Origin: a virus
Direction: 5' to 3' (one strand)
IMG/VR virus record: IMGVR_UViG_3300012920_000049
Coordinates: 1-55,551 of that record
DNA length: 55,551 bases
Below the pieces are notes generated by a model, which made no database searches, was not told the origin of the DNA, and saw nothing but the letters and a program-made list of their open reading frames with translations. The position numbers and the translations under genes were made by a program. This document shows, in pieces, positions 1 to 55,551 of this stretch. Within the stretch, counting starts at the first letter, position 1. The number at the start of each line of letters is the position of its first letter.

Positions 1-426
1 AATCTTAACACCAGGCTGTAGAAAGAATGGAACAGACTCTAACATGGTCACGATACGTGCAATCATTTCTCTTGCAATTGCACCTTTGTTAGCAAGAACT
101 GCTACAGTGACTTCGGGTTTAAACAATAAGAACCACAATAGATATGCACAAGAAGTGATTGATTTACCACTCTGTCTACTTGCAAGAACAACACTAAATC
201 GGTTTGCGTCATAGTGATTAATTAGATTTTCTTGGTATCCACGAAGGGTAAAGGGAACCATACCTTCGTCTAGTGATATGATTTGTGTATAATTTTCAAT
301 GAAGTGTGTAGGATTTTCAGAACACTTCAAGTATTCTGCCATTTCCTTATCGGTGTATTTTGTTTCTACACCAGCTCTCTTGATTAGATTATTACCAAGA
401 TATCCGTCATTCTTTGAATCAGTCAT
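1..426 (-). CDS. 17: Terminase large subunit gp17, N-terminal part (cut by window edge)
   Basis: Large terminase ATPase/nuclease that pumps DNA into proheads. Only the first 142 residues are in the window and the frame runs off the left edge. A Walker A-like P-loop, SRQSGKS, is visible at about residues 83-89, preceded by the 'LRGYQ' segment typical of T4 gp17. The ATG at 424-426 overlaps the 3' end of the upstream gp16 gene by 8 nt, the usual 16-17 arrangement. The family is clear. The nuclease domain lies outside the window. Confidence 0.9.
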   Translation of the reverse strand, partial: MTDSKNDGYLGNNLIKRAGVETKYTDKEMAEYLKCSENPTHFIENYTQIISLDEGMVPFTLRGYQENLINHYDANRFSVVLASRQSGKSITSCAYLLWFLLFKPEVTVAVLANKGAIAREMIARIVTMLESVPFFLQPGVKI

Positions 427-826
427 CTTTATTCTTTTCTTTCTTCAAAAACTTTTGTAATTCAGAAGTTGACCCAACATATAAATGATTATGTTGTGTT
501 TTAATACTACTTTCCTCTTTTTCTAAATCTTTTAATTTCTTTTGAACGTCTATGAGTTTCTCTGCAGTATCGGCTACAGTCTTAATAAGTTGTCCTGCGA
601 CTTCATATGCACGTGGGTGTTCGGTTTCTTTGGAAAGTTCTAATATACCTTCGATTGCATCTTGACCACGTTCTACGAGGTTATAGAGGTTCTCTCTTGC
701 ATATTTGTAGTCTGTATCGATATTCTCTACCCTTGACGGGACTTTGACTACCTTGGTTTCTTTCTTGATTTCAGTGTTGATATCTAATAAAGAATCTAAC
801 TTTTCATCTACTGTTTCTTTTGTCAT
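419..826 (-). CDS. 16: Terminase small subunit gp16
   Basis: Small terminase subunit, which recognises DNA and regulates gp17 during packaging. The 135-residue protein carries the highly conserved helical core of T4 gp16 (motif 'RENLYNLVERGQDAIEG', then 'HPRAYEVAGQLIKTVAD' and a coiled coil), followed by a charged lysine-rich tail. It is slightly shorter than T4 gp16 (164 residues). It lies between gp15 and gp17, the T4 order, and overlaps the gp17 start by 8 nt, suggesting coupled translation. Confidence 0.92.
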   Translation of the reverse strand: MTKETVDEKLDSLLDINTEIKKETKVVKVPSRVENIDTDYKYARENLYNLVERGQDAIEGILELSKETEHPRAYEVAGQLIKTVADTAEKLIDVQKKLKDLEKEESSIKTQHNHLYVGSTSELQKFLKKEKNKDD

Positions 827-828
827 AA

Positions 829-1872
829 TTAACTGTCATCGGTTTCACTGAATGATTCTTTAGAACCATCGTCATAAAATGTCACTGTTTCTGCAACTAC
901 GAAAGTATCACTTGGTTCTACCGAACCTACAAATTTAAGTTTAGTGTTCTCTCCTAGTGTCACTGCAGAACTTAAATCTATTGATAATCTATTACTTGCA
1001 ATAGAGGAAACTGTTGGATTTGGTGTTAAATTCGTTCCAAAGACCTCATCTCCTACACTTATCTTACTATTTATTGCAGTTGCAAAAGGAACTGTTGCAG
1101 TGTTAGTCACTGCAGTAGAACTCGTTTCTGCAAAGGCAGGTTCATAATGTTTAACTTCTTTGACCAATCCACTGTCATTAATTTGTGAAGTTGTGAATTG
1201 ACCTGAGATATCAGTATTGATATATTCTCTTTCGACAACGTTTTTGATAACTGTTCCAGTATAAACAGGGCCGAAGAAATAAATTTTCATAGTAAATTCT
1301 AGTGTATATTCTATTACACGTCTTTCTTCAAAACTTCCTTCGTATGTATCTTCCAAACCTACAGAATTTAATGTGATTGGAACGTCCCTAACGTCTGACA
1401 TATCGTCAATCATTTTCATTGTGACTGTATATTCGGGTTGGAAATATGGTAAAATTTGTTCTACAATCTGTAATGCATCAGACATATTCTTTGCAAGAAC
1501 ACTTAGTGTAAAGTTTAGATTGTATGGTGCTGGGTTATATTGATACCCACGATTTACTCCGTCTGTTTCTAAACTTGATTTAGAATGACGTATTAATTTG
1601 TTCTGTTGTCTAGTTGCATCATACTCAAACCCCGTTAATTCGAATGCCATTCTTGGAAGGTTGATTGAGGTGACGTTTAAATCTCTTTCTTTTGCATCTT
1701 CTGTAAGTCTTGCAAGGAACTTTTGTTTAGGGCCGTATGAAATAGGAACGAGTTGTTGTGATAAAACTGTTCCGTCTTCTTTAATCTTTTTACAATAGAT
1801 ATTATTGAACAATGTTCCAAATATCGATACTGACCTTTTTATGGTTTCGTGATAAAAATGAGTTCCGAACAT
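829..1872 (-). CDS. 15: Tail sheath stabiliser / tail completion protein gp15
   Basis: T4 gp15 caps the head-proximal end of the tail and stabilises the sheath. The 347-residue product starts 'MFGTHFYHETIKRSVS', like T4 gp15, and keeps the diagnostic 'QIVEQILPYFQPEYT' segment near residue 140. It is longer than T4 gp15 (272 residues) because of a T/S-rich C-terminal extension after about residue 210. The start codon overlaps the gp14 stop as TAATG, and a GGAG Shine-Dalgarno lies just upstream. Confidence 0.92.
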   Translation of the reverse strand: MFGTHFYHETIKRSVSIFGTLFNNIYCKKIKEDGTVLSQQLVPISYGPKQKFLARLTEDAKERDLNVTSINLPRMAFELTGFEYDATRQQNKLIRHSKSSLETDGVNRGYQYNPAPYNLNFTLSVLAKNMSDALQIVEQILPYFQPEYTVTMKMIDDMSDVRDVPITLNSVGLEDTYEGSFEERRVIEYTLEFTMKIYFFGPVYTGTVIKNVVEREYINTDISGQFTTSQINDSGLVKEVKHYEPAFAETSSTAVTNTATVPFATAINSKISVGDEVFGTNLTPNPTVSSIASNRLSIDLSSAVTLGENTKLKFVGSVEPSDTFVVAETVTFYDDGSKESFSETDDS

Positions 1873-2732
1873 TATGGTTCTCCAAACGGATTCGTTTCAC
1901 TAAAGTCTAGATAATTATTATCCTTATCTTCAAAGTCTTTATTTTGTGCAACACTTCCTTCCATAGTCATTACGTCAACAATACTTGCAATCGTTCTTGT
2001 TGCACCCGAGGTTGCACCGACAAGTCTATCTCCACTTGCAAGTGTTGTAGTGTTATCCTTAATAATGAGTTCTCTGTTTGAACCTCTGTAGTTTACAACC
2101 TCTCCAACTACAACTCCGTCTTTCGTTATATTTTCATTTGCAACATATGAACCAGTGTTTTCTGAATCGTCATCTGTCATAGTCATAGAAATTGTGTATG
2201 CTCTATCTTGTTCAACCAAGTCTGCATCTGTTCCAGTATCGAAGTCTTCTCCACCATATTCGAATAATGAACAACGCATTTTGAATACAAATAGTTTTCC
2301 TAACTGGAAGAATGGATTTTGGTCTTCTACGAATCTGATTTCAAACATAGAACCTGAAAGTGGGAAGTAAATTAAATCCCCTTCATTTGGTCTAAGTGAA
2401 GTTGCAAGGTTTGAATCTAATGATATAAATCTCTCCCATGTTCTCAATGATATCACAAAGGTTGCTTCTTCATTGATTTGAACACCGAATTTAGACATGA
2501 GGTCACCCTCACCTTCGAATCCACCGCCTGGATTTTCTAAATACATTTCTACAGAATATGCATCACCGAAACGTGATTGAACGTCTTCAGTTAAAATTGA
2601 GTCTTCTTCGATTATCTCCCTAGGAAGATAGAAGACATCATGACCATAGAATCTTAACGACTCAACAACTAAATCTTCGTAAAGGTGTTGTTCAGTGTTG
2701 ACTGCATGGTTAAAAAATACATTTGTAGGCAT
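1872..2732 (-). CDS. 14: Neck protein gp14
   Basis: Neck protein of the T4 gp13/gp14 family that joins head and tail. The 286-residue protein has the family hallmarks: 'EDLVVESLRFYGHDVFYLPRE' near the start (T4: VAESIQMRG...YYVPRE), then 'EGDLIYFPLSGSMFEIRFV' and 'PFFQLGK' in the middle. The last ~100 residues are more variable and the protein ends 'ETNPFGEP'. The gene follows gp13 with a 4-nt gap and a GGGG Shine-Dalgarno, and is coupled to gp15. Confidence 0.92.
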   Translation of the reverse strand: MPTNVFFNHAVNTEQHLYEDLVVESLRFYGHDVFYLPREIIEEDSILTEDVQSRFGDAYSVEMYLENPGGGFEGEGDLMSKFGVQINEEATFVISLRTWERFISLDSNLATSLRPNEGDLIYFPLSGSMFEIRFVEDQNPFFQLGKLFVFKMRCSLFEYGGEDFDTGTDADLVEQDRAYTISMTMTDDDSENTGSYVANENITKDGVVVGEVVNYRGSNRELIIKDNTTTLASGDRLVGATSGATRTIASIVDVMTMEGSVAQNKDFEDKDNNYLDFSETNPFGEP

Positions 2733-2736
2733 TCAA

Positions 2737-3552
2737 TTACCCCATCATATCCATGACTGGCATTTCGAAATTCAGTCGGGATTCTTCTTCTAATCTTGTT
2801 ATCTCTTCTTGCGCTTCTGTTTTCATTTGAGCTCCGTCTAGTGTTATACCACCAGGCAACTCAACTCCTTGGAATTTGGAGAGGTTCTCCCCCCATTGAT
2901 ACTTCACTAATGCAGTTGAATACTTCTTCAACCACATATCATTGTATATATCAGTCATGTCTGTTGGGTCTAATTTTCTATAACATTCAATAATGATATA
3001 CTCACCAGCACTTAATTTACTTGCACTGTAGTCCATGTAAAGTCTGTTAGAGTGCATATTGTATCTAATAGGTATCTGACCTACTAGGATATCGTTTAAA
3101 AGTGACAAGTGTGATTGAACTTGTGAATAGTAAAGAACACTTGTTGAAGTTAAATCATATAAATCATTCAATCTTAATTGATACTGGATATCAAACATAC
3201 TTGAAGTTTGACCTGAATTGAAAGGGAAAATATTGATTACACTTAACACGTGTTCGGGTAGTGTAATGTAGTTTTGACCCTCACCATAAGTTTGTCCTGA
3301 GATTGCATGTGTTCCAGTTGTCGCTGCATTGTGAGTTTCATTCGTTTTGAATGAATCAATCTCGTCTTGAGTGATTTGGTGTTTTAAAAACGTCTTAATA
3401 GAACCATCGTAATGGAATTCTCTGAAGTATTGTAGTGCCTCGTCAATTCTATCGTCAAACTGGTCATCGTCCACGTTGATTTCTAGAACTGGAGCTCCAA
3501 GTTTTCTTTTGATATACTCTTTTAAGGCTGCTTTTGAATTCGGTTCTGACAT
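2737..3552 (-). CDS. 13: Neck protein gp13
   Basis: Head-completion/neck protein, partner of gp14. The 271-residue protein starts 'MSEPNSKAALKEYIKRKLG', followed by 'INVDDDQFDDRIDEALQYF', the conserved start of T4-like gp13. It also has the 'LNDLYDL' and 'IECYRKLDP' segments of the family. It is the first gene of a gp13-14-15-16-17 run, and a late promoter TATAAATA lies 22 nt upstream at 3575-3582. Confidence 0.92.
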   Translation of the reverse strand: MSEPNSKAALKEYIKRKLGAPVLEINVDDDQFDDRIDEALQYFREFHYDGSIKTFLKHQITQDEIDSFKTNETHNAATTGTHAISGQTYGEGQNYITLPEHVLSVINIFPFNSGQTSSMFDIQYQLRLNDLYDLTSTSVLYYSQVQSHLSLLNDILVGQIPIRYNMHSNRLYMDYSASKLSAGEYIIIECYRKLDPTDMTDIYNDMWLKKYSTALVKYQWGENLSKFQGVELPGGITLDGAQMKTEAQEEITRLEEESRLNFEMPVMDMMG

Positions 3553-3574
3553 AGTAATAAATCCTGTTTATTAC

Positions 3575-3582
3575 TATTTATA
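3575..3582 (-). promoter_or_regulatory. T4-type late promoter -10 box before gp13
   Basis: Exact TATAAATA on the minus strand, 22 nt upstream of the gp13 ATG. Spacing allows a short leader. It matches the gp55-dependent late promoter of T4-like phages and probably drives the neck/terminase run. Confidence 0.75.
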
Positions 3583-3588
3583 GTAATT

Positions 3589-3849
3589 TTAATCTTGGAA
3601 ATAAGTTTTAGATTGGATTCTATCTAATTTTTCATCTATCTTTGCAATTGAATCCATAATTCTTTGGAAATCTGCTTCGATTTGTTCTCTTGTTGCGTAA
3701 TCACGTGCAATTTCTTCACGTGTTTTGTTAACTAAGATATCAAGTCTTTTTTGTTCTGATAGGATATTTCTAACCAACAAACCTACAGGCATTAGTATGA
3801 ATGTTAAGATAACATTCCATATGATATGAGCGTCTATTACAAGTTCCAT
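3589..3849 (-). CDS. Small membrane-anchored coiled-coil protein, unknown function
   Basis: An 86-residue protein with one hydrophobic segment (about residues 8-27, 'IIWNVILTFILMPVGLLV') followed by a charged helix likely to form a coiled coil ('IMDSIAKIDEKLDRIQ'). It lies between the accessory block and the neck genes. There is no Shine-Dalgarno. A CATAAATA late box ends 5 nt before the ATG, predicting a leaderless message. The topology resembles small phage lysis-accessory or virion membrane proteins, but the function is unknown. Confidence 0.75.
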   Translation of the reverse strand: MELVIDAHIIWNVILTFILMPVGLLVRNILSEQKRLDILVNKTREEIARDYATREQIEADFQRIMDSIAKIDEKLDRIQSKTYFQD

Positions 3850-3854
3850 ACGAT

Positions 3855-3862
3855 TATTTATG
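3855..3862 (-). promoter_or_regulatory. Late promoter-like box CATAAATA, 5 nt from ATG
   Basis: Minus-strand CATAAATA followed by 5 nt and then the ATG at 3849. In T4 the box covers about -13 to -6, so transcription would begin at the A of the start codon. Confidence 0.6.
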
Positions 3863-3874
3863 AAATAGTAATGG

Positions 3875-4576
3875 TTATGTAGAGAGTTTATGTGTAAGTT
3901 TTCCGTTATTGTCTACTTCAAAACACAATTCATCAGGGTGATAATCTCTAGGGACACCCGTTCTATCATTTATATTTTTAGATAGATATGAAGTGTTCAT
4001 ATTAAATGATATACTATATCTATCTTTATCAGTTTGATTAGGTTCTACCATATGCATTAATGCACTTGGAAAAAGAAATAAGTGACCAGTTTTAGGTGCA
4101 AGTCTATAATTTTGTTGTTCTCTTGGTGAATGGGGAAAATCAGAAACTACCTTTGAGTCGGTATCAACTGCAACAAAGTTTCCTTCATCTCCGTCTGACT
4201 TAACATAAAATACACCACTATACCAACAACCATTATGTAAGTGTGGAGCGTTCCATGCACCTTTATCATTTATGTTTGCCCATGAATTTGAAATGTTTAA
4301 CTGAACTTGATTAGAATTATGTCCAGTCCAATTAAGTAATTCTGTATTAAACTTATGATTAATCATTCTAATTAGTTTAGTAAATATGGGACTTGATTCA
4401 CACCCGTCATTTGATTGCCAACCAGTGTATTGATTTGATATGTTTCTTCCTACTGGGTCCTTCTTTCTCATAGAATCGATTTCATTTTTAAGTAAATCGA
4501 TATATTCTTGGTCTAGTTGACCAGTTTCTAATAAGTTGTCTTCTATACAGACATATGGAAATAATAATCTAATCAT
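3875..4576 (-). CDS. 2OG-Fe(II) oxygenase-like protein (TIGR02466-type)
   Basis: A 233-residue protein resembling the phage/marine TIGR02466 family of putative 2-oxoglutarate/Fe(II) dioxygenases. Candidate iron ligands are H112 or H114 in 'APHLHNGCWYSGVFYVK' and H175 in 'LFPSALMHMVEPN', with R186 ('RYSISFN') as the likely 2OG-binding arginine. The substrate is unknown. The start overlaps the upstream gene by 8 nt, so it belongs to a tight operon with the next two genes. Such genes are common in marine T4-like phages, where protein or DNA modification has been suggested. Confidence 0.75.
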   Translation of the reverse strand: MIRLLFPYVCIEDNLLETGQLDQEYIDLLKNEIDSMRKKDPVGRNISNQYTGWQSNDGCESSPIFTKLIRMINHKFNTELLNWTGHNSNQVQLNISNSWANINDKGAWNAPHLHNGCWYSGVFYVKSDGDEGNFVAVDTDSKVVSDFPHSPREQQNYRLAPKTGHLFLFPSALMHMVEPNQTDKDRYSISFNMNTSYLSKNINDRTGVPRDYHPDELCFEVDNNGKLTHKLST

Positions 4577-5486
4577 TATCTAAATCTAACTCCAATTGTT
4601 TTTCATACTTGGACATGACATCAGCTGCGTCATCAACAGCACTTGGTTTATGCATAGGACATTCGGGTGGTGGACTTGACTCTTTGAAATTTTTACCTTT
4701 TTGTGAATGCAATTTACCCATTCTATAACCACCTAATACATCATTTTTCTCTCTATTTTGAATAGAATATTCATTTGTTCTTCCAAACTCGTCCATACTC
4801 TTATGACCTGAAGAATTAGTGATTTCACTTCTATTGTCTAACCAAGTTTTGTGTTCGTATGTTATATAGGTTGCCTGCCATTCTTCTCTTTTAAAAGGTA
4901 TAACTTGACAAAGAGGTGTTCCTTTCGGTATAACGAAAGAATGATTAACACGTGGATAAAAGATAATTTGTGCATTATCATAATTTGTATTAAAGGTATC
5001 TGTATCTATTACACCTTGCCATGTTGCAAAGTATTTGTTTTGAAATAAAAATGGGTCTAAGTAAAATGTTGAGTATCCAGGCGGTGTTTTTATGTTCCAT
5101 GGATTTCTCATTTTAAATGCACCCTTAACTGGTGCATCGTCATCATGTAGATATTGAAATGCATATCCCATTTGTGCAGAAGGGTGTGTAGGTGAAGGCA
5201 TTTCACAACCTCCGTCAAACTCGTGTGTTGCAACCCAATGGTCGTCTGTATCACCATCGAGTCTACCATTTTTCACAATGATATCTCTATTTGACATTAG
5301 ATACCAACCACTCTTTAACCAATCGTCCATAGCAGGACATGAACGTATTGTTGCTTGTTTTATTCCACGATTATACTCATGGAATTTCATATTATTCCAC
5401 CATTCAGGTTTTATAGATTTTGCAAGAACTGGTTTAGAGTCCTTAAGAGTATCTTCATTAAATGTGCTAAATTCTATTGTGGGCAT
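4569..5486 (-). CDS. DUF6065-like conserved phage protein
   Basis: A 305-residue protein rich in aromatic residues, with 'PVLAKSIKPEWWNNMKF' near the N-terminus, 'SCPAMDDWLKSGWYL', 'NPWNIKTPPGYSTFYLDP' and 'FVIPKGTPLCQVIPFKRE'. These features resemble DUF6065, found in marine phages and bacteria. The function is unknown. A beta-rich, cupin-like core is plausible but only inferred. It lies between two oxygenase-like genes and overlaps both, suggesting action on the same substrate. Confidence 0.6.
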   Translation of the reverse strand: MPTIEFSTFNEDTLKDSKPVLAKSIKPEWWNNMKFHEYNRGIKQATIRSCPAMDDWLKSGWYLMSNRDIIVKNGRLDGDTDDHWVATHEFDGGCEMPSPTHPSAQMGYAFQYLHDDDAPVKGAFKMRNPWNIKTPPGYSTFYLDPFLFQNKYFATWQGVIDTDTFNTNYDNAQIIFYPRVNHSFVIPKGTPLCQVIPFKREEWQATYITYEHKTWLDNRSEITNSSGHKSMDEFGRTNEYSIQNREKNDVLGGYRMGKLHSQKGKNFKESSPPPECPMHKPSAVDDAADVMSKYEKQLELDLDND

Positions 5487-6211
5487 TGTCTAAACCAATA
5501 ATTATCTTCTACTAATCTAATTTCGTCACCTCGTATTACGATTGACTTCCTATCTATATATCGTGCTTCTTCAGTAGGTGCATCGGCACCATGTGGTATT
5601 CTTCCGTCAAACACTACTAATCTATTTGGTTTGAAAGGAATCTCTGCAATTTGGTGATTCTTTATATGATTTGCACGACCATGTAAACCTTGTTGCATTT
5701 CGTCATAGATTCTCAAAGGGCCTCCCCAATGTTCTGACCATATCTTATTTGTATAATATAAAAAAGATAAATTCCATTCGTCTTCTTGCATACAATCTGC
5801 ATGTGTTGTTCCGTGTAAACCTTGTGTTTGCGAATTCAATCCCATGTATTGAAATCTTACCCATTCAAAACCAAAATCTGTTTGTAGTTTTTTGTCTAAC
5901 CATTTTGCACATATTTTAGTGTTTAGATATAGATTAATCTCGGGGTCTGTATCGGGATAATCGCCTGGTTCAATTAAACTTGAATTACTTCCTTTCATCA
6001 TAGTTGCACCCCAAAATTGGTGGTGAGGTAAACCTGTAGGACTATCTCCAGTGACTTGGTTATTTTTTGACCAAATATTATTTGCACTTACTGACCTGTC
6101 AATCCAATGATGTAATTGCACAGGCAACCAATTATCAATAATATGAATGTCTTTTAGTGGGAATCCTACGTCTTTTAGTTTAAAGGACTCATCATGATAA
6201 ATGAGTTCCAT
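5474..6211 (-). CDS. 2OG-Fe(II) oxygenase, prolyl-4-hydroxylase type
   Basis: A 245-residue protein with a readable double-stranded beta-helix oxygenase signature. The HxD pair is H137/D139 in 'GLHGTTHADC', followed by 'NLSFLYYTNK' and 'WGGPLRIYD'. The distal H207 is in 'FDGRIPHGADAP' and the 2OG-binding arginine is probably R221. P4H-like enzymes hydroxylate proline or other residues, and some phage members act on DNA or proteins. The gene overlaps the DUF6065-like gene by 13 nt. Confidence 0.8.
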   Translation of the reverse strand: MELIYHDESFKLKDVGFPLKDIHIIDNWLPVQLHHWIDRSVSANNIWSKNNQVTGDSPTGLPHHQFWGATMMKGSNSSLIEPGDYPDTDPEINLYLNTKICAKWLDKKLQTDFGFEWVRFQYMGLNSQTQGLHGTTHADCMQEDEWNLSFLYYTNKIWSEHWGGPLRIYDEMQQGLHGRANHIKNHQIAEIPFKPNRLVVFDGRIPHGADAPTEEARYIDRKSIVIRGDEIRLVEDNYWFRQCPQ

Positions 6212-6214
6212 ACA

Positions 6215-6778
6215 TTACCCGTTTGACCTAGAGTCGGGAGTCACTAAAGGGTCGGGAATTGCAGATGCATATTGGTCGAAACTCTTCAAAGTATCTTCTC
6301 TTGTTTGTTGAATTTCTGAAACTATATTTTCAAAACAAAACCATATATTATCAAAATACTCTAATGCTCTTCTTGCATCAGAACGTCTAGGGTGATTTGA
6401 CCCTTCTCTTCCAGCTGCTAGTGCATAGGTTAAATCATACATACCATACAATTCAGAACATTGCACTTGATAATCTACTACAAGTCTTTCTAATTGTCTA
6501 ATGTATTGTTGATTTAAATTATATCCTAAAGGTGGTTCAGAATTTTTAATATATGTTTCGACACTAAGTTTGTCTTCTTCTGTCAATGCAGAATGTTCTT
6601 GTTCGTCAAATTGTTTCCCGTCTTCCCATTTTAAAATTTTAACTTCAACATCGTCATAAACTAACACGTCAAAGTCAAAACCTAATTCAGGTCTATCCAC
6701 GTTTTCAAAATCGTATTGTAAACCATTTTCCTTTCGGACTATGAGTTTACTGTCTTCTGTATAAATTAATGCGTTCAT
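6215..6778 (-). CDS. Conserved phage protein of unknown function
   Basis: A 187-residue acidic protein, not recognised. The N-terminal ~70 residues look beta-rich ('KLIVRKENGLQYDFENVD', 'VLVYDDVEVKILKW'). The C-terminal half is helical, with 'YNLNQQYIRQLERLVVDYQ' and a basic 'HPRRSDARRALEYFD'. It sits between the glycosyltransferase fusion and the oxygenase, 3 nt from the latter. A tail-fibre assembly or structural role is possible but unsupported. Confidence 0.65.
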   Translation of the reverse strand: MNALIYTEDSKLIVRKENGLQYDFENVDRPELGFDFDVLVYDDVEVKILKWEDGKQFDEQEHSALTEEDKLSVETYIKNSEPPLGYNLNQQYIRQLERLVVDYQVQCSELYGMYDLTYALAAGREGSNHPRRSDARRALEYFDNIWFCFENIVSEIQQTREDTLKSFDQYASAIPDPLVTPDSRSNG

Positions 6779-6811
6779 ATTCTATATTATACCTCAATAT
6801 TGTAAAAATTA

Positions 6812-8362
6812 CTAGTAGGTTTTTGCTTTCAACCAATCGTCTAAATTATTTATGTTGGAATAATCCATGTCTTTTATCCAAGGGCCTCCCCTAGTGTAGT
6901 GTATTCCAGTGTAATCCCATTTCTCATCAGGGTTATCATACCCCTCAGTAAAGATATACTTTTCAGGTATTGGACTTATCTTATCAGTCCATTCAAACTG
7001 ATGTAATTGTTTTCCAGTCCAAGTGTTCACTACTTCAGGTGTTAACTTCTTACAGTCTTCATGTCCATTGTTGAACACCATAAGACTTGACCAAAGTTTA
7101 CATGGATAATCTATATTTACTTGTCCGTCAAATTTAGTTTCGTCATGTTTGATTTGTGGATACTTGATACATGCAATTGCATCGTCCATATTCAGATAAT
7201 AGAATAATGGTAAAATATTTTTTCTCCATATGAAATCATTATCAATAAAGATACTGAATCCTTCATAATTTTCTAAATATGGAATTAAGAATCTACTGTA
7301 AGTGAACTCAGTAGATTGATTTGCATACTCTCTATTATAATCAGGAAGTTTAGAAATGTCAAGGTATTTGATTTCGGGTTCCCAAGAACACTCTTTCATA
7401 AGATAACCATTTGAAGTCTTTAGATTTTTTAGAATTGATTTCTTATTTACTTCATGTAAGTCACCATGATTCGAATCATAACCTATGTAAATGTTTAAAG
7501 GTTTTCCTTTTGATTGTAAGTGAACTCTTTTGTTAAATGCATACACTTCTTTTCTAAAATCTAGATTCATTAAATCATGTTGATATTCTATAACACCATT
7601 ACAGAAAGTTATAGATGTATTTTTGTGTTTTGCATTTCTCTCGTCTAACTTTTTAGACCAAAATTCTAGTGCTTCATCACACGTTAAAGGTTCCGAATCT
7701 AACACGTCCCATGGGTCTGTTGCAAAAATTTCAAAATTAGGGTCTTCTAATTCTTCGTATACCTTTGACCTTATAGAGCCTGGGTGAATTCTAAAACCAA
7801 ATCGGTCATTGATTTTATGTGTTGTTCCTTGGATTGGGTGTCTTAAACCTTCCTCTTGTATACTTTGAATTAACCAATGTGCCTTTGCACTATGGTAATA
7901 CATTGCATTTAGAGTGGTTTCAGTATGAGGTGTGATTTCTGTATCAGGTTCAAACTCTACATAATCTTTGATTTGTTGATACTCGGGTTCTCCGTCAACT
8001 ATACTTGCACAATCCATCTGGCCTGGATTTTTGTTTGGTCGTTCTCCACAAGTCCACAAGTGTGGTAAGAATTTTTGATATTGGATTGATTCGTTTGATG
8101 CACCAAAGAAAGGAATAAATTTCTGTTGTTTACGAAGTTCTAATATATCACCCCATTTAATTACCTTAGTAGGTGGTGCAATATTTTCAAACACCCATTT
8201 AAAATTTATATATCCGTCTGACTCTTTATCAACGTCACTTATATCAGGTAAAGTTCCTAAATGATAAGAACCTAGACTATACCAAGTAGAAAAGTCTAAA
8301 CTTTTATAATCTATAGGTTGAATTTCTGAGCGGACTTCTTCTAAGGTTTTCAAGTATTTCAT
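6812..8362 (-). CDS. Two-domain protein: HPG-IR (ParB-like) domain plus GT8-like glycosyltransferase
   Basis: A 516-residue protein. The N-terminal half (about 145-235) holds 'AKAHWLIQSIQEEGL' and 'RIHPGSIRSK', a pattern shared with the gene at 40998-41909 and reminiscent of a ParB-type fold. The C-terminal half (about 288-505) looks like a GT8-type nucleotide-sugar transferase: 'LNIYIGYDSNHGD', 'TYSRFLIPYLENY', a DxD-like DND at 374-376 in 'FIDNDFIW', 'WSSLMVFNNGH' and a final 'HYTRGGPW'. The acceptor is unknown; virion proteins or host surface sugars are possible. No Shine-Dalgarno is present; a CCTAAATA box ends 6 nt before the ATG. Confidence 0.7.
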   Translation of the reverse strand: MKYLKTLEEVRSEIQPIDYKSLDFSTWYSLGSYHLGTLPDISDVDKESDGYINFKWVFENIAPPTKVIKWGDILELRKQQKFIPFFGASNESIQYQKFLPHLWTCGERPNKNPGQMDCASIVDGEPEYQQIKDYVEFEPDTEITPHTETTLNAMYYHSAKAHWLIQSIQEEGLRHPIQGTTHKINDRFGFRIHPGSIRSKVYEELEDPNFEIFATDPWDVLDSEPLTCDEALEFWSKKLDERNAKHKNTSITFCNGVIEYQHDLMNLDFRKEVYAFNKRVHLQSKGKPLNIYIGYDSNHGDLHEVNKKSILKNLKTSNGYLMKECSWEPEIKYLDISKLPDYNREYANQSTEFTYSRFLIPYLENYEGFSIFIDNDFIWRKNILPLFYYLNMDDAIACIKYPQIKHDETKFDGQVNIDYPCKLWSSLMVFNNGHEDCKKLTPEVVNTWTGKQLHQFEWTDKISPIPEKYIFTEGYDNPDEKWDYTGIHYTRGGPWIKDMDYSNINNLDDWLKAKTY

Positions 8363-8368
8363 AATGTG

Positions 8369-8376
8369 TATTTAGG
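8369..8376 (-). promoter_or_regulatory. Late promoter-like box CCTAAATA, 6 nt from ATG
   Basis: Minus-strand CCTAAATA followed by CACATT and the ATG at 8362. The same variant occurs at 12194-12201 and on the plus strand at 39201-39208, suggesting this phage tolerates C at the first two positions. It implies a leaderless transcript. Confidence 0.5.
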
Positions 8377-8391
8377 GACTAACCAAGAAGG

Positions 8392-9594
8392 TTATTTCAT
8401 GTCTACTATACCTTTATCGTTGAAGTTATGTGCAACAACTCCATCAGTATAGAAATTACCTGATTTTAATATATGGTATACTTCAACTTCTTCACCAGTA
8501 TCAATGATATCTTTTAGAACTGCAGAACCCCAAACTGATTGAAGTTTATCACCAACTTTTAGGTTGACTTCATTTAATTCTTCACCATAAAGTTTTGCAG
8601 TATTTTCAAAATTAGAGTGATTCTCTTTCCAATATTCAGTATCTACAACACCCCATGTTCCGTCTACTAGTTTGAATGGGTGGTCTTTTGTTGTTCCTAA
8701 TTCTGCAACTGTATCTCCGTTCTCATTTGCAATAACGAGGTTAACCACTTTAGTAGGTCTTGGTGACATAAGTTTTTCAACTTCAACAATTTCTTGACCT
8801 TGTTCTGTCCATCTCTTAATTTTGTCACCCAATACAATTGACTCAATTGGTTTAGTTGTTCCGTCATGCATAAGAATAGGTGTTCCAGCGACGAAGCAAC
8901 CACCACCTCCACCTCCACCTGAGGGGCCGTAGAAGTAAGAAACTGGTGTTCTGTTAGAATATGTGAACGGGTTCCTTGCTGAAACTGGTTGTCTTGCATT
9001 AGCAATATAAGGCACACGATATGTAAATGGTGACCTATATGCTACTGGTTGTCTTGCATTAGCAATATAAGGCACACGATATGTGAAAGGTGACCTAAAT
9101 GCTACTGGTTGTTGAATGTTCGCAGGATACCTTGCGTCATAAGTGAAAGGTGACTGTTTATTACTAGGTGACTGAGCATTCGCAGGATACCTTGCATCAT
9201 ACGTAAATGGGTTTTGTGCATCTCTAATATTAGGTTGTTGTGCATTTACTGGATTCTGATATGTAAATGGTGTTTGTGCATTCCTAATGTTAGGTTCTTG
9301 TGCATTTACTGGGTTTCTATATGTAAATGGTGACCTATGTTGATACTCAGAAGGTTGTCTTGCATCTGCAATATAAGGTTGTTGACCATTTGCAATATAT
9401 GGTGTTTGACTGTTTGCAATATAAGGATATGGAACTTGTGTAAGTTCTTGACCTGAAGCATTATTCCACCCTGAAGGTGTTTTAACATAGATTTGGTCAA
9501 CTGCACTCCATGTAGAGGAACCAGTTTTAACCCATGCACCTTGGGTGGCATTCCAACCTGAAGGTGTCTTGACTGATTGATTTCCTGATGCCAT
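8392..9594 (-). CDS. PYIAN/NAQ-repeat structural protein with C-terminal Hint (intein-like) domain
   Basis: A 400-residue protein. Residues 1-50 contain two 'VKTPSGWN' units. Residues ~55-220 are degenerate repeats such as 'RSPFTYR', 'PYIANARQP' and 'NPVNAQ'. A run of seven glycines leads to C233 in 'CFVAGTPILMHDG', the start of a Hint domain, which has a 'TKDHPFKL' block-B-like histidine and ends 'VVAHN' at residue 390. The residue after the terminal Asn is Phe, not C/S/T, so splicing is unlikely and self-cleavage (BIL-like) is the better guess. Probably a fibre or tail-tip adhesin. Confidence 0.75.
   Translation of the reverse strand: MASGNQSVKTPSGWNATQGAWVKTGSSTWSAVDQIYVKTPSGWNNASGQELTQVPYPYIANSQTPYIANGQQPYIADARQPSEYQHRSPFTYRNPVNAQEPNIRNAQTPFTYQNPVNAQQPNIRDAQNPFTYDARYPANAQSPSNKQSPFTYDARYPANIQQPVAFRSPFTYRVPYIANARQPVAYRSPFTYRVPYIANARQPVSARNPFTYSNRTPVSYFYGPSGGGGGGGCFVAGTPILMHDGTTKPIESIVLGDKIKRWTEQGQEIVEVEKLMSPRPTKVVNLVIANENGDTVAELGTTKDHPFKLVDGTWGVVDTEYWKENHSNFENTAKLYGEELNEVNLKVGDKLQSVWGSAVLKDIIDTGEEVEVYHILKSGNFYTDGVVAHNFNDKGIVDMK
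8984..9103. repeat. Two tandem 60-bp repeats within the PYIAN-repeat gene
   Basis: Units 8984-9043 and 9044-9103 are nearly identical (only a few mismatches near the end of each unit) and each encodes 20 residues containing 'VPYIANARQP' and 'RSPFTY'. Related but more diverged units continue to about 9430 and in the next gene. Confidence 0.85.
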
Positions 9595-9602
9595 GTCTTA
9601 TA

Positions 9603-10175
9603 TTATCCTGTTATTGGTGACCCAGGCCACTGTTGTGATACTACTCCGTCCCACCTTGCTTCAGGAGTTCTTCCCTGAGTTGCATATGTAGCAGGTTGTC
9701 TATTACTATATGTAAATGGTTGTCTATTACTATATGTAAATGGTGTCTGAGCATTTCTTATATTAGGTTCTTGTGCATTCACTGGATTTTGGTAAGTAAA
9801 CGGACTTCTATGTTGATACGTAGAAGGTTGTCTTGCATTACTTGGGTTTCTATAAGTGAATGGTGACCTATAGTTATATGTAAAAGGTTGTCTTGCATTT
9901 GCAATGTATGGAACCCTATATGTAAATGGGTTTCTGTAAATTACTGGTTGTCTTGCGTTTGCAATATATGGAACTCTATAGGTAAATGGTGACCTATATG
10001 TCACTGGTTGTTGAGCATTTGCTGGATACCTTGCATTATACGTAAAAGGTGACTGATATGTCACGGGTTGTTGTGCATTTGCTGGATACCTTGCACTATA
10101 TGTAAATGGACTTTGGAAAGTGTAAGGCTGTTGAGCACTTGCAATATAAGGTTGTTGTGTTTGTCCAATAGGCAT
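9603..10175 (-). CDS. PYIAN/NAQ-repeat structural protein
   Basis: A 190-residue protein built almost entirely of the repeat found in the neighbouring gene: 'QPYIASAQQPYTFQSPFTY', 'ARYPANAQQPVTY', 'RVPYIANARQP', 'NPVNAQEPNIRNAQTP'. It ends 'VSQQWPGSPITG'. It probably forms an extended rod or flexible stalk. The Q/P/Y/A/N bias and 20-residue periodicity suggest unequal recombination with the downstream gene. It is preceded by a late promoter (10203-10210) and an AGGA Shine-Dalgarno. Confidence 0.7.
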   Translation of the reverse strand: MPIGQTQQPYIASAQQPYTFQSPFTYSARYPANAQQPVTYQSPFTYNARYPANAQQPVTYRSPFTYRVPYIANARQPVIYRNPFTYRVPYIANARQPFTYNYRSPFTYRNPSNARQPSTYQHRSPFTYQNPVNAQEPNIRNAQTPFTYSNRQPFTYSNRQPATYATQGRTPEARWDGVVSQQWPGSPITG

Positions 10176-10202
10176 CTAGTTATTTCCTGTTAAAAGTTCT
10201 CA

Positions 10203-10210
10203 TATTTATA
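10203..10210 (-). promoter_or_regulatory. T4-type late promoter -10 box
   Basis: Exact TATAAATA on the minus strand, 27 nt before the ATG at 10175. It lies directly after the terminator-like stem at the end of the upstream fibre gene. Confidence 0.75.
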
Positions 10211-10212
10211 AA

Positions 10213-10245
10213 GATTCTAAACCCCTATATTAGGAGTAAAGAATC
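10213..10245 (-). terminator. Imperfect terminator-like hairpin at the fibre gene end
   Basis: Minus strand: GATTCT (10240-10245) pairs with AGAATC (10213-10218), with inner ACTCC/GGGGT pairing across a T-T internal loop, followed by TTTAT. The stem overlaps the stop codon at 10230-10232. The T-run is short, so termination may be weak. Confidence 0.4.
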
Positions 10246-11897
10246 CACAAATCACCAACCGCACCATCTGAACTACCTGGCGCAGAGGTTGATTGGTATA
10301 CATTTCTAGCAGTTCCACCACTGTTTGTTGCATTGGTGATAGTAATTGCACCTGAAGCAACAGTTCCTACGGAAATATTATCTCCACTCTCGTATTTTGT
10401 ATCAAGAGCAGTTTGCAATCCGTCTACATTTGCAATTGTATGGTTATGTGAATCGTCTGCAATAGTGACCGAAATCGTTGCAGTGTCACCAGCACTTTGG
10501 AAAGTTGCACTACCTGAAGCATCACCTGAAAGTCCAACTGTCACTGCACTTGAGAGTGAACCAGCAGAACCACTTGTATTTCCAGTGACGTTTCCAGTTA
10601 GGTTTCCTTCAAAAGTTCCAGCAACAAAAGTTTCTGAACCTACAGTCCATTTGTCATTTGTTTCGTCCCAAAGAAGTGTCTTAGCAGAAGAACCACCTCT
10701 AGTGATACTAATACCTGAATCTTCTGTTGGTGAACCTGAAGTGAAATTACTGTTTAATGCAATTACGTTATCTGCAAGTGAAATAGTTTCTGAGTTTACA
10801 GTCGTTGTAGTTCCTGAAACTGTTAAGTCACCTGTAATTGCAACATTGTCATTTAATGTGACATTACCTGAACCATTACCACTTAATACTAAGTTAGTGT
10901 CTGTTTGTCTTGATGCAATTTGGTCAACTGTTATGTTGTTTCCGAAAGATATTGCATTTCCAGCACTGTTAGTAATGTTTTGTCCGTCTTCGATTTGAAG
11001 TGTTCCTTTAATTTGGATAACACCTGTTCCTGTTGGGTCAAGTTCTACGTCACCTGAACCACCTGTTTGAACAGAAACATTTTGGTTATCGTCTGCAGAA
11101 ACAACGATTGTTCCTGAGTTATCTTCAACCACTTTCTGACCATTAACATATAATGAACCTGGCCCGATATACACGTCCTTCCACATCTTGGAAGATGAAC
11201 CTAAGTCGTATGTGTTATCAGCACTTGGTATGATATGACCAGCATATGTTCCACCACTTAAGTATGATAGAACTCTTGCATCAGTATAATATAAATTTCC
11301 ATTTTCTGCTAAATCACCAGTGTCTAAAGTGACTGAACCACCCAATGCAGTTGCATTTGAGTTGATTGTGATTGAACTATTTGCAAGTTTATCATTTGCA
11401 ATTGAACCTGCTAATTGAGCATTTGTAATAGTTCCTGATAGACTTGAAGTTGGATAGTTTGTTGCATCTGTTAAATCAAAAGCAGGTGTTGCGTCTGATT
11501 CACCTAGATTTAATGTAATTCCACCATAGTTAACTGAAGAGGCACCTAACATTGAGTTTGTGATACCACTTGCTTTTACTCTTAGTGCATCTGAATTGAT
11601 TTCGATTGAACTATCGTCTACACCAACTGCAAGTGTCACATCACCTGATGAACCACCACCTGTTAAACCATCTCCAGCAGTGACTCCAGTCACGTCACCT
11701 TGCTGTCCTGTAATTGTTAAAGTTCCCGCAGAATCATCATATGATAATGAGATTCCTGTTCCCGCAGTCAAGAGGGTATTGACTCTATCGTCAATCGAAT
11801 CAGTTATGGAAGTCCCTGTAAGTCTTCCTGAACTGTCTATAACCTCTGTTGTCCCGACTGTAAGACCATTCTTGATTATAAAGTTCTTAGCTGTCAT
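10230..11897 (-). CDS. Tail fibre-like protein (555 aa)
   Basis: A T/S/G/N-rich 555-residue fibre protein. Its N-terminus 'KNGLTVGTTEVIDSSGRL' is paralogous to that of the next gene upstream (11897-12157). Inside are repetitive beta-helix-like segments ('GNLTGNVTGNTSGS') and the 'LTVSGTTTTVNSETISLADN' block shared with other fibres here. The C-terminus 'GAVGDLWILYS' resembles that of the 405-residue fibre ('VEGHLWFVI'). The start overlaps the upstream stop by 1 nt. Likely a distal or side fibre; receptor unknown. Confidence 0.75.
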   Translation of the reverse strand: MTAKNFIIKNGLTVGTTEVIDSSGRLTGTSITDSIDDRVNTLLTAGTGISLSYDDSAGTLTITGQQGDVTGVTAGDGLTGGGSSGDVTLAVGVDDSSIEINSDALRVKASGITNSMLGASSVNYGGITLNLGESDATPAFDLTDATNYPTSSLSGTITNAQLAGSIANDKLANSSITINSNATALGGSVTLDTGDLAENGNLYYTDARVLSYLSGGTYAGHIIPSADNTYDLGSSSKMWKDVYIGPGSLYVNGQKVVEDNSGTIVVSADDNQNVSVQTGGSGDVELDPTGTGVIQIKGTLQIEDGQNITNSAGNAISFGNNITVDQIASRQTDTNLVLSGNGSGNVTLNDNVAITGDLTVSGTTTTVNSETISLADNVIALNSNFTSGSPTEDSGISITRGGSSAKTLLWDETNDKWTVGSETFVAGTFEGNLTGNVTGNTSGSAGSLSSAVTVGLSGDASGSATFQSAGDTATISVTIADDSHNHTIANVDGLQTALDTKYESGDNISVGTVASGAITITNATNSGGTARNVYQSTSAPGSSDGAVGDLWILYS

Positions 11898-12157
11898 TAA
11901 AATGTTCCCCCATCTACTTGTGGTAATGAAAATTCACCCGAAGATGAATTATAACTTAAATTTGATTCTCCACTTGCAAGTGATATAGCACCTCTTGCAA
12001 GGGTGTTAGAAAAGTATCTATTCGTTGACCCTTCTGTTAGGTTGTCAGTATCTAGTAATGAAAGTGCTGAAGAAGCAAGTTTACCCGCACTTGATATGAC
12101 TTCGGTTGTTCCTACAGTCAATCCATACTCAATTACAAACGTATTTTGTGTTGCCAT
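11897..12157 (-). CDS. Small fibre-like protein ending DGGTF
   Basis: An 86-residue protein starting 'FVIEYGLTVGTTEVISSAGKL', which matches the N-terminus of the 555-residue fibre encoded immediately downstream, and ending 'LPQVDGGTF'. It looks like a fibre head plus tip with the shaft missing, so it could be a remnant of a duplication or a cap protein. It has a GAGGA Shine-Dalgarno and a CCTAAATA late-like box 36 nt upstream. Confidence 0.65.
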   Translation of the reverse strand: MATQNTFVIEYGLTVGTTEVISSAGKLASSALSLLDTDNLTEGSTNRYFSNTLARGAISLASGESNLSYNSSSGEFSLPQVDGGTF

Positions 12158-12260
12158 TTAGAAAAGTCCTCTTTTACTTTGATTTTACCCTAGTATTTAG
12201 GAACTAGAGTCCTTTAAGATTTAGATAATCTTGGTTTATTTTAAAAAAAGACAAAAAAAA
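12158..12260 (-). promoter_or_regulatory. Intergenic control region with CCTAAATA late-like box
   Basis: A 103-nt non-coding gap. The minus strand has a 6-bp hairpin (AAGATT/AATCTT, about 12219-12235), a late-like CCTAAATA at 12194-12201, and two T-runs just downstream of the preceding gene's stop that could contribute to termination. Confidence 0.45.
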
Positions 12261-13094
12261 TTATACGGAATGGTCGATTCTTTTGAACTTATATACTGTT
12301 GAATTGGTTGTTGCACTTGCAACTCTCAATCTCAAGTTTCCACTATTAATATCTACTGTAAATGTTCCCAATTCACTTGAACCACCTTGCAATACTGTTC
12401 CAAATTGTGTTATACTAGCACTGGTTCCGTCATGAATTACATGACATTCTGTTATTTGATACACACCACTAGTAGAATCTGATATTGTTATTGAATATTT
12501 TGCACCTCTGTATGATGCAATTGCAATACTATCTAAATTTGTTATACTTGTTGAAGTTGTTGTGACTGTTCCCGACTCTAATCCACCACTTGCATCTGCA
12601 AAAGATAATGTTCCACTACCATTCGTTGTAAGAACTTGTCCGTTTGTTCCGTCTGAGGTAGGATAGGTGATAGAAGACCCTGTAAGACTGTTGGTTGCAG
12701 TCAAAGTCGTAGCTGTTAAGTCACCTACCTGTATATCTGCAAGTGAATAACCTGAACCACTAGTATTAACTGTAGTTGTTGGTTCTACTTCTAGTCCGTC
12801 AAATAATTTCCAAGTTGAATCTGTTGCATCTCTGAATAATCCAGTGTATTCTGAGGCTCCGTCACCCAATCCGTCATCATAATTTCCGTAAATACCTATA
12901 TCAAGTGTATCTGAACTAGTATTTTGGTTTGCAAGTTCCAGCATCGAGTCTTCCACTGAAGTTGTAGTGGAATTAACTGTTGTGGTTGTGCCATTTACAG
13001 TTAGATTACCTGATACAGTTATATTTCCGTCTACTTGTAAGTCTGCATCAGTTTTTAAACCTAAATCTGCAATGAATTTCGAATTGGTTGCCAT
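12261..13094 (-). CDS. Tail fibre-like protein with C-terminal adhesin-type domain
   Basis: A 277-residue fibre protein. Residues ~20-50 carry the 'NLTVNGTTTTVNSTTTSVED' block common to marine T4-like fibres. The middle has 'LTTNGSGTLSFADASGG'. The last ~95 residues ('SYRGAKYSITISD', 'HVIHDGTSASITQFG', 'NSTVYKFKRID') are homologous to the complete 136-residue protein encoded just upstream and to two copies in the gene before it. The gene starts a new transcription unit after a strong terminator. Confidence 0.75.
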   Translation of the reverse strand: MATNSKFIADLGLKTDADLQVDGNITVSGNLTVNGTTTTVNSTTTSVEDSMLELANQNTSSDTLDIGIYGNYDDGLGDGASEYTGLFRDATDSTWKLFDGLEVEPTTTVNTSGSGYSLADIQVGDLTATTLTATNSLTGSSITYPTSDGTNGQVLTTNGSGTLSFADASGGLESGTVTTTSTSITNLDSIAIASYRGAKYSITISDSTSGVYQITECHVIHDGTSASITQFGTVLQGGSSELGTFTVDINSGNLRLRVASATTNSTVYKFKRIDHSV

Positions 13095-13121
13095 AAAAAA
13101 CTCGTTTAAATTGTCTAAATC

Positions 13122-13129
13122 TATTTATG
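13122..13129 (-). promoter_or_regulatory. Late promoter-like box CATAAATA
   Basis: Minus-strand CATAAATA 27 nt upstream of the ATG at 13094, the same spacing as the exact TATAAATA at 10203-10210. It lies just after the terminator at 13144-13180. Confidence 0.6.
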
Positions 13130-13143
13130 GTTTTTTTCAGGCT

Positions 13144-13180
13144 AAAAAAAGAGGGTTCCGAAGAACCCCCTTAGTTTTTT
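13144..13180. terminator. Bidirectional rho-independent terminator with TTCG loop
   Basis: Stem gggttc (13153-13158) and gaaccc (13163-13168) closes a CGAA loop, which reads as TTCG on the minus strand. Seven T residues follow on the minus strand and six follow on the plus strand. It ends the fibre unit 13191-16343. Confidence 0.85.
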
Positions 13181-13190
13181 AAATTAGATG

Positions 13191-13601
13191 TTAAGCGTCT
13201 ACCACTGTTCTATCAAATTTGACGATTGTGCTATTAGCACTAGCAGGTGTTATTAACAACCTTACATTGTCACCATTAATATCTGCATCGAATGTTGCGA
13301 GATTGGTATCTTTCAATGTTCCATATGAAGTCATAGTCACTGCAGAACCATCGTGGACTAACATAATTTCGGTTGAGTGGAAGTTTGTTCCCTCGTCCAT
13401 TGCAATAACGTATCTTGCAGCTCTGAAACTTGCATGTGCAAAAGTATCGAGTGCAACTTGAGTTGTTGCAGTATATGTTGTTCCACCAGTCTTTTTATTC
13501 TTAGACTGTATGGCTTTACTTGTCACTATTTCGTCATTATCAACATCAAAAGTGATAGCACGGATTAACTCAGCAATTTTAAAAGCATTTGTCTTAGGCA
13601 T
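13191..13601 (-). CDS. Small adhesin-type fibre protein (136 aa)
   Basis: A 136-residue protein. After a ~35-residue N-terminal piece, the rest is a single copy of the ~90-residue domain found twice in the upstream gene and once in the downstream gene: 'FRAARYVIAMDEG', 'IMLVHDGSAVTMTSYG', 'DADINGDNVRLLITP', 'STIVKF'. Probably a trimeric receptor-binding or decoration unit. It has an AGGAG Shine-Dalgarno, and a terminator follows. Confidence 0.7.
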   Translation of the reverse strand: MPKTNAFKIAELIRAITFDVDNDEIVTSKAIQSKNKKTGGTTYTATTQVALDTFAHASFRAARYVIAMDEGTNFHSTEIMLVHDGSAVTMTSYGTLKDTNLATFDADINGDNVRLLITPASANSTIVKFDRTVVDA

Positions 13602-13611
13602 GTCTTATCTC

Positions 13612-14733
13612 CTATAATGTTGTTTTCTTAACTGAAACAGTTGTGTTAGTATTAGCAGGTGTAATCAGAATTCTTTGTGAACTTCCTGACACGTCTGCGT
13701 CCAATGTAAACAATGAAGCATTAGTGAACACGTCACCAAACTGGACGAAGTATGCGTCCGAACCATCGTTTGTTAAAGTCACTTCTGCATAGTGTGAACC
13801 CGCAGTAGCATGAGTTGCTACTAATTCAAACTTAACTCCCTTAATTCCTGTTGAAACACTAGCTAACACTTGGTCTGCTGTTGTAGCAGAGAATGTTGTA
13901 GAGTTTCCAGCAGCTGGAAGTTTAATATATGAACTGGATACACTTGTATTAGTATTTGTTGGAGTGATTAACAATCTCATATCTGAACCACTAATATCAG
14001 TTGCAAGACTGAATAGACTTGAACCTGTAAATGTGTCTGCAAATTGTGAGATATAAGAATCACTTCCGTCATTTACTACTACGACTTCTGCAAAGTGAGC
14101 TCCTGCTGTAGAGTGGGTTGCAACCAAGTTGACTTTAATCGCTTTGTTTGCAACGGGAACCGACAATAATGCTTGGTCTGCATTTGTTGTTGTCAAGTCA
14201 GAACTTCCTGTAGAAGCACTTGTTGACGCAGAACCAGGCGTTCTAATTACAACTACGTCACCACTTACTGCATTTGCTTGTAATGTGATTGTAGAAGTAT
14301 TAGTTGTTGCGTAGTCGGCACCTCCGTCTACTAATAAAACACCATTTAGGTATACTTGTTCTTCACCAATCGAATAGGACAATGTTTGTCCGTCATCGTC
14401 ATTTCCTGAGAAAATTGTTTGGTTAGAAGATACAGTGTAAGTGAATACATTATCTGATGAAGACGATGAGTCTGCAAAAGAAAGTGTTCCACTTCCGTCT
14501 GTTTGTAATACTTGTCCTGATGTTCCATCTGAAGTTGGAAATGTAATAGCATCATTAATTGTCAAAGAGGCGGGGACTGACCCTACCTCGACAACGGCAG
14601 CCGAACCATCATTCTTCTCAGTATAAAACCTACCATGGTAAGTATTGACTGCTAATTCACCAAGAACTAGGTCACTTACGCCTGGGGTTGCATTCTGAGT
14701 AGAACTCTTTTTAAATGTAATTACAGTTGCCAT
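13612..14733 (-). CDS. Tail fibre-like protein with internal domain duplication
   Basis: A 373-residue protein. The N-terminus 'VITFKKSSTQNATPGVSDL' is paralogous to that of the next upstream fibre. A central 'FTYSVSSNQTIFSGNDDDGQ'-type segment resembles one in the 405-residue fibre. The C-terminal half contains two tandem ~90-residue copies of one domain ('KVNLVATHSTAGAHFAEV' and 'KFELVATHATAGSHYAEV', each followed by NDGSD and RLLITP/RILITP). Likely a receptor-binding fibre. Confidence 0.75.
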   Translation of the reverse strand: MATVITFKKSSTQNATPGVSDLVLGELAVNTYHGRFYTEKNDGSAAVVEVGSVPASLTINDAITFPTSDGTSGQVLQTDGSGTLSFADSSSSSDNVFTYTVSSNQTIFSGNDDDGQTLSYSIGEEQVYLNGVLLVDGGADYATTNTSTITLQANAVSGDVVVIRTPGSASTSASTGSSDLTTTNADQALLSVPVANKAIKVNLVATHSTAGAHFAEVVVVNDGSDSYISQFADTFTGSSLFSLATDISGSDMRLLITPTNTNTSVSSSYIKLPAAGNSTTFSATTADQVLASVSTGIKGVKFELVATHATAGSHYAEVTLTNDGSDAYFVQFGDVFTNASLFTLDADVSGSSQRILITPANTNTTVSVKKTTL

Positions 14734-14762
14734 TTGACTCTCCTATTATTGATTAACTATTA

Positions 14763-16343
14763 TTAAAATGTTCCACCATCAATAGCAGTAATTGCAACAT
14801 CACCTGAAGTGAGTGTGAAATTATCTGAGTCGAATGAAGCTATACCTTTTGTTGAAGTTGTTGCATCGTTAATTGCTACGTCACCACTAGTCACTGTAAA
14901 GTAAGAAGCGGAGAATGAAGCAATACCCTTGTTAGAGTCTGTTGCATCTTCAGCTGAAAGGGTTATACTTCCGTCTGCATTTGTGACATCAATACCTTCA
15001 CCAGCAGTAAGTGTTCCAAGTGCCATGTCACCATTAGTTCCATGACCGATTAGAATCTGACCTGCTGTAGGAGCTGACCCGTCAATTGATGTGATTGAAC
15101 CCGAAAGTGCTAATCCACCAAATTTAACATTACCAGCTGTTCCTGAGAAAGTTGAAGATGAATCAGTTGCATCAGGTATAAATGTAAATGCAGCGTCGGT
15201 ATCATCGTATCCGAAGAAACCTACTTTTGCACCACCTGAGTTATACTTAAATTTCAAACCTCTATCAAGGTTATCATCTGAACCATCGTCACCGATTTCA
15301 AACACTGGGTCAGCAACTGAAGTAGTTGTTGAGTTTACAGTTGTAGTAGTTCCGTTAACTGTTAAGTTTCCTGTCACAACAACGTTTCCTGAAGCAGTCA
15401 TTGTCGCTGCAGTAATATCGTCTGATTGTAATTGACCTGAAACAACTAAGTTATTTGTGACTGTTAAGTCGTTTCCGACTGTCACGTCATTTGGTAAACC
15501 TACTGTTATAGTTTGTCCTGAAGCAGAAGTTTCAATCTCGTTAGATGTTCCAGCGATTGTTAAACTTTGTGAATCTAAGTCGACTGCACCTGTTCCACTG
15601 TCACCAGCTACGTCTAGGTCTTCTGCAGTCACTTTTGATTCAATAAGGTCTTGAACCGCTGCAGCTGTCAAGACTGAGGTGTCATTATCACCGAATCCAT
15701 TTACACCAGCTAATTCAGCTGATGTTTGAACCATTGCACCATCTAACATTGAGAATTCTACTGCACCAGCAGAAATTGTCACCGCACCACTTGATGCAAG
15801 TGAAATATCACCACTGATTGCTACGTTGTCAAACGAATCTGACCCGTCATGAACAAGAATGTGTCCTGAAGCAGGGTTAGAAATGTCTGAGTCTGATGCA
15901 CCAGCAAGTGTTGAAGTAGTAGATAAGAAAGATAAGTTTCCTGACCCGTCTGTTCCTAATACTTGGTTTGCACTACCATCTGAAGAAGGCAGAACAAAGG
16001 ATACATTCGCTGCTAGTGTATCGGGAGCTTTCAATGCAACGGAGTTTGTTCCGTTGTCTGAATCTTCCATTAACTTTAATGAACCACCTGAGGTTGAACC
16101 ATTACCAACTAAAAAGTCGGAAGGTGTTGCAGAAGAACCTGCTAACATATCCGTATAATACTTACCACCAATAGCTTGTATTAAAGGAGTGCTGTTATCA
16201 GAATCTACTGATTCAATAAAAAGTTTTGCACTAGCACCTGAATTACTCCTATCTTGCACATAAGCTAATTCACCCTCAGCTAAGTCTGATACAGCTGGAG
16301 CGGCAGAGCCTGTGCTTCTTTTGATTTGAATAACTGTTGCCAT
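14763..16343 (-). CDS. Tail fibre-like protein ending DGGTF (526 aa)
   Basis: A 526-residue T/S/D-rich fibre with 'IQIKRSTGSAAPAVSDLAEG' at the N-terminus, the shared 'NLTVNGTTTTVNSTTTSVAD' block around residue 330, a 'KFKYNSGGAKVGFFGYDD' segment typical of marine T4-like fibres, two 'KGIASF' repeats near the end and a final 'TAIDGGTF'. It is preceded by a weak AGGAA Shine-Dalgarno and by an unusually long structured leader. Confidence 0.75.
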   Translation of the reverse strand: MATVIQIKRSTGSAAPAVSDLAEGELAYVQDRSNSGASAKLFIESVDSDNSTPLIQAIGGKYYTDMLAGSSATPSDFLVGNGSTSGGSLKLMEDSDNGTNSVALKAPDTLAANVSFVLPSSDGSANQVLGTDGSGNLSFLSTTSTLAGASDSDISNPASGHILVHDGSDSFDNVAISGDISLASSGAVTISAGAVEFSMLDGAMVQTSAELAGVNGFGDNDTSVLTAAAVQDLIESKVTAEDLDVAGDSGTGAVDLDSQSLTIAGTSNEIETSASGQTITVGLPNDVTVGNDLTVTNNLVVSGQLQSDDITAATMTASGNVVVTGNLTVNGTTTTVNSTTTSVADPVFEIGDDGSDDNLDRGLKFKYNSGGAKVGFFGYDDTDAAFTFIPDATDSSSTFSGTAGNVKFGGLALSGSITSIDGSAPTAGQILIGHGTNGDMALGTLTAGEGIDVTNADGSITLSAEDATDSNKGIASFSASYFTVTSGDVAINDATTSTKGIASFDSDNFTLTSGDVAITAIDGGTF

Positions 16344-16383
16344 TTTTCTATTCCTATAGTTTATGTAAAATTAATTAATTAAT

Positions 16384-16464
16384 TCTCGTTCACTATCCCG
16401 AGAGATTCATAATATAAAACTAATCCACTCACAATGTGGGTCGATACCTTCACTGGTCGGTATC
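16384..16464 (-). ncRNA. Candidate structured leader RNA: three hairpins exposing GUGA
   Basis: Between the late promoter at 16482-16489 and the fibre ATG at 16343, the minus-strand RNA can form GATACC/GGTATC (16443-16464), CCAC/GTGG (16425-16439) and TCTCG/CGAGA (16384-16403). The loops are GACCAGUGAA, AUUGUGA and GGAUAGUGAA, so all three present GUGA, and the outer two are 10 nt and end AGUGAA. No known RNA family was recognised. Confidence 0.45.
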
Positions 16465-16481
16465 CTTGATTTGTGTATATT

Positions 16482-16489
16482 TATTTATA
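16482..16489 (-). promoter_or_regulatory. T4-type late promoter -10 box for the fibre leader
   Basis: Exact TATAAATA on the minus strand. The next gene starts at 16343, leaving a leader of roughly 135 nt, much longer than other leaders in this window. Confidence 0.65.
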
Positions 16490-16492
16490 CGA

Positions 16493-16738
16493 TTAAAACG
16501 TTCCACCATCTAAAACAGTTGTGGTTGTCCACTTATCTGTTTCAGCATCGTATGAAAGTAGTCCGTCATCTGTTTCTGAAGCATTTACATCTGCAAGTTC
16601 ATTGATAGATTTTGCAGAAAGGTTTACATTAGAAGATGAATTACCGATTGCGACCTGTTTAGCACGGATATTTCCTTGTCCTGCTACTCGACCACCTATG
16701 GTTGCTACTCTTGATATTGTTCCTTTTATTCCTGACAT
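16493..16738 (-). CDS. Small structural protein ending DGGTF
   Basis: An 81-residue protein with a basic, glycine-rich N-terminus ('GTISRVATIGGRVAGQG') and a C-terminus 'KWTTTTVLDGGTF' shared with the ends of two fibre proteins. Probably a fibre-associated or adaptor protein. The Shine-Dalgarno GAGGTAA lies inside the end of the upstream gene, 3 nt away. Confidence 0.65.
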   Translation of the reverse strand: MSGIKGTISRVATIGGRVAGQGNIRAKQVAIGNSSSNVNLSAKSINELADVNASETDDGLLSYDAETDKWTTTTVLDGGTF

Positions 16739-16741
16739 AAT

Positions 16742-17074
16742 TTACCTCGTGACGCCTGGAGTGACAATTGCTTGTCCCTCTACTACTCTTGTTGTTTGAC
16801 CACCACCACTGGTGATGTTCATATCGTATACATATCTTCCCGCTTCTAATGCAGTAGTTGCTGTATCGTCAAGTGTTAATGTCACTTGACCTGTTGCTTC
16901 TGCAATTGAAGTTCCAAAGGTTGCACTTGCAGTAGAAGAACTGTAGGTCTTACGTATCTGAGCACTTGCAGTATAACCACTCATATTGAGTGCGTCACCT
17001 GTTGAATCAGTCACGTCTACAGTGATACTGAAGTCTGTTCCTTGGTCGATAAAGATATTTGCAATAATAGCCAT
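16742..17074 (-). CDS. BppU-like Ig-type baseplate/fibre protein
   Basis: A 110-residue protein with 'FIDQGTDFSITVDVTDS', 'YTASAQIRKTYSSSTA' and 'ALEAGRYVYDMNI', resembling the N-terminal domain of baseplate upper proteins (BppU) and widespread small structural proteins of marine T4-like phages. It probably forms an Ig-like beta sandwich that holds a fibre. A late promoter box ends 5 nt before the ATG and there is no Shine-Dalgarno, implying a leaderless message. Confidence 0.65.
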   Translation of the reverse strand: MAIIANIFIDQGTDFSITVDVTDSTGDALNMSGYTASAQIRKTYSSSTASATFGTSIAEATGQVTLTLDDTATTALEAGRYVYDMNITSGGGQTTRVVEGQAIVTPGVTR

Positions 17075-17079
17075 ATAAC

Positions 17080-17087
17080 TATTTATA
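17080..17087 (-). promoter_or_regulatory. T4-type late promoter -10 box, 5 nt from ATG
   Basis: Exact TATAAATA on the minus strand followed by GTTAT and the ATG at 17074. With T4 geometry, +1 would be the A of ATG. Confidence 0.7.
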
Positions 17088-17092
17088 CGAAA

Positions 17093-18430
17093 TTATTGTT
17101 GAGTATTACTTGGATTCTTACTAAATCTAGCAGCTGGGACTGTTTGGTGAATTTTCTCTATTGTTCCTGCGTTATTTACGTAAACTTGGTCTATTTTTTC
17201 AATATTCTGTCCGTCTTTATTTAGATAAATTGCCTTTACTTTTGCAATCGGGCCGATAGTTCTACTTGTTGCATAAGGTGTTTGAGTTATATAAGGTGAC
17301 CTATGTATATACGGAACCTGATAACTAACCTGATAAATGTTAGGTTGTCTTGCATCATTCTGAGTAGCTACCTGTTTATTCACTGGATTCTGATATGTAG
17401 AAGGTTGTTGTGCAATATACGGACTCTGTTGTTGTGCCTGTGCAATATATGGACTTGGTTGTCTAGCAGGAGCTCTAACTTGGTTCTGAACGTCTTGGTC
17501 TGCTTGAACAGTTATCTGTTGTTGAAGTTCTAAAGGTTGTCTTAGAGGTTGTTGTGCATTATGTGGTGTTCTAAAAGAACTTCTACCAATCACGGGTTGT
17601 TGTGCTTGAATTTCTTGTTGTGCATCGGCAGGAACTTGCACTGGATTTTGTGCAACAAAACCTGGCGTTCTCACAATTGTTGGTGCTGACGAAGAACGAG
17701 CAGGCAATGTATATGAAACTGGAAATCCATTATACTGAAATACTATAGGTTGTTGAACTAGAACCTGACCAGTTCCAGGCTGGGTATATGCAACTTGAGT
17801 AATAGCACCTTGTTTTATTACTGGTGTTCGTGTTGCATGAAGCCATTGAGCACTACCCGTCACGTCCCAACCATCTCCCTGAGGCCCTTGATAAAAAATA
17901 AAGTCTTCTATTGGTTCCTTATATTTTACATTTTCGATTTGATACCAATAGATATATGGTGAACGACCAAACGAGTGACTTTGAACAGAAACAGGCCCTA
18001 CCTGTTGAACATTTACTGTAGTAATATATGGAGAGCGGTCTATATAAGGACTTCCAACGTTTATTGGTTGTTGACCTTCTATCTGATAAGTAAAAGGACT
18101 CTGATATTCACTTTGTGCAATATAAGGACTTGGTTGTTGTGAATCTACTTGTGTTATCGAAGGACTTCTAAAAGGACTTTGATAATCTATCTGTTGTTGT
18201 GCATCAAAAGTAAATGGATTACTCTCTTGTGCATTTATATCTGTTTGTGCATTTACTGGGTTTCTATATGTTGTAGGAGTCTGACTTGGACTTTGATAAA
18301 GTGTTTGACTACTAACATCTGTTTGTTTTACAATCTGTTTAACTTCTGGCGATTGAGCATTAGCGGGTGTCTGACCTTGATAAGGTTGCTGAAAAGAACT
18401 TCCTATATTAATGTAAATTTCGTCTGACAT
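17093..18430 (-). CDS. Large QSPYIAQ/NAQ-repeat structural protein (445 aa)
   Basis: A 445-residue low-complexity Q/P/Y/S/A-rich protein with many degenerate units ('QQPSPYIAQ', 'NPVNAQ', 'RSPYITQ', 'QVPYIHRSP'). It has a non-repetitive insert at about residues 150-225 ('WYQIENVKYKEPIEDFIFY') and a C-terminal 'AKVKAIYLNKDGQNIEKIDQVYVN' segment. Shares its repeat style with the genes at 8392-10175, although separated by ~7 kb. Likely a long flexible virion fibre or whisker. Confidence 0.65.
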   Translation of the reverse strand: MSDEIYINIGSSFQQPYQGQTPANAQSPEVKQIVKQTDVSSQTLYQSPSQTPTTYRNPVNAQTDINAQESNPFTFDAQQQIDYQSPFRSPSITQVDSQQPSPYIAQSEYQSPFTYQIEGQQPINVGSPYIDRSPYITTVNVQQVGPVSVQSHSFGRSPYIYWYQIENVKYKEPIEDFIFYQGPQGDGWDVTGSAQWLHATRTPVIKQGAITQVAYTQPGTGQVLVQQPIVFQYNGFPVSYTLPARSSSAPTIVRTPGFVAQNPVQVPADAQQEIQAQQPVIGRSSFRTPHNAQQPLRQPLELQQQITVQADQDVQNQVRAPARQPSPYIAQAQQQSPYIAQQPSTYQNPVNKQVATQNDARQPNIYQVSYQVPYIHRSPYITQTPYATSRTIGPIAKVKAIYLNKDGQNIEKIDQVYVNNAGTIEKIHQTVPAARFSKNPSNTQQ

Positions 18431-18439
18431 TTCATCTCA

Positions 18440-19657
18440 TTATATAACAAACCACAAGTGACCTTCTACTGTTCCACTTGCACTTGTGGGTGCGGAGTTA
18501 ACTGTTTCATAGTCTAACTCAACTGTATCATTATTTATTTCGATTCCTTTTGCAGTATTTACACTCATGTTTCCTGTTGAAGAATTATATGCAAGTCCGT
18601 CACCACCAGCAATAGCACCTCTTGCGTCTGAGTCTGTATATGTTGCACCAGCAGTAAATGAAAGTGTTCCAGCATTATCATCATACGACACTGATATATT
18701 ACTATGTGTTGCACCTGTAATCATTGAAGCAGCTGCATCTTGAATTCTTTCTGTCGTAGAAAATAAATTAGTTGTTCCTTCTGTAAGGTCGTCTGTATCA
18801 CCACTTAATGTAGAAAGAGATTGGTTATCTGCTGGTTCCCAATATCCATTTGCATTATCCCATGTAAGGATTTGACCATTTGAAGGTGTTGTGGTATAAT
18901 TAATGTCTGATAATCCACTTGCAGAATGTGTAGATATACTTGTGACTGTTCCTGAACTCCCTGAAACATTTCCAGTGACATTTCCAGTGAGGTTTCCAGT
19001 GACATCTCCAGTTAAATCACCAACAAAAGAATCTGCAGTGACACTTGCTCCAGGCTGGAAAGTTATAGATTCTTGTGAGAATATACCTGTTCCACCTGAA
19101 TCGAATTCTATTTTCGCAGGTGTTGTAAGTGTAGTTGTTCTTCCAGTTGCAGAACCATTTAATATTATACCATTTGAGTTTTTATTGTAAATAGTATTTT
19201 GTGCTGTTTCAGTAAACTGTCCGTCTGTTCCACCACCAGCACCAATTGCACTTCCTAAGTATGAACCTGTATATGCATAGATAGTGATAACGTCACTTGC
19301 ACTTGCACCTACGTTAAGTGTAATTTCTGTATGTTTGTTTCCGTCAACACCACCGATTGAGTAATCTGTTCCTAAAAGTAAATGGTCTGAGTTTTTAAAT
19401 ACTTGGATTCTTTCACTTCTAAAAACAAGTGAATTGTTTGCAGAATCATTACCTGAGAATACAGTTTGACCACTAGTTGCACTATATTTAAACTCTTGAA
19501 AGAAGAATGATTTATCTTCTAAACTATTAAGTGCATCAACAATGTTTCCAGTTTCTTCTGTTCTAAGGCCATTCAATTCTCCAACGTCAACTGCAAGTTC
19601 GTTATACTTGGTTCTAAAATTTTCTATCGTTGAAAATTGGTCTACTGTTTTTGCCAT
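18440..19657 (-). CDS. Tail fibre-like protein (405 aa)
   Basis: A 405-residue fibre protein with an N-terminal helical region ('FSTIENFRTKYNELAVDVGEL'), a 'YSATSGQTVFSGNDSANNSL' module, the repetitive 'GDVTGNLTGNVTGNVSGSSG' beta-helix-like stretch near residue 215, and a C-terminus 'GTVEGHLWFVI'. The stop-start overlap with the small coiled-coil gene upstream (19657) shows operon organisation. Confidence 0.75.
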   Translation of the reverse strand: MAKTVDQFSTIENFRTKYNELAVDVGELNGLRTEETGNIVDALNSLEDKSFFFQEFKYSATSGQTVFSGNDSANNSLVFRSERIQVFKNSDHLLLGTDYSIGGVDGNKHTEITLNVGASASDVITIYAYTGSYLGSAIGAGGGTDGQFTETAQNTIYNKNSNGIILNGSATGRTTTLTTPAKIEFDSGGTGIFSQESITFQPGASVTADSFVGDLTGDVTGNLTGNVTGNVSGSSGTVTSISTHSASGLSDINYTTTPSNGQILTWDNANGYWEPADNQSLSTLSGDTDDLTEGTTNLFSTTERIQDAAASMITGATHSNISVSYDDNAGTLSFTAGATYTDSDARGAIAGGDGLAYNSSTGNMSVNTAKGIEINNDTVELDYETVNSAPTSASGTVEGHLWFVI

Positions 19658-19869
19658 TATACTTTCTCTATAAGTTGTGTTAACATAGATTTAATTTCGT
19701 CCATGTCACTCTTTAAATTATTTATCTCCTCACGTGTGTTTCTCATAAGTTCTCTTCTCTTCATTGTTAATTTATATTGTTCTACATCTGTATTAACAAT
19801 TCCGTGAGAACTATCGTCCCTCACTAAGTGTGAGTGACCTTCAACTTTTACATACTCAATATCTTTCAT
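19657..19869 (-). CDS. Small conserved coiled-coil phage protein
   Basis: A 70-residue protein: 'VEGHSHLVRDDSSHGIVNTD' followed by a coiled coil ('REEINNLKSDMDEIKSMLTQ'). Proteins with this 'GHSxLVRD...IVNTD' start are common in T4-like marine phages and lie next to large tail proteins. Function unknown. Joined to both neighbours by 1-nt stop/start overlaps. Confidence 0.75.
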   Translation of the reverse strand: MKDIEYVKVEGHSHLVRDDSSHGIVNTDVEQYKLTMKRRELMRNTREEINNLKSDMDEIKSMLTQLIEKV

Positions 19870-22800
19870 TATGCAAGTGCCATTGTCCTTAATGCAGTCA
19901 CTAATGGAACTGATGAAGTGTTTGTTCCTTGACCAACAATCTTAATTGCAAAAGCACTGAATTCAGGCAAGTCATTTGCAGTGAATTCATATTCTTTAAA
20001 GTTTCTTCCGTCTGCTTCAATCGAAGTATCAGGTGAACCATCTGTATTGAAGAATTCAAACCCGACATCATCTAAAGGAGTATCTTCGTCATTCTTAATA
20101 ATCTTATACATGACTTTCAACTCGGTTGTTGGTGGTCTAAAGAAGTCTGCAATAACTTTAAGACTCGTAGCAGGTGTTTTAAGGTTCACTTTACGTGTCA
20201 CATATACCATTGCATTAGAATCTCCCTCGGGGTCTGTAGAAGGGATATATGTGGTTCCTGTAGGGACATCTGAACTACTATCTATGTTGTTTAATCTGTT
20301 TGCAAAACCAATTACACCAATTGTTCCTACGTCAATCACTGGTGATACATTCGGGTTGAATGAAGCAAGTTGTAATTGACATTCGAATGACTTAGTTGAA
20401 GACATTTCGTTTTGTTCGTTAATTGCAGAGGCAACTACACTTGGTGAACTAAAGAATGTGTTATCATTCAGTGTTATGAAATCACTAGTGTTATCTTTCA
20501 CATATGCAGTTCCGTCTATATAACCTTCGGGTGAACTCATTGCAGTTGTATATACACTACAAAGTATTTGTGTATTCTTAACTGCAACTGAAGGTATCAT
20601 TGTATGCAATCCGTCAAAGTAATAGTTTCTTGAACATGTTGCAACACTTCCACCACCCACTGTATTGTCTACACCATTATATCCTGAGATAAAGTTATAT
20701 GCAGAAACATCAGGTGTGATTGTAAATGAATCGATTCCTCTGTTATCTATATTTGTAAATGTTGCATTTAATGAATCAACTGGCCACCCACCTATGGTAT
20801 CACCTACTGATAACACTTCGAATTGAAGTGTAGTGGTTCCAGCTTGTTCTGCATCAAAGTTGTTTATTGTGACAGTTTCACCTACAGTATATCCATGTCC
20901 AGGCTCTTCGATTAACATACTAGTCACAGCACCACTTGAAACAGTGACATTGAATTTTGCTTTTCCGTCACTTACGTCAAAATAACTTGTGTCTGCTGGT
21001 GTTCCATTTGAAGTTGAAATATTACCAATTGTTAACAGTGAGTTTTCTTTCTCACCTGTTAGACCAGCAATAACTACGTTATCTTTATCACCAACTGAAT
21101 CATACATTCCGTGTAAGTAGTTGTATACTTTTACATATGTTTGATTTTTATATGTTTCAATTGGATTGTTTTGTAAAGTTGAAACTGGTAATGCATCATT
21201 CTCAAATCTTAAATCTGATATTTTTGAAGTGTCAAATTTTGCAACTTTGATTTTAATCTTCATATCATCAGTTTGTTCTGCAGTCCATGTAGAAGCATTT
21301 TGTGATAAGAATAATGAACCAGCATATGGTTGTCCTGCGATTGTTTGTCCTGTTGCAAGGTCTTTCTCACCCATTCTTGAAATGAACATATTGTATTCAT
21401 TTGAGTTTGAGTATACAACCAATGCATACTCTACGTTTTCTTCTACGTATACTGGTGAATCGAAAGTAAATGTTGTTGCAACTGACCCGTCTGAAGAAGT
21501 GTTAACTGCAGAAGGATTATGTGTCACTGTAGAGAAAGGTAATACTGTCTGGCCAGGATATCCATTTACCATGGTTCTGACTTCTACAGAAACAGGCATT
21601 GAAGCGTCTTTTGTTTCAAAGAACACGTCAACTGAAGTTAACATCATACCACCATCTGCTTCACATAAGAATGATTGTGCAAGTGGGTCACCCCAACCTC
21701 TATCTAATCTTGAACCTCTTCCAAATCTTACTGGTGTAGAAGGTGCTCTGTTTCTTCTATCTTCCAATACAACTGGTGGAACGGGTGCTGGTAATGGTAA
21801 GAAAAGTTCAGGTTCAGGTGGTATAGCAGGTGCAGCTGGTGGTGTGACTGGTAATTCCACTGTATCTTCAGGAATCTCATTGACTCTTACCTCAGGTGCT
21901 TCTGTATCAAAAGGTGCTGAGTTTAATCTCTCACCTCTTCTGTCCATTGACCTTGAACCTTGTAATCTTTCAGTGACTACTCTACCATTTCTTGTTGATA
22001 CAATTTCAGTTTGTGAAGATTGTAATAAACCTTGTGCTTGATATACAGCACTACCATTTGAAGCAGGATTACTTAAATTGTAGAATGAAGAAGTAATTCT
22101 TAATTCTCTTTGACCCGTTGGGAATCTATTGATTGAATTATTTGGTAATTCAAAGAATGCACGTAATCTTCCGTTTCCGTCTGTTTTACAATTTGAAGAA
22201 ACTGTTGTTCCTCCGTCTTGTGAATAACTTCCACTCTGAGGTCTTATGAATTTATTAACATTCACATTATCAAAATAGAAGTAATGGTTTGTGTTTGGTT
22301 TTAAGTTAGTTGCATCTATCTCAATAGTCCTTGCACGCATGAAAGGTATAATTGATACTGATACAATTCTATCGTTTCTTGTTTCTACAAAATCTTCAAC
22401 GACTGAAGTTGTGACACCTGTTCTTGTTTGAATCTCAGGTGTTTCTGTAATTTCTCTTGTTATCTCTAGACCAGCATTCCATTCACCACCTTGGGAAGGG
22501 TCACCTGACCATGAACCATTTGAAGTTGATTGCACTTCAGAAGATACAACAGCTGGTTCACCAACCCATGTTGTCTGCCAGTTGTTCCATACAGTTCCTA
22601 ATGCATTTGTGTTTTCTGATAACACTGCATCAAAGTTTCCTTCTCTGTTGATTCTTACTTCAGGTAATTGTTCTGTATCTTGCCATATATCTGTTTCAGG
22701 TGTTAACTTGACATTACCTACGAAAGCAAAAACGTGATATGGGTTTACGTTTAATGTTCTTGATGCTTTACTTTGGTCTACATAATTGATTTCTTCAAAA

Positions 22801-25800
22801 GGTAATGTAATTAAGTCACCAGTCTTCGTATAGTTCGAAGAAGCATTAGTGTTTAATCCTATATCAAAGAACTGTTGATAAGACTGAGGTCTTAACATAC
22901 CCATTTTAGTATCGATAGAACACTTATAGTCGGGGTGATTTACGTCACCAATCTTATGACCTCTAAAGTTATCTACTAAGAAACCTGATTTGAATCTATC
23001 GAATCCGTCTGCATCTAATATCTGTTTTGATTGAGTATCTTTCTCAAGTAATGATAGTGAAGTGATTCTTTCTAAGTTAGTGACCCTGTTGTTAATCTTT
23101 CCGATATCCTTCATGGTATATCGTCTATGGTCTTGTGACCTTATTTTAATCTGACTTAATTTGTTAGTATAAGGTGGAATTTGTAATTCAAAAAGTTCTA
23201 TACTATCGTCAATTGCTTTTGGTTTAGTTGGTGATAACGCAGGATTACCTGTTGAAGTTTGGAATATACCTGACTTATGTAAGAAGATTTTATCTATTCT
23301 TCCAACATAGAATTCTATATCACCGATAACACTTGAACCTGAAACTGGAGTATCAACATGGTTTGCACCAGTTGAAGATATGTTTGTTCTTGTTGATAAG
23401 AATGAACGTCCATCTTCGTATGCAAAAGGAGCGTATCTTGCACCTTGACCACTTTCGTCTGATAAGTCTGTTGCAGTTAAAGGACTTTGGTTGTTGTCTG
23501 TTCCAAAAGAAGCATTTCCTAGAACCTGACCAACTATAGGTCTGAAATCAACTGAGTCTGATAACTCAAAAGTTCCATCGGGTTCTAAACCACCCAAGTC
23601 AACTTTGTTTGGTGAGTATACTGGGATATCTTTGTATTCAATACCTGAGTATGAATTTACATCAAAGTAATCTCCACCACCTGAAGCTTGGAAGTAATCA
23701 AACACTACTAATATTTGATTGTTTGGTGTTGGTTCACCAGGCTTCAATACTAATTTTGATAAATCATAGAAACCATCTCTCTGACCATTATCAAAGAAAT
23801 ATCTATTTGTTATGTTCGGTGAACCTGTAGAAATATTAGATAATGTTCCTACTGCATTTGAAGTTTGTCCTATAATAACTTCTGAATCAATAAATCTATT
23901 ATCATTTTTGTAATAGAAATATGTATCAGCACCATCACCAGCAAACGTAATAATGATTGCACGTGCGTCTGAAGTTTGTCCTACAACCTCTTCGTAGTTT
24001 GCAAAAGTTCCTGAAGTTGTAGTTGTTTGAAATTTAGGTGGTAATGCACTTCCGTCAACACCTTCATATATTGCATGAACCTTAAATGCATCTGCAACAC
24101 CCAATGATATTTCTTTGTTGTCGTATCCACAACCATAGAAATTACCACCTGAGTTCTCTGATACTTTTAATAATCTTGCACTTCTAAGTGTTTTATTTCT
24201 GTTAACTGGGTCTGTTATTTGAACAGTATATGATACTCTTACAGTTGCACCATCGTTGTTTGCATTAATACCACTGAATGTAATCTGTTGTCCTGAACCT
24301 GATACTTGAGTGTTTGCACTAAGTGTATCGGGGTCAATTAAATCTCCATTTGTAAATGAACCACCTGATTGTTCTTCAACAACTGCAATTGTAAAGTTAT
24401 CTTTGTTTACAGCACCGAATACACCATTTGCACCCGTTGTTATTGAGAACTGACCACCTGATATTTCAGTTGTGAACTGTCGTCTAACAGTGACCGATTC
24501 ACCTGTATGTGATTTAACCCAGTTTCTTGGCCATGCGAATATTGACGCAGTTTGGTTTTGGTCGTATAATGTTGCACGTCTTCGTGTCACATTACCTTGG
24601 AATGCAACTGAAGAAGCACCAGTTAATACTGCATTTGTATCATCAGTGACACTTGCAATAACATAATTTGTTGTATCTACTGGGTTATAAACTATATCAC
24701 CCTCTTTTAATTCTGTTCCAAATTTAGTTCCGAAACCTGTAAGTGCAGTGTTAGTTCCAAAGATTACTGTTCCTGTTAGAGTGTTTAATAAATCAGTGAC
24801 AACGTCTGCAGTAAATATTTCTCTTGCAGTGTTGTTTGATATTTGAGAAATACCTCTTGCTCTGTCAATGTTGTATGTTCTAACAGAATCGATTACGAAT
24901 CCTGAAGAGTTTCCACCACCAGTTGCAGCTATTTGATTTCCTACACCAAAGGTTCCTACTAAATCATGAACTTTGATATAGTTATTTGAGTAATCTACTT
25001 CTGCAACGATACCATGAGCACCAGTTGTTGTATCTTCTATTCTTTGACCAACTAAAACTGGTGTTGCATTTGTGATTGATACTAAGTTAATCTTTGTTAA
25101 CATTTTAATATCAAACAAGTATAGGTTATACACCCCTGTTGTATGTTCGTCTATGTTTCTTATTCTACATAGACCAATCTTCTCACTAGTATTAGTTGCA
25201 CCAGCACTTCCTGTTGTATCAAAAAGTTCTGCAACTTGATATGGGTCTAGTGTATCTATTCCACTCTCATTACCAAACTCGGGTAATGCATGGACGTTTG
25301 TGACTCTTAATTTGTTTCCTATTCTTACTGGTGTGTTTGCATTGTCTAATGAAACTGTTGACCTTGCTTTTGGAAGACCGATTGTTGTTGTTCCAATCTT
25401 TTCAATTTCATAACCTTTAACATATGCTTTACCAGGCGATACTTGCATGACGAACTTAGATTCGTCACCACCATTTACTTTTGAATAGACTCCACCATTA
25501 ATTGTATCGTCTAAGTGTTCTTTTAAACTTGGTGTAAATTGTCTTACAACGAAATCACCATTTGCATCGAAAGTTCTTCGTGCAAGAGTATGTTCGATTT
25601 CATTGTATATTGGTTTGTCTACTTTTAATTCTATTAGACCACCATTAACTCTGACTAACTCAACAAAATCTGCATCGTCTGTTGTAGTAAGTGCATACTT
25701 ACTTAAATTCAATTCAAACTTAAGTCTATCTGCACCAGCAGCGTTTTCGTTTGTTGTTCCTTGTGAGTTATCTAATAGAGAAGAATCTTCTGAAGAGGAT

Positions 25801-26498
25801 ATTAGTTTCTCTACGACTGTTAAACCGACTCTATATGAAGGAGCACCTGAGTATTTCTCTAAGATAAGTTCTTGTGCTGGAACTTTTACAAAGAAACCTC
25901 TAATGAATATAACACCTTCTGAAATGTTTGCAATCGAAGCTCTTCCGATTGGTTTAGATAATACTGTTTGAGAGTCGACTTGGAATTCGTTATTGTTTAA
26001 TACGTCTGATATTGCACCATTTTCGTCTACACTTACTTCATGTAGTTCTTCGTCAGCTGCAAAAGTAAATGAATTATTTGCATCTGTTCCTTGTGATTGA
26101 TATCTAACGAATAATGTGATTGGGTCGTCTGAAGATTCTGCACTTGAAGTGACAACTTTACCTACGACACCTGTTGTTTTACCTTGTAGTATTTTACCAT
26201 GGAAAGAAGTTCTGTATTCTTCTACTGAATCTGACCCTTGTGAATTTGGATTAGAAGACTTTACCTTAACAAAGTAAAGTTCCATATCGACATCAGTTTG
26301 AGCACCAGTGACAATCGAACCTTCTTCAAAAATATGATTACCAAATCTTTCAATTTGATTTTGTAGGATAGATTGTGACTGAGTTAATTCCCTTGCTTGA
26401 AGAGGTCTACTCGCACGGAATAAGACCTTATGGAAGTTTTTACTCTGACTGTAGTCGTCATAATAGGGTGATATATTTAAATCAGTTTTCTCTGCCAT
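19869..26498 (-). CDS. Giant virion structural protein (2,209 aa, DUF4815-like)
   Basis: The largest gene in the window. The N-terminus 'FHKVLFRASRPLQARELTQ' followed by 'QIERFGNHIFEEGSIV' is the signature of DUF4815 tail proteins of marine T4-like phages. The middle has many beta-rich repeats. A proline-rich linker ('PPAAPAIPPEPELFLPLPAP') precedes 'DPLAQSFLCEADGGMMLTSV', a tail-associated domain. It probably forms the baseplate periphery or long fibre connector in place of T4 gp9-gp12. It follows gp8, separated by a hairpin. Confidence 0.75.
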   Translation of the reverse strand: MAEKTDLNISPYYDDYSQSKNFHKVLFRASRPLQARELTQSQSILQNQIERFGNHIFEEGSIVTGAQTDVDMELYFVKVKSSNPNSQGSDSVEEYRTSFHGKILQGKTTGVVGKVVTSSAESSDDPITLFVRYQSQGTDANNSFTFAADEELHEVSVDENGAISDVLNNNEFQVDSQTVLSKPIGRASIANISEGVIFIRGFFVKVPAQELILEKYSGAPSYRVGLTVVEKLISSSEDSSLLDNSQGTTNENAAGADRLKFELNLSKYALTTTDDADFVELVRVNGGLIELKVDKPIYNEIEHTLARRTFDANGDFVVRQFTPSLKEHLDDTINGGVYSKVNGGDESKFVMQVSPGKAYVKGYEIEKIGTTTIGLPKARSTVSLDNANTPVRIGNKLRVTNVHALPEFGNESGIDTLDPYQVAELFDTTGSAGATNTSEKIGLCRIRNIDEHTTGVYNLYLFDIKMLTKINLVSITNATPVLVGQRIEDTTTGAHGIVAEVDYSNNYIKVHDLVGTFGVGNQIAATGGGNSSGFVIDSVRTYNIDRARGISQISNNTAREIFTADVVTDLLNTLTGTVIFGTNTALTGFGTKFGTELKEGDIVYNPVDTTNYVIASVTDDTNAVLTGASSVAFQGNVTRRRATLYDQNQTASIFAWPRNWVKSHTGESVTVRRQFTTEISGGQFSITTGANGVFGAVNKDNFTIAVVEEQSGGSFTNGDLIDPDTLSANTQVSGSGQQITFSGINANNDGATVRVSYTVQITDPVNRNKTLRSARLLKVSENSGGNFYGCGYDNKEISLGVADAFKVHAIYEGVDGSALPPKFQTTTTSGTFANYEEVVGQTSDARAIIITFAGDGADTYFYYKNDNRFIDSEVIIGQTSNAVGTLSNISTGSPNITNRYFFDNGQRDGFYDLSKLVLKPGEPTPNNQILVVFDYFQASGGGDYFDVNSYSGIEYKDIPVYSPNKVDLGGLEPDGTFELSDSVDFRPIVGQVLGNASFGTDNNQSPLTATDLSDESGQGARYAPFAYEDGRSFLSTRTNISSTGANHVDTPVSGSSVIGDIEFYVGRIDKIFLHKSGIFQTSTGNPALSPTKPKAIDDSIELFELQIPPYTNKLSQIKIRSQDHRRYTMKDIGKINNRVTNLERITSLSLLEKDTQSKQILDADGFDRFKSGFLVDNFRGHKIGDVNHPDYKCSIDTKMGMLRPQSYQQFFDIGLNTNASSNYTKTGDLITLPFEEINYVDQSKASRTLNVNPYHVFAFVGNVKLTPETDIWQDTEQLPEVRINREGNFDAVLSENTNALGTVWNNWQTTWVGEPAVVSSEVQSTSNGSWSGDPSQGGEWNAGLEITREITETPEIQTRTGVTTSVVEDFVETRNDRIVSVSIIPFMRARTIEIDATNLKPNTNHYFYFDNVNVNKFIRPQSGSYSQDGGTTVSSNCKTDGNGRLRAFFELPNNSINRFPTGQRELRITSSFYNLSNPASNGSAVYQAQGLLQSSQTEIVSTRNGRVVTERLQGSRSMDRRGERLNSAPFDTEAPEVRVNEIPEDTVELPVTPPAAPAIPPEPELFLPLPAPVPPVVLEDRRNRAPSTPVRFGRGSRLDRGWGDPLAQSFLCEADGGMMLTSVDVFFETKDASMPVSVEVRTMVNGYPGQTVLPFSTVTHNPSAVNTSSDGSVATTFTFDSPVYVEENVEYALVVYSNSNEYNMFISRMGEKDLATGQTIAGQPYAGSLFLSQNASTWTAEQTDDMKIKIKVAKFDTSKISDLRFENDALPVSTLQNNPIETYKNQTYVKVYNYLHGMYDSVGDKDNVVIAGLTGEKENSLLTIGNISTSNGTPADTSYFDVSDGKAKFNVTVSSGAVTSMLIEEPGHGYTVGETVTINNFDAEQAGTTTLQFEVLSVGDTIGGWPVDSLNATFTNIDNRGIDSFTITPDVSAYNFISGYNGVDNTVGGGSVATCSRNYYFDGLHTMIPSVAVKNTQILCSVYTTAMSSPEGYIDGTAYVKDNTSDFITLNDNTFFSSPSVVASAINEQNEMSSTKSFECQLQLASFNPNVSPVIDVGTIGVIGFANRLNNIDSSSDVPTGTTYIPSTDPEGDSNAMVYVTRKVNLKTPATSLKVIADFFRPPTTELKVMYKIIKNDEDTPLDDVGFEFFNTDGSPDTSIEADGRNFKEYEFTANDLPEFSAFAIKIVGQGTNTSSVPLVTALRTMALA

Positions 26499-26511
26499 GT
26501 TTTCTCTCTTG

Positions 26512-26529
26512 TGGGGTCAATAGACCCCA
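26512..26529 (-). other. Intergenic 7-bp hairpin between gp8 and the giant gene
   Basis: Perfect inverted repeat TGGGGTC-TATT-GACCCCA on the minus strand, 14 nt before the ATG at 26498 and 5 nt after the gp8 stop. No T-run follows, so it is more likely an RNA processing or stability element than a terminator. Confidence 0.5.
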
Positions 26530-26533
26530 TTAA

Positions 26534-27991
26534 TTACATTTCGATAATCAGTTTGATATCTTCGATTTGGTCGGCAGCTCTTGTCACTGCACCCCTATTT
26601 TCGACATACATTATTTGACCTGAATATCTTTCAACTTCAGGGAACGCAGCGTTAACTGAGTTAACTGTTCCACTGTTTCCTGTCCAATATGCTGTATCAC
26701 TTGCAGTAAAGTCTACATATCCACCAGCACTATTTGCAACTGGGACATGAGAAACAACATTACCACTTATTGATACAACTTTAGATACTGCAACACCACT
26801 TCCGTCTATTGACGCACTCATAATAGTATCGTCTACGTTTAAATCTGTCACTGTTGAAAGTGTCATTTGTGAATATGCAGCTAATGAAGTTGAGGTTGCA
26901 ACTGTTGTAGTTCCAACATTGAATGGGTCTTGGATAAGACCAATCCTTCTAAAATCGTTATCTACTGGGAAGTCACCTGAACCTTCTGCAAACTCTAATC
27001 TTGCATTAACACAAATAAAGTTTCCACCAAGTTCTTGAACTGGGTCTGCACCATGTCCATAGAAAGGTGATATGATTGGTTTGATTGCACCATTAGAACC
27101 ACTTCCGATTCCTGAGATACCTGATACGTCTACTGAAGCACGTTTGTATCCTGAACCAACTGCAGTCACATTAACATGAGTGATTACACCTGAGGCTACT
27201 ACAACTTCACAAGTTGCACCTGAACCATCTCCGACAATTGAAACACCTGTATGTGTTCCGTCTTGATAACCAGCACCACCATTAGTCACTCTTACATGGT
27301 GAATACCTCCGTCTACTGCAGAGTTTTCTACGTCCCATTGAGCAGAACCATCATCAGTTGCAGCTGAACCGATTGCACCACCTGAACCTGTTCCGTCAAC
27401 TTCAGTTTGAGCACCGATAGTTTTTACTGGAATGAAGTCGTTAGTGACAAATTTAATAGTTTCTGAGGCAGAAATTGTATACATATACTTCCAAATATAA
27501 CCACGACCTGAGGCAGCATTCGAGTCGGCAGTTTCTACTAATGAAGTTGGACTTGTTCCTGTTGGTTTTACGTCTGATACTACCACAGCACCTGAACTAT
27601 CTCTACCAGTTCTGATACACTTATACACATTGTATTCATCAGTGATTACAAAGAATCTTGAATCGTATAAGTTGTTTGAACTTGTTGCTGGACTTGTATT
27701 ACTTGCACTATAATCATGTGCATATTCGTCATATGAAGTTCCTGAAGTCCAATCATATCTTGTCAAACCATGAGATACGTCTGAAGAAGAAACCTTCTTC
27801 ATAGCAATCATGTCTGCATATGAATCTATCTCTTCACCAACTGCATTCGCAGGTGAAGGTGGATTGTTCTCATCAGTCCAATCGAATGAACGTCCTATGA
27901 ATATATAACTTGACGAGGCACTCTCACCAAAGTCTTCCTTAAATTGTTTCGCATTATGGATTCGAAACTTTTCCGTTATTATTGCTGCCAT
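26534..27991 (-). CDS. 8: Baseplate wedge protein gp8
   Basis: Baseplate wedge subunit. The 485-residue protein starts 'AIITEKFRIHNAKQFKEDFG', has 'SYIFIGRSFDWTDENNPPSP' like T4 gp8 ('TIFITFGRSEPW...PP'), and ends 'YSGQIMYVENRGAVTRAADQ' plus 'IEDIKLIIEM', matching the T4 gp8 C-terminus. It is longer than T4 gp8 (334 residues) because of a glycine-rich insertion in the middle. It has an AGGAG Shine-Dalgarno and two tandem late promoter boxes. Confidence 0.88.
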   Translation of the reverse strand: MAAIITEKFRIHNAKQFKEDFGESASSSYIFIGRSFDWTDENNPPSPANAVGEEIDSYADMIAMKKVSSSDVSHGLTRYDWTSGTSYDEYAHDYSASNTSPATSSNNLYDSRFFVITDEYNVYKCIRTGRDSSGAVVVSDVKPTGTSPTSLVETADSNAASGRGYIWKYMYTISASETIKFVTNDFIPVKTIGAQTEVDGTGSGGAIGSAATDDGSAQWDVENSAVDGGIHHVRVTNGGAGYQDGTHTGVSIVGDGSGATCEVVVASGVITHVNVTAVGSGYKRASVDVSGISGIGSGSNGAIKPIISPFYGHGADPVQELGGNFICVNARLEFAEGSGDFPVDNDFRRIGLIQDPFNVGTTTVATSTSLAAYSQMTLSTVTDLNVDDTIMSASIDGSGVAVSKVVSISGNVVSHVPVANSAGGYVDFTASDTAYWTGNSGTVNSVNAAFPEVERYSGQIMYVENRGAVTRAADQIEDIKLIIEM

Positions 27992-28010
27992 TTTCTTAAT
28001 CTCCTCAGAT

Positions 28011-28029
28011 TATTTATATACTATTTATA
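28011..28029 (-). promoter_or_regulatory. Tandem T4-type late promoter boxes
   Basis: Two exact TATAAATA boxes on the minus strand (28022-28029 and 28011-28018), 11 nt apart, the nearer one 19 nt upstream of the gp8 ATG. Double boxes suggest strong or doubled initiation for gp8 and the giant structural gene. Confidence 0.7.
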
Positions 28030-28032
28030 ACA

Positions 28033-31000
28033 CTATGCAGACTTTATATAAGAACTAAATGCAATATTCGTCCTTAAATTTGGAACGTCTGAATAATAGT
28101 TAACTGTATGTTGTGGGAAATAGGTTTCAATGTCTGAGATTCTTAAACCTTCGGGTTTTGATTCCTCACTCATGATATTACCTGTTCCATCTTCTAAAAT
28201 AAAATCATCATTATCTGTTTCGTCTTTTAGATAATATGATATATCAAAAATTCTTTGTCCTGTTATTGTATTTAGACTTCGTAAAGTCCCTCCTAAAGGT
28301 GCATGACTTATGATTGAAGTCCTTTCAGTTGAGATATAATTATCTTGTATATCATCAAACGTTGCATCTTCCATTATGATATTATTACCATCTTCTAGTA
28401 ATATTGAATCACCTACAGTCACACCATTTTCATGTTCTATTAGTGTTGGTTCTAGACCAAAGGAATATAACTCTTCTTCATATATGAATTTATATCCGTC
28501 TTCTAATAAGAACACTTCGTCCTGTTGACTTCCAGTTGAAACTATTTTTCCTTCATATGAAGGTCTTCTTTCATTACTTCTAACTACGTAATCATGGTCT
28601 GCTGTATCTATTGCAATTGAAGTTGCTCTTGTGAATGGTGCAACACCAACTGTTCCACCCATACCACTATGATGTTGACAATAGTAATATAATACTGAAG
28701 GTGTATTTTCATCAGTCCTTAATTCTACTATATTATCACCTCTTACATGAACACCTGTAGTGTATTCAACTCCTCCACCATGTGTTCCATCGGGTGTCGT
28801 TGAGAATTTAAATGGGTGAGCTGTTGGGTGATTGAAATGATATACATGACCTTGAACTAAATTGATTGTTGCTTGGTCTGTTCCGTTTACTTCATAAATG
28901 TTTTGAACACCATTGTTCGTCACTGTTATTTCTTTTGTGTCTACTCCAAAGTGTTGTTCTGTTCTATAAGGTCTACTTGTAGTTCCTACTACAAAGTTTT
29001 GAATTTTAAAAATGTTTAAGTGTCTATTTCTATGTGAAGAGTCACCATACTCTGTAAATGGTTCGGTGACTGCAAGACCAGTTCTTGGGTCTGTTTCAGG
29101 TGTTGGAACACCTGCGTCTTGTAGAACAACTAATGGGTCATTCATTTCTGCTTCAGTAGTCCAAAGAAGAATCTTTCTCATTGAGTTTGCAAAGGCATTA
29201 GGTTGTGTTAATACTGGTTCTTCATGAATAACAATCGTTGGTCTAAATCTAATTTGTTCTTCAATCTCATTGTTGATTGTTTGTTTGATTGCAACCTCAC
29301 CAAAGAATATATGACCAGCTGGGTGTAATAAGTCCTTGACAACTGACCTGTATTTGTTTATACTTTCACCAACCTTAATCACATATGAATGTGTCTGATA
29401 GAATTTTCCGTCTTGTATATTACTTGCACTTGCATCAAGTGTGGATTTATCTCCAAGTAATTGTTCTTGTATCACACCCTCACCAGCAACTTTACCTCTT
29501 GCTTGATATGGATTTGATTTTAAAATCTTAAATGTATCAACGTTATTGAAGTCGACAACTTCTTCTGATAAGAAACAACCATTTAAATCAGTGTAAGTTA
29601 ATATGTGTCTATCTGCATCATAAGTCACAACCTTTGCAGTTGAACCTGAGATTCTTCCTGTTAGAACAATATCTTTTGTAAGGTTTGCAGTTGGTGTGGT
29701 AATCAACATAGGGAAGTATGAAGTTGAATCCATAACTCCGTCATAGTTAAATGCATTACCTTGTTCTTGAATATTTAATGAACCTACACCACCAATAGTA
29801 TCTGAGTATGCAAATAGTTTCGCACCTTCACCACTTGACACTACTGCTTGTTTGTTTAGTCTAATTGTATTTGAGTTTCCACCAGTAATCTCTTCACCAC
29901 TTTGGAATGCACCTGTATCAGTTGATAATCTTTTAACAATTAATCTTTTGTTTTCTCCGTCAATCTTTAGAATAGTTGCAGTTGCATTTGAGTTTGTTCC
30001 AGTGACAACTTCACCTTCAGTAAAACCTGTCAAGTCGTCAAAGTAAATATAACCGCCTGGGTATACTTTAGGAACTTGTTTGAAACCAGCACCAGGCGAC
30101 TTAATCTTAATACTTCTAATATGTGATGCAGTTGTTTCTAATTGAACTGGACTTTCGTCTTCTGATAAAAGACGCATTTTTTCTGTATAGATTTCTATAA
30201 GTTCTCCACCAGTGGGTGGATTGACTAAGACAACTCTATCGTTTTTATGAGTATAATCAGTAATTGGTGTTAACAAGATTCCGTCTTGATACACTTCAAC
30301 ACTTTCGTCATTAAAAACGATATAGTTTCCGTTGTTATCTGTTCCAGTAATAATTGGGTCACCTGCTATTGCAGTATATTCGTATTGACCCCAAACAGTT
30401 GCACCCTCTAAAATGACTTCGTCACCGACTGCACCTATAACTGCTTCTGCACCACTACCTTGACCTTCGTGTTCAAAGACAACTAGGTCACCACCAGCAT
30501 ATCCAGTTCCCGCGTCTTCAATATAGATATGGTCAACACCACCTTCTAATAGACCATTGACAACTGTTCTTGCAATTGTAGCTCCAGTATCTAATTTAGA
30601 ACCTGATATATTAATAGTATCATTTAAAGAATACAATGAACCTACGTTTGATTGTTCTAATACAATACCACTATCGTCTTCGAATAATAAATTACTATCT
30701 TCTTCTTCGTTTCTAATATATGTTGAAGAACTAGTGTTAATAATATCTGAGATTAAACCTTTAAGTGTTCCTTGTGCAGTTGACACTCCGTCCCTATCAA
30801 TGAGTGATACTAATTCATTATATACGAACTCACCTTTATGATTGTCTGTAATCTCTAATGAATATTCTCCTGTTTCTGTATTGATTGGAAATACGTTTTC
30901 AACAATTGAATTTGCAATAACTTTATTATTTGAATCATATTGAATTATCTTGTCTGTAGCACTTGGTGCAACTCTTAAGTCTGACATTAAAATGTTTACT

Positions 31001-31755
31001 CTTCTCTTCTGAGAGTAATCTGATTCTGAGTTGTAAATTGTTTCGTTATCGGGATATCTAATCTCTGCATCTTCGTTATAAAGAATCCTCATTAAGAACT
31101 TTAATGATTCTGCAGTTCCCTTTTCTTTGTATAAATCTGATATACCTTTAATCGTTAACCTTTTGTTTTGTGCTTGTTTAAGGTCTAACGAAGGTAAAAA
31201 ATCTGTTTGGAAATGTTGAAGAAAGTCTTCTGAAGTTCTATCGATATCTGAGTAATCTAATATCTTGTTGTTTGCAATAATGGTATTCTCTTTATAACCA
31301 CTAACTGTTCCTGTTTGTTTTGACTTTCTTCCTGTAATAGTTTCTCCCTCTGAGAAACCAAAACCTGAAATTGAGTTTACGTAAATTTGTAATCCATTTA
31401 CGGAAGTAATCTTTGCAACTGACTTTGATACAGAACCAACTACATATTCACCCACTGTCCATGGGTCGGCAGTTGCGTTTGGATTTGCACCTGTTGATTC
31501 TTGTAATAATTTTGAAGTGTCTTCATCAGGTGAAGGTCGAACAGTTTGGGGTTCAGCAAGAACTGACCCCGAACTGTCTTCCAACATGATTCCGTCTAGT
31601 TCACCTTGAGCAGAAAGTGTAATGATTTCACTTTCTAGATATTCAAAGTATGATTTTAAAAATAGTTCAAAGACTGGAGCCTCTTCCTTGATATAACTAG
31701 GTAAGAGGTTCGTTAACCTATCGGTAAGTCTTTCTATTTTAAAATCGTTAGACAT
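28033..31755 (-). CDS. Large baseplate wedge protein in the gp7 position, with cupredoxin-like domain
   Basis: A 1,240-residue virion protein between gp6 and gp8, where T4 has gp7. It starts 'LTDRLTNLLPSYIKEEAPVF', with a helical 'KRLTIKGISDLYKEKGTAES' segment near residue 205. Around residues 945-1045 is a cupredoxin-like domain: 'HVYHFNHPTAHPFKF' with H980, and 'YYYCQHHSGMGG' with C1026, H1029 and M1032, the type-1 copper ligand set. Many short beta repeats ('GEVVTGTNSNATATI') fill the centre. The gp7 equivalence rests on position and N-terminal character, so it is provisional. Confidence 0.65.
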   Translation of the reverse strand: MSNDFKIERLTDRLTNLLPSYIKEEAPVFELFLKSYFEYLESEIITLSAQGELDGIMLEDSSGSVLAEPQTVRPSPDEDTSKLLQESTGANPNATADPWTVGEYVVGSVSKSVAKITSVNGLQIYVNSISGFGFSEGETITGRKSKQTGTVSGYKENTIIANNKILDYSDIDRTSEDFLQHFQTDFLPSLDLKQAQNKRLTIKGISDLYKEKGTAESLKFLMRILYNEDAEIRYPDNETIYNSESDYSQKRRVNILMSDLRVAPSATDKIIQYDSNNKVIANSIVENVFPINTETGEYSLEITDNHKGEFVYNELVSLIDRDGVSTAQGTLKGLISDIINTSSSTYIRNEEEDSNLLFEDDSGIVLEQSNVGSLYSLNDTINISGSKLDTGATIARTVVNGLLEGGVDHIYIEDAGTGYAGGDLVVFEHEGQGSGAEAVIGAVGDEVILEGATVWGQYEYTAIAGDPIITGTDNNGNYIVFNDESVEVYQDGILLTPITDYTHKNDRVVLVNPPTGGELIEIYTEKMRLLSEDESPVQLETTASHIRSIKIKSPGAGFKQVPKVYPGGYIYFDDLTGFTEGEVVTGTNSNATATILKIDGENKRLIVKRLSTDTGAFQSGEEITGGNSNTIRLNKQAVVSSGEGAKLFAYSDTIGGVGSLNIQEQGNAFNYDGVMDSTSYFPMLITTPTANLTKDIVLTGRISGSTAKVVTYDADRHILTYTDLNGCFLSEEVVDFNNVDTFKILKSNPYQARGKVAGEGVIQEQLLGDKSTLDASASNIQDGKFYQTHSYVIKVGESINKYRSVVKDLLHPAGHIFFGEVAIKQTINNEIEEQIRFRPTIVIHEEPVLTQPNAFANSMRKILLWTTEAEMNDPLVVLQDAGVPTPETDPRTGLAVTEPFTEYGDSSHRNRHLNIFKIQNFVVGTTSRPYRTEQHFGVDTKEITVTNNGVQNIYEVNGTDQATINLVQGHVYHFNHPTAHPFKFSTTPDGTHGGGVEYTTGVHVRGDNIVELRTDENTPSVLYYYCQHHSGMGGTVGVAPFTRATSIAIDTADHDYVVRSNERRPSYEGKIVSTGSQQDEVFLLEDGYKFIYEEELYSFGLEPTLIEHENGVTVGDSILLEDGNNIIMEDATFDDIQDNYISTERTSIISHAPLGGTLRSLNTITGQRIFDISYYLKDETDNDDFILEDGTGNIMSEESKPEGLRISDIETYFPQHTVNYYSDVPNLRTNIAFSSYIKSA

Positions 31756-31759
31756 AATC

Positions 31760-32224
31760 TTAACTTAATGTTGCACCTAGGTTTGAAATTGGGAACCAAT
31801 TTGAACCATTCCATATACAAATAACCGCTTCACCTTGTGCATCAAGAGTGATTTGGTCTGTTGTATCTGAAGAATAACCCCAAGATGATACTGTCACTTC
31901 AGCAGCTGCTGAAGAACTATCTGTCTTGTAGATTACTTTAATCTGACCAACGTCTGTTCCGTCATCTAAAGTGAACTCAACTGCAGTTGAACCTGACAAT
32001 GTGATTTCACTTGCAAAAGATGAAGCAAGGTTTGACGCAGTTGCAGTTAATGAAGTGATATCGTCTACTGCTAAATGAGTAGGGATATTTTCAAACAACT
32101 GACCAATGGTCATTTTTTTGTTGACTGGTGTTCCGCCTGGGTTGTCAACAATATGAAGTAAATCATCAGCACCTATATCTGTATCAGACACTTGTGTTAA
32201 TGCACTAATTTTTTTATCTGCCAT
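31760..32224 (-). CDS. Small fibre/baseplate structural protein
   Basis: A 154-residue protein starting 'DKKISALTQVSDTDIGADDL', a motif common at the N-terminus of phage tail-fibre proteins ('KISxLxxxxxDLxxIVD'), followed by beta-rich S/T-rich sequence ('EVTVSSWGYSSD', 'VICIWNGSNWFPISN'). Probably a virion attachment protein. It has a strong AGGAGG Shine-Dalgarno. Confidence 0.65.
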   Translation of the reverse strand: MADKKISALTQVSDTDIGADDLLHIVDNPGGTPVNKKMTIGQLFENIPTHLAVDDITSLTATASNLASSFASEITLSGSTAVEFTLDDGTDVGQIKVIYKTDSSSAAAEVTVSSWGYSSDTTDQITLDAQGEAVICIWNGSNWFPISNLGATLS

Positions 32225-32263
32225 TCTATTTTCCTCCTATAATCCAAATGAATGGGAAACTAC

Positions 32264-32278
32264 TCGGGGGACTCCCGA
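32264..32278 (-). other. Short GC-rich hairpin after gp6
   Basis: TCGGG-AGTCC-CCCGA on the minus strand, in the 71-nt gap between the gp6 stop and the next gene. No T-run follows, so it is not a standard terminator. Confidence 0.35.
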
Positions 32279-32295
32279 CCACTTACACATAATTG

Positions 32296-34167
32296 TTAAT
32301 AATTACTGGTTGAGGTAGAAGTATACCCTACACCAGCACTACTTTCACCACTTGCAATGGTGTCTACTTCACCTGATACCTTAATGTCATCAGTAGATAT
32401 GTCAACTAGATTACCTCTAGTTGCAACTACGTCATTTCCTGAAGGGACTACAGTGAAGTCAATCGATGAATCAGTATTAACTGTTGAGGTAATCTGAATT
32501 GCATTGATTGTAATCTTTCCTAAAGCATAGTCAACTGTTCCAGCTGCACTATCCTGATATATCCTAGTTGACCCTGATAGGTAATATCTTCTGAGATTAC
32601 CATTTCCGTCATCGTCAAAATAATTAACATTGACTGAGTCACCTGATACATAGAAACCTGTTGTGGTTGTGATACCACCTGACATTGAATTATGTCCTCC
32701 ATGAGGATTATACAATGCATTACCAAAAGTCACTGAATAACCTTTGGTTTCACTAACTAAGATATCCTTTCTTTTTCTTAATCTAATATTACATGTATTT
32801 GATAGAATAGAAGTATTACTATCGTCAACTGCTTTTAATAGATTTGAATGTCTAAAGATTGCATCAAAGTTGTTTAAATTGTCTGTATCGAATTTTTGAA
32901 TTGCAGTGTTTACGATTGCTTCTAACTCACCGATTGATAAGTCTGTTGCATTCTCGTTATATTTGAATACACAAGTGACAAGTATTTTAACAATCTCTGC
33001 ATCTACTATTTGTGGTCTAACTGTTAACATGTTCAATGCATTCAGTTTAGATTTAACTAATTCTTTTTCTGTATCTGATAGATAGTCTGAGTTTTGTGGT
33101 TTAAGTGCAACAAACACTTTACCATACTCGGGTGGGTCGTTATCTTCACCACCCCACACTGCAACTGCATCTGCGTTTGGATAGTATTCTTGAACTTTTG
33201 CTTTATAGTCGTTTAGTGTCACAAGTCTGTTTTGTGAAGTGTAAAACTTCGTAGCTTTAAACTTGATTGATTCGATTGATTCTTTTTCTGCACCACCACT
33301 TGCTTTTGTCACATTAGTGACATGAGAATTTGAGAAACCATTGACTGTTCCACTTAGAACAAATTGACTTGCACCATTCGCATGAACTTCGTCAACTATG
33401 ATATAAGTCACGTCTATAATATCTCCGTCTGATAATGCTTTACCTAGTGTTCCGTCACCAAAGTAAATCTCTACATATCCTTCTTCGTTCTCTTGTGCAT
33501 AATAGACTTTTGATTCGGTTGTGATATTTGATATACCTGTTGAAAGTGTATAAGTTTCTGCAACTCCATTCGAAGTCACACTTACTATCATTCTTGATTT
33601 GTCTACTCTTTCATTTGACAATACAAACTTTGGATTTGCAAGTTGGTTATCAAAGATAAATGAATCTTGTGCATATGTTCCTTGAACAATTTCAACATTG
33701 TTATAATTGTATGATAAATTATTTGTTGTTGGTCTTTTAGTAGAAGTCACTACAAAGTTATAAGAACTTCCGTCAAAGACAGTCACAAAGTTTGTTCCTC
33801 TCATTAACTGCATATCTGTAGTTGTTGGTTGAGTTCCGTCTGCATTTCTTACGTTCTTCATTTCTAAATCAATGAATGCAGAAGAACATGATTCAGAAGC
33901 AGGAACAAAACCTAAATCTTTTGCACGTGATACAACGTTCTTTCTGATTTGAGCAGAATCTAAAAATAATTCAGAGGCTGCAATGTTAGTGTTTACGGCA
34001 CCAATGTGAGATGCATATGCAAGTAAGTCGACAAGAACTGACATACTAGAACCTTCAAAGTTATAATCTTTGAATTGTTCTTGACCTTTAAGATAGTTCT
34101 TAAGGTTGTCTGCAATGTTATCGAAATCTAAATCGGTTATCTGTAGGTTTGAACTTTTTACTGCCAT
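32296..34167 (-). CDS. 6: Baseplate wedge protein gp6
   Basis: Core baseplate wedge subunit of the gp6/J-like family that forms the inner ring with gp25 and gp53. The 623-residue protein has 'NLKNYLKGQEQFKDYNFEGS' and 'SVLVDLLAYASHIGAVNTNI', plus the conserved 'YPNADAVAVWGGEDNDPPEYG' region (shortened by one residue from the full motif where it runs on into 'KVFVALKP'). Length is close to T4 gp6 (660). The start overlaps the gp25 stop as TAATG, with AAGGA as Shine-Dalgarno. Confidence 0.93.
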   Translation of the reverse strand: MAVKSSNLQITDLDFDNIADNLKNYLKGQEQFKDYNFEGSSMSVLVDLLAYASHIGAVNTNIAASELFLDSAQIRKNVVSRAKDLGFVPASESCSSAFIDLEMKNVRNADGTQPTTTDMQLMRGTNFVTVFDGSSYNFVVTSTKRPTTNNLSYNYNNVEIVQGTYAQDSFIFDNQLANPKFVLSNERVDKSRMIVSVTSNGVAETYTLSTGISNITTESKVYYAQENEEGYVEIYFGDGTLGKALSDGDIIDVTYIIVDEVHANGASQFVLSGTVNGFSNSHVTNVTKASGGAEKESIESIKFKATKFYTSQNRLVTLNDYKAKVQEYYPNADAVAVWGGEDNDPPEYGKVFVALKPQNSDYLSDTEKELVKSKLNALNMLTVRPQIVDAEIVKILVTCVFKYNENATDLSIGELEAIVNTAIQKFDTDNLNNFDAIFRHSNLLKAVDDSNTSILSNTCNIRLRKRKDILVSETKGYSVTFGNALYNPHGGHNSMSGGITTTTGFYVSGDSVNVNYFDDDGNGNLRRYYLSGSTRIYQDSAAGTVDYALGKITINAIQITSTVNTDSSIDFTVVPSGNDVVATRGNLVDISTDDIKVSGEVDTIASGESSAGVGYTSTSTSNY

Positions 34168-34583
34168 TATCGTGTCCTTGAAACTGTTATATCAACCTCT
34201 TGTTGTGGAGCACCATTTTTGATATTGTAAAAGATAGTGATTTCTAATGAATTTGAATCAGTGTCACCATATATTATATCAACGTTTTCTACTCGAGGTT
34301 CTAGTTGTTCTATTTCTTTTGCAAGGTTCCTTCTCATTCTGTTCAGTTGTCTATCAGTATTTAATTCAAATAATTTATTTCTGATTGAACCACCAAAGTT
34401 CGGTTTAAAAGGTCTTTCAAATTTGTTGGTCATGACTATATTTCTAACAGACCTTTTGATTGCGTCCGTATCAGTTTTTCTGACTATGTCACCAGTAATT
34501 GGGTGTTTACGAAAGAAGATATCTAAATCTGCATAGATATCTTTCGTTGCAACTGTCTTTCCGTTATTTACTAAGTCTACCAT
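34167..34583 (-). CDS. 25: Baseplate wedge protein gp25
   Basis: A 138-residue protein of the gp25-like lysozyme-fold family, inner baseplate/sheath initiation. Diagnostic segments are 'YADLDIFFRKHPITGDIV', 'AIKRSVRNIVMTNKFERPF', 'FGGSIRNKLFEL' and 'LEPRVENVDI'. It is followed by gp6 as in T4. A late promoter box ends 5 nt before the ATG and there is no Shine-Dalgarno, implying a leaderless transcript covering gp25-gp6. Confidence 0.95.
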   Translation of the reverse strand: MVDLVNNGKTVATKDIYADLDIFFRKHPITGDIVRKTDTDAIKRSVRNIVMTNKFERPFKPNFGGSIRNKLFELNTDRQLNRMRRNLAKEIEQLEPRVENVDIIYGDTDSNSLEITIFYNIKNGAPQQEVDITVSRTR

Positions 34584-34588
34584 ATATC

Positions 34589-34596
34589 TATTTATA
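34589..34596 (-). promoter_or_regulatory. T4-type late promoter -10 box, 5 nt from gp25 ATG
   Basis: Exact TATAAATA on the minus strand followed by GATAT and the ATG at 34583. The geometry matches the box at 17080-17087. Confidence 0.7.
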
Positions 34597-34600
34597 CAAA

Positions 34601-35851
34601 CTAATCAGGTTTCTTTGTCTTTCCAGCAGAAGAACCTGAGGCAATTGTATGTGTATGTGTTGAAAGTTTGACACCCTTACCTTTGACTTCTCCACTTGCA
34701 GTAATACTACTTGAATTTGTCTGTTTACCACTGACATCTAATGTCGATTGTAAAGTAGTTGCGTCTGACACTGTAAGTGTTCCAGTAATTGTTGTGTCTG
34801 ATATAATTTCTGTTGTGTTATTACCAGTGATTGTAATCTTACCTTCTGATAATACGTCTGTTGTTCCTTTGAGGATATCTGCTTTTAGATTTCCTTCTGT
34901 AATCTCTGAAGTGACATTACCTTTTAACACTTTCATATCTACATTACCCGTGTTAACATTGATTGTCACGTTTCCTTTTTCTACTGTTAAGTCTGCATTA
35001 CCAGCTATATAAATCTTATCGTCTTTTGCAACTACTTGATAATTATCATTTACGATTCGTTGCACTACACTTCCATCAGGGTGAACTTCCTGAAACGTTC
35101 CTGACCTATGATAAGTTGAAAGTCTTTCTTTACCAACTGTATCGTCCACTTCAATAACATGACCTGACTCTGATTGATACACTTTGTTATATGGATATAC
35201 TGGTTCTGCAACTGAGTCGGGGAAAGTGTGTCCTTCTATTTCAATCTTTTTATCTATAGTTGAATCACCACGTGCAATACTTGACACGTCTGACTCTCCA
35301 GTGTATAATGGATAGTAGGGAAGCATATCCTCAGTGATTTCTCCCTCCGTAATTGTAGAACCCGTTGCATCATAATTAATTGTTATTTCTTTTGGTGACT
35401 TAGGTTGTGTATCGATTGCACTTGTTAGACCATGTGGTCGTCTTGAGTCTTGTTCGGGGTTCGGTGCATCAGGTGTTCCTTCATAATCTGCAACTGTTAA
35501 TCTACGTGGGTCATTGAAACCTTTATCAACACTTCTGAGTAATTCATTTCCGAATGCGTCAACTTTATATCCCGTTTGAGGAATACCAACTGCAACACCA
35601 AATATAATTGGGTCTTGCATAGCCTCGTCCCTGAAATAACCGAAGACTGTTGTTCCTTCTACTAGACCATGTTGCACTCCTATACCTGAAAGACCAGCAG
35701 TTGTTGTTGGAAGTAATACTTGAGCCCATGGTAAATCAGGTGTTGATAATTCTAATTTATTATCCGTATGAATTCCATGCACACGAACACGAACCCTTCC
35801 TATTTTTAAAGGGTCGTTTCTATCTTCTACTATTCCAAAAAAATGTTTCAT
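34601..35851 (-). CDS. 5: Baseplate central spike gp5 without lysozyme domain
   Basis: Spike/hub protein. The N-terminal OB-fold is clear: 'FFGIVEDRNDPLKIGRVRVR', 'PWAQVLLPTTTAGLSGIG' and 'EGTTVFGYFRDE'. After a linker comes the spike region, 'YQSESGHVIEVDDTVGKERL' and 'THRSGTFQEVHPDG'-like sequence, then beta-helix repeats ('VEKGNVTINVNTGNVDMKV'). The C-terminus has 'STHTHTIASGSSAG'. At 416 residues it lacks the T4 gp5 lysozyme insert (T4 gp5 is 575). It is coupled to the hub gene by TAATG. Confidence 0.9.
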   Translation of the reverse strand: MKHFFGIVEDRNDPLKIGRVRVRVHGIHTDNKLELSTPDLPWAQVLLPTTTAGLSGIGVQHGLVEGTTVFGYFRDEAMQDPIIFGVAVGIPQTGYKVDAFGNELLRSVDKGFNDPRRLTVADYEGTPDAPNPEQDSRRPHGLTSAIDTQPKSPKEITINYDATGSTITEGEITEDMLPYYPLYTGESDVSSIARGDSTIDKKIEIEGHTFPDSVAEPVYPYNKVYQSESGHVIEVDDTVGKERLSTYHRSGTFQEVHPDGSVVQRIVNDNYQVVAKDDKIYIAGNADLTVEKGNVTINVNTGNVDMKVLKGNVTSEITEGNLKADILKGTTDVLSEGKITITGNNTTEIISDTTITGTLTVSDATTLQSTLDVSGKQTNSSSITASGEVKGKGVKLSTHTHTIASGSSAGKTKKPD

Positions 35852-37293
35852 TAGTCTACTTTGTCCGCAGGTTCTACTTCTTGTAATGGTTTCACTTCAG
35901 AAACCTTACTTGCATAACTTTCTTTAACACACTCTAAATACATTTCACCTTCGTTTTTTGGTATGTTTAAACTAAGAGATAAATCAGTTATAAGATATCT
36001 TCCGTCATTTAGTTTATCTTCTTTATTTGACACTTCAGGACTTGGTATTTCTAATTGAATAACATTACCTACTGTTATGTCTGTTCTCATTGGTATAGTC
36101 ACCACAATTTTATGTTGTTGTAGTGTTTCCATTAATGCACGTCTTTCTAATCTTGCATTATCAACTGACTTATATCCTTGGAACACTTCGTCATTACCTA
36201 GTGTATCTTCATTATCAAATAAGTGTGAACTTGTAAAATCATATCTAACATTACTGTCGTATGATTCATTAGGTGGAAAGTCAATATCAACTTCCGTGAC
36301 TTGTGGTGATACGAAAGGGTCAACTTGATTTTCAGTTGTTAATGACTTTTCATATTCACCTGTTCTTATTAAAGGGTGTCCTGATAAATGTTTACCACGT
36401 TTAAATGTTTCTTCTAAATCATATACAAAATCAACTTCTTGTTTTCTGATTGGGTCATATGTTTTCTGCATAGAAGAGTATGCACCTTTAGCTGTTCCTC
36501 TAAGTGTATCGAATTGTTGTGGTATATAGAAATTTTTTATCATAGAGTTTAAACCACCCTTTGCATTTAAATCTAATAGTTCAGTTTCTTCTGCACTTCT
36601 TGGTCTGTATGAAAATGGAACTGGGAACTCACGTTTTAACATAGTGTCTATTGAACTAAATCTAAATCCACCATTAAGTGTTTGGAAGAAGAACATACCA
36701 TTCTTCCATTCTGCTTGTTCACCAATGTTTGCTTCATTGACTACGTAATCAATAAGTTTTGAAACAGTCCAGTTAGGACATATGAATTGTATATTCTTTG
36801 GTTCTGTTTCTTCAAACCAATCAAACTCTTGTGGTTTAACTTTTGCATCTTCAATCAATGCTTGTTGTAATATTGTTTCGTATGAACCTCTAAACATTTT
36901 ACTCAAACGTTTCTTTCTGCAGAAGAACATTCTTGGGTCACAAAATCTTAATTTGTATATTTGTGCAGCTTCTTTAGGTCTTTTTACATCTTCTACTTTG
37001 TAGATTCTAAATGTTTTATCAATTGTAAATTTCTTTTCGGGTTCTTGACCAAGACCCTCTTTTTGTGCAATCGAAATACGAATATATTCTTGACCAGTAA
37101 ATCTATAGTTTGATAATAAGTTCAATCCGTCCATCATAGTTATTAGACCAGTGTTAAACTTATTGTAAATTGATTCGTATAACCTAACCCCTATTGCAAG
37201 GTCGGTCACATCAACTGATTCATTTTCTTGATTCACGATTGCAAGTGATTCAATACTGAATTCACCAGCTTTAAAATTACCTTGTGTTGACAT
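35851..37293 (-). CDS. Baseplate hub protein, gp27-like
   Basis: A 480-residue protein starting 'FKAGEFSIESLAIVNQENES', with 'IGVRLYESIYNKFNTGLITM' and 'IYKLRFCDPRMFFCRKKRLS', then 'FICPNWTVSKLIDYVVNEAN'. This is the gp27/gpD-like hub pattern, with a T4-like gp5 spike gene directly downstream. It is longer than T4 gp27 (391). The assignment rests on context and overall pattern more than on strong motif identity. Both ends overlap neighbouring genes as TAATG. Confidence 0.7.
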   Translation of the reverse strand: MSTQGNFKAGEFSIESLAIVNQENESVDVTDLAIGVRLYESIYNKFNTGLITMMDGLNLLSNYRFTGQEYIRISIAQKEGLGQEPEKKFTIDKTFRIYKVEDVKRPKEAAQIYKLRFCDPRMFFCRKKRLSKMFRGSYETILQQALIEDAKVKPQEFDWFEETEPKNIQFICPNWTVSKLIDYVVNEANIGEQAEWKNGMFFFQTLNGGFRFSSIDTMLKREFPVPFSYRPRSAEETELLDLNAKGGLNSMIKNFYIPQQFDTLRGTAKGAYSSMQKTYDPIRKQEVDFVYDLEETFKRGKHLSGHPLIRTGEYEKSLTTENQVDPFVSPQVTEVDIDFPPNESYDSNVRYDFTSSHLFDNEDTLGNDEVFQGYKSVDNARLERRALMETLQQHKIVVTIPMRTDITVGNVIQLEIPSPEVSNKEDKLNDGRYLITDLSLSLNIPKNEGEMYLECVKESYASKVSEVKPLQEVEPADKVD

Positions 37294-38012
37294 TATGCAC
37301 TCATCACTCTATTAAACTCACGAACAACTCTTCTTACATATTCGGGTTTAATTGCTTTTATAAATCTCTTCTCTTCGTTCCTTTCCCATTCATCTTCATA
37401 GATTGTTTTCTCAAACATACCATTTGAGAAAACATTTGATTTATGGTTTCCATTATAATAGTATGCAGTTCCGTCCAACTTTCTAATTGCGTCTTTAATA
37501 GTTAGTGAGTGACCACTTACATCACCAGTGACCTGTTCACCACCTCTGAATTCTCCACCCTCGATTCCTATTCTTGCAAAGTTAGGTTGCACTTCATTTA
37601 CTACACCTTCGATTGTGACACCATTTCTTAAACACGAAATAGTTTCACCTAATAAAAACTTATTACTTGCACCTACGATATCTGTTTTGTTGTATGCAGT
37701 TAGATACTGACCTGAATAATATTTGTTTAGATATTGTTCAAACTCTTGGTTAGATTTCCACCATTCATAATAGTTATTCCAGTTATTAACTAAAAAGAAA
37801 GTCCAGTGTAAATCTGAATCACCATAAAGTTTTGTTGCAACAACATCAGGTCTATCTCCTTCCATTAACTCGACATATTCATAATCAATAATACTATTTA
37901 CTGCACTTTGTTCTATCTTAGATTTTCTAAAGAAATCTTTTATAGTGATAACTTTACCATTATCTAAAGTGTATTGAATATCGGGGAAGTTTTTAAATAA
38001 TTGTGTAGCCAT
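37293..38012 (-). CDS. 53: Baseplate wedge protein gp53
   Basis: Wedge protein that binds gp6 and gp25. The family feature is 'ERPDVVATKLYGDSDLHWTF'-like sequence (here 'DRPDVVATKLYGDSDLHW') and 'FLVNNWNNYYEWW', comparable to T4 'PEELANAIYGNPQLYWVLLM'. A LysM-like or beta-rich insert occupies residues ~105-175. 239 residues versus 196 in T4. It has an AGGAAAGGA Shine-Dalgarno and lies 2 nt after gp48. Confidence 0.85.
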   Translation of the reverse strand: MATQLFKNFPDIQYTLDNGKVITIKDFFRKSKIEQSAVNSIIDYEYVELMEGDRPDVVATKLYGDSDLHWTFFLVNNWNNYYEWWKSNQEFEQYLNKYYSGQYLTAYNKTDIVGASNKFLLGETISCLRNGVTIEGVVNEVQPNFARIGIEGGEFRGGEQVTGDVSGHSLTIKDAIRKLDGTAYYYNGNHKSNVFSNGMFEKTIYEDEWERNEEKRFIKAIKPEYVRRVVREFNRVMSA

Positions 38013-38014
38013 AT

Positions 38015-39190
38015 CTATCCTTTCCTACCAGGCAAGTTCGGTGGTGTTAATTGTCTTGGATTTGGTGTTTTAACTTCTTTAGTTCTTGTCTTTCTTGCAC
38101 CATACCAAGTTGTGTAAGTTTCGGTTTCGTATGTTGTATCATATGCAACTGATTTGTTTAATGACATATTACCACCACCAATATCCTTTCTCTTTCCTGA
38201 AGTAGTAAGGTCTTGGAATGTTTCTTGAGTAATAATTTTGATTTCAGTAAATGATAAATCCATTGTTGTTGATACTGGATATCCGTCTTCATAAAGTTTT
38301 GTTGAATGAGATACAGTGCAATCGGTTAAGACACTAGGTTGGAATCGTTCCATGTGCAATCCAATATTTCCTTCATAATAGATATCAAAAATATTTGGAT
38401 AGTTAAAGTATCCTTCTGCAGCTCCGTCTGCTTCTGCATTACCAAAAGTATCAGGCAACATTGCAGTTTTAAAAGTCCATATGATATCTTCTACCATCTT
38501 TGCTTCTGCAGAACTTTTTGGATAAAACTCATAACTAAATGAGTGGTCACGGAATTCAACACCTTTAAACATTTGTTCTTCCATAGGGTTCTTTGCTTTA
38601 CCCTGAACAAAGTTTTTAACACCACCAGTCATTGCATTACTTGTATCTGAAACTAAACCTTGGAATCCCTCTTCCATGAAACTACCAAATTTTGAGAAGA
38701 ATCCTCTGTCACCACCTTGGTCATTACCACCAACTAGGTTTCTTTTGTTTGCACTAATACCTTCTTGTTCGTATGTGACTTTAGTATCAAAGGATAATTC
38801 GTCAGGCACATATAATGCAACTGCAGTTGATTCTGAACTAAAAAGGTTTTTTGCATTTGCACCCTTTCTTTTCTTTCTTGGTCTAGTTTCAAAAATAATA
38901 AATGAATCTAAATCCTCATTCATGGGGTATTGTAAGTCATGTATTGCTTCAACTGGTGTTTTTTTACCTACTGCTTGTGCAAGATTTGAAGCATTTAAGT
39001 TTGATTGTAGTGTTGCACGTCTATCGTCTAATAACTTTTCTGCTTTTGCCTTTTGAGATGCAAGCATGTCTTTATCGTATGTTCCTTCATACTTCTGACC
39101 ACCTTCGAATTTACTTTTGATACCTTTGAGTGACTTTACGGCACTGGTTGCTTGGTTTACTTTATTTAATAGCTTGTCTATACTTGGCAT
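38015..39190 (-). CDS. 48: Baseplate tail-tube cap protein gp48
   Basis: A 391-residue baseplate-to-tube adaptor. After a helical N-terminus, the tube-like fold shows in 'SFSYEFYPKSSAEAKMVEDI', matching T4 gp48 'FTWDLTPRSTEDLMAII', and in 'TDCTVSHSTKLYEDGYPVST' and 'MDLSFTEIKIIT', like T4 'FTLEITMREIITL'. It is the first minus-strand gene of the baseplate run and faces gp4 divergently. Confidence 0.85.
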   Translation of the reverse strand: MPSIDKLLNKVNQATSAVKSLKGIKSKFEGGQKYEGTYDKDMLASQKAKAEKLLDDRRATLQSNLNASNLAQAVGKKTPVEAIHDLQYPMNEDLDSFIIFETRPRKKRKGANAKNLFSSESTAVALYVPDELSFDTKVTYEQEGISANKRNLVGGNDQGGDRGFFSKFGSFMEEGFQGLVSDTSNAMTGGVKNFVQGKAKNPMEEQMFKGVEFRDHSFSYEFYPKSSAEAKMVEDIIWTFKTAMLPDTFGNAEADGAAEGYFNYPNIFDIYYEGNIGLHMERFQPSVLTDCTVSHSTKLYEDGYPVSTTMDLSFTEIKIITQETFQDLTTSGKRKDIGGGNMSLNKSVAYDTTYETETYTTWYGARKTRTKEVKTPNPRQLTPPNLPGRKG

Positions 39191-39200
39191 GTTTTCTGAA

Positions 39201-39239
39201 CCTAAATACTAAAAATTATGATTACTAGTGTTATTTATG
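39201..39239. promoter_or_regulatory. Interleaved divergent late promoters between gp48 and gp4
   Basis: Plus strand CCTAAATA at 39201-39208 lies 28 nt before the gp4 ATG (39237). Minus strand CATAAATA at 39232-39239 lies 41 nt before the gp48 ATG (39190). Each box sits inside the other gene's leader, so the two 5' ends would be complementary over about a dozen bases. Confidence 0.5.
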
Positions 39240-39680
39240 TCTAGAAAAAGTTATTCAGGCAAGTTCAAACCCAAAAATTATAAAAAATATAAGGGTGACC
39301 CTACAAAGATATTCTATAGGTCTTTGTGGGAAAGACGTTTTATGGTGTATTGTGATAACAATCCTAACATAATTGAATGGGGAAGTGAAGAGATTATTAT
39401 ACCATATAAGTCACCTATCGATAGAAAAGTTCATAGATACTTTCCTGACTTCTATATAAAGTATGTCAATAAGAAAGGTCAAACTGTTCGTGAAATCATA
39501 GAAGTGAAACCAAAGAAACAGTTATCCCCACCTAAAGAACCTCAAAGAAGAACTAAAAGATATCTAAATGAGGTTGCAACATATCTAGTCAATCAAGCAA
39601 AATTCAAAGCTGCAGACGATTATTGTAAAGATAGGAGATATGGATTCAGAATACTTACTGAAGACCACCTCGTTAAATGA
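39237..39680 (+). CDS. 4: Head completion nuclease gp4
   Basis: T4 gp4 (gp50/65) head-completion protein with a nuclease-like fold. The 147-residue product 'MSRKSYSGKFKPKNYKKYKG' continues with 'YRSLWERRFMVYCDNNPNI', 'WGSEEIIIPYKSPIDRKVHR', 'YFPDFYIKY', 'EIIEVKPKKQ' and 'PPKEPQRRTKRYLNEVATY', all T4 gp4 signatures. ATG 39237 is preferred over the in-frame GTG at 39228 because homologues start just before 'SGKFKPKN'. The TGA overlaps the next ATG. Confidence 0.93.
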   Translation: MSRKSYSGKFKPKNYKKYKGDPTKIFYRSLWERRFMVYCDNNPNIIEWGSEEIIIPYKSPIDRKVHRYFPDFYIKYVNKKGQTVREIIEVKPKKQLSPPKEPQRRTKRYLNEVATYLVNQAKFKAADDYCKDRRYGFRILTEDHLVK

Positions 39681-40300
39681 AGAAACTCATTGCATTTGAT
39701 TTAGACGGAGTCCTTATTGATTCATTAAAAAATATGGAAATGTCTTGGGACATTGTAAAACTTCACCACAATATAGAAGTTCCTTTTGACGAATATAGAA
39801 AACATATCGGTAAACCATTCTTTGATATACTGGACGAGTTAGGACTCACTGAGTCACAACAACGAATCAAAGACACCTATGACGAGGCATCGAATATGAT
39901 TATTGACGAAGTTGAGATATATGAAGGTGCAATCGAAACACTAGAACACATAAAAGAAAAAGGATATAAGATTGCAATTTGCACTTCTAAAGATATCGTA
40001 AGAGTAAAAAAAGTCATTGCAAGTTTAATACTGGACGGAAAAAAGTTTCCTGAATTTGATTATGTCTGTTCACCTAAACAAGGTCTGAGAGGAAAACCGG
40101 CTCCTGACCAATTACTAAATACTATGGCATTCTGTAATGTTGACCCACACGAAACATACTACGTTGGAGATATGCAATCAGATATGTTTTGTGCAAACAG
40201 AGCAGGTGTAGATTTTATACATGCAAAATATGGTTATGGAGAAGTTGAATGCGAAGTATCGCTAGAGTCGATAAAGAATCTAATCTCGTTGTTGGATTAA
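39677..40300 (+). CDS. HAD-superfamily phosphatase (Gph-like)
   Basis: A 207-residue haloacid dehalogenase-type hydrolase. Motif I is 'FDLDGVLIDS' (D8, D10), motif II is 'ICTSKD', motif III is a lysine in 'RGKPAPDQLL' and motif IV is 'YVGDMQSD'. A helical cap lies between motifs I and II as in phosphoglycolate phosphatases, unlike the capless Kdo-8-P phosphatase KdsC. It overlaps gp4 (ATGA) and the CMP-Kdo synthetase gene (52 nt), so it likely removes a phosphate in the same sugar pathway, though the substrate is unproven. Confidence 0.85.
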   Translation: MKKLIAFDLDGVLIDSLKNMEMSWDIVKLHHNIEVPFDEYRKHIGKPFFDILDELGLTESQQRIKDTYDEASNMIIDEVEIYEGAIETLEHIKEKGYKIAICTSKDIVRVKKVIASLILDGKKFPEFDYVCSPKQGLRGKPAPDQLLNTMAFCNVDPHETYYVGDMQSDMFCANRAGVDFIHAKYGYGEVECEVSLESIKNLISLLD

Positions 40301-41004
40301 TTCCAGCACGATATCATTCTACAAGATTCGAAGGTAAACCCCTAAAAGAAATACTCGGACTCCCAATGATTCACCGAGTATACAATCAGGCAACTCAATC
40401 AAAACTACTCGATAGTGTTATAGTGTTAACAGACGACACTAGAATTTCACAATACTGTTCGGTCAATGATATGAGATGTATTGTGATTGACGAAGAATGT
40501 AGAACTGGAACAGATAGGTGTGCAAAGGCTTTGGACTTAATTGACGGAGATATCTTTGTGAATATACAAGGTGACGAACCCCTGATTGACCCTGAAGCAA
40601 TCGATACACTTATACACTCCCATTCAAATAATGGGATATCTAATGCATACGTTGAAATAGATTTTTATTCAGACAAAAGACATGATAACAATGTAGTAAA
40701 AGTTGTGACTGATTCATACAATAATGCAATCTATTACTCACGTCTTAGTATACCATATTACCAAAAAGAGGAAACCATTGTCAAACAACAATTAGGTTTA
40801 TATGCATTTCATAGAGAGTTCTTAGATATGTTTACTAAACTTCCAGTCCGTGATTTAGAGAAAAGTGAATCCGTTGAAATGTTGAGATATGTAGAGAATG
40901 GTTATAAAGTTAAAATGGTTAAGGTTGAAGACGAAGGTTATTCGGTAGACACACCTGACGATTTGGTGATAGTAGAAGAAATTTTAAGGAAAAGATTATG
41001 TTAA
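40249..41004 (+). CDS. kdsB: 3-deoxy-manno-octulosonate cytidylyltransferase (CMP-Kdo synthetase)
   Basis: A 251-residue nucleotidyltransferase that activates Kdo (or a related 2-keto sugar acid) with CTP. KdsB signatures are 'LIPARYHSTRFEGKPLKEI', 'RTGTDRCAKAL', 'VNIQGDEPLIDPEAID', 'IYYSRLSIPY', 'LGLYAFHREFLDMF', 'ESVEMLRYVENGYKV' and 'YSVDTPDDLVIVEEIL'. ATG 40249 adds ~14 residues compared with cellular KdsB, but a GGAGAAG Shine-Dalgarno precedes it. It is flanked by a HAD phosphatase and an HPG-IR protein, suggesting surface-sugar synthesis or virion glycosylation. Confidence 0.9.
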   Translation: MRSIARVDKESNLVVGLIPARYHSTRFEGKPLKEILGLPMIHRVYNQATQSKLLDSVIVLTDDTRISQYCSVNDMRCIVIDEECRTGTDRCAKALDLIDGDIFVNIQGDEPLIDPEAIDTLIHSHSNNGISNAYVEIDFYSDKRHDNNVVKVVTDSYNNAIYYSRLSIPYYQKEETIVKQQLGLYAFHREFLDMFTKLPVRDLEKSESVEMLRYVENGYKVKMVKVEDEGYSVDTPDDLVIVEEILRKRLC

Positions 41005-41909
41005 TTCATTTGAAATCAGAAGAGAATTATTTAAAAGTTGAAAAAATCTTTAATGATATAAGAAGAGAAAGTAAACCAAAACTTGTCACTTGGAAACAGA
41101 TAACTGAACTTCCAACTACACACTGGACTAATACCAAACATGGTGGAGCTGGATATGCACAAGCATTAATGCAATATGCAGATAGTGAACCATGGAGTCC
41201 TATGGGACAAGAAGAATACATGCAATCAATAAAGGACGGAAAACAACCTTTCGGATTATCTCATGACATGAGAGTAAGATTAGAAAATTCAGGTGATAAT
41301 AGATTCTTCCATGGTGCTAAATGTAGGTGGTTGATTGACGAGTGGAAAGAGAATGGTTGGTATTCATATCCACAAGCATGTGTCACTCATAGAGGAACAC
41401 TATGGTTTCACCCAGGCGCAATAAGACAATATGCACTTGCAGTTGGTGAAATGTATGAACAAAAAGTAATCCTTTGGGATTGTTGGGATAATAAAGAGTT
41501 ATTTCCTGATACACCAATTTTAGAATTTCCTGAATATAGAAATATCTTTAGTGTCAAGAGGAGTCAATGGATAGACACTAAAGGTTATGACGGAGAAGGA
41601 ATGCAACATTTTGGTGCAAAACCCATACTGGAATGGCACGTAGACGAGGATAGACCAAACTTTTATTTAACTGCAAGACGTTATCAAGAAGAGATATTTA
41701 ATTATAAGAAACCTAAACTCTATGGTGAACCTGATACTTATGAATATGTTCCATGTTTTGCAGAAGGTCATAAACACTATCAATGTCTAGAGATACATAT
41801 GAAACACGGAAAAACATTTGGTCGATTACAAGCCAATCAGATATTTAAGATTCCTTTTGAAGATAAAGAATGGGAATGTGAAGATTTCTTTATCAGAAAA
41901 ACCTTTTAA
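40998..41909 (+). CDS. HPG-IR domain protein, paralogue of the glycosyltransferase fusion N-terminus
   Basis: A 303-residue protein of unknown function. At residues 105-145 it has 'HGAKCRWLIDEWKENGW', a 'TH' pair and 'FHPGAIRQYAL', matching the order of 'HSAKAHWLI...EEGL...TH...IHPGSIR' in the protein at 6812-8362. The spacing resembles a ParB-type fold with HPG-IR in place of the usual GHRR box. It overlaps kdsB by 7 nt, so it probably works with the sugar genes. Confidence 0.6.
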   Translation: MLIHLKSEENYLKVEKIFNDIRRESKPKLVTWKQITELPTTHWTNTKHGGAGYAQALMQYADSEPWSPMGQEEYMQSIKDGKQPFGLSHDMRVRLENSGDNRFFHGAKCRWLIDEWKENGWYSYPQACVTHRGTLWFHPGAIRQYALAVGEMYEQKVILWDCWDNKELFPDTPILEFPEYRNIFSVKRSQWIDTKGYDGEGMQHFGAKPILEWHVDEDRPNFYLTARRYQEEIFNYKKPKLYGEPDTYEYVPCFAEGHKHYQCLEIHMKHGKTFGRLQANQIFKIPFEDKEWECEDFFIRKTF

Positions 41910-41913
41910 AAGC

Positions 41914-41921
41914 ATAAATAA
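41914..41921 (+). promoter_or_regulatory. Late promoter-like box CATAAATA, 6 nt from ATG
   Basis: Plus-strand CATAAATA followed by ATAGAC and the ATG at 41928. No Shine-Dalgarno is present, so translation from this promoter would be leaderless or nearly so. Confidence 0.6.
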
Positions 41922-41927
41922 TAGACA

Positions 41928-42500
41928 ATGGCAGGTCTATTTGAAAAATTAATGAACGAATCTCCTTCGGAATTGGAACAAAGGAGTTTCGAATCATTAG
42001 AATGGTTCAAAGATAACCTAAGATATGTGAAGTTAAGACCCGACCAAACACTAAGAGAGGGTGAAATAGTCACTCAATTAGAGTTAGGTAAAATGTATAT
42101 GTATTTTTATGATGCAAAGAACAAAGATACATTACCTTACTGGGATAGATTTCCTTTAGTTGTTCCAATTAGAAAGTATGCAACTGGATTTCTTGGTATT
42201 AACTTTCATTACATTGCACCTCGTTATAGAGTTATATTCTTAGAGGAGTTATATGAATATACAAACAATAAAGACTATGACGATACAACTAGACTTAGAT
42301 TAACATATGAATTACTAAAGGGTGTATCAAGATTGAAGTATTATAAACCATGTTTAAAAGAATATCTCTATGGTCATATCCGAAGTCAATTCAGTCTAGT
42401 CCCTCCACAATATTGGGAGATAGTTGCAATGTTGCCAACACAACAGTTTAACGTAAATGCAAACAAAGTTTATGCAGATAGTAGAAGGAAAGTAATATGA
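41928..42500 (+). CDS. Conserved T4-like phage protein, probably virion assembly, function unknown
   Basis: A 190-residue protein with 'GKMYMYFYDAKNKDTLPYW', 'DRFPLVVPIRKYATGFLGIN' and 'RLRLTYELLKGVSRLKYYKP', ending 'VYADSRRKVI'. Segments like these recur in marine T4-like phages beside baseplate genes, but I cannot attach a T4 gene name. It precedes gp54 with an ATGA overlap, which suggests a tail or DNA-end role. The start follows a late box with no Shine-Dalgarno. Confidence 0.65.
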   Translation: MAGLFEKLMNESPSELEQRSFESLEWFKDNLRYVKLRPDQTLREGEIVTQLELGKMYMYFYDAKNKDTLPYWDRFPLVVPIRKYATGFLGINFHYIAPRYRVIFLEELYEYTNNKDYDDTTRLRLTYELLKGVSRLKYYKPCLKEYLYGHIRSQFSLVPPQYWEIVAMLPTQQFNVNANKVYADSRRKVI

Positions 42501-43345
42501 GTATGAAAGGTGTTAACGATTTTATATCTTATTTCGATACGGGTGCAAGACCCAATTTTTATGACGTTCAAATTATAGGTGGAAGAAGTCAAGGTGGATT
42601 CAATATGCAATTTGACCCCCAAGACGGACACAACTTTCGTTGTATAAGTGCAAGTCTTCCAGGCGTTGAACTGGGAACCAATGAAGAAGCAACCTTTGGA
42701 GCTCCAAGACAAATCCCTGATGGAACAGTGAGTTATGATGGTGGTGTTGCATTAACATTCTTATGTGATACACACTTCTACGATAGGGTTCTTATAGATG
42801 CATGGCAAAGATTTATCTATGAAGGTGAACCAAAACAAAGTGCATATGGAAGAGAATCAGGAACAAAGTTTCAACCTGTAATGAGATACATGTATGGTGA
42901 CGGAAAAGATTTCGATAGTGGATATGTGGGACAATTAAACATTACACAATTAAGTCAAGGTGGTAAACCTAGAATGTTATACGAATTCCAAGACGTATAT
43001 CCAGTATCATATTCAGAACAATCTCTTGCAAGTTCAAACGAAGCAGGTGGAATCATGGAGTTCGAAGTGACATTTGAATATAAAGATTTTTATGTTTCAT
43101 ATCCTAGTGAACCTGATGAAGTAAGAAAAATTGAACCAAAAGACAATGGTGCAGAACCACCTCAAGCAGGAAGAGGAAGAAAGATTTTAGATGCAACACT
43201 TGATACACTCAATGTGTTGTCTAGGTTTAATCCAAAGGCTGGAGAATACCTAAATAAACTAAGTGGTCTTGAAGGCCAACTTACCCGTGGTAAGAACATC
43301 AGTAGAAAAATTGGTGGTCTTAACATCGGTGGTGGTGGTGATTAA
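42497..43345 (+). CDS. 54: Baseplate tail-tube initiator gp54
   Basis: A 282-residue protein with a tail-tube-like fold: 'FYDVQIIGGRSQGGFNMQFD', 'CISASLPGVELGTNEEATFG', 'GVALTFLCDTHFYDRVLIDA' and 'YEFQDVYPVSYSEQSLASS'. This corresponds to gp19/gp54-type proteins that start tail-tube polymerisation on the gp48 cap. It is near T4 gp54 in size (320) and sits next to gp26/51 and the tape measure. The C-terminus is glycine-rich. The tail-tube protein itself has the same fold, so gp54 is the positional choice. Confidence 0.75.
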   Translation: MSMKGVNDFISYFDTGARPNFYDVQIIGGRSQGGFNMQFDPQDGHNFRCISASLPGVELGTNEEATFGAPRQIPDGTVSYDGGVALTFLCDTHFYDRVLIDAWQRFIYEGEPKQSAYGRESGTKFQPVMRYMYGDGKDFDSGYVGQLNITQLSQGGKPRMLYEFQDVYPVSYSEQSLASSNEAGGIMEFEVTFEYKDFYVSYPSEPDEVRKIEPKDNGAEPPQAGRGRKILDATLDTLNVLSRFNPKAGEYLNKLSGLEGQLTRGKNISRKIGGLNIGGGGD

Positions 43346-43374
43346 GAATAAATTAATTAAGTGAGGATAATATA

Positions 43375-44079
43375 ATGGCATTACCAATACAGTCGACACC
43401 GACTTATAGAACAGTTTTACCAGTTAGTGGTCAAGATATAGAATATCGACCATTTCTAGTAAAAGAACAGAACATTTTAGTTCAAGCTAAAGAAGGTGCT
43501 GACCCAAAACAGACTATGCAATCTGTTAAAAAATTGCTACAAGCAGTGACTAATGATAAAGTAGTTATTGAGGATTTACCTACTACAGACTTAGAATGGT
43601 TATTCATTCAAGTAAGAAAAGTATCTGTAGGGGATACGTCTAAATTAATGTTCCCATGCGTGAACAGAGAGTGTCCGAATACTAAAGACGTGACACTTAA
43701 CTTAGACGATATTCAACCTGAAGGTAATCTTCCTGAAGACTATACAGTCATGATTACTGATAAAGTAGGATTGACATTAATGGTTCCACTTGTTGAAGGA
43801 GTCGAAAAGGTCGCAGACCTTAAAGAGGAAAGTCAAACAGTAGAACTTATTAAACAATCTATAGTAAACATTTTTGACGAAGAGAATGTTTATGAAGGTT
43901 CGGACTTGACTAAAGCAGAAAGGGACGAGTTTGTGGATTCTTTAACGTTCCCTCAGTTAGAACTTGTTGGAAAGTGGTTTGACCAACTTCCAAAATTAAG
44001 TGCAAGACTAGAGTGGGATTGTGAAGAGTGTGGAACAAAGAATGAGCAAAACTTAGAAGGAATTCAAAATTTTTTTTAA
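43375..44079 (+). CDS. 26: Baseplate hub assembly protein gp26 (tail assembly chaperone, first frame)
   Basis: A 234-residue protein of the T4 gp26 family: 'YRTVLPVSGQDIEYRPFLVK', 'EQNILVQAKEGADPKQTM', 'PTTDLEWLFIQVRKVSVGD'. Two cysteine pairs ('CVNREC' and 'CEEC') suggest a zinc ribbon. The gene ends within a run of eight T's (44070-44077): in the reading frame T_TTT_TTT precedes TAA. A -1 slip there continues into the gp51 frame, giving a ~304-residue fusion. It has a GAGG Shine-Dalgarno. Confidence 0.85.
   Translation: MALPIQSTPTYRTVLPVSGQDIEYRPFLVKEQNILVQAKEGADPKQTMQSVKKLLQAVTNDKVVIEDLPTTDLEWLFIQVRKVSVGDTSKLMFPCVNRECPNTKDVTLNLDDIQPEGNLPEDYTVMITDKVGLTLMVPLVEGVEKVADLKEESQTVELIKQSIVNIFDEENVYEGSDLTKAERDEFVDSLTFPQLELVGKWFDQLPKLSARLEWDCEECGTKNEQNLEGIQNFF
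44070..44079 (+). promoter_or_regulatory. Putative -1 programmed frameshift site (gp26 to gp51)
   Basis: Slippery heptamer T_TTT_TTT in the gp26 frame (44070-44076) directly before the TAA stop (44077-44079). The -1 frame reads on without a stop as 'LIALSHESVFNHYNTN' into the gp51-like sequence. The downstream frame has only a GTG without Shine-Dalgarno. Confidence 0.65.
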
Positions 44080-44288
44080 TAGCTCTTTCTCATGAAAGTG
44101 TGTTCAATCATTATAACACTAACTTTCAATTAATGCAACACCACAAGTATTCGTTGACTGAATTAGACAATATGATACCTTGGGAAAGAGAGATTTACAT
44201 TAAGTTATTAATGCAACATCTTAAAGAAGAAAAAAGTAGACAAGAAGCCGAGAACGCAAAAATCAGAGCTCAGTCTAAAAGAAGATAA
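44076..44288 (+). CDS. 51: gp51-like hub assembly protein, expressed by -1 frameshift from gp26
   Basis: Open frame with 'SVFNHYNTNFQLMQHHKYSL', 'TELDNMIPWEREIYIKLLMQ' and a basic helical end. The 'DNMIPWEREIY' motif is typical of gp51/T-type chaperone extensions in marine T4-like phages. Internal initiation could only use a GTG at 44100 that has no Shine-Dalgarno, whereas the frame is open back to the slippery site, giving 70 residues added to gp26. Its place just before the tape measure parallels the G/GT genes of lambda. Confidence 0.7.
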   Translation, partial: LIALSHESVFNHYNTNFQLMQHHKYSLTELDNMIPWEREIYIKLLMQHLKEEKSRQEAENAKIRAQSKRR

Positions 44289-44298
44289 GGAAAACATT

Positions 44299-44685
44299 AT
44301 GGCGGACACAATCATAAAGGAAAATAATACGACTAACGAAGTCGAGATTTCCCTAGACAAATATATGAAACTTATCGACCAGTTAGATGAACAGGAAGAT
44401 AAGATTAAGGAAATGCAAGAAGAGGCCAAGAAAGCTAGGTCACAACTTGCACCACCTAAAAGAAAATTCATGGATTTGTTTTTAGACGACAATGATATAA
44501 ATGAGAAATCAATTATTGGTTTTATCTCATTTGCATTAATGACTGTATTCGGTATTTGTGATTTGGTCACTGCATTCGCAGGTAAAGACCTAGTAATCTC
44601 GGATACTATTTACACTTCATTTGTTGTTGTGACACTAGGTGCATTTGGTATTAGTGAAGCAGGAAAAGCCTTCGGCGGAAAATAG
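44299..44685 (+). CDS. Membrane protein with coiled coil and two TM segments
   Basis: A 128-residue protein: an N-terminal coiled coil ('LIDQLDEQEDKIKEMQEEAK'), a basic linker, then hydrophobic segments 'IIGFISFALMTVFGICDLVT' and 'IYTSFVVVTLGAFGISEAG'. It lies between the gp26/51 chaperones and the tape measure, with an AAGGA Shine-Dalgarno. A holin-like or tail-tip/membrane role is possible. I do not recognise a named family. Confidence 0.7.
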   Translation: MADTIIKENNTTNEVEISLDKYMKLIDQLDEQEDKIKEMQEEAKKARSQLAPPKRKFMDLFLDDNDINEKSIIGFISFALMTVFGICDLVTAFAGKDLVISDTIYTSFVVVTLGAFGISEAGKAFGGK

Positions 44686-44696
44686 GACTCGTATAA

Positions 44697-47234
44697 ATGG
44701 ATGACGGAACCAAGAGTATAAGAGAACAACGGGAAGATTTAGCTAAAGAAATCAAAGACGTTAATGCTAAACTGAAGCCTGGTTTTCAAAAAATCATATC
44801 AGATTTAGAAGAAGTTTCTCCACAAGTTGCTAAGATAACTGCAGACTTTAGGGAATCTAGTAAGGATTCCTTTACGGGTGCATTGGCAACTAGAAAATTA
44901 AAAAACCTCACTGGTCTTGTCGACAAATATATGAAAGAGGGTGAATCAGCCCTTGACCCTAAAGAACTCAAACAATTACAATCAAACTTCTCACAAGAAA
45001 TTGATGGTGTAATGGAAACCTTCGACTTTGAAGGAATGAGAAATGCACAATTAGAATTCAATGCAACTCAAGACGCATTAATAGAACTTGAAGACAAAAA
45101 ACAAGCAAGACTTGAAGTTGCACTTAAAAGAAATAATGTTCTCGGTCAATTAGATAAAAAGATTGACGATGCACGTGCAAAATCATTTGGTTTACAAGGT
45201 GCAGCCTTAAACGAGAACACTAAACTCATAGAAGATTTACAATCACAAAGAAAAGAAAAACAAGACGAAATCACTGCAGCCTTTGATAGAGAGATTGCAC
45301 TAGAGAAAAAATCATTAGAAGAAAAGAAAGAAGCACTCTCAGAATCTACTGAAGCATATCAAAAAGGTTTAGAACAAGCAACTAAATTTGAAGGTATGGA
45401 GAAGTTCAGTAGTGGTATTGAAGAACTAACTGGAATTGATATACTTGGTTTTGCTGATACAGTCACTAAGAAAGTAAATGCAATTAGTGACGTTATGGGT
45501 TCAATCGGTGGTGTCTTAGGTGACGCAGGTAAAGGACTCAAAGATAAAGTCGGTGGTTTCATGGAAGGTTTCAAAAACCTTCTTACACCTAAAGCAAAAG
45601 AAGGTGGTAAAGACGAAGGTGTTATCGGTGGTGCATTAAAAGATAAAGCAAAAGGAATGGCTGCTGGTATGTCTTCTGACCAAGCAGATAAGTCAACTGG
45701 TATCACAAAGAAAGCAGGTAAGAGTGGTGGTTTCTTAGGTGCAATTGCAAGAGGTGTTAAAAGATTTGGTGACTCTAAAGTATTAAAAGGTGCATTGACA
45801 CTTGCGATACTTGGTGGAACAATCGGTATTCTTGCAGTCGGACTTAAAGCATTCCAAGGTTTAGATTTCAAAACACTATTAACTGGTTTTGTTGCACTTG
45901 GTGGTTTAATACTATTTGCAAGATTAATCGGTAAAGCAACAATGGGTATCTTAAAAGGTGCCGCTGCTATCTTTGTATTAGGTGCCTCATTAATCCCATT
46001 TGCATTTGCACTTAACTTAATGAAAGACGCAGGTATAGGAACCATAGCTGCAATTGCAATCGGTCTTACTGTTCTTGGAGTAGCAGCCTCAATACTAGGT
46101 GGTATGCTTCCTGTTATTGCACTAGGTGCTGTTGCAATCGCATTACTAGGTGCAGCTCTAATTCCATTTGCATATGCAGCTCAACTAGCTGCACAAGCAT
46201 TCAATATGTTCATAACGGATATATTGAAACTAAGTTTAGTTGATGGTGGAAACTTAATTCTAGTTGGTGTTGGATTAGCAGCTATTGGTGCTGGTCTAGT
46301 TGCAATGACTGGTGGTGGACTCATAGGAAGTTTATTAGAAGGATTAGGAAGTCTATTCGGTGCAAAATCTCCTATGGAGAAAGTGACTGACTTTGCAAAA
46401 GGTTTAGAAGACGTTGACATGACTAAGATAGTTGACCTAGGACAAGCATTCGAAAAATTACAAAATGCAGAAGGTGCTATAATGTTATTCAGTAATGTTG
46501 ATGCGAAAGCAAAAGGTCTAAAACGATTTGCAGAAGGTATAGACGAACTAACTGCCGCACTAATCAGATTAGAAGAAGGAGCTCCTAAGAAACAAAGTTG
46601 GTGGGATAAAATGACTGCACTTGCAAGTAAAGTCATGGGAACAACACCACAACAAAGAACTGAAGAACAGATTGCACAATCCGAAGATAGATTAGTTAGA
46701 AAACAAACTGCTCGTGACCAAGTTCAAGTAGACCCAACTGGTAGGAACGGCCCAGTGACAGATAGTGCAATGTCATGGGAAATGTGGGAAACCAAACAAA
46801 AACTTCTTGCAGATAGAGCAGAAGCATTCCCTGAACATGAAAAAATGCGTCAAGAGTTTATGTCGGGTAAAGGTGAAATGGAAACTGCAACTGCAGAAAT
46901 GCAAGCAGAAGAAATTAGATTGTCTAGATTACAACAACAGATGATAGAACATAATATTGTTGCAAGACAAAAATTCGGAATACCACACTTATATTCACCT
47001 GATGAAATTGCAGCTGCTGGAGTTCAAGACCAAGGTGGTCAAATCGCAGGTGCAAGAGAAGACGCAGGAATGGGTGGACAAGGACAAGGTGCTCAAGTTG
47101 CAATGGCTAACAGCACAAACCTAATGATGAGTGGTCAAACTTATAATGATATCAATCCACCAAGAGTAAACAATGACGATGCTTCAGTCTATAAGTATGG
47201 TGGTGGTATGGGATATGGAGAAGACGACTTCTAG
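44697..47234 (+). CDS. 29: Tail tape measure protein (gp29-type)
   Basis: An 845-residue protein. The N-terminal ~230 residues are strongly coiled-coil ('IREQREDLAKEIKDVNAKLK', 'EKKSLEEKKEALSESTEAY'). A glycine/lysine-rich region follows, then several hydrophobic G/A/L/I segments between ~360 and 550 ('LTLAILGGTIGILAVGLKAF', 'IPFAYAAQLAAQAFNMFI'), and a polar C-terminus. This is the standard tape-measure architecture, and it follows the G/GT-like chaperones. It is larger than T4 gp29 (590), so the tail may be longer. The stop overlaps the convergent gene's stop. Confidence 0.82.
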   Translation: MDDGTKSIREQREDLAKEIKDVNAKLKPGFQKIISDLEEVSPQVAKITADFRESSKDSFTGALATRKLKNLTGLVDKYMKEGESALDPKELKQLQSNFSQEIDGVMETFDFEGMRNAQLEFNATQDALIELEDKKQARLEVALKRNNVLGQLDKKIDDARAKSFGLQGAALNENTKLIEDLQSQRKEKQDEITAAFDREIALEKKSLEEKKEALSESTEAYQKGLEQATKFEGMEKFSSGIEELTGIDILGFADTVTKKVNAISDVMGSIGGVLGDAGKGLKDKVGGFMEGFKNLLTPKAKEGGKDEGVIGGALKDKAKGMAAGMSSDQADKSTGITKKAGKSGGFLGAIARGVKRFGDSKVLKGALTLAILGGTIGILAVGLKAFQGLDFKTLLTGFVALGGLILFARLIGKATMGILKGAAAIFVLGASLIPFAFALNLMKDAGIGTIAAIAIGLTVLGVAASILGGMLPVIALGAVAIALLGAALIPFAYAAQLAAQAFNMFITDILKLSLVDGGNLILVGVGLAAIGAGLVAMTGGGLIGSLLEGLGSLFGAKSPMEKVTDFAKGLEDVDMTKIVDLGQAFEKLQNAEGAIMLFSNVDAKAKGLKRFAEGIDELTAALIRLEEGAPKKQSWWDKMTALASKVMGTTPQQRTEEQIAQSEDRLVRKQTARDQVQVDPTGRNGPVTDSAMSWEMWETKQKLLADRAEAFPEHEKMRQEFMSGKGEMETATAEMQAEEIRLSRLQQQMIEHNIVARQKFGIPHLYSPDEIAAAGVQDQGGQIAGAREDAGMGGQGQGAQVAMANSTNLMMSGQTYNDINPPRVNNDDASVYKYGGGMGYGEDDF

Positions 47235-47788
47235 AAAAAGTCCTCCAACGAACCTTCTTTACAATCTACTAAATCTCCTTCCATAGAATCTAACACTTCT
47301 TTTGCTTCGTCAACTGAAATCTTAAACCATTCACCATTACATACAACTCCTCTTTCAGTTAGAAGTTGTTGAAACTCTAGTTCTCCTTGTCTTCTATTTT
47401 TAAACCATTTGTAATATCTTAGTTCATAATCTCTGAAAGGACTTCCAGTTTGATATCCATTACACCTATCTTGTGCAACGGAAGCTTTACCAGTGCATAC
47501 CCATTCGGGATAAGCAGGATTTGTAATTATATAAACGTCACCACTTAACACTTTATCTTCTAAACTCTTTGCAAGTGTTAACATATCTTCCCGACTTTCG
47601 ATACCTTTGGGTGGAATAATTTTATCTATACTTCCTCCCTGTTGTAGATATCCGTCAATAGTTCTCCATTCAACCTTATAAAAGATTCTACCCTTTTCGT
47701 CCATTTGGTGATTGACTCCATTCTTTCTCCATGTATGTCCGTCCCATTTCTTTCCGTCACTACGGATATCACCATACTCGGGTTTCAT
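47231..47788 (-). CDS. GIY-YIG / T5orf172-like nuclease-domain protein
   Basis: A 185-residue protein. Residues ~84-145 fit the GIY-YIG/T5orf172 pattern: 'VYIITNPAYPEWVCTGKA', R108 in 'DRCNGYQTGSP' and an acidic 'QGELEFQQLL' (E136 or E138). The preceding region has 'DGKKWDGHTWRKNG', possibly DNA-binding. It could be a homing-type or host-DNA nuclease. It is encoded convergently with the tape measure; the two stops share CTAG at 47231-47234. It overlaps the gene upstream by 4 nt. Confidence 0.7.
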   Translation of the reverse strand: MKPEYGDIRSDGKKWDGHTWRKNGVNHQMDEKGRIFYKVEWRTIDGYLQQGGSIDKIIPPKGIESREDMLTLAKSLEDKVLSGDVYIITNPAYPEWVCTGKASVAQDRCNGYQTGSPFRDYELRYYKWFKNRRQGELEFQQLLTERGVVCNGEWFKISVDEAKEVLDSMEGDLVDCKEGSLEDFF

Positions 47789-47994
47789 TCTTTCCAGTCG
47801 AATTTATGTTTTAAATGTCTAGGGATAACCTTAGTCTTATCTTTATGAATCTGAGTAGACCCATGTGAGGGTGTTTCTTTACGAACTTTAATTTCAGGTT
47901 TTGGTTTGCCAAAGATTTTCTCCCAGTTCTCTGAGTATAAATCTTCGTTAGAGTTCCTTCTTTTGGAACCCTTTCCACCATGCCAATTACTCAT
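47785..47994 (-). CDS. Small basic conserved phage protein
   Basis: A 69-residue protein starting 'MSNWHGGKGSKRRNSNEDLY', typical of small T4-like marine phage proteins, ending 'VIPRHLKHKFDWKE'. The frame is open to 48081, but those 29 extra residues overlap the small TM gene, so ATG 47994 is chosen. Function unknown; the basic, glycine-rich start suggests nucleic-acid binding. The stop overlaps the next gene (ATGA). Confidence 0.65.
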   Translation of the reverse strand: MSNWHGGKGSKRRNSNEDLYSENWEKIFGKPKPEIKVRKETPSHGSTQIHKDKTKVIPRHLKHKFDWKE

Positions 47995-47996
47995 AT

Positions 47997-48116
47997 TTAA
48001 AATAGTGAAGGTTGGAAATTTAAATAGATATAGATTGCACCTATCAAACAAACTATACCTACAACAGTAGAGATTATCCACTGTCTTATAATTCTCTGTT
48101 CTCTTTTACTTCTCAT
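47997..48116 (-). CDS. Micro membrane protein (39 aa), coupled to bS21
   Basis: A 39-residue ORF: basic start '[13 protein letters not shown]', then one hydrophobic helix '[19 protein letters not shown]'. The ATG at 48114-48116 overlaps the TGA of the bS21 gene as ATGA, a strong sign of coupled translation, and the stop lies just before the next ATG. Likely an inner-membrane micro-protein of unknown role. Confidence 0.6.
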
Positions 48117-48349
48117 CGAATATGTCTATAACCTTTCATAGAAGCACGTTTAGCTTCTATTTTCTTTCTACGTTTAATCTCTTGATTCTTTTGATTCCTT
48201 TTAGTGTTAGGTTTCTCATAATATTGTCTATCACGGCATTCTTGAACGATACCTTTACGTTCACATGCTTTTTTGAATCTACGTAGCATTCTATCGAAAG
48301 GTTCGACATTTTTATTCTTAGGATTAATTCTTGGTTTTACACTCGGCAT
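48113..48349 (-). CDS. rpsU: Ribosomal protein bS21, phage-encoded
   Basis: A 78-residue homologue of small-subunit protein bS21: '[20 protein letters not shown]' and '[20 protein letters not shown]' followed by a lysine/arginine-rich tail, matching the bacterial 'EPFDVALRRFKRSCEKAGI...EFYEKPTTxRKR' pattern. bS21 sits near the anti-Shine-Dalgarno of 16S rRNA. Phage copies are known from marine viruses and may bias host ribosomes toward phage messages. It is followed by a coupled micro membrane protein. Confidence 0.92.
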
Positions 48350-48350
48350 A

Positions 48351-49238
48351 TTAACTAAAAAATTGTTCTAAAGATTCTACTTTATTCTTTATTTTATCTG
48401 AGTTAGAAACTAACTCCCCACTTTTACGAAACACTAAAATGAACTCATGCACTTTTGCAGTGTATCTTTTACTTGCACACTTACCTGCTTGTAAGGCTGC
48501 AAATATGGTGTCGTTCTTCATTACAATAATGTCATGAAGATTTAGACCAGCCATTGTGAACATATTTATGGTATCTGAATGGAAAGGAATGTATTCACCA
48601 CCTTTTCTCCAATCACCACAAACCCATACACAAAACCCGCCAGGTTTCAACACACGTTCTATATTCTGTCCACATATTTCTATACGATTACGGAACTCAG
48701 TATAACTTCTAATATCAGATAACTGACCTTCTGCACTTTCGTATCTTTCTATGTCACCATAAGGTGGACAAGTCATAACTAAGTTTGCACTCTCATCATC
48801 TGTATGGGACATTTCACACCCGTCACTCTCTATGATATCATAGTATCCGTCAAAAGAATGTCTTCCCATTTCTTCTCTAACTTTTTTTACTGTTTCGGGA
48901 GATACGTCATAACCAATGTAATCTCTTCCTAATTTAGCAGACACGAATGCACGTGTCATTCTTCCAGCAAAAGGGTCAACGATTGTATCACCAACCATAG
49001 ACCAATAGTGAACTATATTCTCACATAAACCAGCATGAAACTCTGACATCATTAAACCATTAGGAAGACGAGGACAAACACCTCTCTTTTCTTCATACGC
49101 AGTTAAGTATGCGTCGTCCCAATTGTTCTTAGATGATTTAGTTGGTGTTATAACTGACTGAGGGTTCCAACCAAACTGGTCGATAACCCTTTCGTTTTCG
49201 TTCCATGGTAGAACGTTTTTATAATATTCACTTTTCAT
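48351..49238 (-). CDS. DNA methyltransferase (N4/N6-type)
   Basis: A 295-residue SAM-dependent DNA methylase. Motif IV-type '[13 protein letters not shown]' (CPPY at 157-160) replaces S/TSPPY. Motif I-type '[17 protein letters not shown]' and '[14 protein letters not shown]' bind SAM. '[20 protein letters not shown]' is the usual motif after the catalytic loop. The target recognition region is small. The target site is not readable from sequence. The ATG overlaps the stop of a possible small ORF (ATGA). Confidence 0.82.
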
Positions 49239-49404
49239 AATCTATTAAAGTGTGAAGTCACCCCACGCCTTACAGCAACCCGTTCTTCACCAATCAACTC
49301 CGCACCTGTAATGATGTTGTTGATTTTTCCCTTACTAAGCACCCCCTAATTTCCACGGCCTTAGTGTTGTAGTCGTCTTTATTCACGGACACATTTTGAA
49401 ACAA
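49235..49404 (-). pseudogene. Possible small frameshifted ORF between gp32 and the methylase
   Basis: This 187-nt gap is more GC-rich than its surroundings. One frame (TTG 49404 or GTG 49392 to TGA 49294) reads 'VSVNKDDYNTKAVEIRG'. The -1 frame from a run of five G's at 49342-49346 (GTG 49342) reads 'VLSKGKINNIITGAELIGEE' and '[15 protein letters not shown]', ending at TGA 49235 that overlaps the methylase ATG as ATGA. Together they would make a ~56-residue protein broken or recoded at the G-run. Unrecognised. Confidence 0.35.
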
Positions 49405-49425
49405 ACGACTACCCCAAATTAGAAA

Positions 49426-50325
49426 TTAACTATCTGAAGCTAACTTCTTAAAGTAATCCATCGCGTCGTCTTCTTCCACTTGTGGTGAAGATTCTGCTGA
49501 TGCGATTACAGGTTCTTCTGCAACACTTTCAGTGTTCACGTTAGACCAAGGCACTTCGTCTAAGTCTTCAGCAACACTTTCTGCAGTTGCATTAGATACA
49601 GTCCCAGTTAAACCCAACACTCTATCGAGTTTCTCTTTGAGTTCCTCGTAGGTTTTGAATTCACTTGGTGCAATCACTTCTTGCAATGAATGAGTTTGAT
49701 TATTTATATCATTCAATTGATTTTCATCGTCAAAAAGTGGAGCAGGTGTATCGAACTCTGATTTATCATAGTTCCAATATCCGTCTACTTTTCTGATTTT
49801 GATTTTGAAGTTTGCACCTTCACCTCTTAAATCAAAAGGATTGATTGCTTGTTCATCGTCAAACGCTGGTGATATTGCTTCTTTGAGTTGTTCAAAGATT
49901 TTTTTACCATATCTGTATTTGAATACTTTACCTTCGTTATCAGGATTTTTTGGGTCTGAGATAACATAGACATTGGACACATAGTGTAAACGTCTTTTTT
50001 GTTTACGTGCAATCTCTTTGTTTGCTTCAATCCCAGTATTCCATAACTGAGTATTGTATTCGGACACTGGGTCTTGTTTACCAAGAGTCGTTAAAGACTT
50101 CTCGATATACCAACCGCCTGGCCCTTGGAACCCGTGGTCAAAGTAAGATACCCAAGGCATTTCTTCGTTTTCGGGAGTAGGTAAGAAACGAACTACTGCA
50201 TAACCATTACCAGTTTTATCTAATTCAGGTTTCCAGTAAGTATCGTCTGAATAGGACTTTTTTGCACCTTCAGTAGGTGAAGCAGATTCCATAGCTGCTC
50301 TTAGTTTATCTAATGATGTCGACAT
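49426..50325 (-). CDS. 32: Single-stranded DNA-binding protein gp32
   Basis: A 299-residue T4 gp32 homologue that coats ssDNA in replication and recombination. Matching segments: 'YWKPELDKTGNGYAVVRFLP', 'DHGFQGPGGWYIEKS', 'VISDPKNPDNEGKVFKYRYG', 'GANFKIKIRKVDGYWNYDKS'. The T4 zinc-binding cysteines are absent: the region reads 'EKSLTTLGKQDPVSEYN'. The C-terminus is acidic, as needed for partner binding. It lies beside gp59, as in T4. It has an AGGAG Shine-Dalgarno and a dual-promoter, hairpin leader. Confidence 0.95.
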   Translation of the reverse strand: MSTSLDKLRAAMESASPTEGAKKSYSDDTYWKPELDKTGNGYAVVRFLPTPENEEMPWVSYFDHGFQGPGGWYIEKSLTTLGKQDPVSEYNTQLWNTGIEANKEIARKQKRRLHYVSNVYVISDPKNPDNEGKVFKYRYGKKIFEQLKEAISPAFDDEQAINPFDLRGEGANFKIKIRKVDGYWNYDKSEFDTPAPLFDDENQLNDINNQTHSLQEVIAPSEFKTYEELKEKLDRVLGLTGTVSNATAESVAEDLDEVPWSNVNTESVAEEPVIASAESSPQVEEDDAMDYFKKLASDS

Positions 50326-50371
50326 TGTATTCTCCTATTGTATCGCATTGTATTAGCATTTTATCTTTGCA

Positions 50372-50389
50372 TAGAAACCTTAGTTCCTA
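50372..50389 (-). promoter_or_regulatory. Hairpin in the gp32 leader, possible autogenous operator
   Basis: Minus strand TAGGAAC-TAAG-GTTTCTA forms a 7-bp stem with one G-U pair and a 4-nt loop, starting about 10 nt after the sigma70-type -10 box. A ~35-nt A-rich, unstructured stretch then leads to AGGAG and the ATG. T4 gp32 represses its own translation through a similar layout of 5' structure plus unstructured tract. Confidence 0.45.
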
Positions 50390-50396
50390 TACTCCT

Positions 50397-50425
50397 ATTA
50401 TAGTGTATTACTGATAATCCTACAA
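50397..50425 (-). promoter_or_regulatory. Sigma70-like promoter for gp32
   Basis: Minus strand -35 TTGTAG (50420-50425) and -10 TATAAT (50397-50402) separated by exactly 17 nt. It lies ~72 nt upstream of the gp32 ATG and would give early/host-type transcription. Confidence 0.7.
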
Positions 50426-50448
50426 GAGGGTTTCTCAGAAATACCATA

Positions 50449-50456
50449 TATTTATA
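50449..50456 (-). promoter_or_regulatory. T4-type late promoter box upstream of gp32
   Basis: Exact TATAAATA on the minus strand, 123 nt before the gp32 ATG and ~24 nt upstream of the sigma70-type -35. It gives gp32 a second, late promoter. Confidence 0.6.
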
Positions 50457-50516
50457 TAATTTATTTTCTTAGGATTTGTTTTTTTATACATAATAATGTT
50501 ATGTCTATAACCCGCT

Positions 50517-51107
50517 CTATATACACAACTCTTTGAGTAGGTCTTTATACTTCTTATAATCAACACTTATAAAACTCTTATACTTGTTAATCCTATTCTG
50601 TATGTCGGGGTAGACGAGGGTTTCGGAAATTAGTCGTTCCCAATCCTTCGTAAATCCTATGATTTCGTCCATTATACAAATCGTTTCGAGGGATATCTTC
50701 TTACCCATAAACTGTTTAAGTAATATGGGGTGTTGTCCGTTCTTCACTTCTAACACTTGATTGATATTCTTCTTACGTAGTAAATCAGACACTTCCGTTT
50801 CAAAAAGATACGATAGTTTCTGATTCCTATTCTTCCAATCTTTATAGACTTTGACACACTCATTATCAAGTAAGTCACCTGCCCATAAATCTTTTAAAGA
50901 CAAGTTTGCAATATAAAAATCTTGCAATTCTTGTTTGTGGGTTTTGAACAATTTACCAAAGTGGTATTTGTCCTTACGTTTTAGAAAAGAATTGATATCA
51001 CTTTTCACTTTACCATTGTATTTTATAAAGTCATAATCCTTAGAATGGAAATGCAACTTTATTCCAAGGTAAAGTGTATATGCATCATATCCTTCTCTAC
51101 TTGTCAT
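50517..51107 (-). CDS. 59: Helicase loader gp59
   Basis: A 196-residue protein of the T4 gp59 family that loads the gp41 helicase on gp32-coated forks. Matching segments: 'SREGYDAYTLYLGIKLHFHS', 'YDFIKYNGKVKSDINSF' (T4 'YDVIKYNWCMRVSD'), 'RKDKYHFGKLFKTHKQEL' and 'FYIANLSLKDLWAGDLLD'. All-helical, basic. It lies between the small Sm-like gene and gp32, like the T4 33-59-32 order. Confidence 0.92.
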   Translation of the reverse strand: MTSREGYDAYTLYLGIKLHFHSKDYDFIKYNGKVKSDINSFLKRKDKYHFGKLFKTHKQELQDFYIANLSLKDLWAGDLLDNECVKVYKDWKNRNQKLSYLFETEVSDLLRKKNINQVLEVKNGQHPILLKQFMGKKISLETICIMDEIIGFTKDWERLISETLVYPDIQNRINKYKSFISVDYKKYKDLLKELCI

Positions 51108-51395
51108 TTAAGTGACAATCTTTTTTTCGGGTGGAACTGCAATACCACTTACTGCAGTTTTATGTGCTTCAGCAACTTCTTGATTACACTTCGAAATAAA
51201 AACATATGAACCAAATATCATTTCTGTTGGGTTCACTTCACCTGTCACTGCAACACCTTTAGAGAAACCCATTCCTCCTTCGGGTGTATTGACAATCATT
51301 TTTGGGTTTCCTAGTGTCACTGGTTTAGTCGAAACTAACTCACCAACATATTCACCACTGGTAGCAACAACTGCTACTATATCACCTTTCTTCAT
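51108..51395 (-). CDS. Conserved small phage protein, Sm/KOW-like
   Basis: A 95-residue protein starting 'MKKGDIVAVVATSGEYVGEL', a beta-barrel pattern reminiscent of Sm-like or KOW domains, followed by 'PVTLGNPKMIVNTPEGGMGF' and a conserved 'FGSYVFISKCNQEVAEAHKT'. Found in marine T4-like phages in the gp33-gp59 neighbourhood. Function unknown; an RNA- or protein-binding role is only inferred. The stop abuts the gp59 start. Confidence 0.65.
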   Translation of the reverse strand: MKKGDIVAVVATSGEYVGELVSTKPVTLGNPKMIVNTPEGGMGFSKGVAVTGEVNPTEMIFGSYVFISKCNQEVAEAHKTAVSGIAVPPEKKIVT

Positions 51396-51403
51396 AATAA
51401 CTC

Positions 51404-51643
51404 CTAATCTGAAAAGAATGAGGTTATACTTCCTTTGGAATTATTTCCTCGGTTAATTAAATTTAAACCAGCTGCTTCTGCTTCTAGTTTGTCTTTAAGA
51501 GGTTGTGTTAATAATCTCTTTGCACTTTCGGGTTCGATATTGTTTAAATCACAAACCTTTACAATTGCAGACATAACATCTGCACCACGTCCTTTGACTA
51601 ATAGTTTTTCAACTTGTTCTGAAAATTCTTTACGTGTAATCAT
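51404..51643 (-). CDS. 33: Late transcription co-activator gp33-like
   Basis: A 79-residue helical protein: 'ITRKEFSEQVEKLLVKGRGA', 'DVMSAIVKVCDLNNIEPESA' and 'KRLLTQPLKDKLEAEAAGLN', with a C-terminal 'GSITSFFSD' that could bind the sliding clamp. It resembles the gp33-like late-promoter accessory proteins of marine T4-like phages and occupies the T4 position (33-59-32). Divergence and short length make this a moderate call. gp55-type late boxes in the window support the presence of such a factor. Confidence 0.6.
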   Translation of the reverse strand: MITRKEFSEQVEKLLVKGRGADVMSAIVKVCDLNNIEPESAKRLLTQPLKDKLEAEAAGLNLINRGNNSKGSITSFFSD

Positions 51644-51951
51644 TCATCTCTCCAATCTCTTAACCATTTACTTCCGTCACGTTCTGCATCTAAGAATACA
51701 GCATTCGTAAATGCAACTGGTAAAATTACTGCAACGTGAACTATGATACTGGTCACGATTGAATAACCTAACCAACCCATATAAAAACTTGCAACGAATC
51801 CAAAGTAGATTGACCACATTGTAAACAAGACAAGTGTAAAATAAGTTTGTAGACTTGGGTCGGGAATGAATCGTAATGGATTGTATCTATTGTCCATTAC
51901 CAATCTCCAACTATCGACTACAAATATTATAAATTTTCTAAACCATTTCAT
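51640..51951 (-). CDS. Small membrane protein, unknown function
   Basis: A 103-residue protein with hydrophobic segments 'TYFTLVLFTMWSIYFGFVAS' and 'YSIVTSIIVHVAVILPVAFT', a basic start and an acidic end ('DAERDGSKWLRDWRDE'). Two TM helices with both termini likely cytoplasmic. It overlaps both neighbours by 4 nt. Homologues are common in marine T4-like phages; no function can be assigned. Confidence 0.7.
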   Translation of the reverse strand: MKWFRKFIIFVVDSWRLVMDNRYNPLRFIPDPSLQTYFTLVLFTMWSIYFGFVASFYMGWLGYSIVTSIIVHVAVILPVAFTNAVFLDAERDGSKWLRDWRDE

Positions 51952-52289
51952 ACGATTGGTGCTCCTTCATAATGTTCTAGGTCAAAGTTCTCAATCCAAT
52001 CTTGCATAACTCTATAGTATGCATAATATGTCGCACTATGACCATTCATATCTTGACCCATTCCACCTTTGTCATGAGGTGCTTCTAAGTATTCTATTAA
52101 TGTTTCACACTCTTCTAAGTGTTCCCTAGTTAGTTCTTCTTGACTTCCTATTTCAAGATACTCTAACATATGTTCATATGCATTATCATATGCTTGTTGA
52201 TGAATCCAATCATCACTCTTCCAAATAATCTTACTCCAATTCCAATCTTGTTTTAGATTGAACTTTTCTTCATCATAAAAATTTGCCAT
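51948..52289 (-). CDS. Conserved phage protein of unknown function
   Basis: A 113-residue acidic, helix-rich protein ('WIHQQAYDNAYEHMLEYLEI', 'LTREHLEECETLIEYLEAPH'). The C-terminal 'YYAYYRVMQDWIENFDLEHY' is aromatic-rich. Not recognised. It is packed tightly between the nuclease gene and the membrane protein, overlapping the latter by 4 nt. Confidence 0.65.
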   Translation of the reverse strand: MANFYDEEKFNLKQDWNWSKIIWKSDDWIHQQAYDNAYEHMLEYLEIGSQEELTREHLEECETLIEYLEAPHDKGGMGQDMNGHSATYYAYYRVMQDWIENFDLEHYEGAPIV

Positions 52290-52290
52290 T

Positions 52291-52971
52291 CTATACTCCG
52301 TATAAATTTTCGTATCGTTTTCTTAAATTCACTAACTCGTCAATGTAGTCCAGTGGATTCCCATAAAAAATCTGAAAGGCATTGTGTCCTTCCACACCTA
52401 CTAGTGCAACAACCTCTTCGATTGCTTGACCAGTTAATTCTTCAACCATTAATGCATATGCAGTCATTTGTATCATCCATGGTTTAGTCATATACTCTTC
52501 TTTGTATTTTCCACTAGACTTGAAATCTATTACAGATAACACTCCGTCTAACATACCAATACAATCTACACGACCAGCCATTTTTAGATTAGGACTCCAC
52601 AATGGTGCTTCTAAAGCAAGTGGGACGATTTCGTCTAACACTGGTTGAACTGCTTTGAACATTCCTTCTTGAAGGACATTATCAAACTCTATAAACTCTT
52701 TTTCTTTTCTAAGATAGTCTTCTATGTTTTGGTGGAAACTGGTTCCTCGTTTTGCAGCTTGTGAAGATATCTTATTTGCAGTTTCTTCACCTACACGTTT
52801 TCTCCACAACTTGATATGGTCACGTGATAGTAGAGAGGTGACAGTTGTGACACTTGGATATTTTGCACCAGTGTCGTCAACGTAAAATCTTTTTCCGTCT
52901 TCTTGTATTGTGTTAAGTTTGATATTCTCTAAATCAGTGATATCCATAGTTTGTAATTTCAATTGTGTCAT
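52291..52971 (-). CDS. PD-(D/E)XK superfamily exonuclease
   Basis: A 226-residue nuclease of the Cas4/RecB-like type. Residues readable: H80 in 'AAKRGTSFHQNIEDYL', D136 in 'MAGRVDCIGML', the D149-x-K151 pair in 'VIDFKSSGK' and a QxxxY-like 'MIQMTAYALMVEEL'. Early residues 'YPSVTTVTSLLSRDHIKLW' are usual for phage members. It probably acts in replication/recombination near gp32 and gp59. Confidence 0.85.
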   Translation of the reverse strand: MTQLKLQTMDITDLENIKLNTIQEDGKRFYVDDTGAKYPSVTTVTSLLSRDHIKLWRKRVGEETANKISSQAAKRGTSFHQNIEDYLRKEKEFIEFDNVLQEGMFKAVQPVLDEIVPLALEAPLWSPNLKMAGRVDCIGMLDGVLSVIDFKSSGKYKEEYMTKPWMIQMTAYALMVEELTGQAIEEVVALVGVEGHNAFQIFYGNPLDYIDELVNLRKRYENLYGV

Positions 52972-52977
52972 TATATT

Positions 52978-53277
52978 TTACTTCTTTTTACTTTGTAAGT
53001 CAATGTGTTTTTTGACAATCTGTTCAGTCTTGACTTCCTTAACAGATTTTTTATAAAGGTGTGAACCCTTATGATTCTCTCCTACCTTTGCAAGAACTTC
53101 TTTAAACCCGTCATCAGTTTTAACCCTATCACCATGACCACCAACTGTATCGGGTGCATGAAGGATAACTTGTTTAAGGTGAGGGTTGTCTTCTTTGAAT
53201 TGGTCTAACTTTGTATAGGACATAATACGTTCTTCTATACAACCAGTTTCTTCATTCTTAAATGTGTAAGTCGGCAT
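52978..53277 (-). CDS. FmdB-like small regulatory protein lacking zinc cysteines
   Basis: A 99-residue protein starting 'MPTYTFKNEETGCIEERIMS', like FmdB-type zinc ribbons ('MPTYEYxCxxCG...'), but the CxxC pairs are missing and only one cysteine remains. 'FKEDNPHLKQVILHAPDTVG' follows. Such degenerate FmdB proteins are common in T4-like marine phages. Its role is unknown. Start overlaps the upstream stop. Confidence 0.65.
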   Translation of the reverse strand: MPTYTFKNEETGCIEERIMSYTKLDQFKEDNPHLKQVILHAPDTVGGHGDRVKTDDGFKEVLAKVGENHKGSHLYKKSVKEVKTEQIVKKHIDLQSKKK

Positions 53278-53456
53278 TATATATCTCTTGATTGAATTAC
53301 TTTCTCAACCATGTCCTTCACTTGTTGTTCTTTATACCATAGACCACTGAGCATAGAGGTTGTTCCATTATCCCATTCAATAATATATCTTCTATAACCA
53401 AATGGTCTTTCATAAAAGATTCTGATATCACCATAATTTTCAACTAATACTCTCAT
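53277..53456 (-). CDS. Small conserved phage protein
   Basis: A 59-residue protein ('MRVLVENYGDIRIFYERPFG', 'RYIIEWDNGTTSMLSGLWYK'). The frame is open to 53489, but ATG 53456 overlaps the TGA of the upstream gene as ATGA and is preferred. Beta-rich, unknown function. Confidence 0.6.
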   Translation of the reverse strand: MRVLVENYGDIRIFYERPFGYRRYIIEWDNGTTSMLSGLWYKEQQVKDMVEKVIQSRDI

Positions 53457-53989
53457 GACATAAAACTCGGAATAGGTCTTGCAGTCCATCTCGCAAAATC
53501 TTTTTTGTAGACTGCATAGTATTTATGGTATGCTTCGATAACACTTTCTGACTTCACGTCTTCAGGCATACACTGAGGTGGTTCTCTGAATCCATTCTTA
53601 GGTATGTTGTTTGGAACGTCTGATAATATTACACAAAGTTTTCTGTAAGTTTCGTGAACTTTTCCATATCGATATGTGTATTCAAAACACAACTGCCTCC
53701 ATAATGCAAGTAAGTGTTGGTAGTGTTCTACACTCTCTCTGACCCATACTGCAGTTGGGTGATTGATATGAGAAGCTTTGTAAAGTGTTTCTTCCATTGT
53801 TTCGTTAGGGTGTTTCCACCTACGAATTCTACGATTGAGTTTTGTTCTTCCCTCGTATTCTTCTCCGTCCAACATTCTATGTGCAGTAGACATAAGTTGT
53901 GCATACTCAATAATCATTTTAACAACATGTTTGTCACAATGAAGTGTTGCACACTCTGTTGGGTCTTTACTCAAATAAAATAAGTTCAT
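53453..53989 (-). CDS. Conserved phage protein with 'CDKHVVKM' motif
   Basis: A 178-residue protein: 'MNLFYLSKDPTECATLHCDK', 'HVVKMIIEYAQLMSTAHRML', 'HINHPTAVWVRESVEHYQHL', 'FEYTYRYGKVHETYRKL', 'CMPEDVKSESVIEAYHKYYA' and a 'ARWTARPIPSFM' end. This histidine- and aromatic-rich family is widespread in T4-like and other phages. It is sometimes labelled as a DNA repair enzyme, which I cannot support. Function unknown. Confidence 0.7.
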   Translation of the reverse strand: MNLFYLSKDPTECATLHCDKHVVKMIIEYAQLMSTAHRMLDGEEYEGRTKLNRRIRRWKHPNETMEETLYKASHINHPTAVWVRESVEHYQHLLALWRQLCFEYTYRYGKVHETYRKLCVILSDVPNNIPKNGFREPPQCMPEDVKSESVIEAYHKYYAVYKKDFARWTARPIPSFMS

Positions 53990-54255
53990 AATGATTTAAT
54001 CTCCCCCAAGATATTTTCTACGTTTGTCCACGTTAAGTGTCCAATAACGTCATCAGTTATACTAGTAGAATAACACAATTCTTCTCCTTCGAGAACCGCT
54101 AATTCCCATAAACCATTACGACCACCATAACTGTAATCATGTTTGATTACACTTGCACCATATCCATTCTCAAAAGTATAAACATGACGAACACCATTGT
54201 TAAGATACTCAGTGTTTGTTAGATACTTTCTAAATGGTTCTACATTATCATACAT
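53986..54255 (-). CDS. Conserved small phage protein
   Basis: An 89-residue protein with 'GVRHVYTFENGYGASVIKHD', 'YSYGGRNGLWELAVLEGEEL' and 'DDVIGHLTWTNVENILGEI'. The 'GYGASVIxHxxSYGGxxGLWELAV' pattern recurs in T4-like marine phages. Beta-rich, unknown function. It overlaps the downstream gene by 4 nt. Confidence 0.7.
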   Translation of the reverse strand: MYDNVEPFRKYLTNTEYLNNGVRHVYTFENGYGASVIKHDYSYGGRNGLWELAVLEGEELCYSTSITDDVIGHLTWTNVENILGEIKSL

Positions 54256-54267
54256 TATCCACTTCTC

Positions 54268-54441
54268 CTATTTTGCATCATAATATTCGGGGAGATGATA
54301 TAACTTATTATAACATGAAGAACAAGTTTGTCCTACCCCATAAACATAATTTTTTCTTTTCTCAACGTGAGTGTTAACTGCAACTTTAGTGTCACACTTG
54401 CACACTACACATGATTCAGTTTTACCATTTTTCAGTGACAT
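54268..54441 (-). CDS. Small zinc-finger-like protein
   Basis: A 57-residue protein 'MSLKNGKTESCVVCKCDTKV' followed by 'GQTCSSCYNKLYHLPEYYD'. The CxxC...CxxC arrangement suggests one zinc-binding site. The frame is open to 54492, but ATG 54441 has a perfect AAGGAG Shine-Dalgarno 6 nt upstream and is preferred. It overlaps the upstream gene by 20 nt. Confidence 0.65.
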   Translation of the reverse strand: MSLKNGKTESCVVCKCDTKVAVNTHVEKRKNYVYGVGQTCSSCYNKLYHLPEYYDAK

Positions 54442-54655
54442 CTGCAACTCCTTTTTCATAATTCCATGGGACTGATACTGAGTATGGGTCACTCATAGAA
54501 CTACCAACATATTTAAAATTCTTTTGAACAACGAAAGGTGCAACATGGTCAAAGTAATGTTCAACACATGTTTCAGCTATCTCACAATATGCTTCAACCT
54601 CTTCGTAAGTTCCATAGACCAATTGTCCATCTTGTAATTGTGCAAGTTCTATCAT
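54422..54655 (-). CDS. Small protein of unknown function
   Basis: A 77-residue acidic protein ('MIELAQLQDGQLVYGTYEEV', 'AYCEIAETCVEHYFDHVAPF', ending 'GVADVTEKW'). Not recognised. The ATG overlaps the TGA of the upstream micro membrane gene as ATGA. Confidence 0.6.
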   Translation of the reverse strand: MIELAQLQDGQLVYGTYEEVEAYCEIAETCVEHYFDHVAPFVVQKNFKYVGSSMSDPYSVSVPWNYEKGVADVTEKW

Positions 54656-54819
54656 GCAATTAAAATCTGTATCATTGGTGGAAAGAAATATGTGTATACC
54701 ATAATTGCAAATATGATTAACAATATTGCAACTGCAAGTTTGACTCCAAACTTTATAACAGCTGGAAATATTCTAAATGCAAGATAGATACACGTTAATA
54801 ATCCTATAATCTCTAACAT
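54652..54819 (-). CDS. Micro membrane protein (55 aa)
   Basis: A 55-residue ORF, mostly hydrophobic: 'MLEIIGLLTCIYLAFRIFPA' then 'VKLAVAILLIIFAIMVYTYF' and a short end. Probably two membrane helices. The TGA overlaps the next ATG (ATGA), and the gene fills the otherwise empty gap between the SleB-like hydrolase and the next gene. A holin-like role near the hydrolase is conceivable but unproven. Confidence 0.6.
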   Translation of the reverse strand: MLEIIGLLTCIYLAFRIFPAVIKFGVKLAVAILLIIFAIMVYTYFFPPMIQILIA

Positions 54820-54823
54820 AATA

Positions 54824-55387
54824 TTACCTATAAAAAATGTGGTCTGTTATCTGAACTGTTTCATTCAATGAATCACTCCAATATGGGTCAACCATAATTG
54901 AATGATAATGTGTTGCACCCTCTGTAATGTCGGGATACTTACCCATGATTACGTCTTGTGCAATTGTATATGATTCAAAGAACGTATCAGTGTCTAGAGG
55001 TTCGTCTGACTTTCCGTCACAAAACCAACTAAACTGACACTGGTGTCTGACAGGAACTTGTTCTCCTCTCCAGTTCTCTCTCCATTTTGCCTGATACACT
55101 ACACCACAAATATCTTTAGGGTATGAGGCATGTTCCATACGATTGATTACAACTTGTGCAACTGCAACCTTTCCAGCAAGTGGTTGATTACCTGCTTCGA
55201 AATAAATGTTTTTTGCTAAACAAACTGCATCACCATTCTCGTCAAATGCTTGAACCTTTTGTGGTATCAACAGAATGAACATAAGTAAGGCACCAAAACC
55301 CATTCCTGCGAGGAATGATTTAAATACTAGTGAACCTTTATACTTGACTTCTTCGTCAATAGCTTTTCCCCATTTACTAGGCTGCAT
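54824..55387 (-). CDS. Cell-wall hydrolase, SleB-type, membrane anchored
   Basis: A 187-residue endolysin-like protein. An N-terminal hydrophobic segment ('FLAGMGFGALLMFILLIPQ') acts as signal or anchor. The catalytic domain has 'CLAKNIYFEAGNQPLAGKVA', 'VAQVVINRMEHASYPKDICG', 'QCQFSWFCDGKSD' and 'GATHYHS', the SleB/Hydrolase_2 pattern. ATG 55387 has a GGAG Shine-Dalgarno 5 nt upstream, better than the in-frame TTG at 55432. It probably degrades peptidoglycan at lysis, since gp5 lacks a lysozyme domain. Confidence 0.82.
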   Translation of the reverse strand: MQPSKWGKAIDEEVKYKGSLVFKSFLAGMGFGALLMFILLIPQKVQAFDENGDAVCLAKNIYFEAGNQPLAGKVAVAQVVINRMEHASYPKDICGVVYQAKWRENWRGEQVPVRHQCQFSWFCDGKSDEPLDTDTFFESYTIAQDVIMGKYPDITEGATHYHSIMVDPYWSDSLNETVQITDHIFYR

Positions 55388-55550
55388 ATCTATCTCCGTT
55401 GTGATTAATTCCGTTCTGATTGTAGTTGTCAAGAATCATGTCAACTACATCAGTTGCCCATATTGATTTACCACCAACATGCCAATCATACTCTTCTAAA
55501 GGAACTCTTCCGTCCTTCCAGTTGTAGATTGTGACTGTTTCATATTCCCA
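55377..55550 (-). CDS. C-terminal end of an unidentified gene (cut by window edge)
   Basis: An open frame of 57 residues enters from the right edge and ends at TAG 55377, overlapping the hydrolase start by 11 nt. Visible pieces are 'TVTIYNWKDGRVPLEEYDW' and 'IWATDVVDMILDNYNQNG'. Not recognised. Confidence 0.55.
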   Translation of the reverse strand, partial: WEYETVTIYNWKDGRVPLEEYDWHVGGKSIWATDVVDMILDNYNQNGINHNGDRYAA

Positions 55551-55551
55551 G

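Follow-up and report, generated by a model that had tools for sequence, protein, structure and literature searches.

CsrA/RsmE-type leaders and decoys expose one short loop motif on several hairpins, so that a protein is bound multivalently; the thrS operator consists of tRNA-like hairpins, and the put RNA of phage HK022 places hairpins at the 5' end of the phage transcript. In T4, gp32 is autoregulated through its own leader. The T4 examples treated in the relevant part of PMC3014915, namely control by gp43, gp32 and RegA, mostly concern early and middle genes. According to one section of PMC9004378, Melnitz-like phages carry a glutamine riboswitch, and a section of PMC7029224 reports a negative riboswitch scan for pelagimyophages. 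The leader described here does not figure in these parts of the three papers, and searches of open-access papers brought up no description of it.

The window, i.e., the whole stretch of 55.5 kb that was analysed (36% G+C), belongs to the genome of a marine T4-like myophage, of which it covers a part. Judged by its gp6-like baseplate protein, the nearest isolates are Methylophilales phage Melnitz and Pelagibacter phages Mosig and HTVC008M, followed by cyanomyophages, at 35–42% identity. On the minus strand, a gap of 149 nt (16344–16492) extends from the stop of an 81-aa gene (16493–16738, minus strand) to the start of a tail-fibre gene, the first of a three-gene operon closed by a strong terminator (Table 1). 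The preliminary description had placed this leader between a late promoter and the 526-residue fibre gene and had called it the only one of about 140 nt in the structural operons, and both statements hold: the promoter box lies 138 nt from the start codon, compared with 5–41 nt for the other late-promoter boxes in the structural operons, where all other gaps measure at most 103 nt.

Table 1. Features of the fibre operon and its leader in the window.
Feature	Position	Strand	Basis
T4-type late promoter box TATAAATA	16482–16489	minus	Sequence; 138 nt upstream of the fibre start codon
AUCAA, unpaired 5' segment, nearly invariant	16466–16470	minus	70-leader alignment
P1 extra closing pair G16465–C16440, enclosing the GA bulge (16442–16441)	16440–16465	minus	70-leader alignment
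Hairpin P1, GAUACC-GACCAGUGAA-GGUAUC	16443–16464	minus	Sequence; covariation
Hairpin P2, CCAC-AUUGUGA-GUGG	16425–16439	minus	Sequence; covariation
Linker AUUAUG (consensus AUWAUG)	16408–16413	minus	70-leader alignment
Hairpin P3, UCUCG-GGAUAGUGAA-CGAGA	16384–16403	minus	Sequence; covariation
Short A/U hairpin, CUAU-AGGA-AUAG, whose loop holds the Shine-Dalgarno AGGA	16348–16359	minus	Suggestive only
Tail-fibre gene, 526 aa, 3' of the leader	14763–16343	minus	PHROG matches to structural, baseplate and tail-fibre families; same gene in the relatives inspected
Second operon gene, N-terminus resembling the fibre	13612–14733	minus	Sequence
Third operon gene, 136 aa	13191–13601	minus	Sequence
Intrinsic terminator closing the fibre operon	13149–13172	minus	10-bp stem followed by a T run

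Beside the fibre cluster lie two genes for large proteins without a PHROG match (17093–18430 and 18440–19657, minus strand), which have homologues in related genomes; the product of the former is rich in Q/P/Y repeats (e.g., QQPY, NARQP in relatives). Long upstream gaps also occur at two genes outside the structural operons, those for gp32 and a DNA methylase. The 191-nt gap before the gene for gp32, the single-stranded DNA-binding protein (50326–50516, minus strand), includes, at 50456, a TATAAATA box that lies 123 nt from the start. The 187-nt region (49239–49425, minus strand) upstream of the predicted N6/N4 DNA methylase gene (48351–49238) is a candidate structured RNA in its own right, with the complementary segments GTAGTCGT...ACGACTAC, CTAATTT...AAATTAG and AATCAAC...GTTGATT, and matched no family in an Rfam scan at gathering thresholds. 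A T5orf172/MUG113-domain protein encoded beside the methylase and S21 genes (47231–47788, minus strand), absent from the compared genomes, is possibly a mobile endonuclease.

The three hairpins that had been proposed in the leader, with the loops given for them, were all found exactly so, and they lie on the minus strand, the strand having been left unnamed at the time. P1 begins about 20 nt past the promoter box and stands at the 5' end of the transcript or close to it; P2 follows P1 directly, and 28 nt separate the end of P3 from the Shine-Dalgarno sequence. Folding of this single sequence was not significant, with a minimum free energy of −24.8 against −22.2 ± 3.4 in shuffled sequences (z = −0.77). 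In the minimum-free-energy fold P1 is present, but P2 and P3 pair with each other, a pairing unsupported by the covariation scan described below. None of the three hairpins was among the matches of a terminator scan, an intrinsic terminator being a GC-rich stem followed by a U run.

To find relatives, the fibre protein was used as a query, which returned 263 sequences, with 78 loci kept. Fibres at 55–100% identity are preceded by the same leader, except at locus L079 and at a few loci whose sequence stops short of the leader, and altogether more than 100 IMG/VR stretches carry it at the beginning of this fibre gene. Exact scans of IMG/VR located the P1 core in 14 stretches and the P3 core in 27, and a scan with the P2 pattern GAMCCWCATWGTGAGWGGAY matched at least 119. 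Nearly all distinct contexts among the P2-pattern matches listed show the beginning of one and the same gene (ATG-GCA-ACA-GTA...), the sole exception on a viral contig among them being one chance match (L181). Across about 85,000 genomes of bacteria and archaea, the same pattern matched seven times; six of these matches have an unrelated context, and the seventh (L211) is the whole leader, on a phage-like contig binned with a Sphingobacteriales MAG. Of 79 distinct leaders, 61 have a late-promoter box of the form [TC][AC]TAAATA upstream, mostly 33–38 nt 5' of the GACC that follows P1. Isolate phage records gave no significant match to the leader: covariance-model matches in Mosig and Melnitz were sub-threshold or absent, and HTVC008M, in which short gaps divide the annotated genes of the fibre region, had no blastn similarity to it.

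In each of 20 virus records, up to 153 kb long, one convincing copy of the leader was found. Candidates for second genomic copies were weak matches, and those inspected, in the window and in G019, contain many broken pairs; Mosig and G010 also gave sub-threshold matches. The element is absent from the other late operons. Single AGUGA hairpins elsewhere occur at background level in five records, without enrichment, so that a regulon of such hairpins was rejected, and together with the single copy per genome this indicates an element with one target rather than a phage regulon. These surveys establish that the leader occurs once per genome, before this fibre gene, across a large clade of marine T4-like phages. 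Locus L079, with a fibre about 63% identical and a leader without the element, represents a natural loss, and in nine of 70 leaders (L051, L053, L167, L170, L182, L081, L119, L150 and L155) P3 is missing or lacks the AGUGA loop; the element, or one of its hairpins, is thus dispensable in places.

A covariance model of 16 pairs found 72 leaders, and the statistics refer to 70 distinct rows. The check put forward in the preliminary description, conservation and covariation of the stems in relatives with the same gene order, was run, and the leader passed it. Stem cells are paired in 99.8% of cases, compared with 34–51% when the arms are slid against each other; 11 of the 16 pairs have changed on both sides, and double-changed cells number 294, against 86.8 ± 13.2 in shuffles. 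P1 is 99.6% paired, with five of its seven pairs changed on both sides and stems as different as GATACC/GGTATC, GTTGTC/GACAAC, GTGTC/GACAC, GTGAC/GTCAC, GGATTC/GAATCC and GGAAC/GTTCC; its extra closing pair is G-C in 66 leaders and U-A in four. The middle pair of P2 is A-U in 46 leaders, U-A in 24 and broken in none. On a quickly built tree of 80 fibre N-termini this pair flips at least 16 times, a count that fibre recombination could inflate. In P3, all five pairs have changed on both sides and every cell is paired, the variants including TTCTCG/CGAGAA, GACCT/AGGTC, GACTC/GAGTC, TTTCGT/ACGAAA and TTCTAG/CTAGAA.

A structure-blind scan of the 70 leaders by mutual information with average-product correction put stem pairs in the first eight places and detected no extra long-range pair, and unconstrained RNAalifold returned the same three hairpins. 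Both analyses used the model-fitted alignment and are therefore biased towards the model; the compensations are visible in the raw sequences too. A possible pseudoknot between the P2 loop and the linker (CAUWGU with AUWAUG) was refuted by the paired columns 39 and 65, which hold 21 U-U and 18 A-A rows. Among the stem cells, G-U combinations occur 15 times and A-C combinations never, which identifies the structured strand as the sense RNA. Covarying stems and a fixed sense-strand position before one homologous gene are general marks of a conserved structured leader RNA, and with very high confidence we interpret the 5' leader of the late fibre mRNA as one.

The loops behave differently from the stems. 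In P1, about 56 of 70 leaders show CAGUGA, within loops of 8–10 nt, and about 10 of 70 P1 loops lack GUGA (CAUUGA, CAAUGA, CUUUGA and similar). The P2 loop reads AU[AU]GUGA in 69 of 70, a figure partly fixed by the search pattern, although the leaders found through the fibre protein agree with it; the base before GUGA is A or U, with both states common and at least 20 switches on the fibre tree. AGUG is kept in the P3 loop of 61 of 70 leaders. The resulting loop forms are CAGUGA in P1, U[AU]GUGA in P2 and [UCA]AGUG[AC] in P3, and the majority forms have just four bases in common. A loop that repeats three times while the stems drift is what one would expect if a binding site is recognised through its loop, so that the earlier suggestion of a repeated binding element, GUGA(A) loops on unrelated stems, is strongly supported.

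Unpaired positions outside the loops are conserved as well. In the alignment of the 70 leaders (A3), the 5' segment reads AUCA in all rows, with A as the fifth base in 69; the GA bulge of P1 is present in 70 of 70; and the linker columns are A63 (70/70), A66 (69/70), U67 (70/70) and G68 (64/70). The AUWAUG linker is unpaired and precedes the fibre start by about 65 nt. An upstream open reading frame at this linker was rejected, the frames varying among relatives and some reading AUG-UAA when inspected by eye. The hairpin with the Shine-Dalgarno sequence in its loop has four pairs in the window and 7–8 bp in many relatives, and reaches at least 6 bp in 72% of relatives versus 11% of other genes; AT-rich control genes, a few of the fibre leaders themselves among them, score about the same. 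Such a hairpin would suit translational control, but it is only suggestive, since A/U composition explains part of the signal and the window has four pairs.

Given its structure and its fixed place, the leader is very likely a cis-regulatory element controlling the production of the fibre protein. On balance, we lean towards a mechanism in which a protein that binds the repeated loops sets the translation or the stability of the fibre mRNA. An RNA-binding protein of host or phage origin would recognise the AGUGA-type loop on the late transcript, binding the hairpins cooperatively, and would thereby alter translation of the fibre mRNA or protect it, whose ribosome-binding site follows about 30 nt further downstream, where the RNA is rich in A/U and weakly structured. 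In this way the amount of fibre would be tuned against that of the other late structural proteins. A protein partner is favoured over a simple shield or a ligand because three hairpins repeat one loop. What counts against this explanation is that the leader has no clear sequestering pairing with the ribosome-binding site, that some relatives do without P3, its AGUGA loop or the whole element, and that the genome comparison described next points to no evident RNA-binding partner.

A comparison aimed at the trans-acting factor yielded 37 families common to four element-bearing genomes and absent from the three isolates; those examined include no evident RNA-binding protein. S21 and RegA are present also in phages without the element, and the presence or absence of candidate trans genes reflects phylogeny. 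The S21 homologue of the window (48113–48349, minus strand; Pfam PF01165) has counterparts in HTVC008M, Mosig and Melnitz.

An unlikely alternative to binding by a specific protein is a 5' stability element, whose hairpins would keep host RNases away from the 5' end of the fibre mRNA, with the loops read by no specific factor. The position of the first hairpin, so close behind the promoter, agrees with this; a simple shield, however, needs neither a triple loop nor an invariant GA bulge nor the AUWAUG linker. The same conserved bulge and loops, in a structured RNA right after the promoter, would also fit a leader that modifies the polymerase, as a put-like RNA or a nut-like protein loading site, to make it resist pausing or termination. 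This antitermination reading is improbable: the operon has just three genes before its strong terminator, the other late operons do without the element, and the only terminator found on the minus strand near the fibre gene is the one at the operon end, with none found between it and the leader.

No more probable is a partner made of RNA, a small RNA or rRNA with which the loops would pair, for instance as a ribosome standby site. The conserved 3' end of 16S rRNA, GAUCACCUCC, contains UCAC next to the anti-Shine-Dalgarno sequence, and the GUGA core is complementary to it. The complementarity shared by the three loops amounts, however, to four bases, the P2 base before GUGA switches at least 20 times on the tree, and GUGA is lost in about 10 of 70 P1 loops. 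The first two of these points likewise disfavour the antisense-RNA sites that had been offered as the other explanation of the repeated loops.

A version of protein control that we regard as rather remote makes the leader a sensor of the late-infection host state, through a moonlighting host RNA-binding protein (an aconitase-like iron sensor acting through the CAGUGA loops, or another regulator) that would set the amount of the receptor-binding fibre. Predicted bacterial aconitase targets include CAGUG loops (PMC3912134). An IscU-like iron-sulphur scaffold is encoded by the four element-bearing genomes, e.g., in G002 at 147490–147888 (IMGVR_UViG_3300046167_000554, the record behind L101; NifU_N, E = 1e-38), and BLAST finds none in HTVC008M, Mosig and Melnitz. 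This distribution is compatible with host iron sensing and may only mirror phylogeny. If true, it would mean host-state-dependent control of phage host recognition.

A small-molecule riboswitch, in which the compact domain of P1, GA bulge and P2 would sense a metabolite, is very improbable. It would account for segments that are unpaired yet invariant (AUCAA, GA and AUWAUG), but not for one loop in three hairpins; there is no alternative expression-platform pairing, and the linked gene is structural, not metabolic. The whole window gave no match to Rfam 15 at gathering score, in line with the preliminary description, which had recognised no known riboswitch family; the best sub-threshold match on the leader strand, the S15 leader, scored 16.4 bits against a cutoff of 39.5. 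Least probable is autogenous control, with one hairpin bound per subunit of a presumed fibre trimer, for although one target per genome, three hairpins and linkage to the fibre gene would fit, all three operon proteins are acidic and the fibre has a pI of 4.05.

With protein binding to the loops as the preferred reading, the leader implies an RNA-binding factor, of phage or host, new to these systems, for which it offers a defined bait. The RNA family that it represents has apparently not been described before and occurs in marine myophages that are uncultured and widespread. The covariation leaves little doubt that the structure is real, and the leader is tied to one gene only, that of the tail fibre, a class of protein that helps to determine the infection range of a phage. 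A further suggestion is that in marine T4-like phages late structural genes, too, come under cis-acting RNA, unlike most of the T4 examples named at the outset.

Among the described systems, the gp43 operator of T4 and RB69 is likewise a phage mRNA hairpin, some 40 nt upstream of the start codon, with loop bases read by protein (in the pertinent part of PMC3014915). It is, however, a single hairpin with a loop of the UAAC/CAAC/UAAA class (UAAC) at gene 43, whereas here AGUGA-type loops precede a late fibre gene, so that a gp43-type operator fits poorly. For RegA, homologues of which are encoded by all four element-bearing genomes fetched, the likeness lies in the linker, AUUAUG(UAA), which resembles the SELEX consensus aaAAUUGUUAUGUAA given in the same part of PMC3014915. 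RegA sites are nevertheless unstructured and overlap or lie just 5' of the true start, whereas the AUG of the leader stands upstream in no consistent frame; with its linker location and structured context differing, a RegA operator fits poorly.

The CAGUGN hexamer in the P1 loop of about 56 of 70 leaders recalls iron-responsive elements. The leader lacks the 5-bp upper stem and bulged C of these elements, its hexamer is not closed by the stem, and the P2 loop and most P3 loops differ; no constant unpaired C lies five pairs below the loop, and the sole bulge is the GA on the 3' side. In the absence of the bulged-C geometry, the leader is not classed as an iron-responsive element. As in a thrS-type operator, the 7-nt loop of P2 has U at the U33 position and WGU at the anticodon position; the P1 and P3 loops, however, are not of 7 nt, the stem has 4 bp and the gene is a fibre gene without tRNA-synthetase context, so that a tRNA mimic of this type was rejected. 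With HK022 put, the leader shares hairpins at the transcript 5' end and differs in serving one late operon only, with no intervening terminator found for read-through.

The likeness to CsrA/RsmE-type leaders is the repetition of one loop motif on several hairpins. The motif itself is different: the loop sequence is AGUGA rather than GGA, which is absent from P1 and P2 and occurs in some P3 loops only, so that the leader is no CsrA/RsmE target. By analogy, it would nonetheless work like a multivalent hairpin-loop binding leader, and, belonging to no catalogued family, it apparently forms an undescribed RNA family of a known kind.
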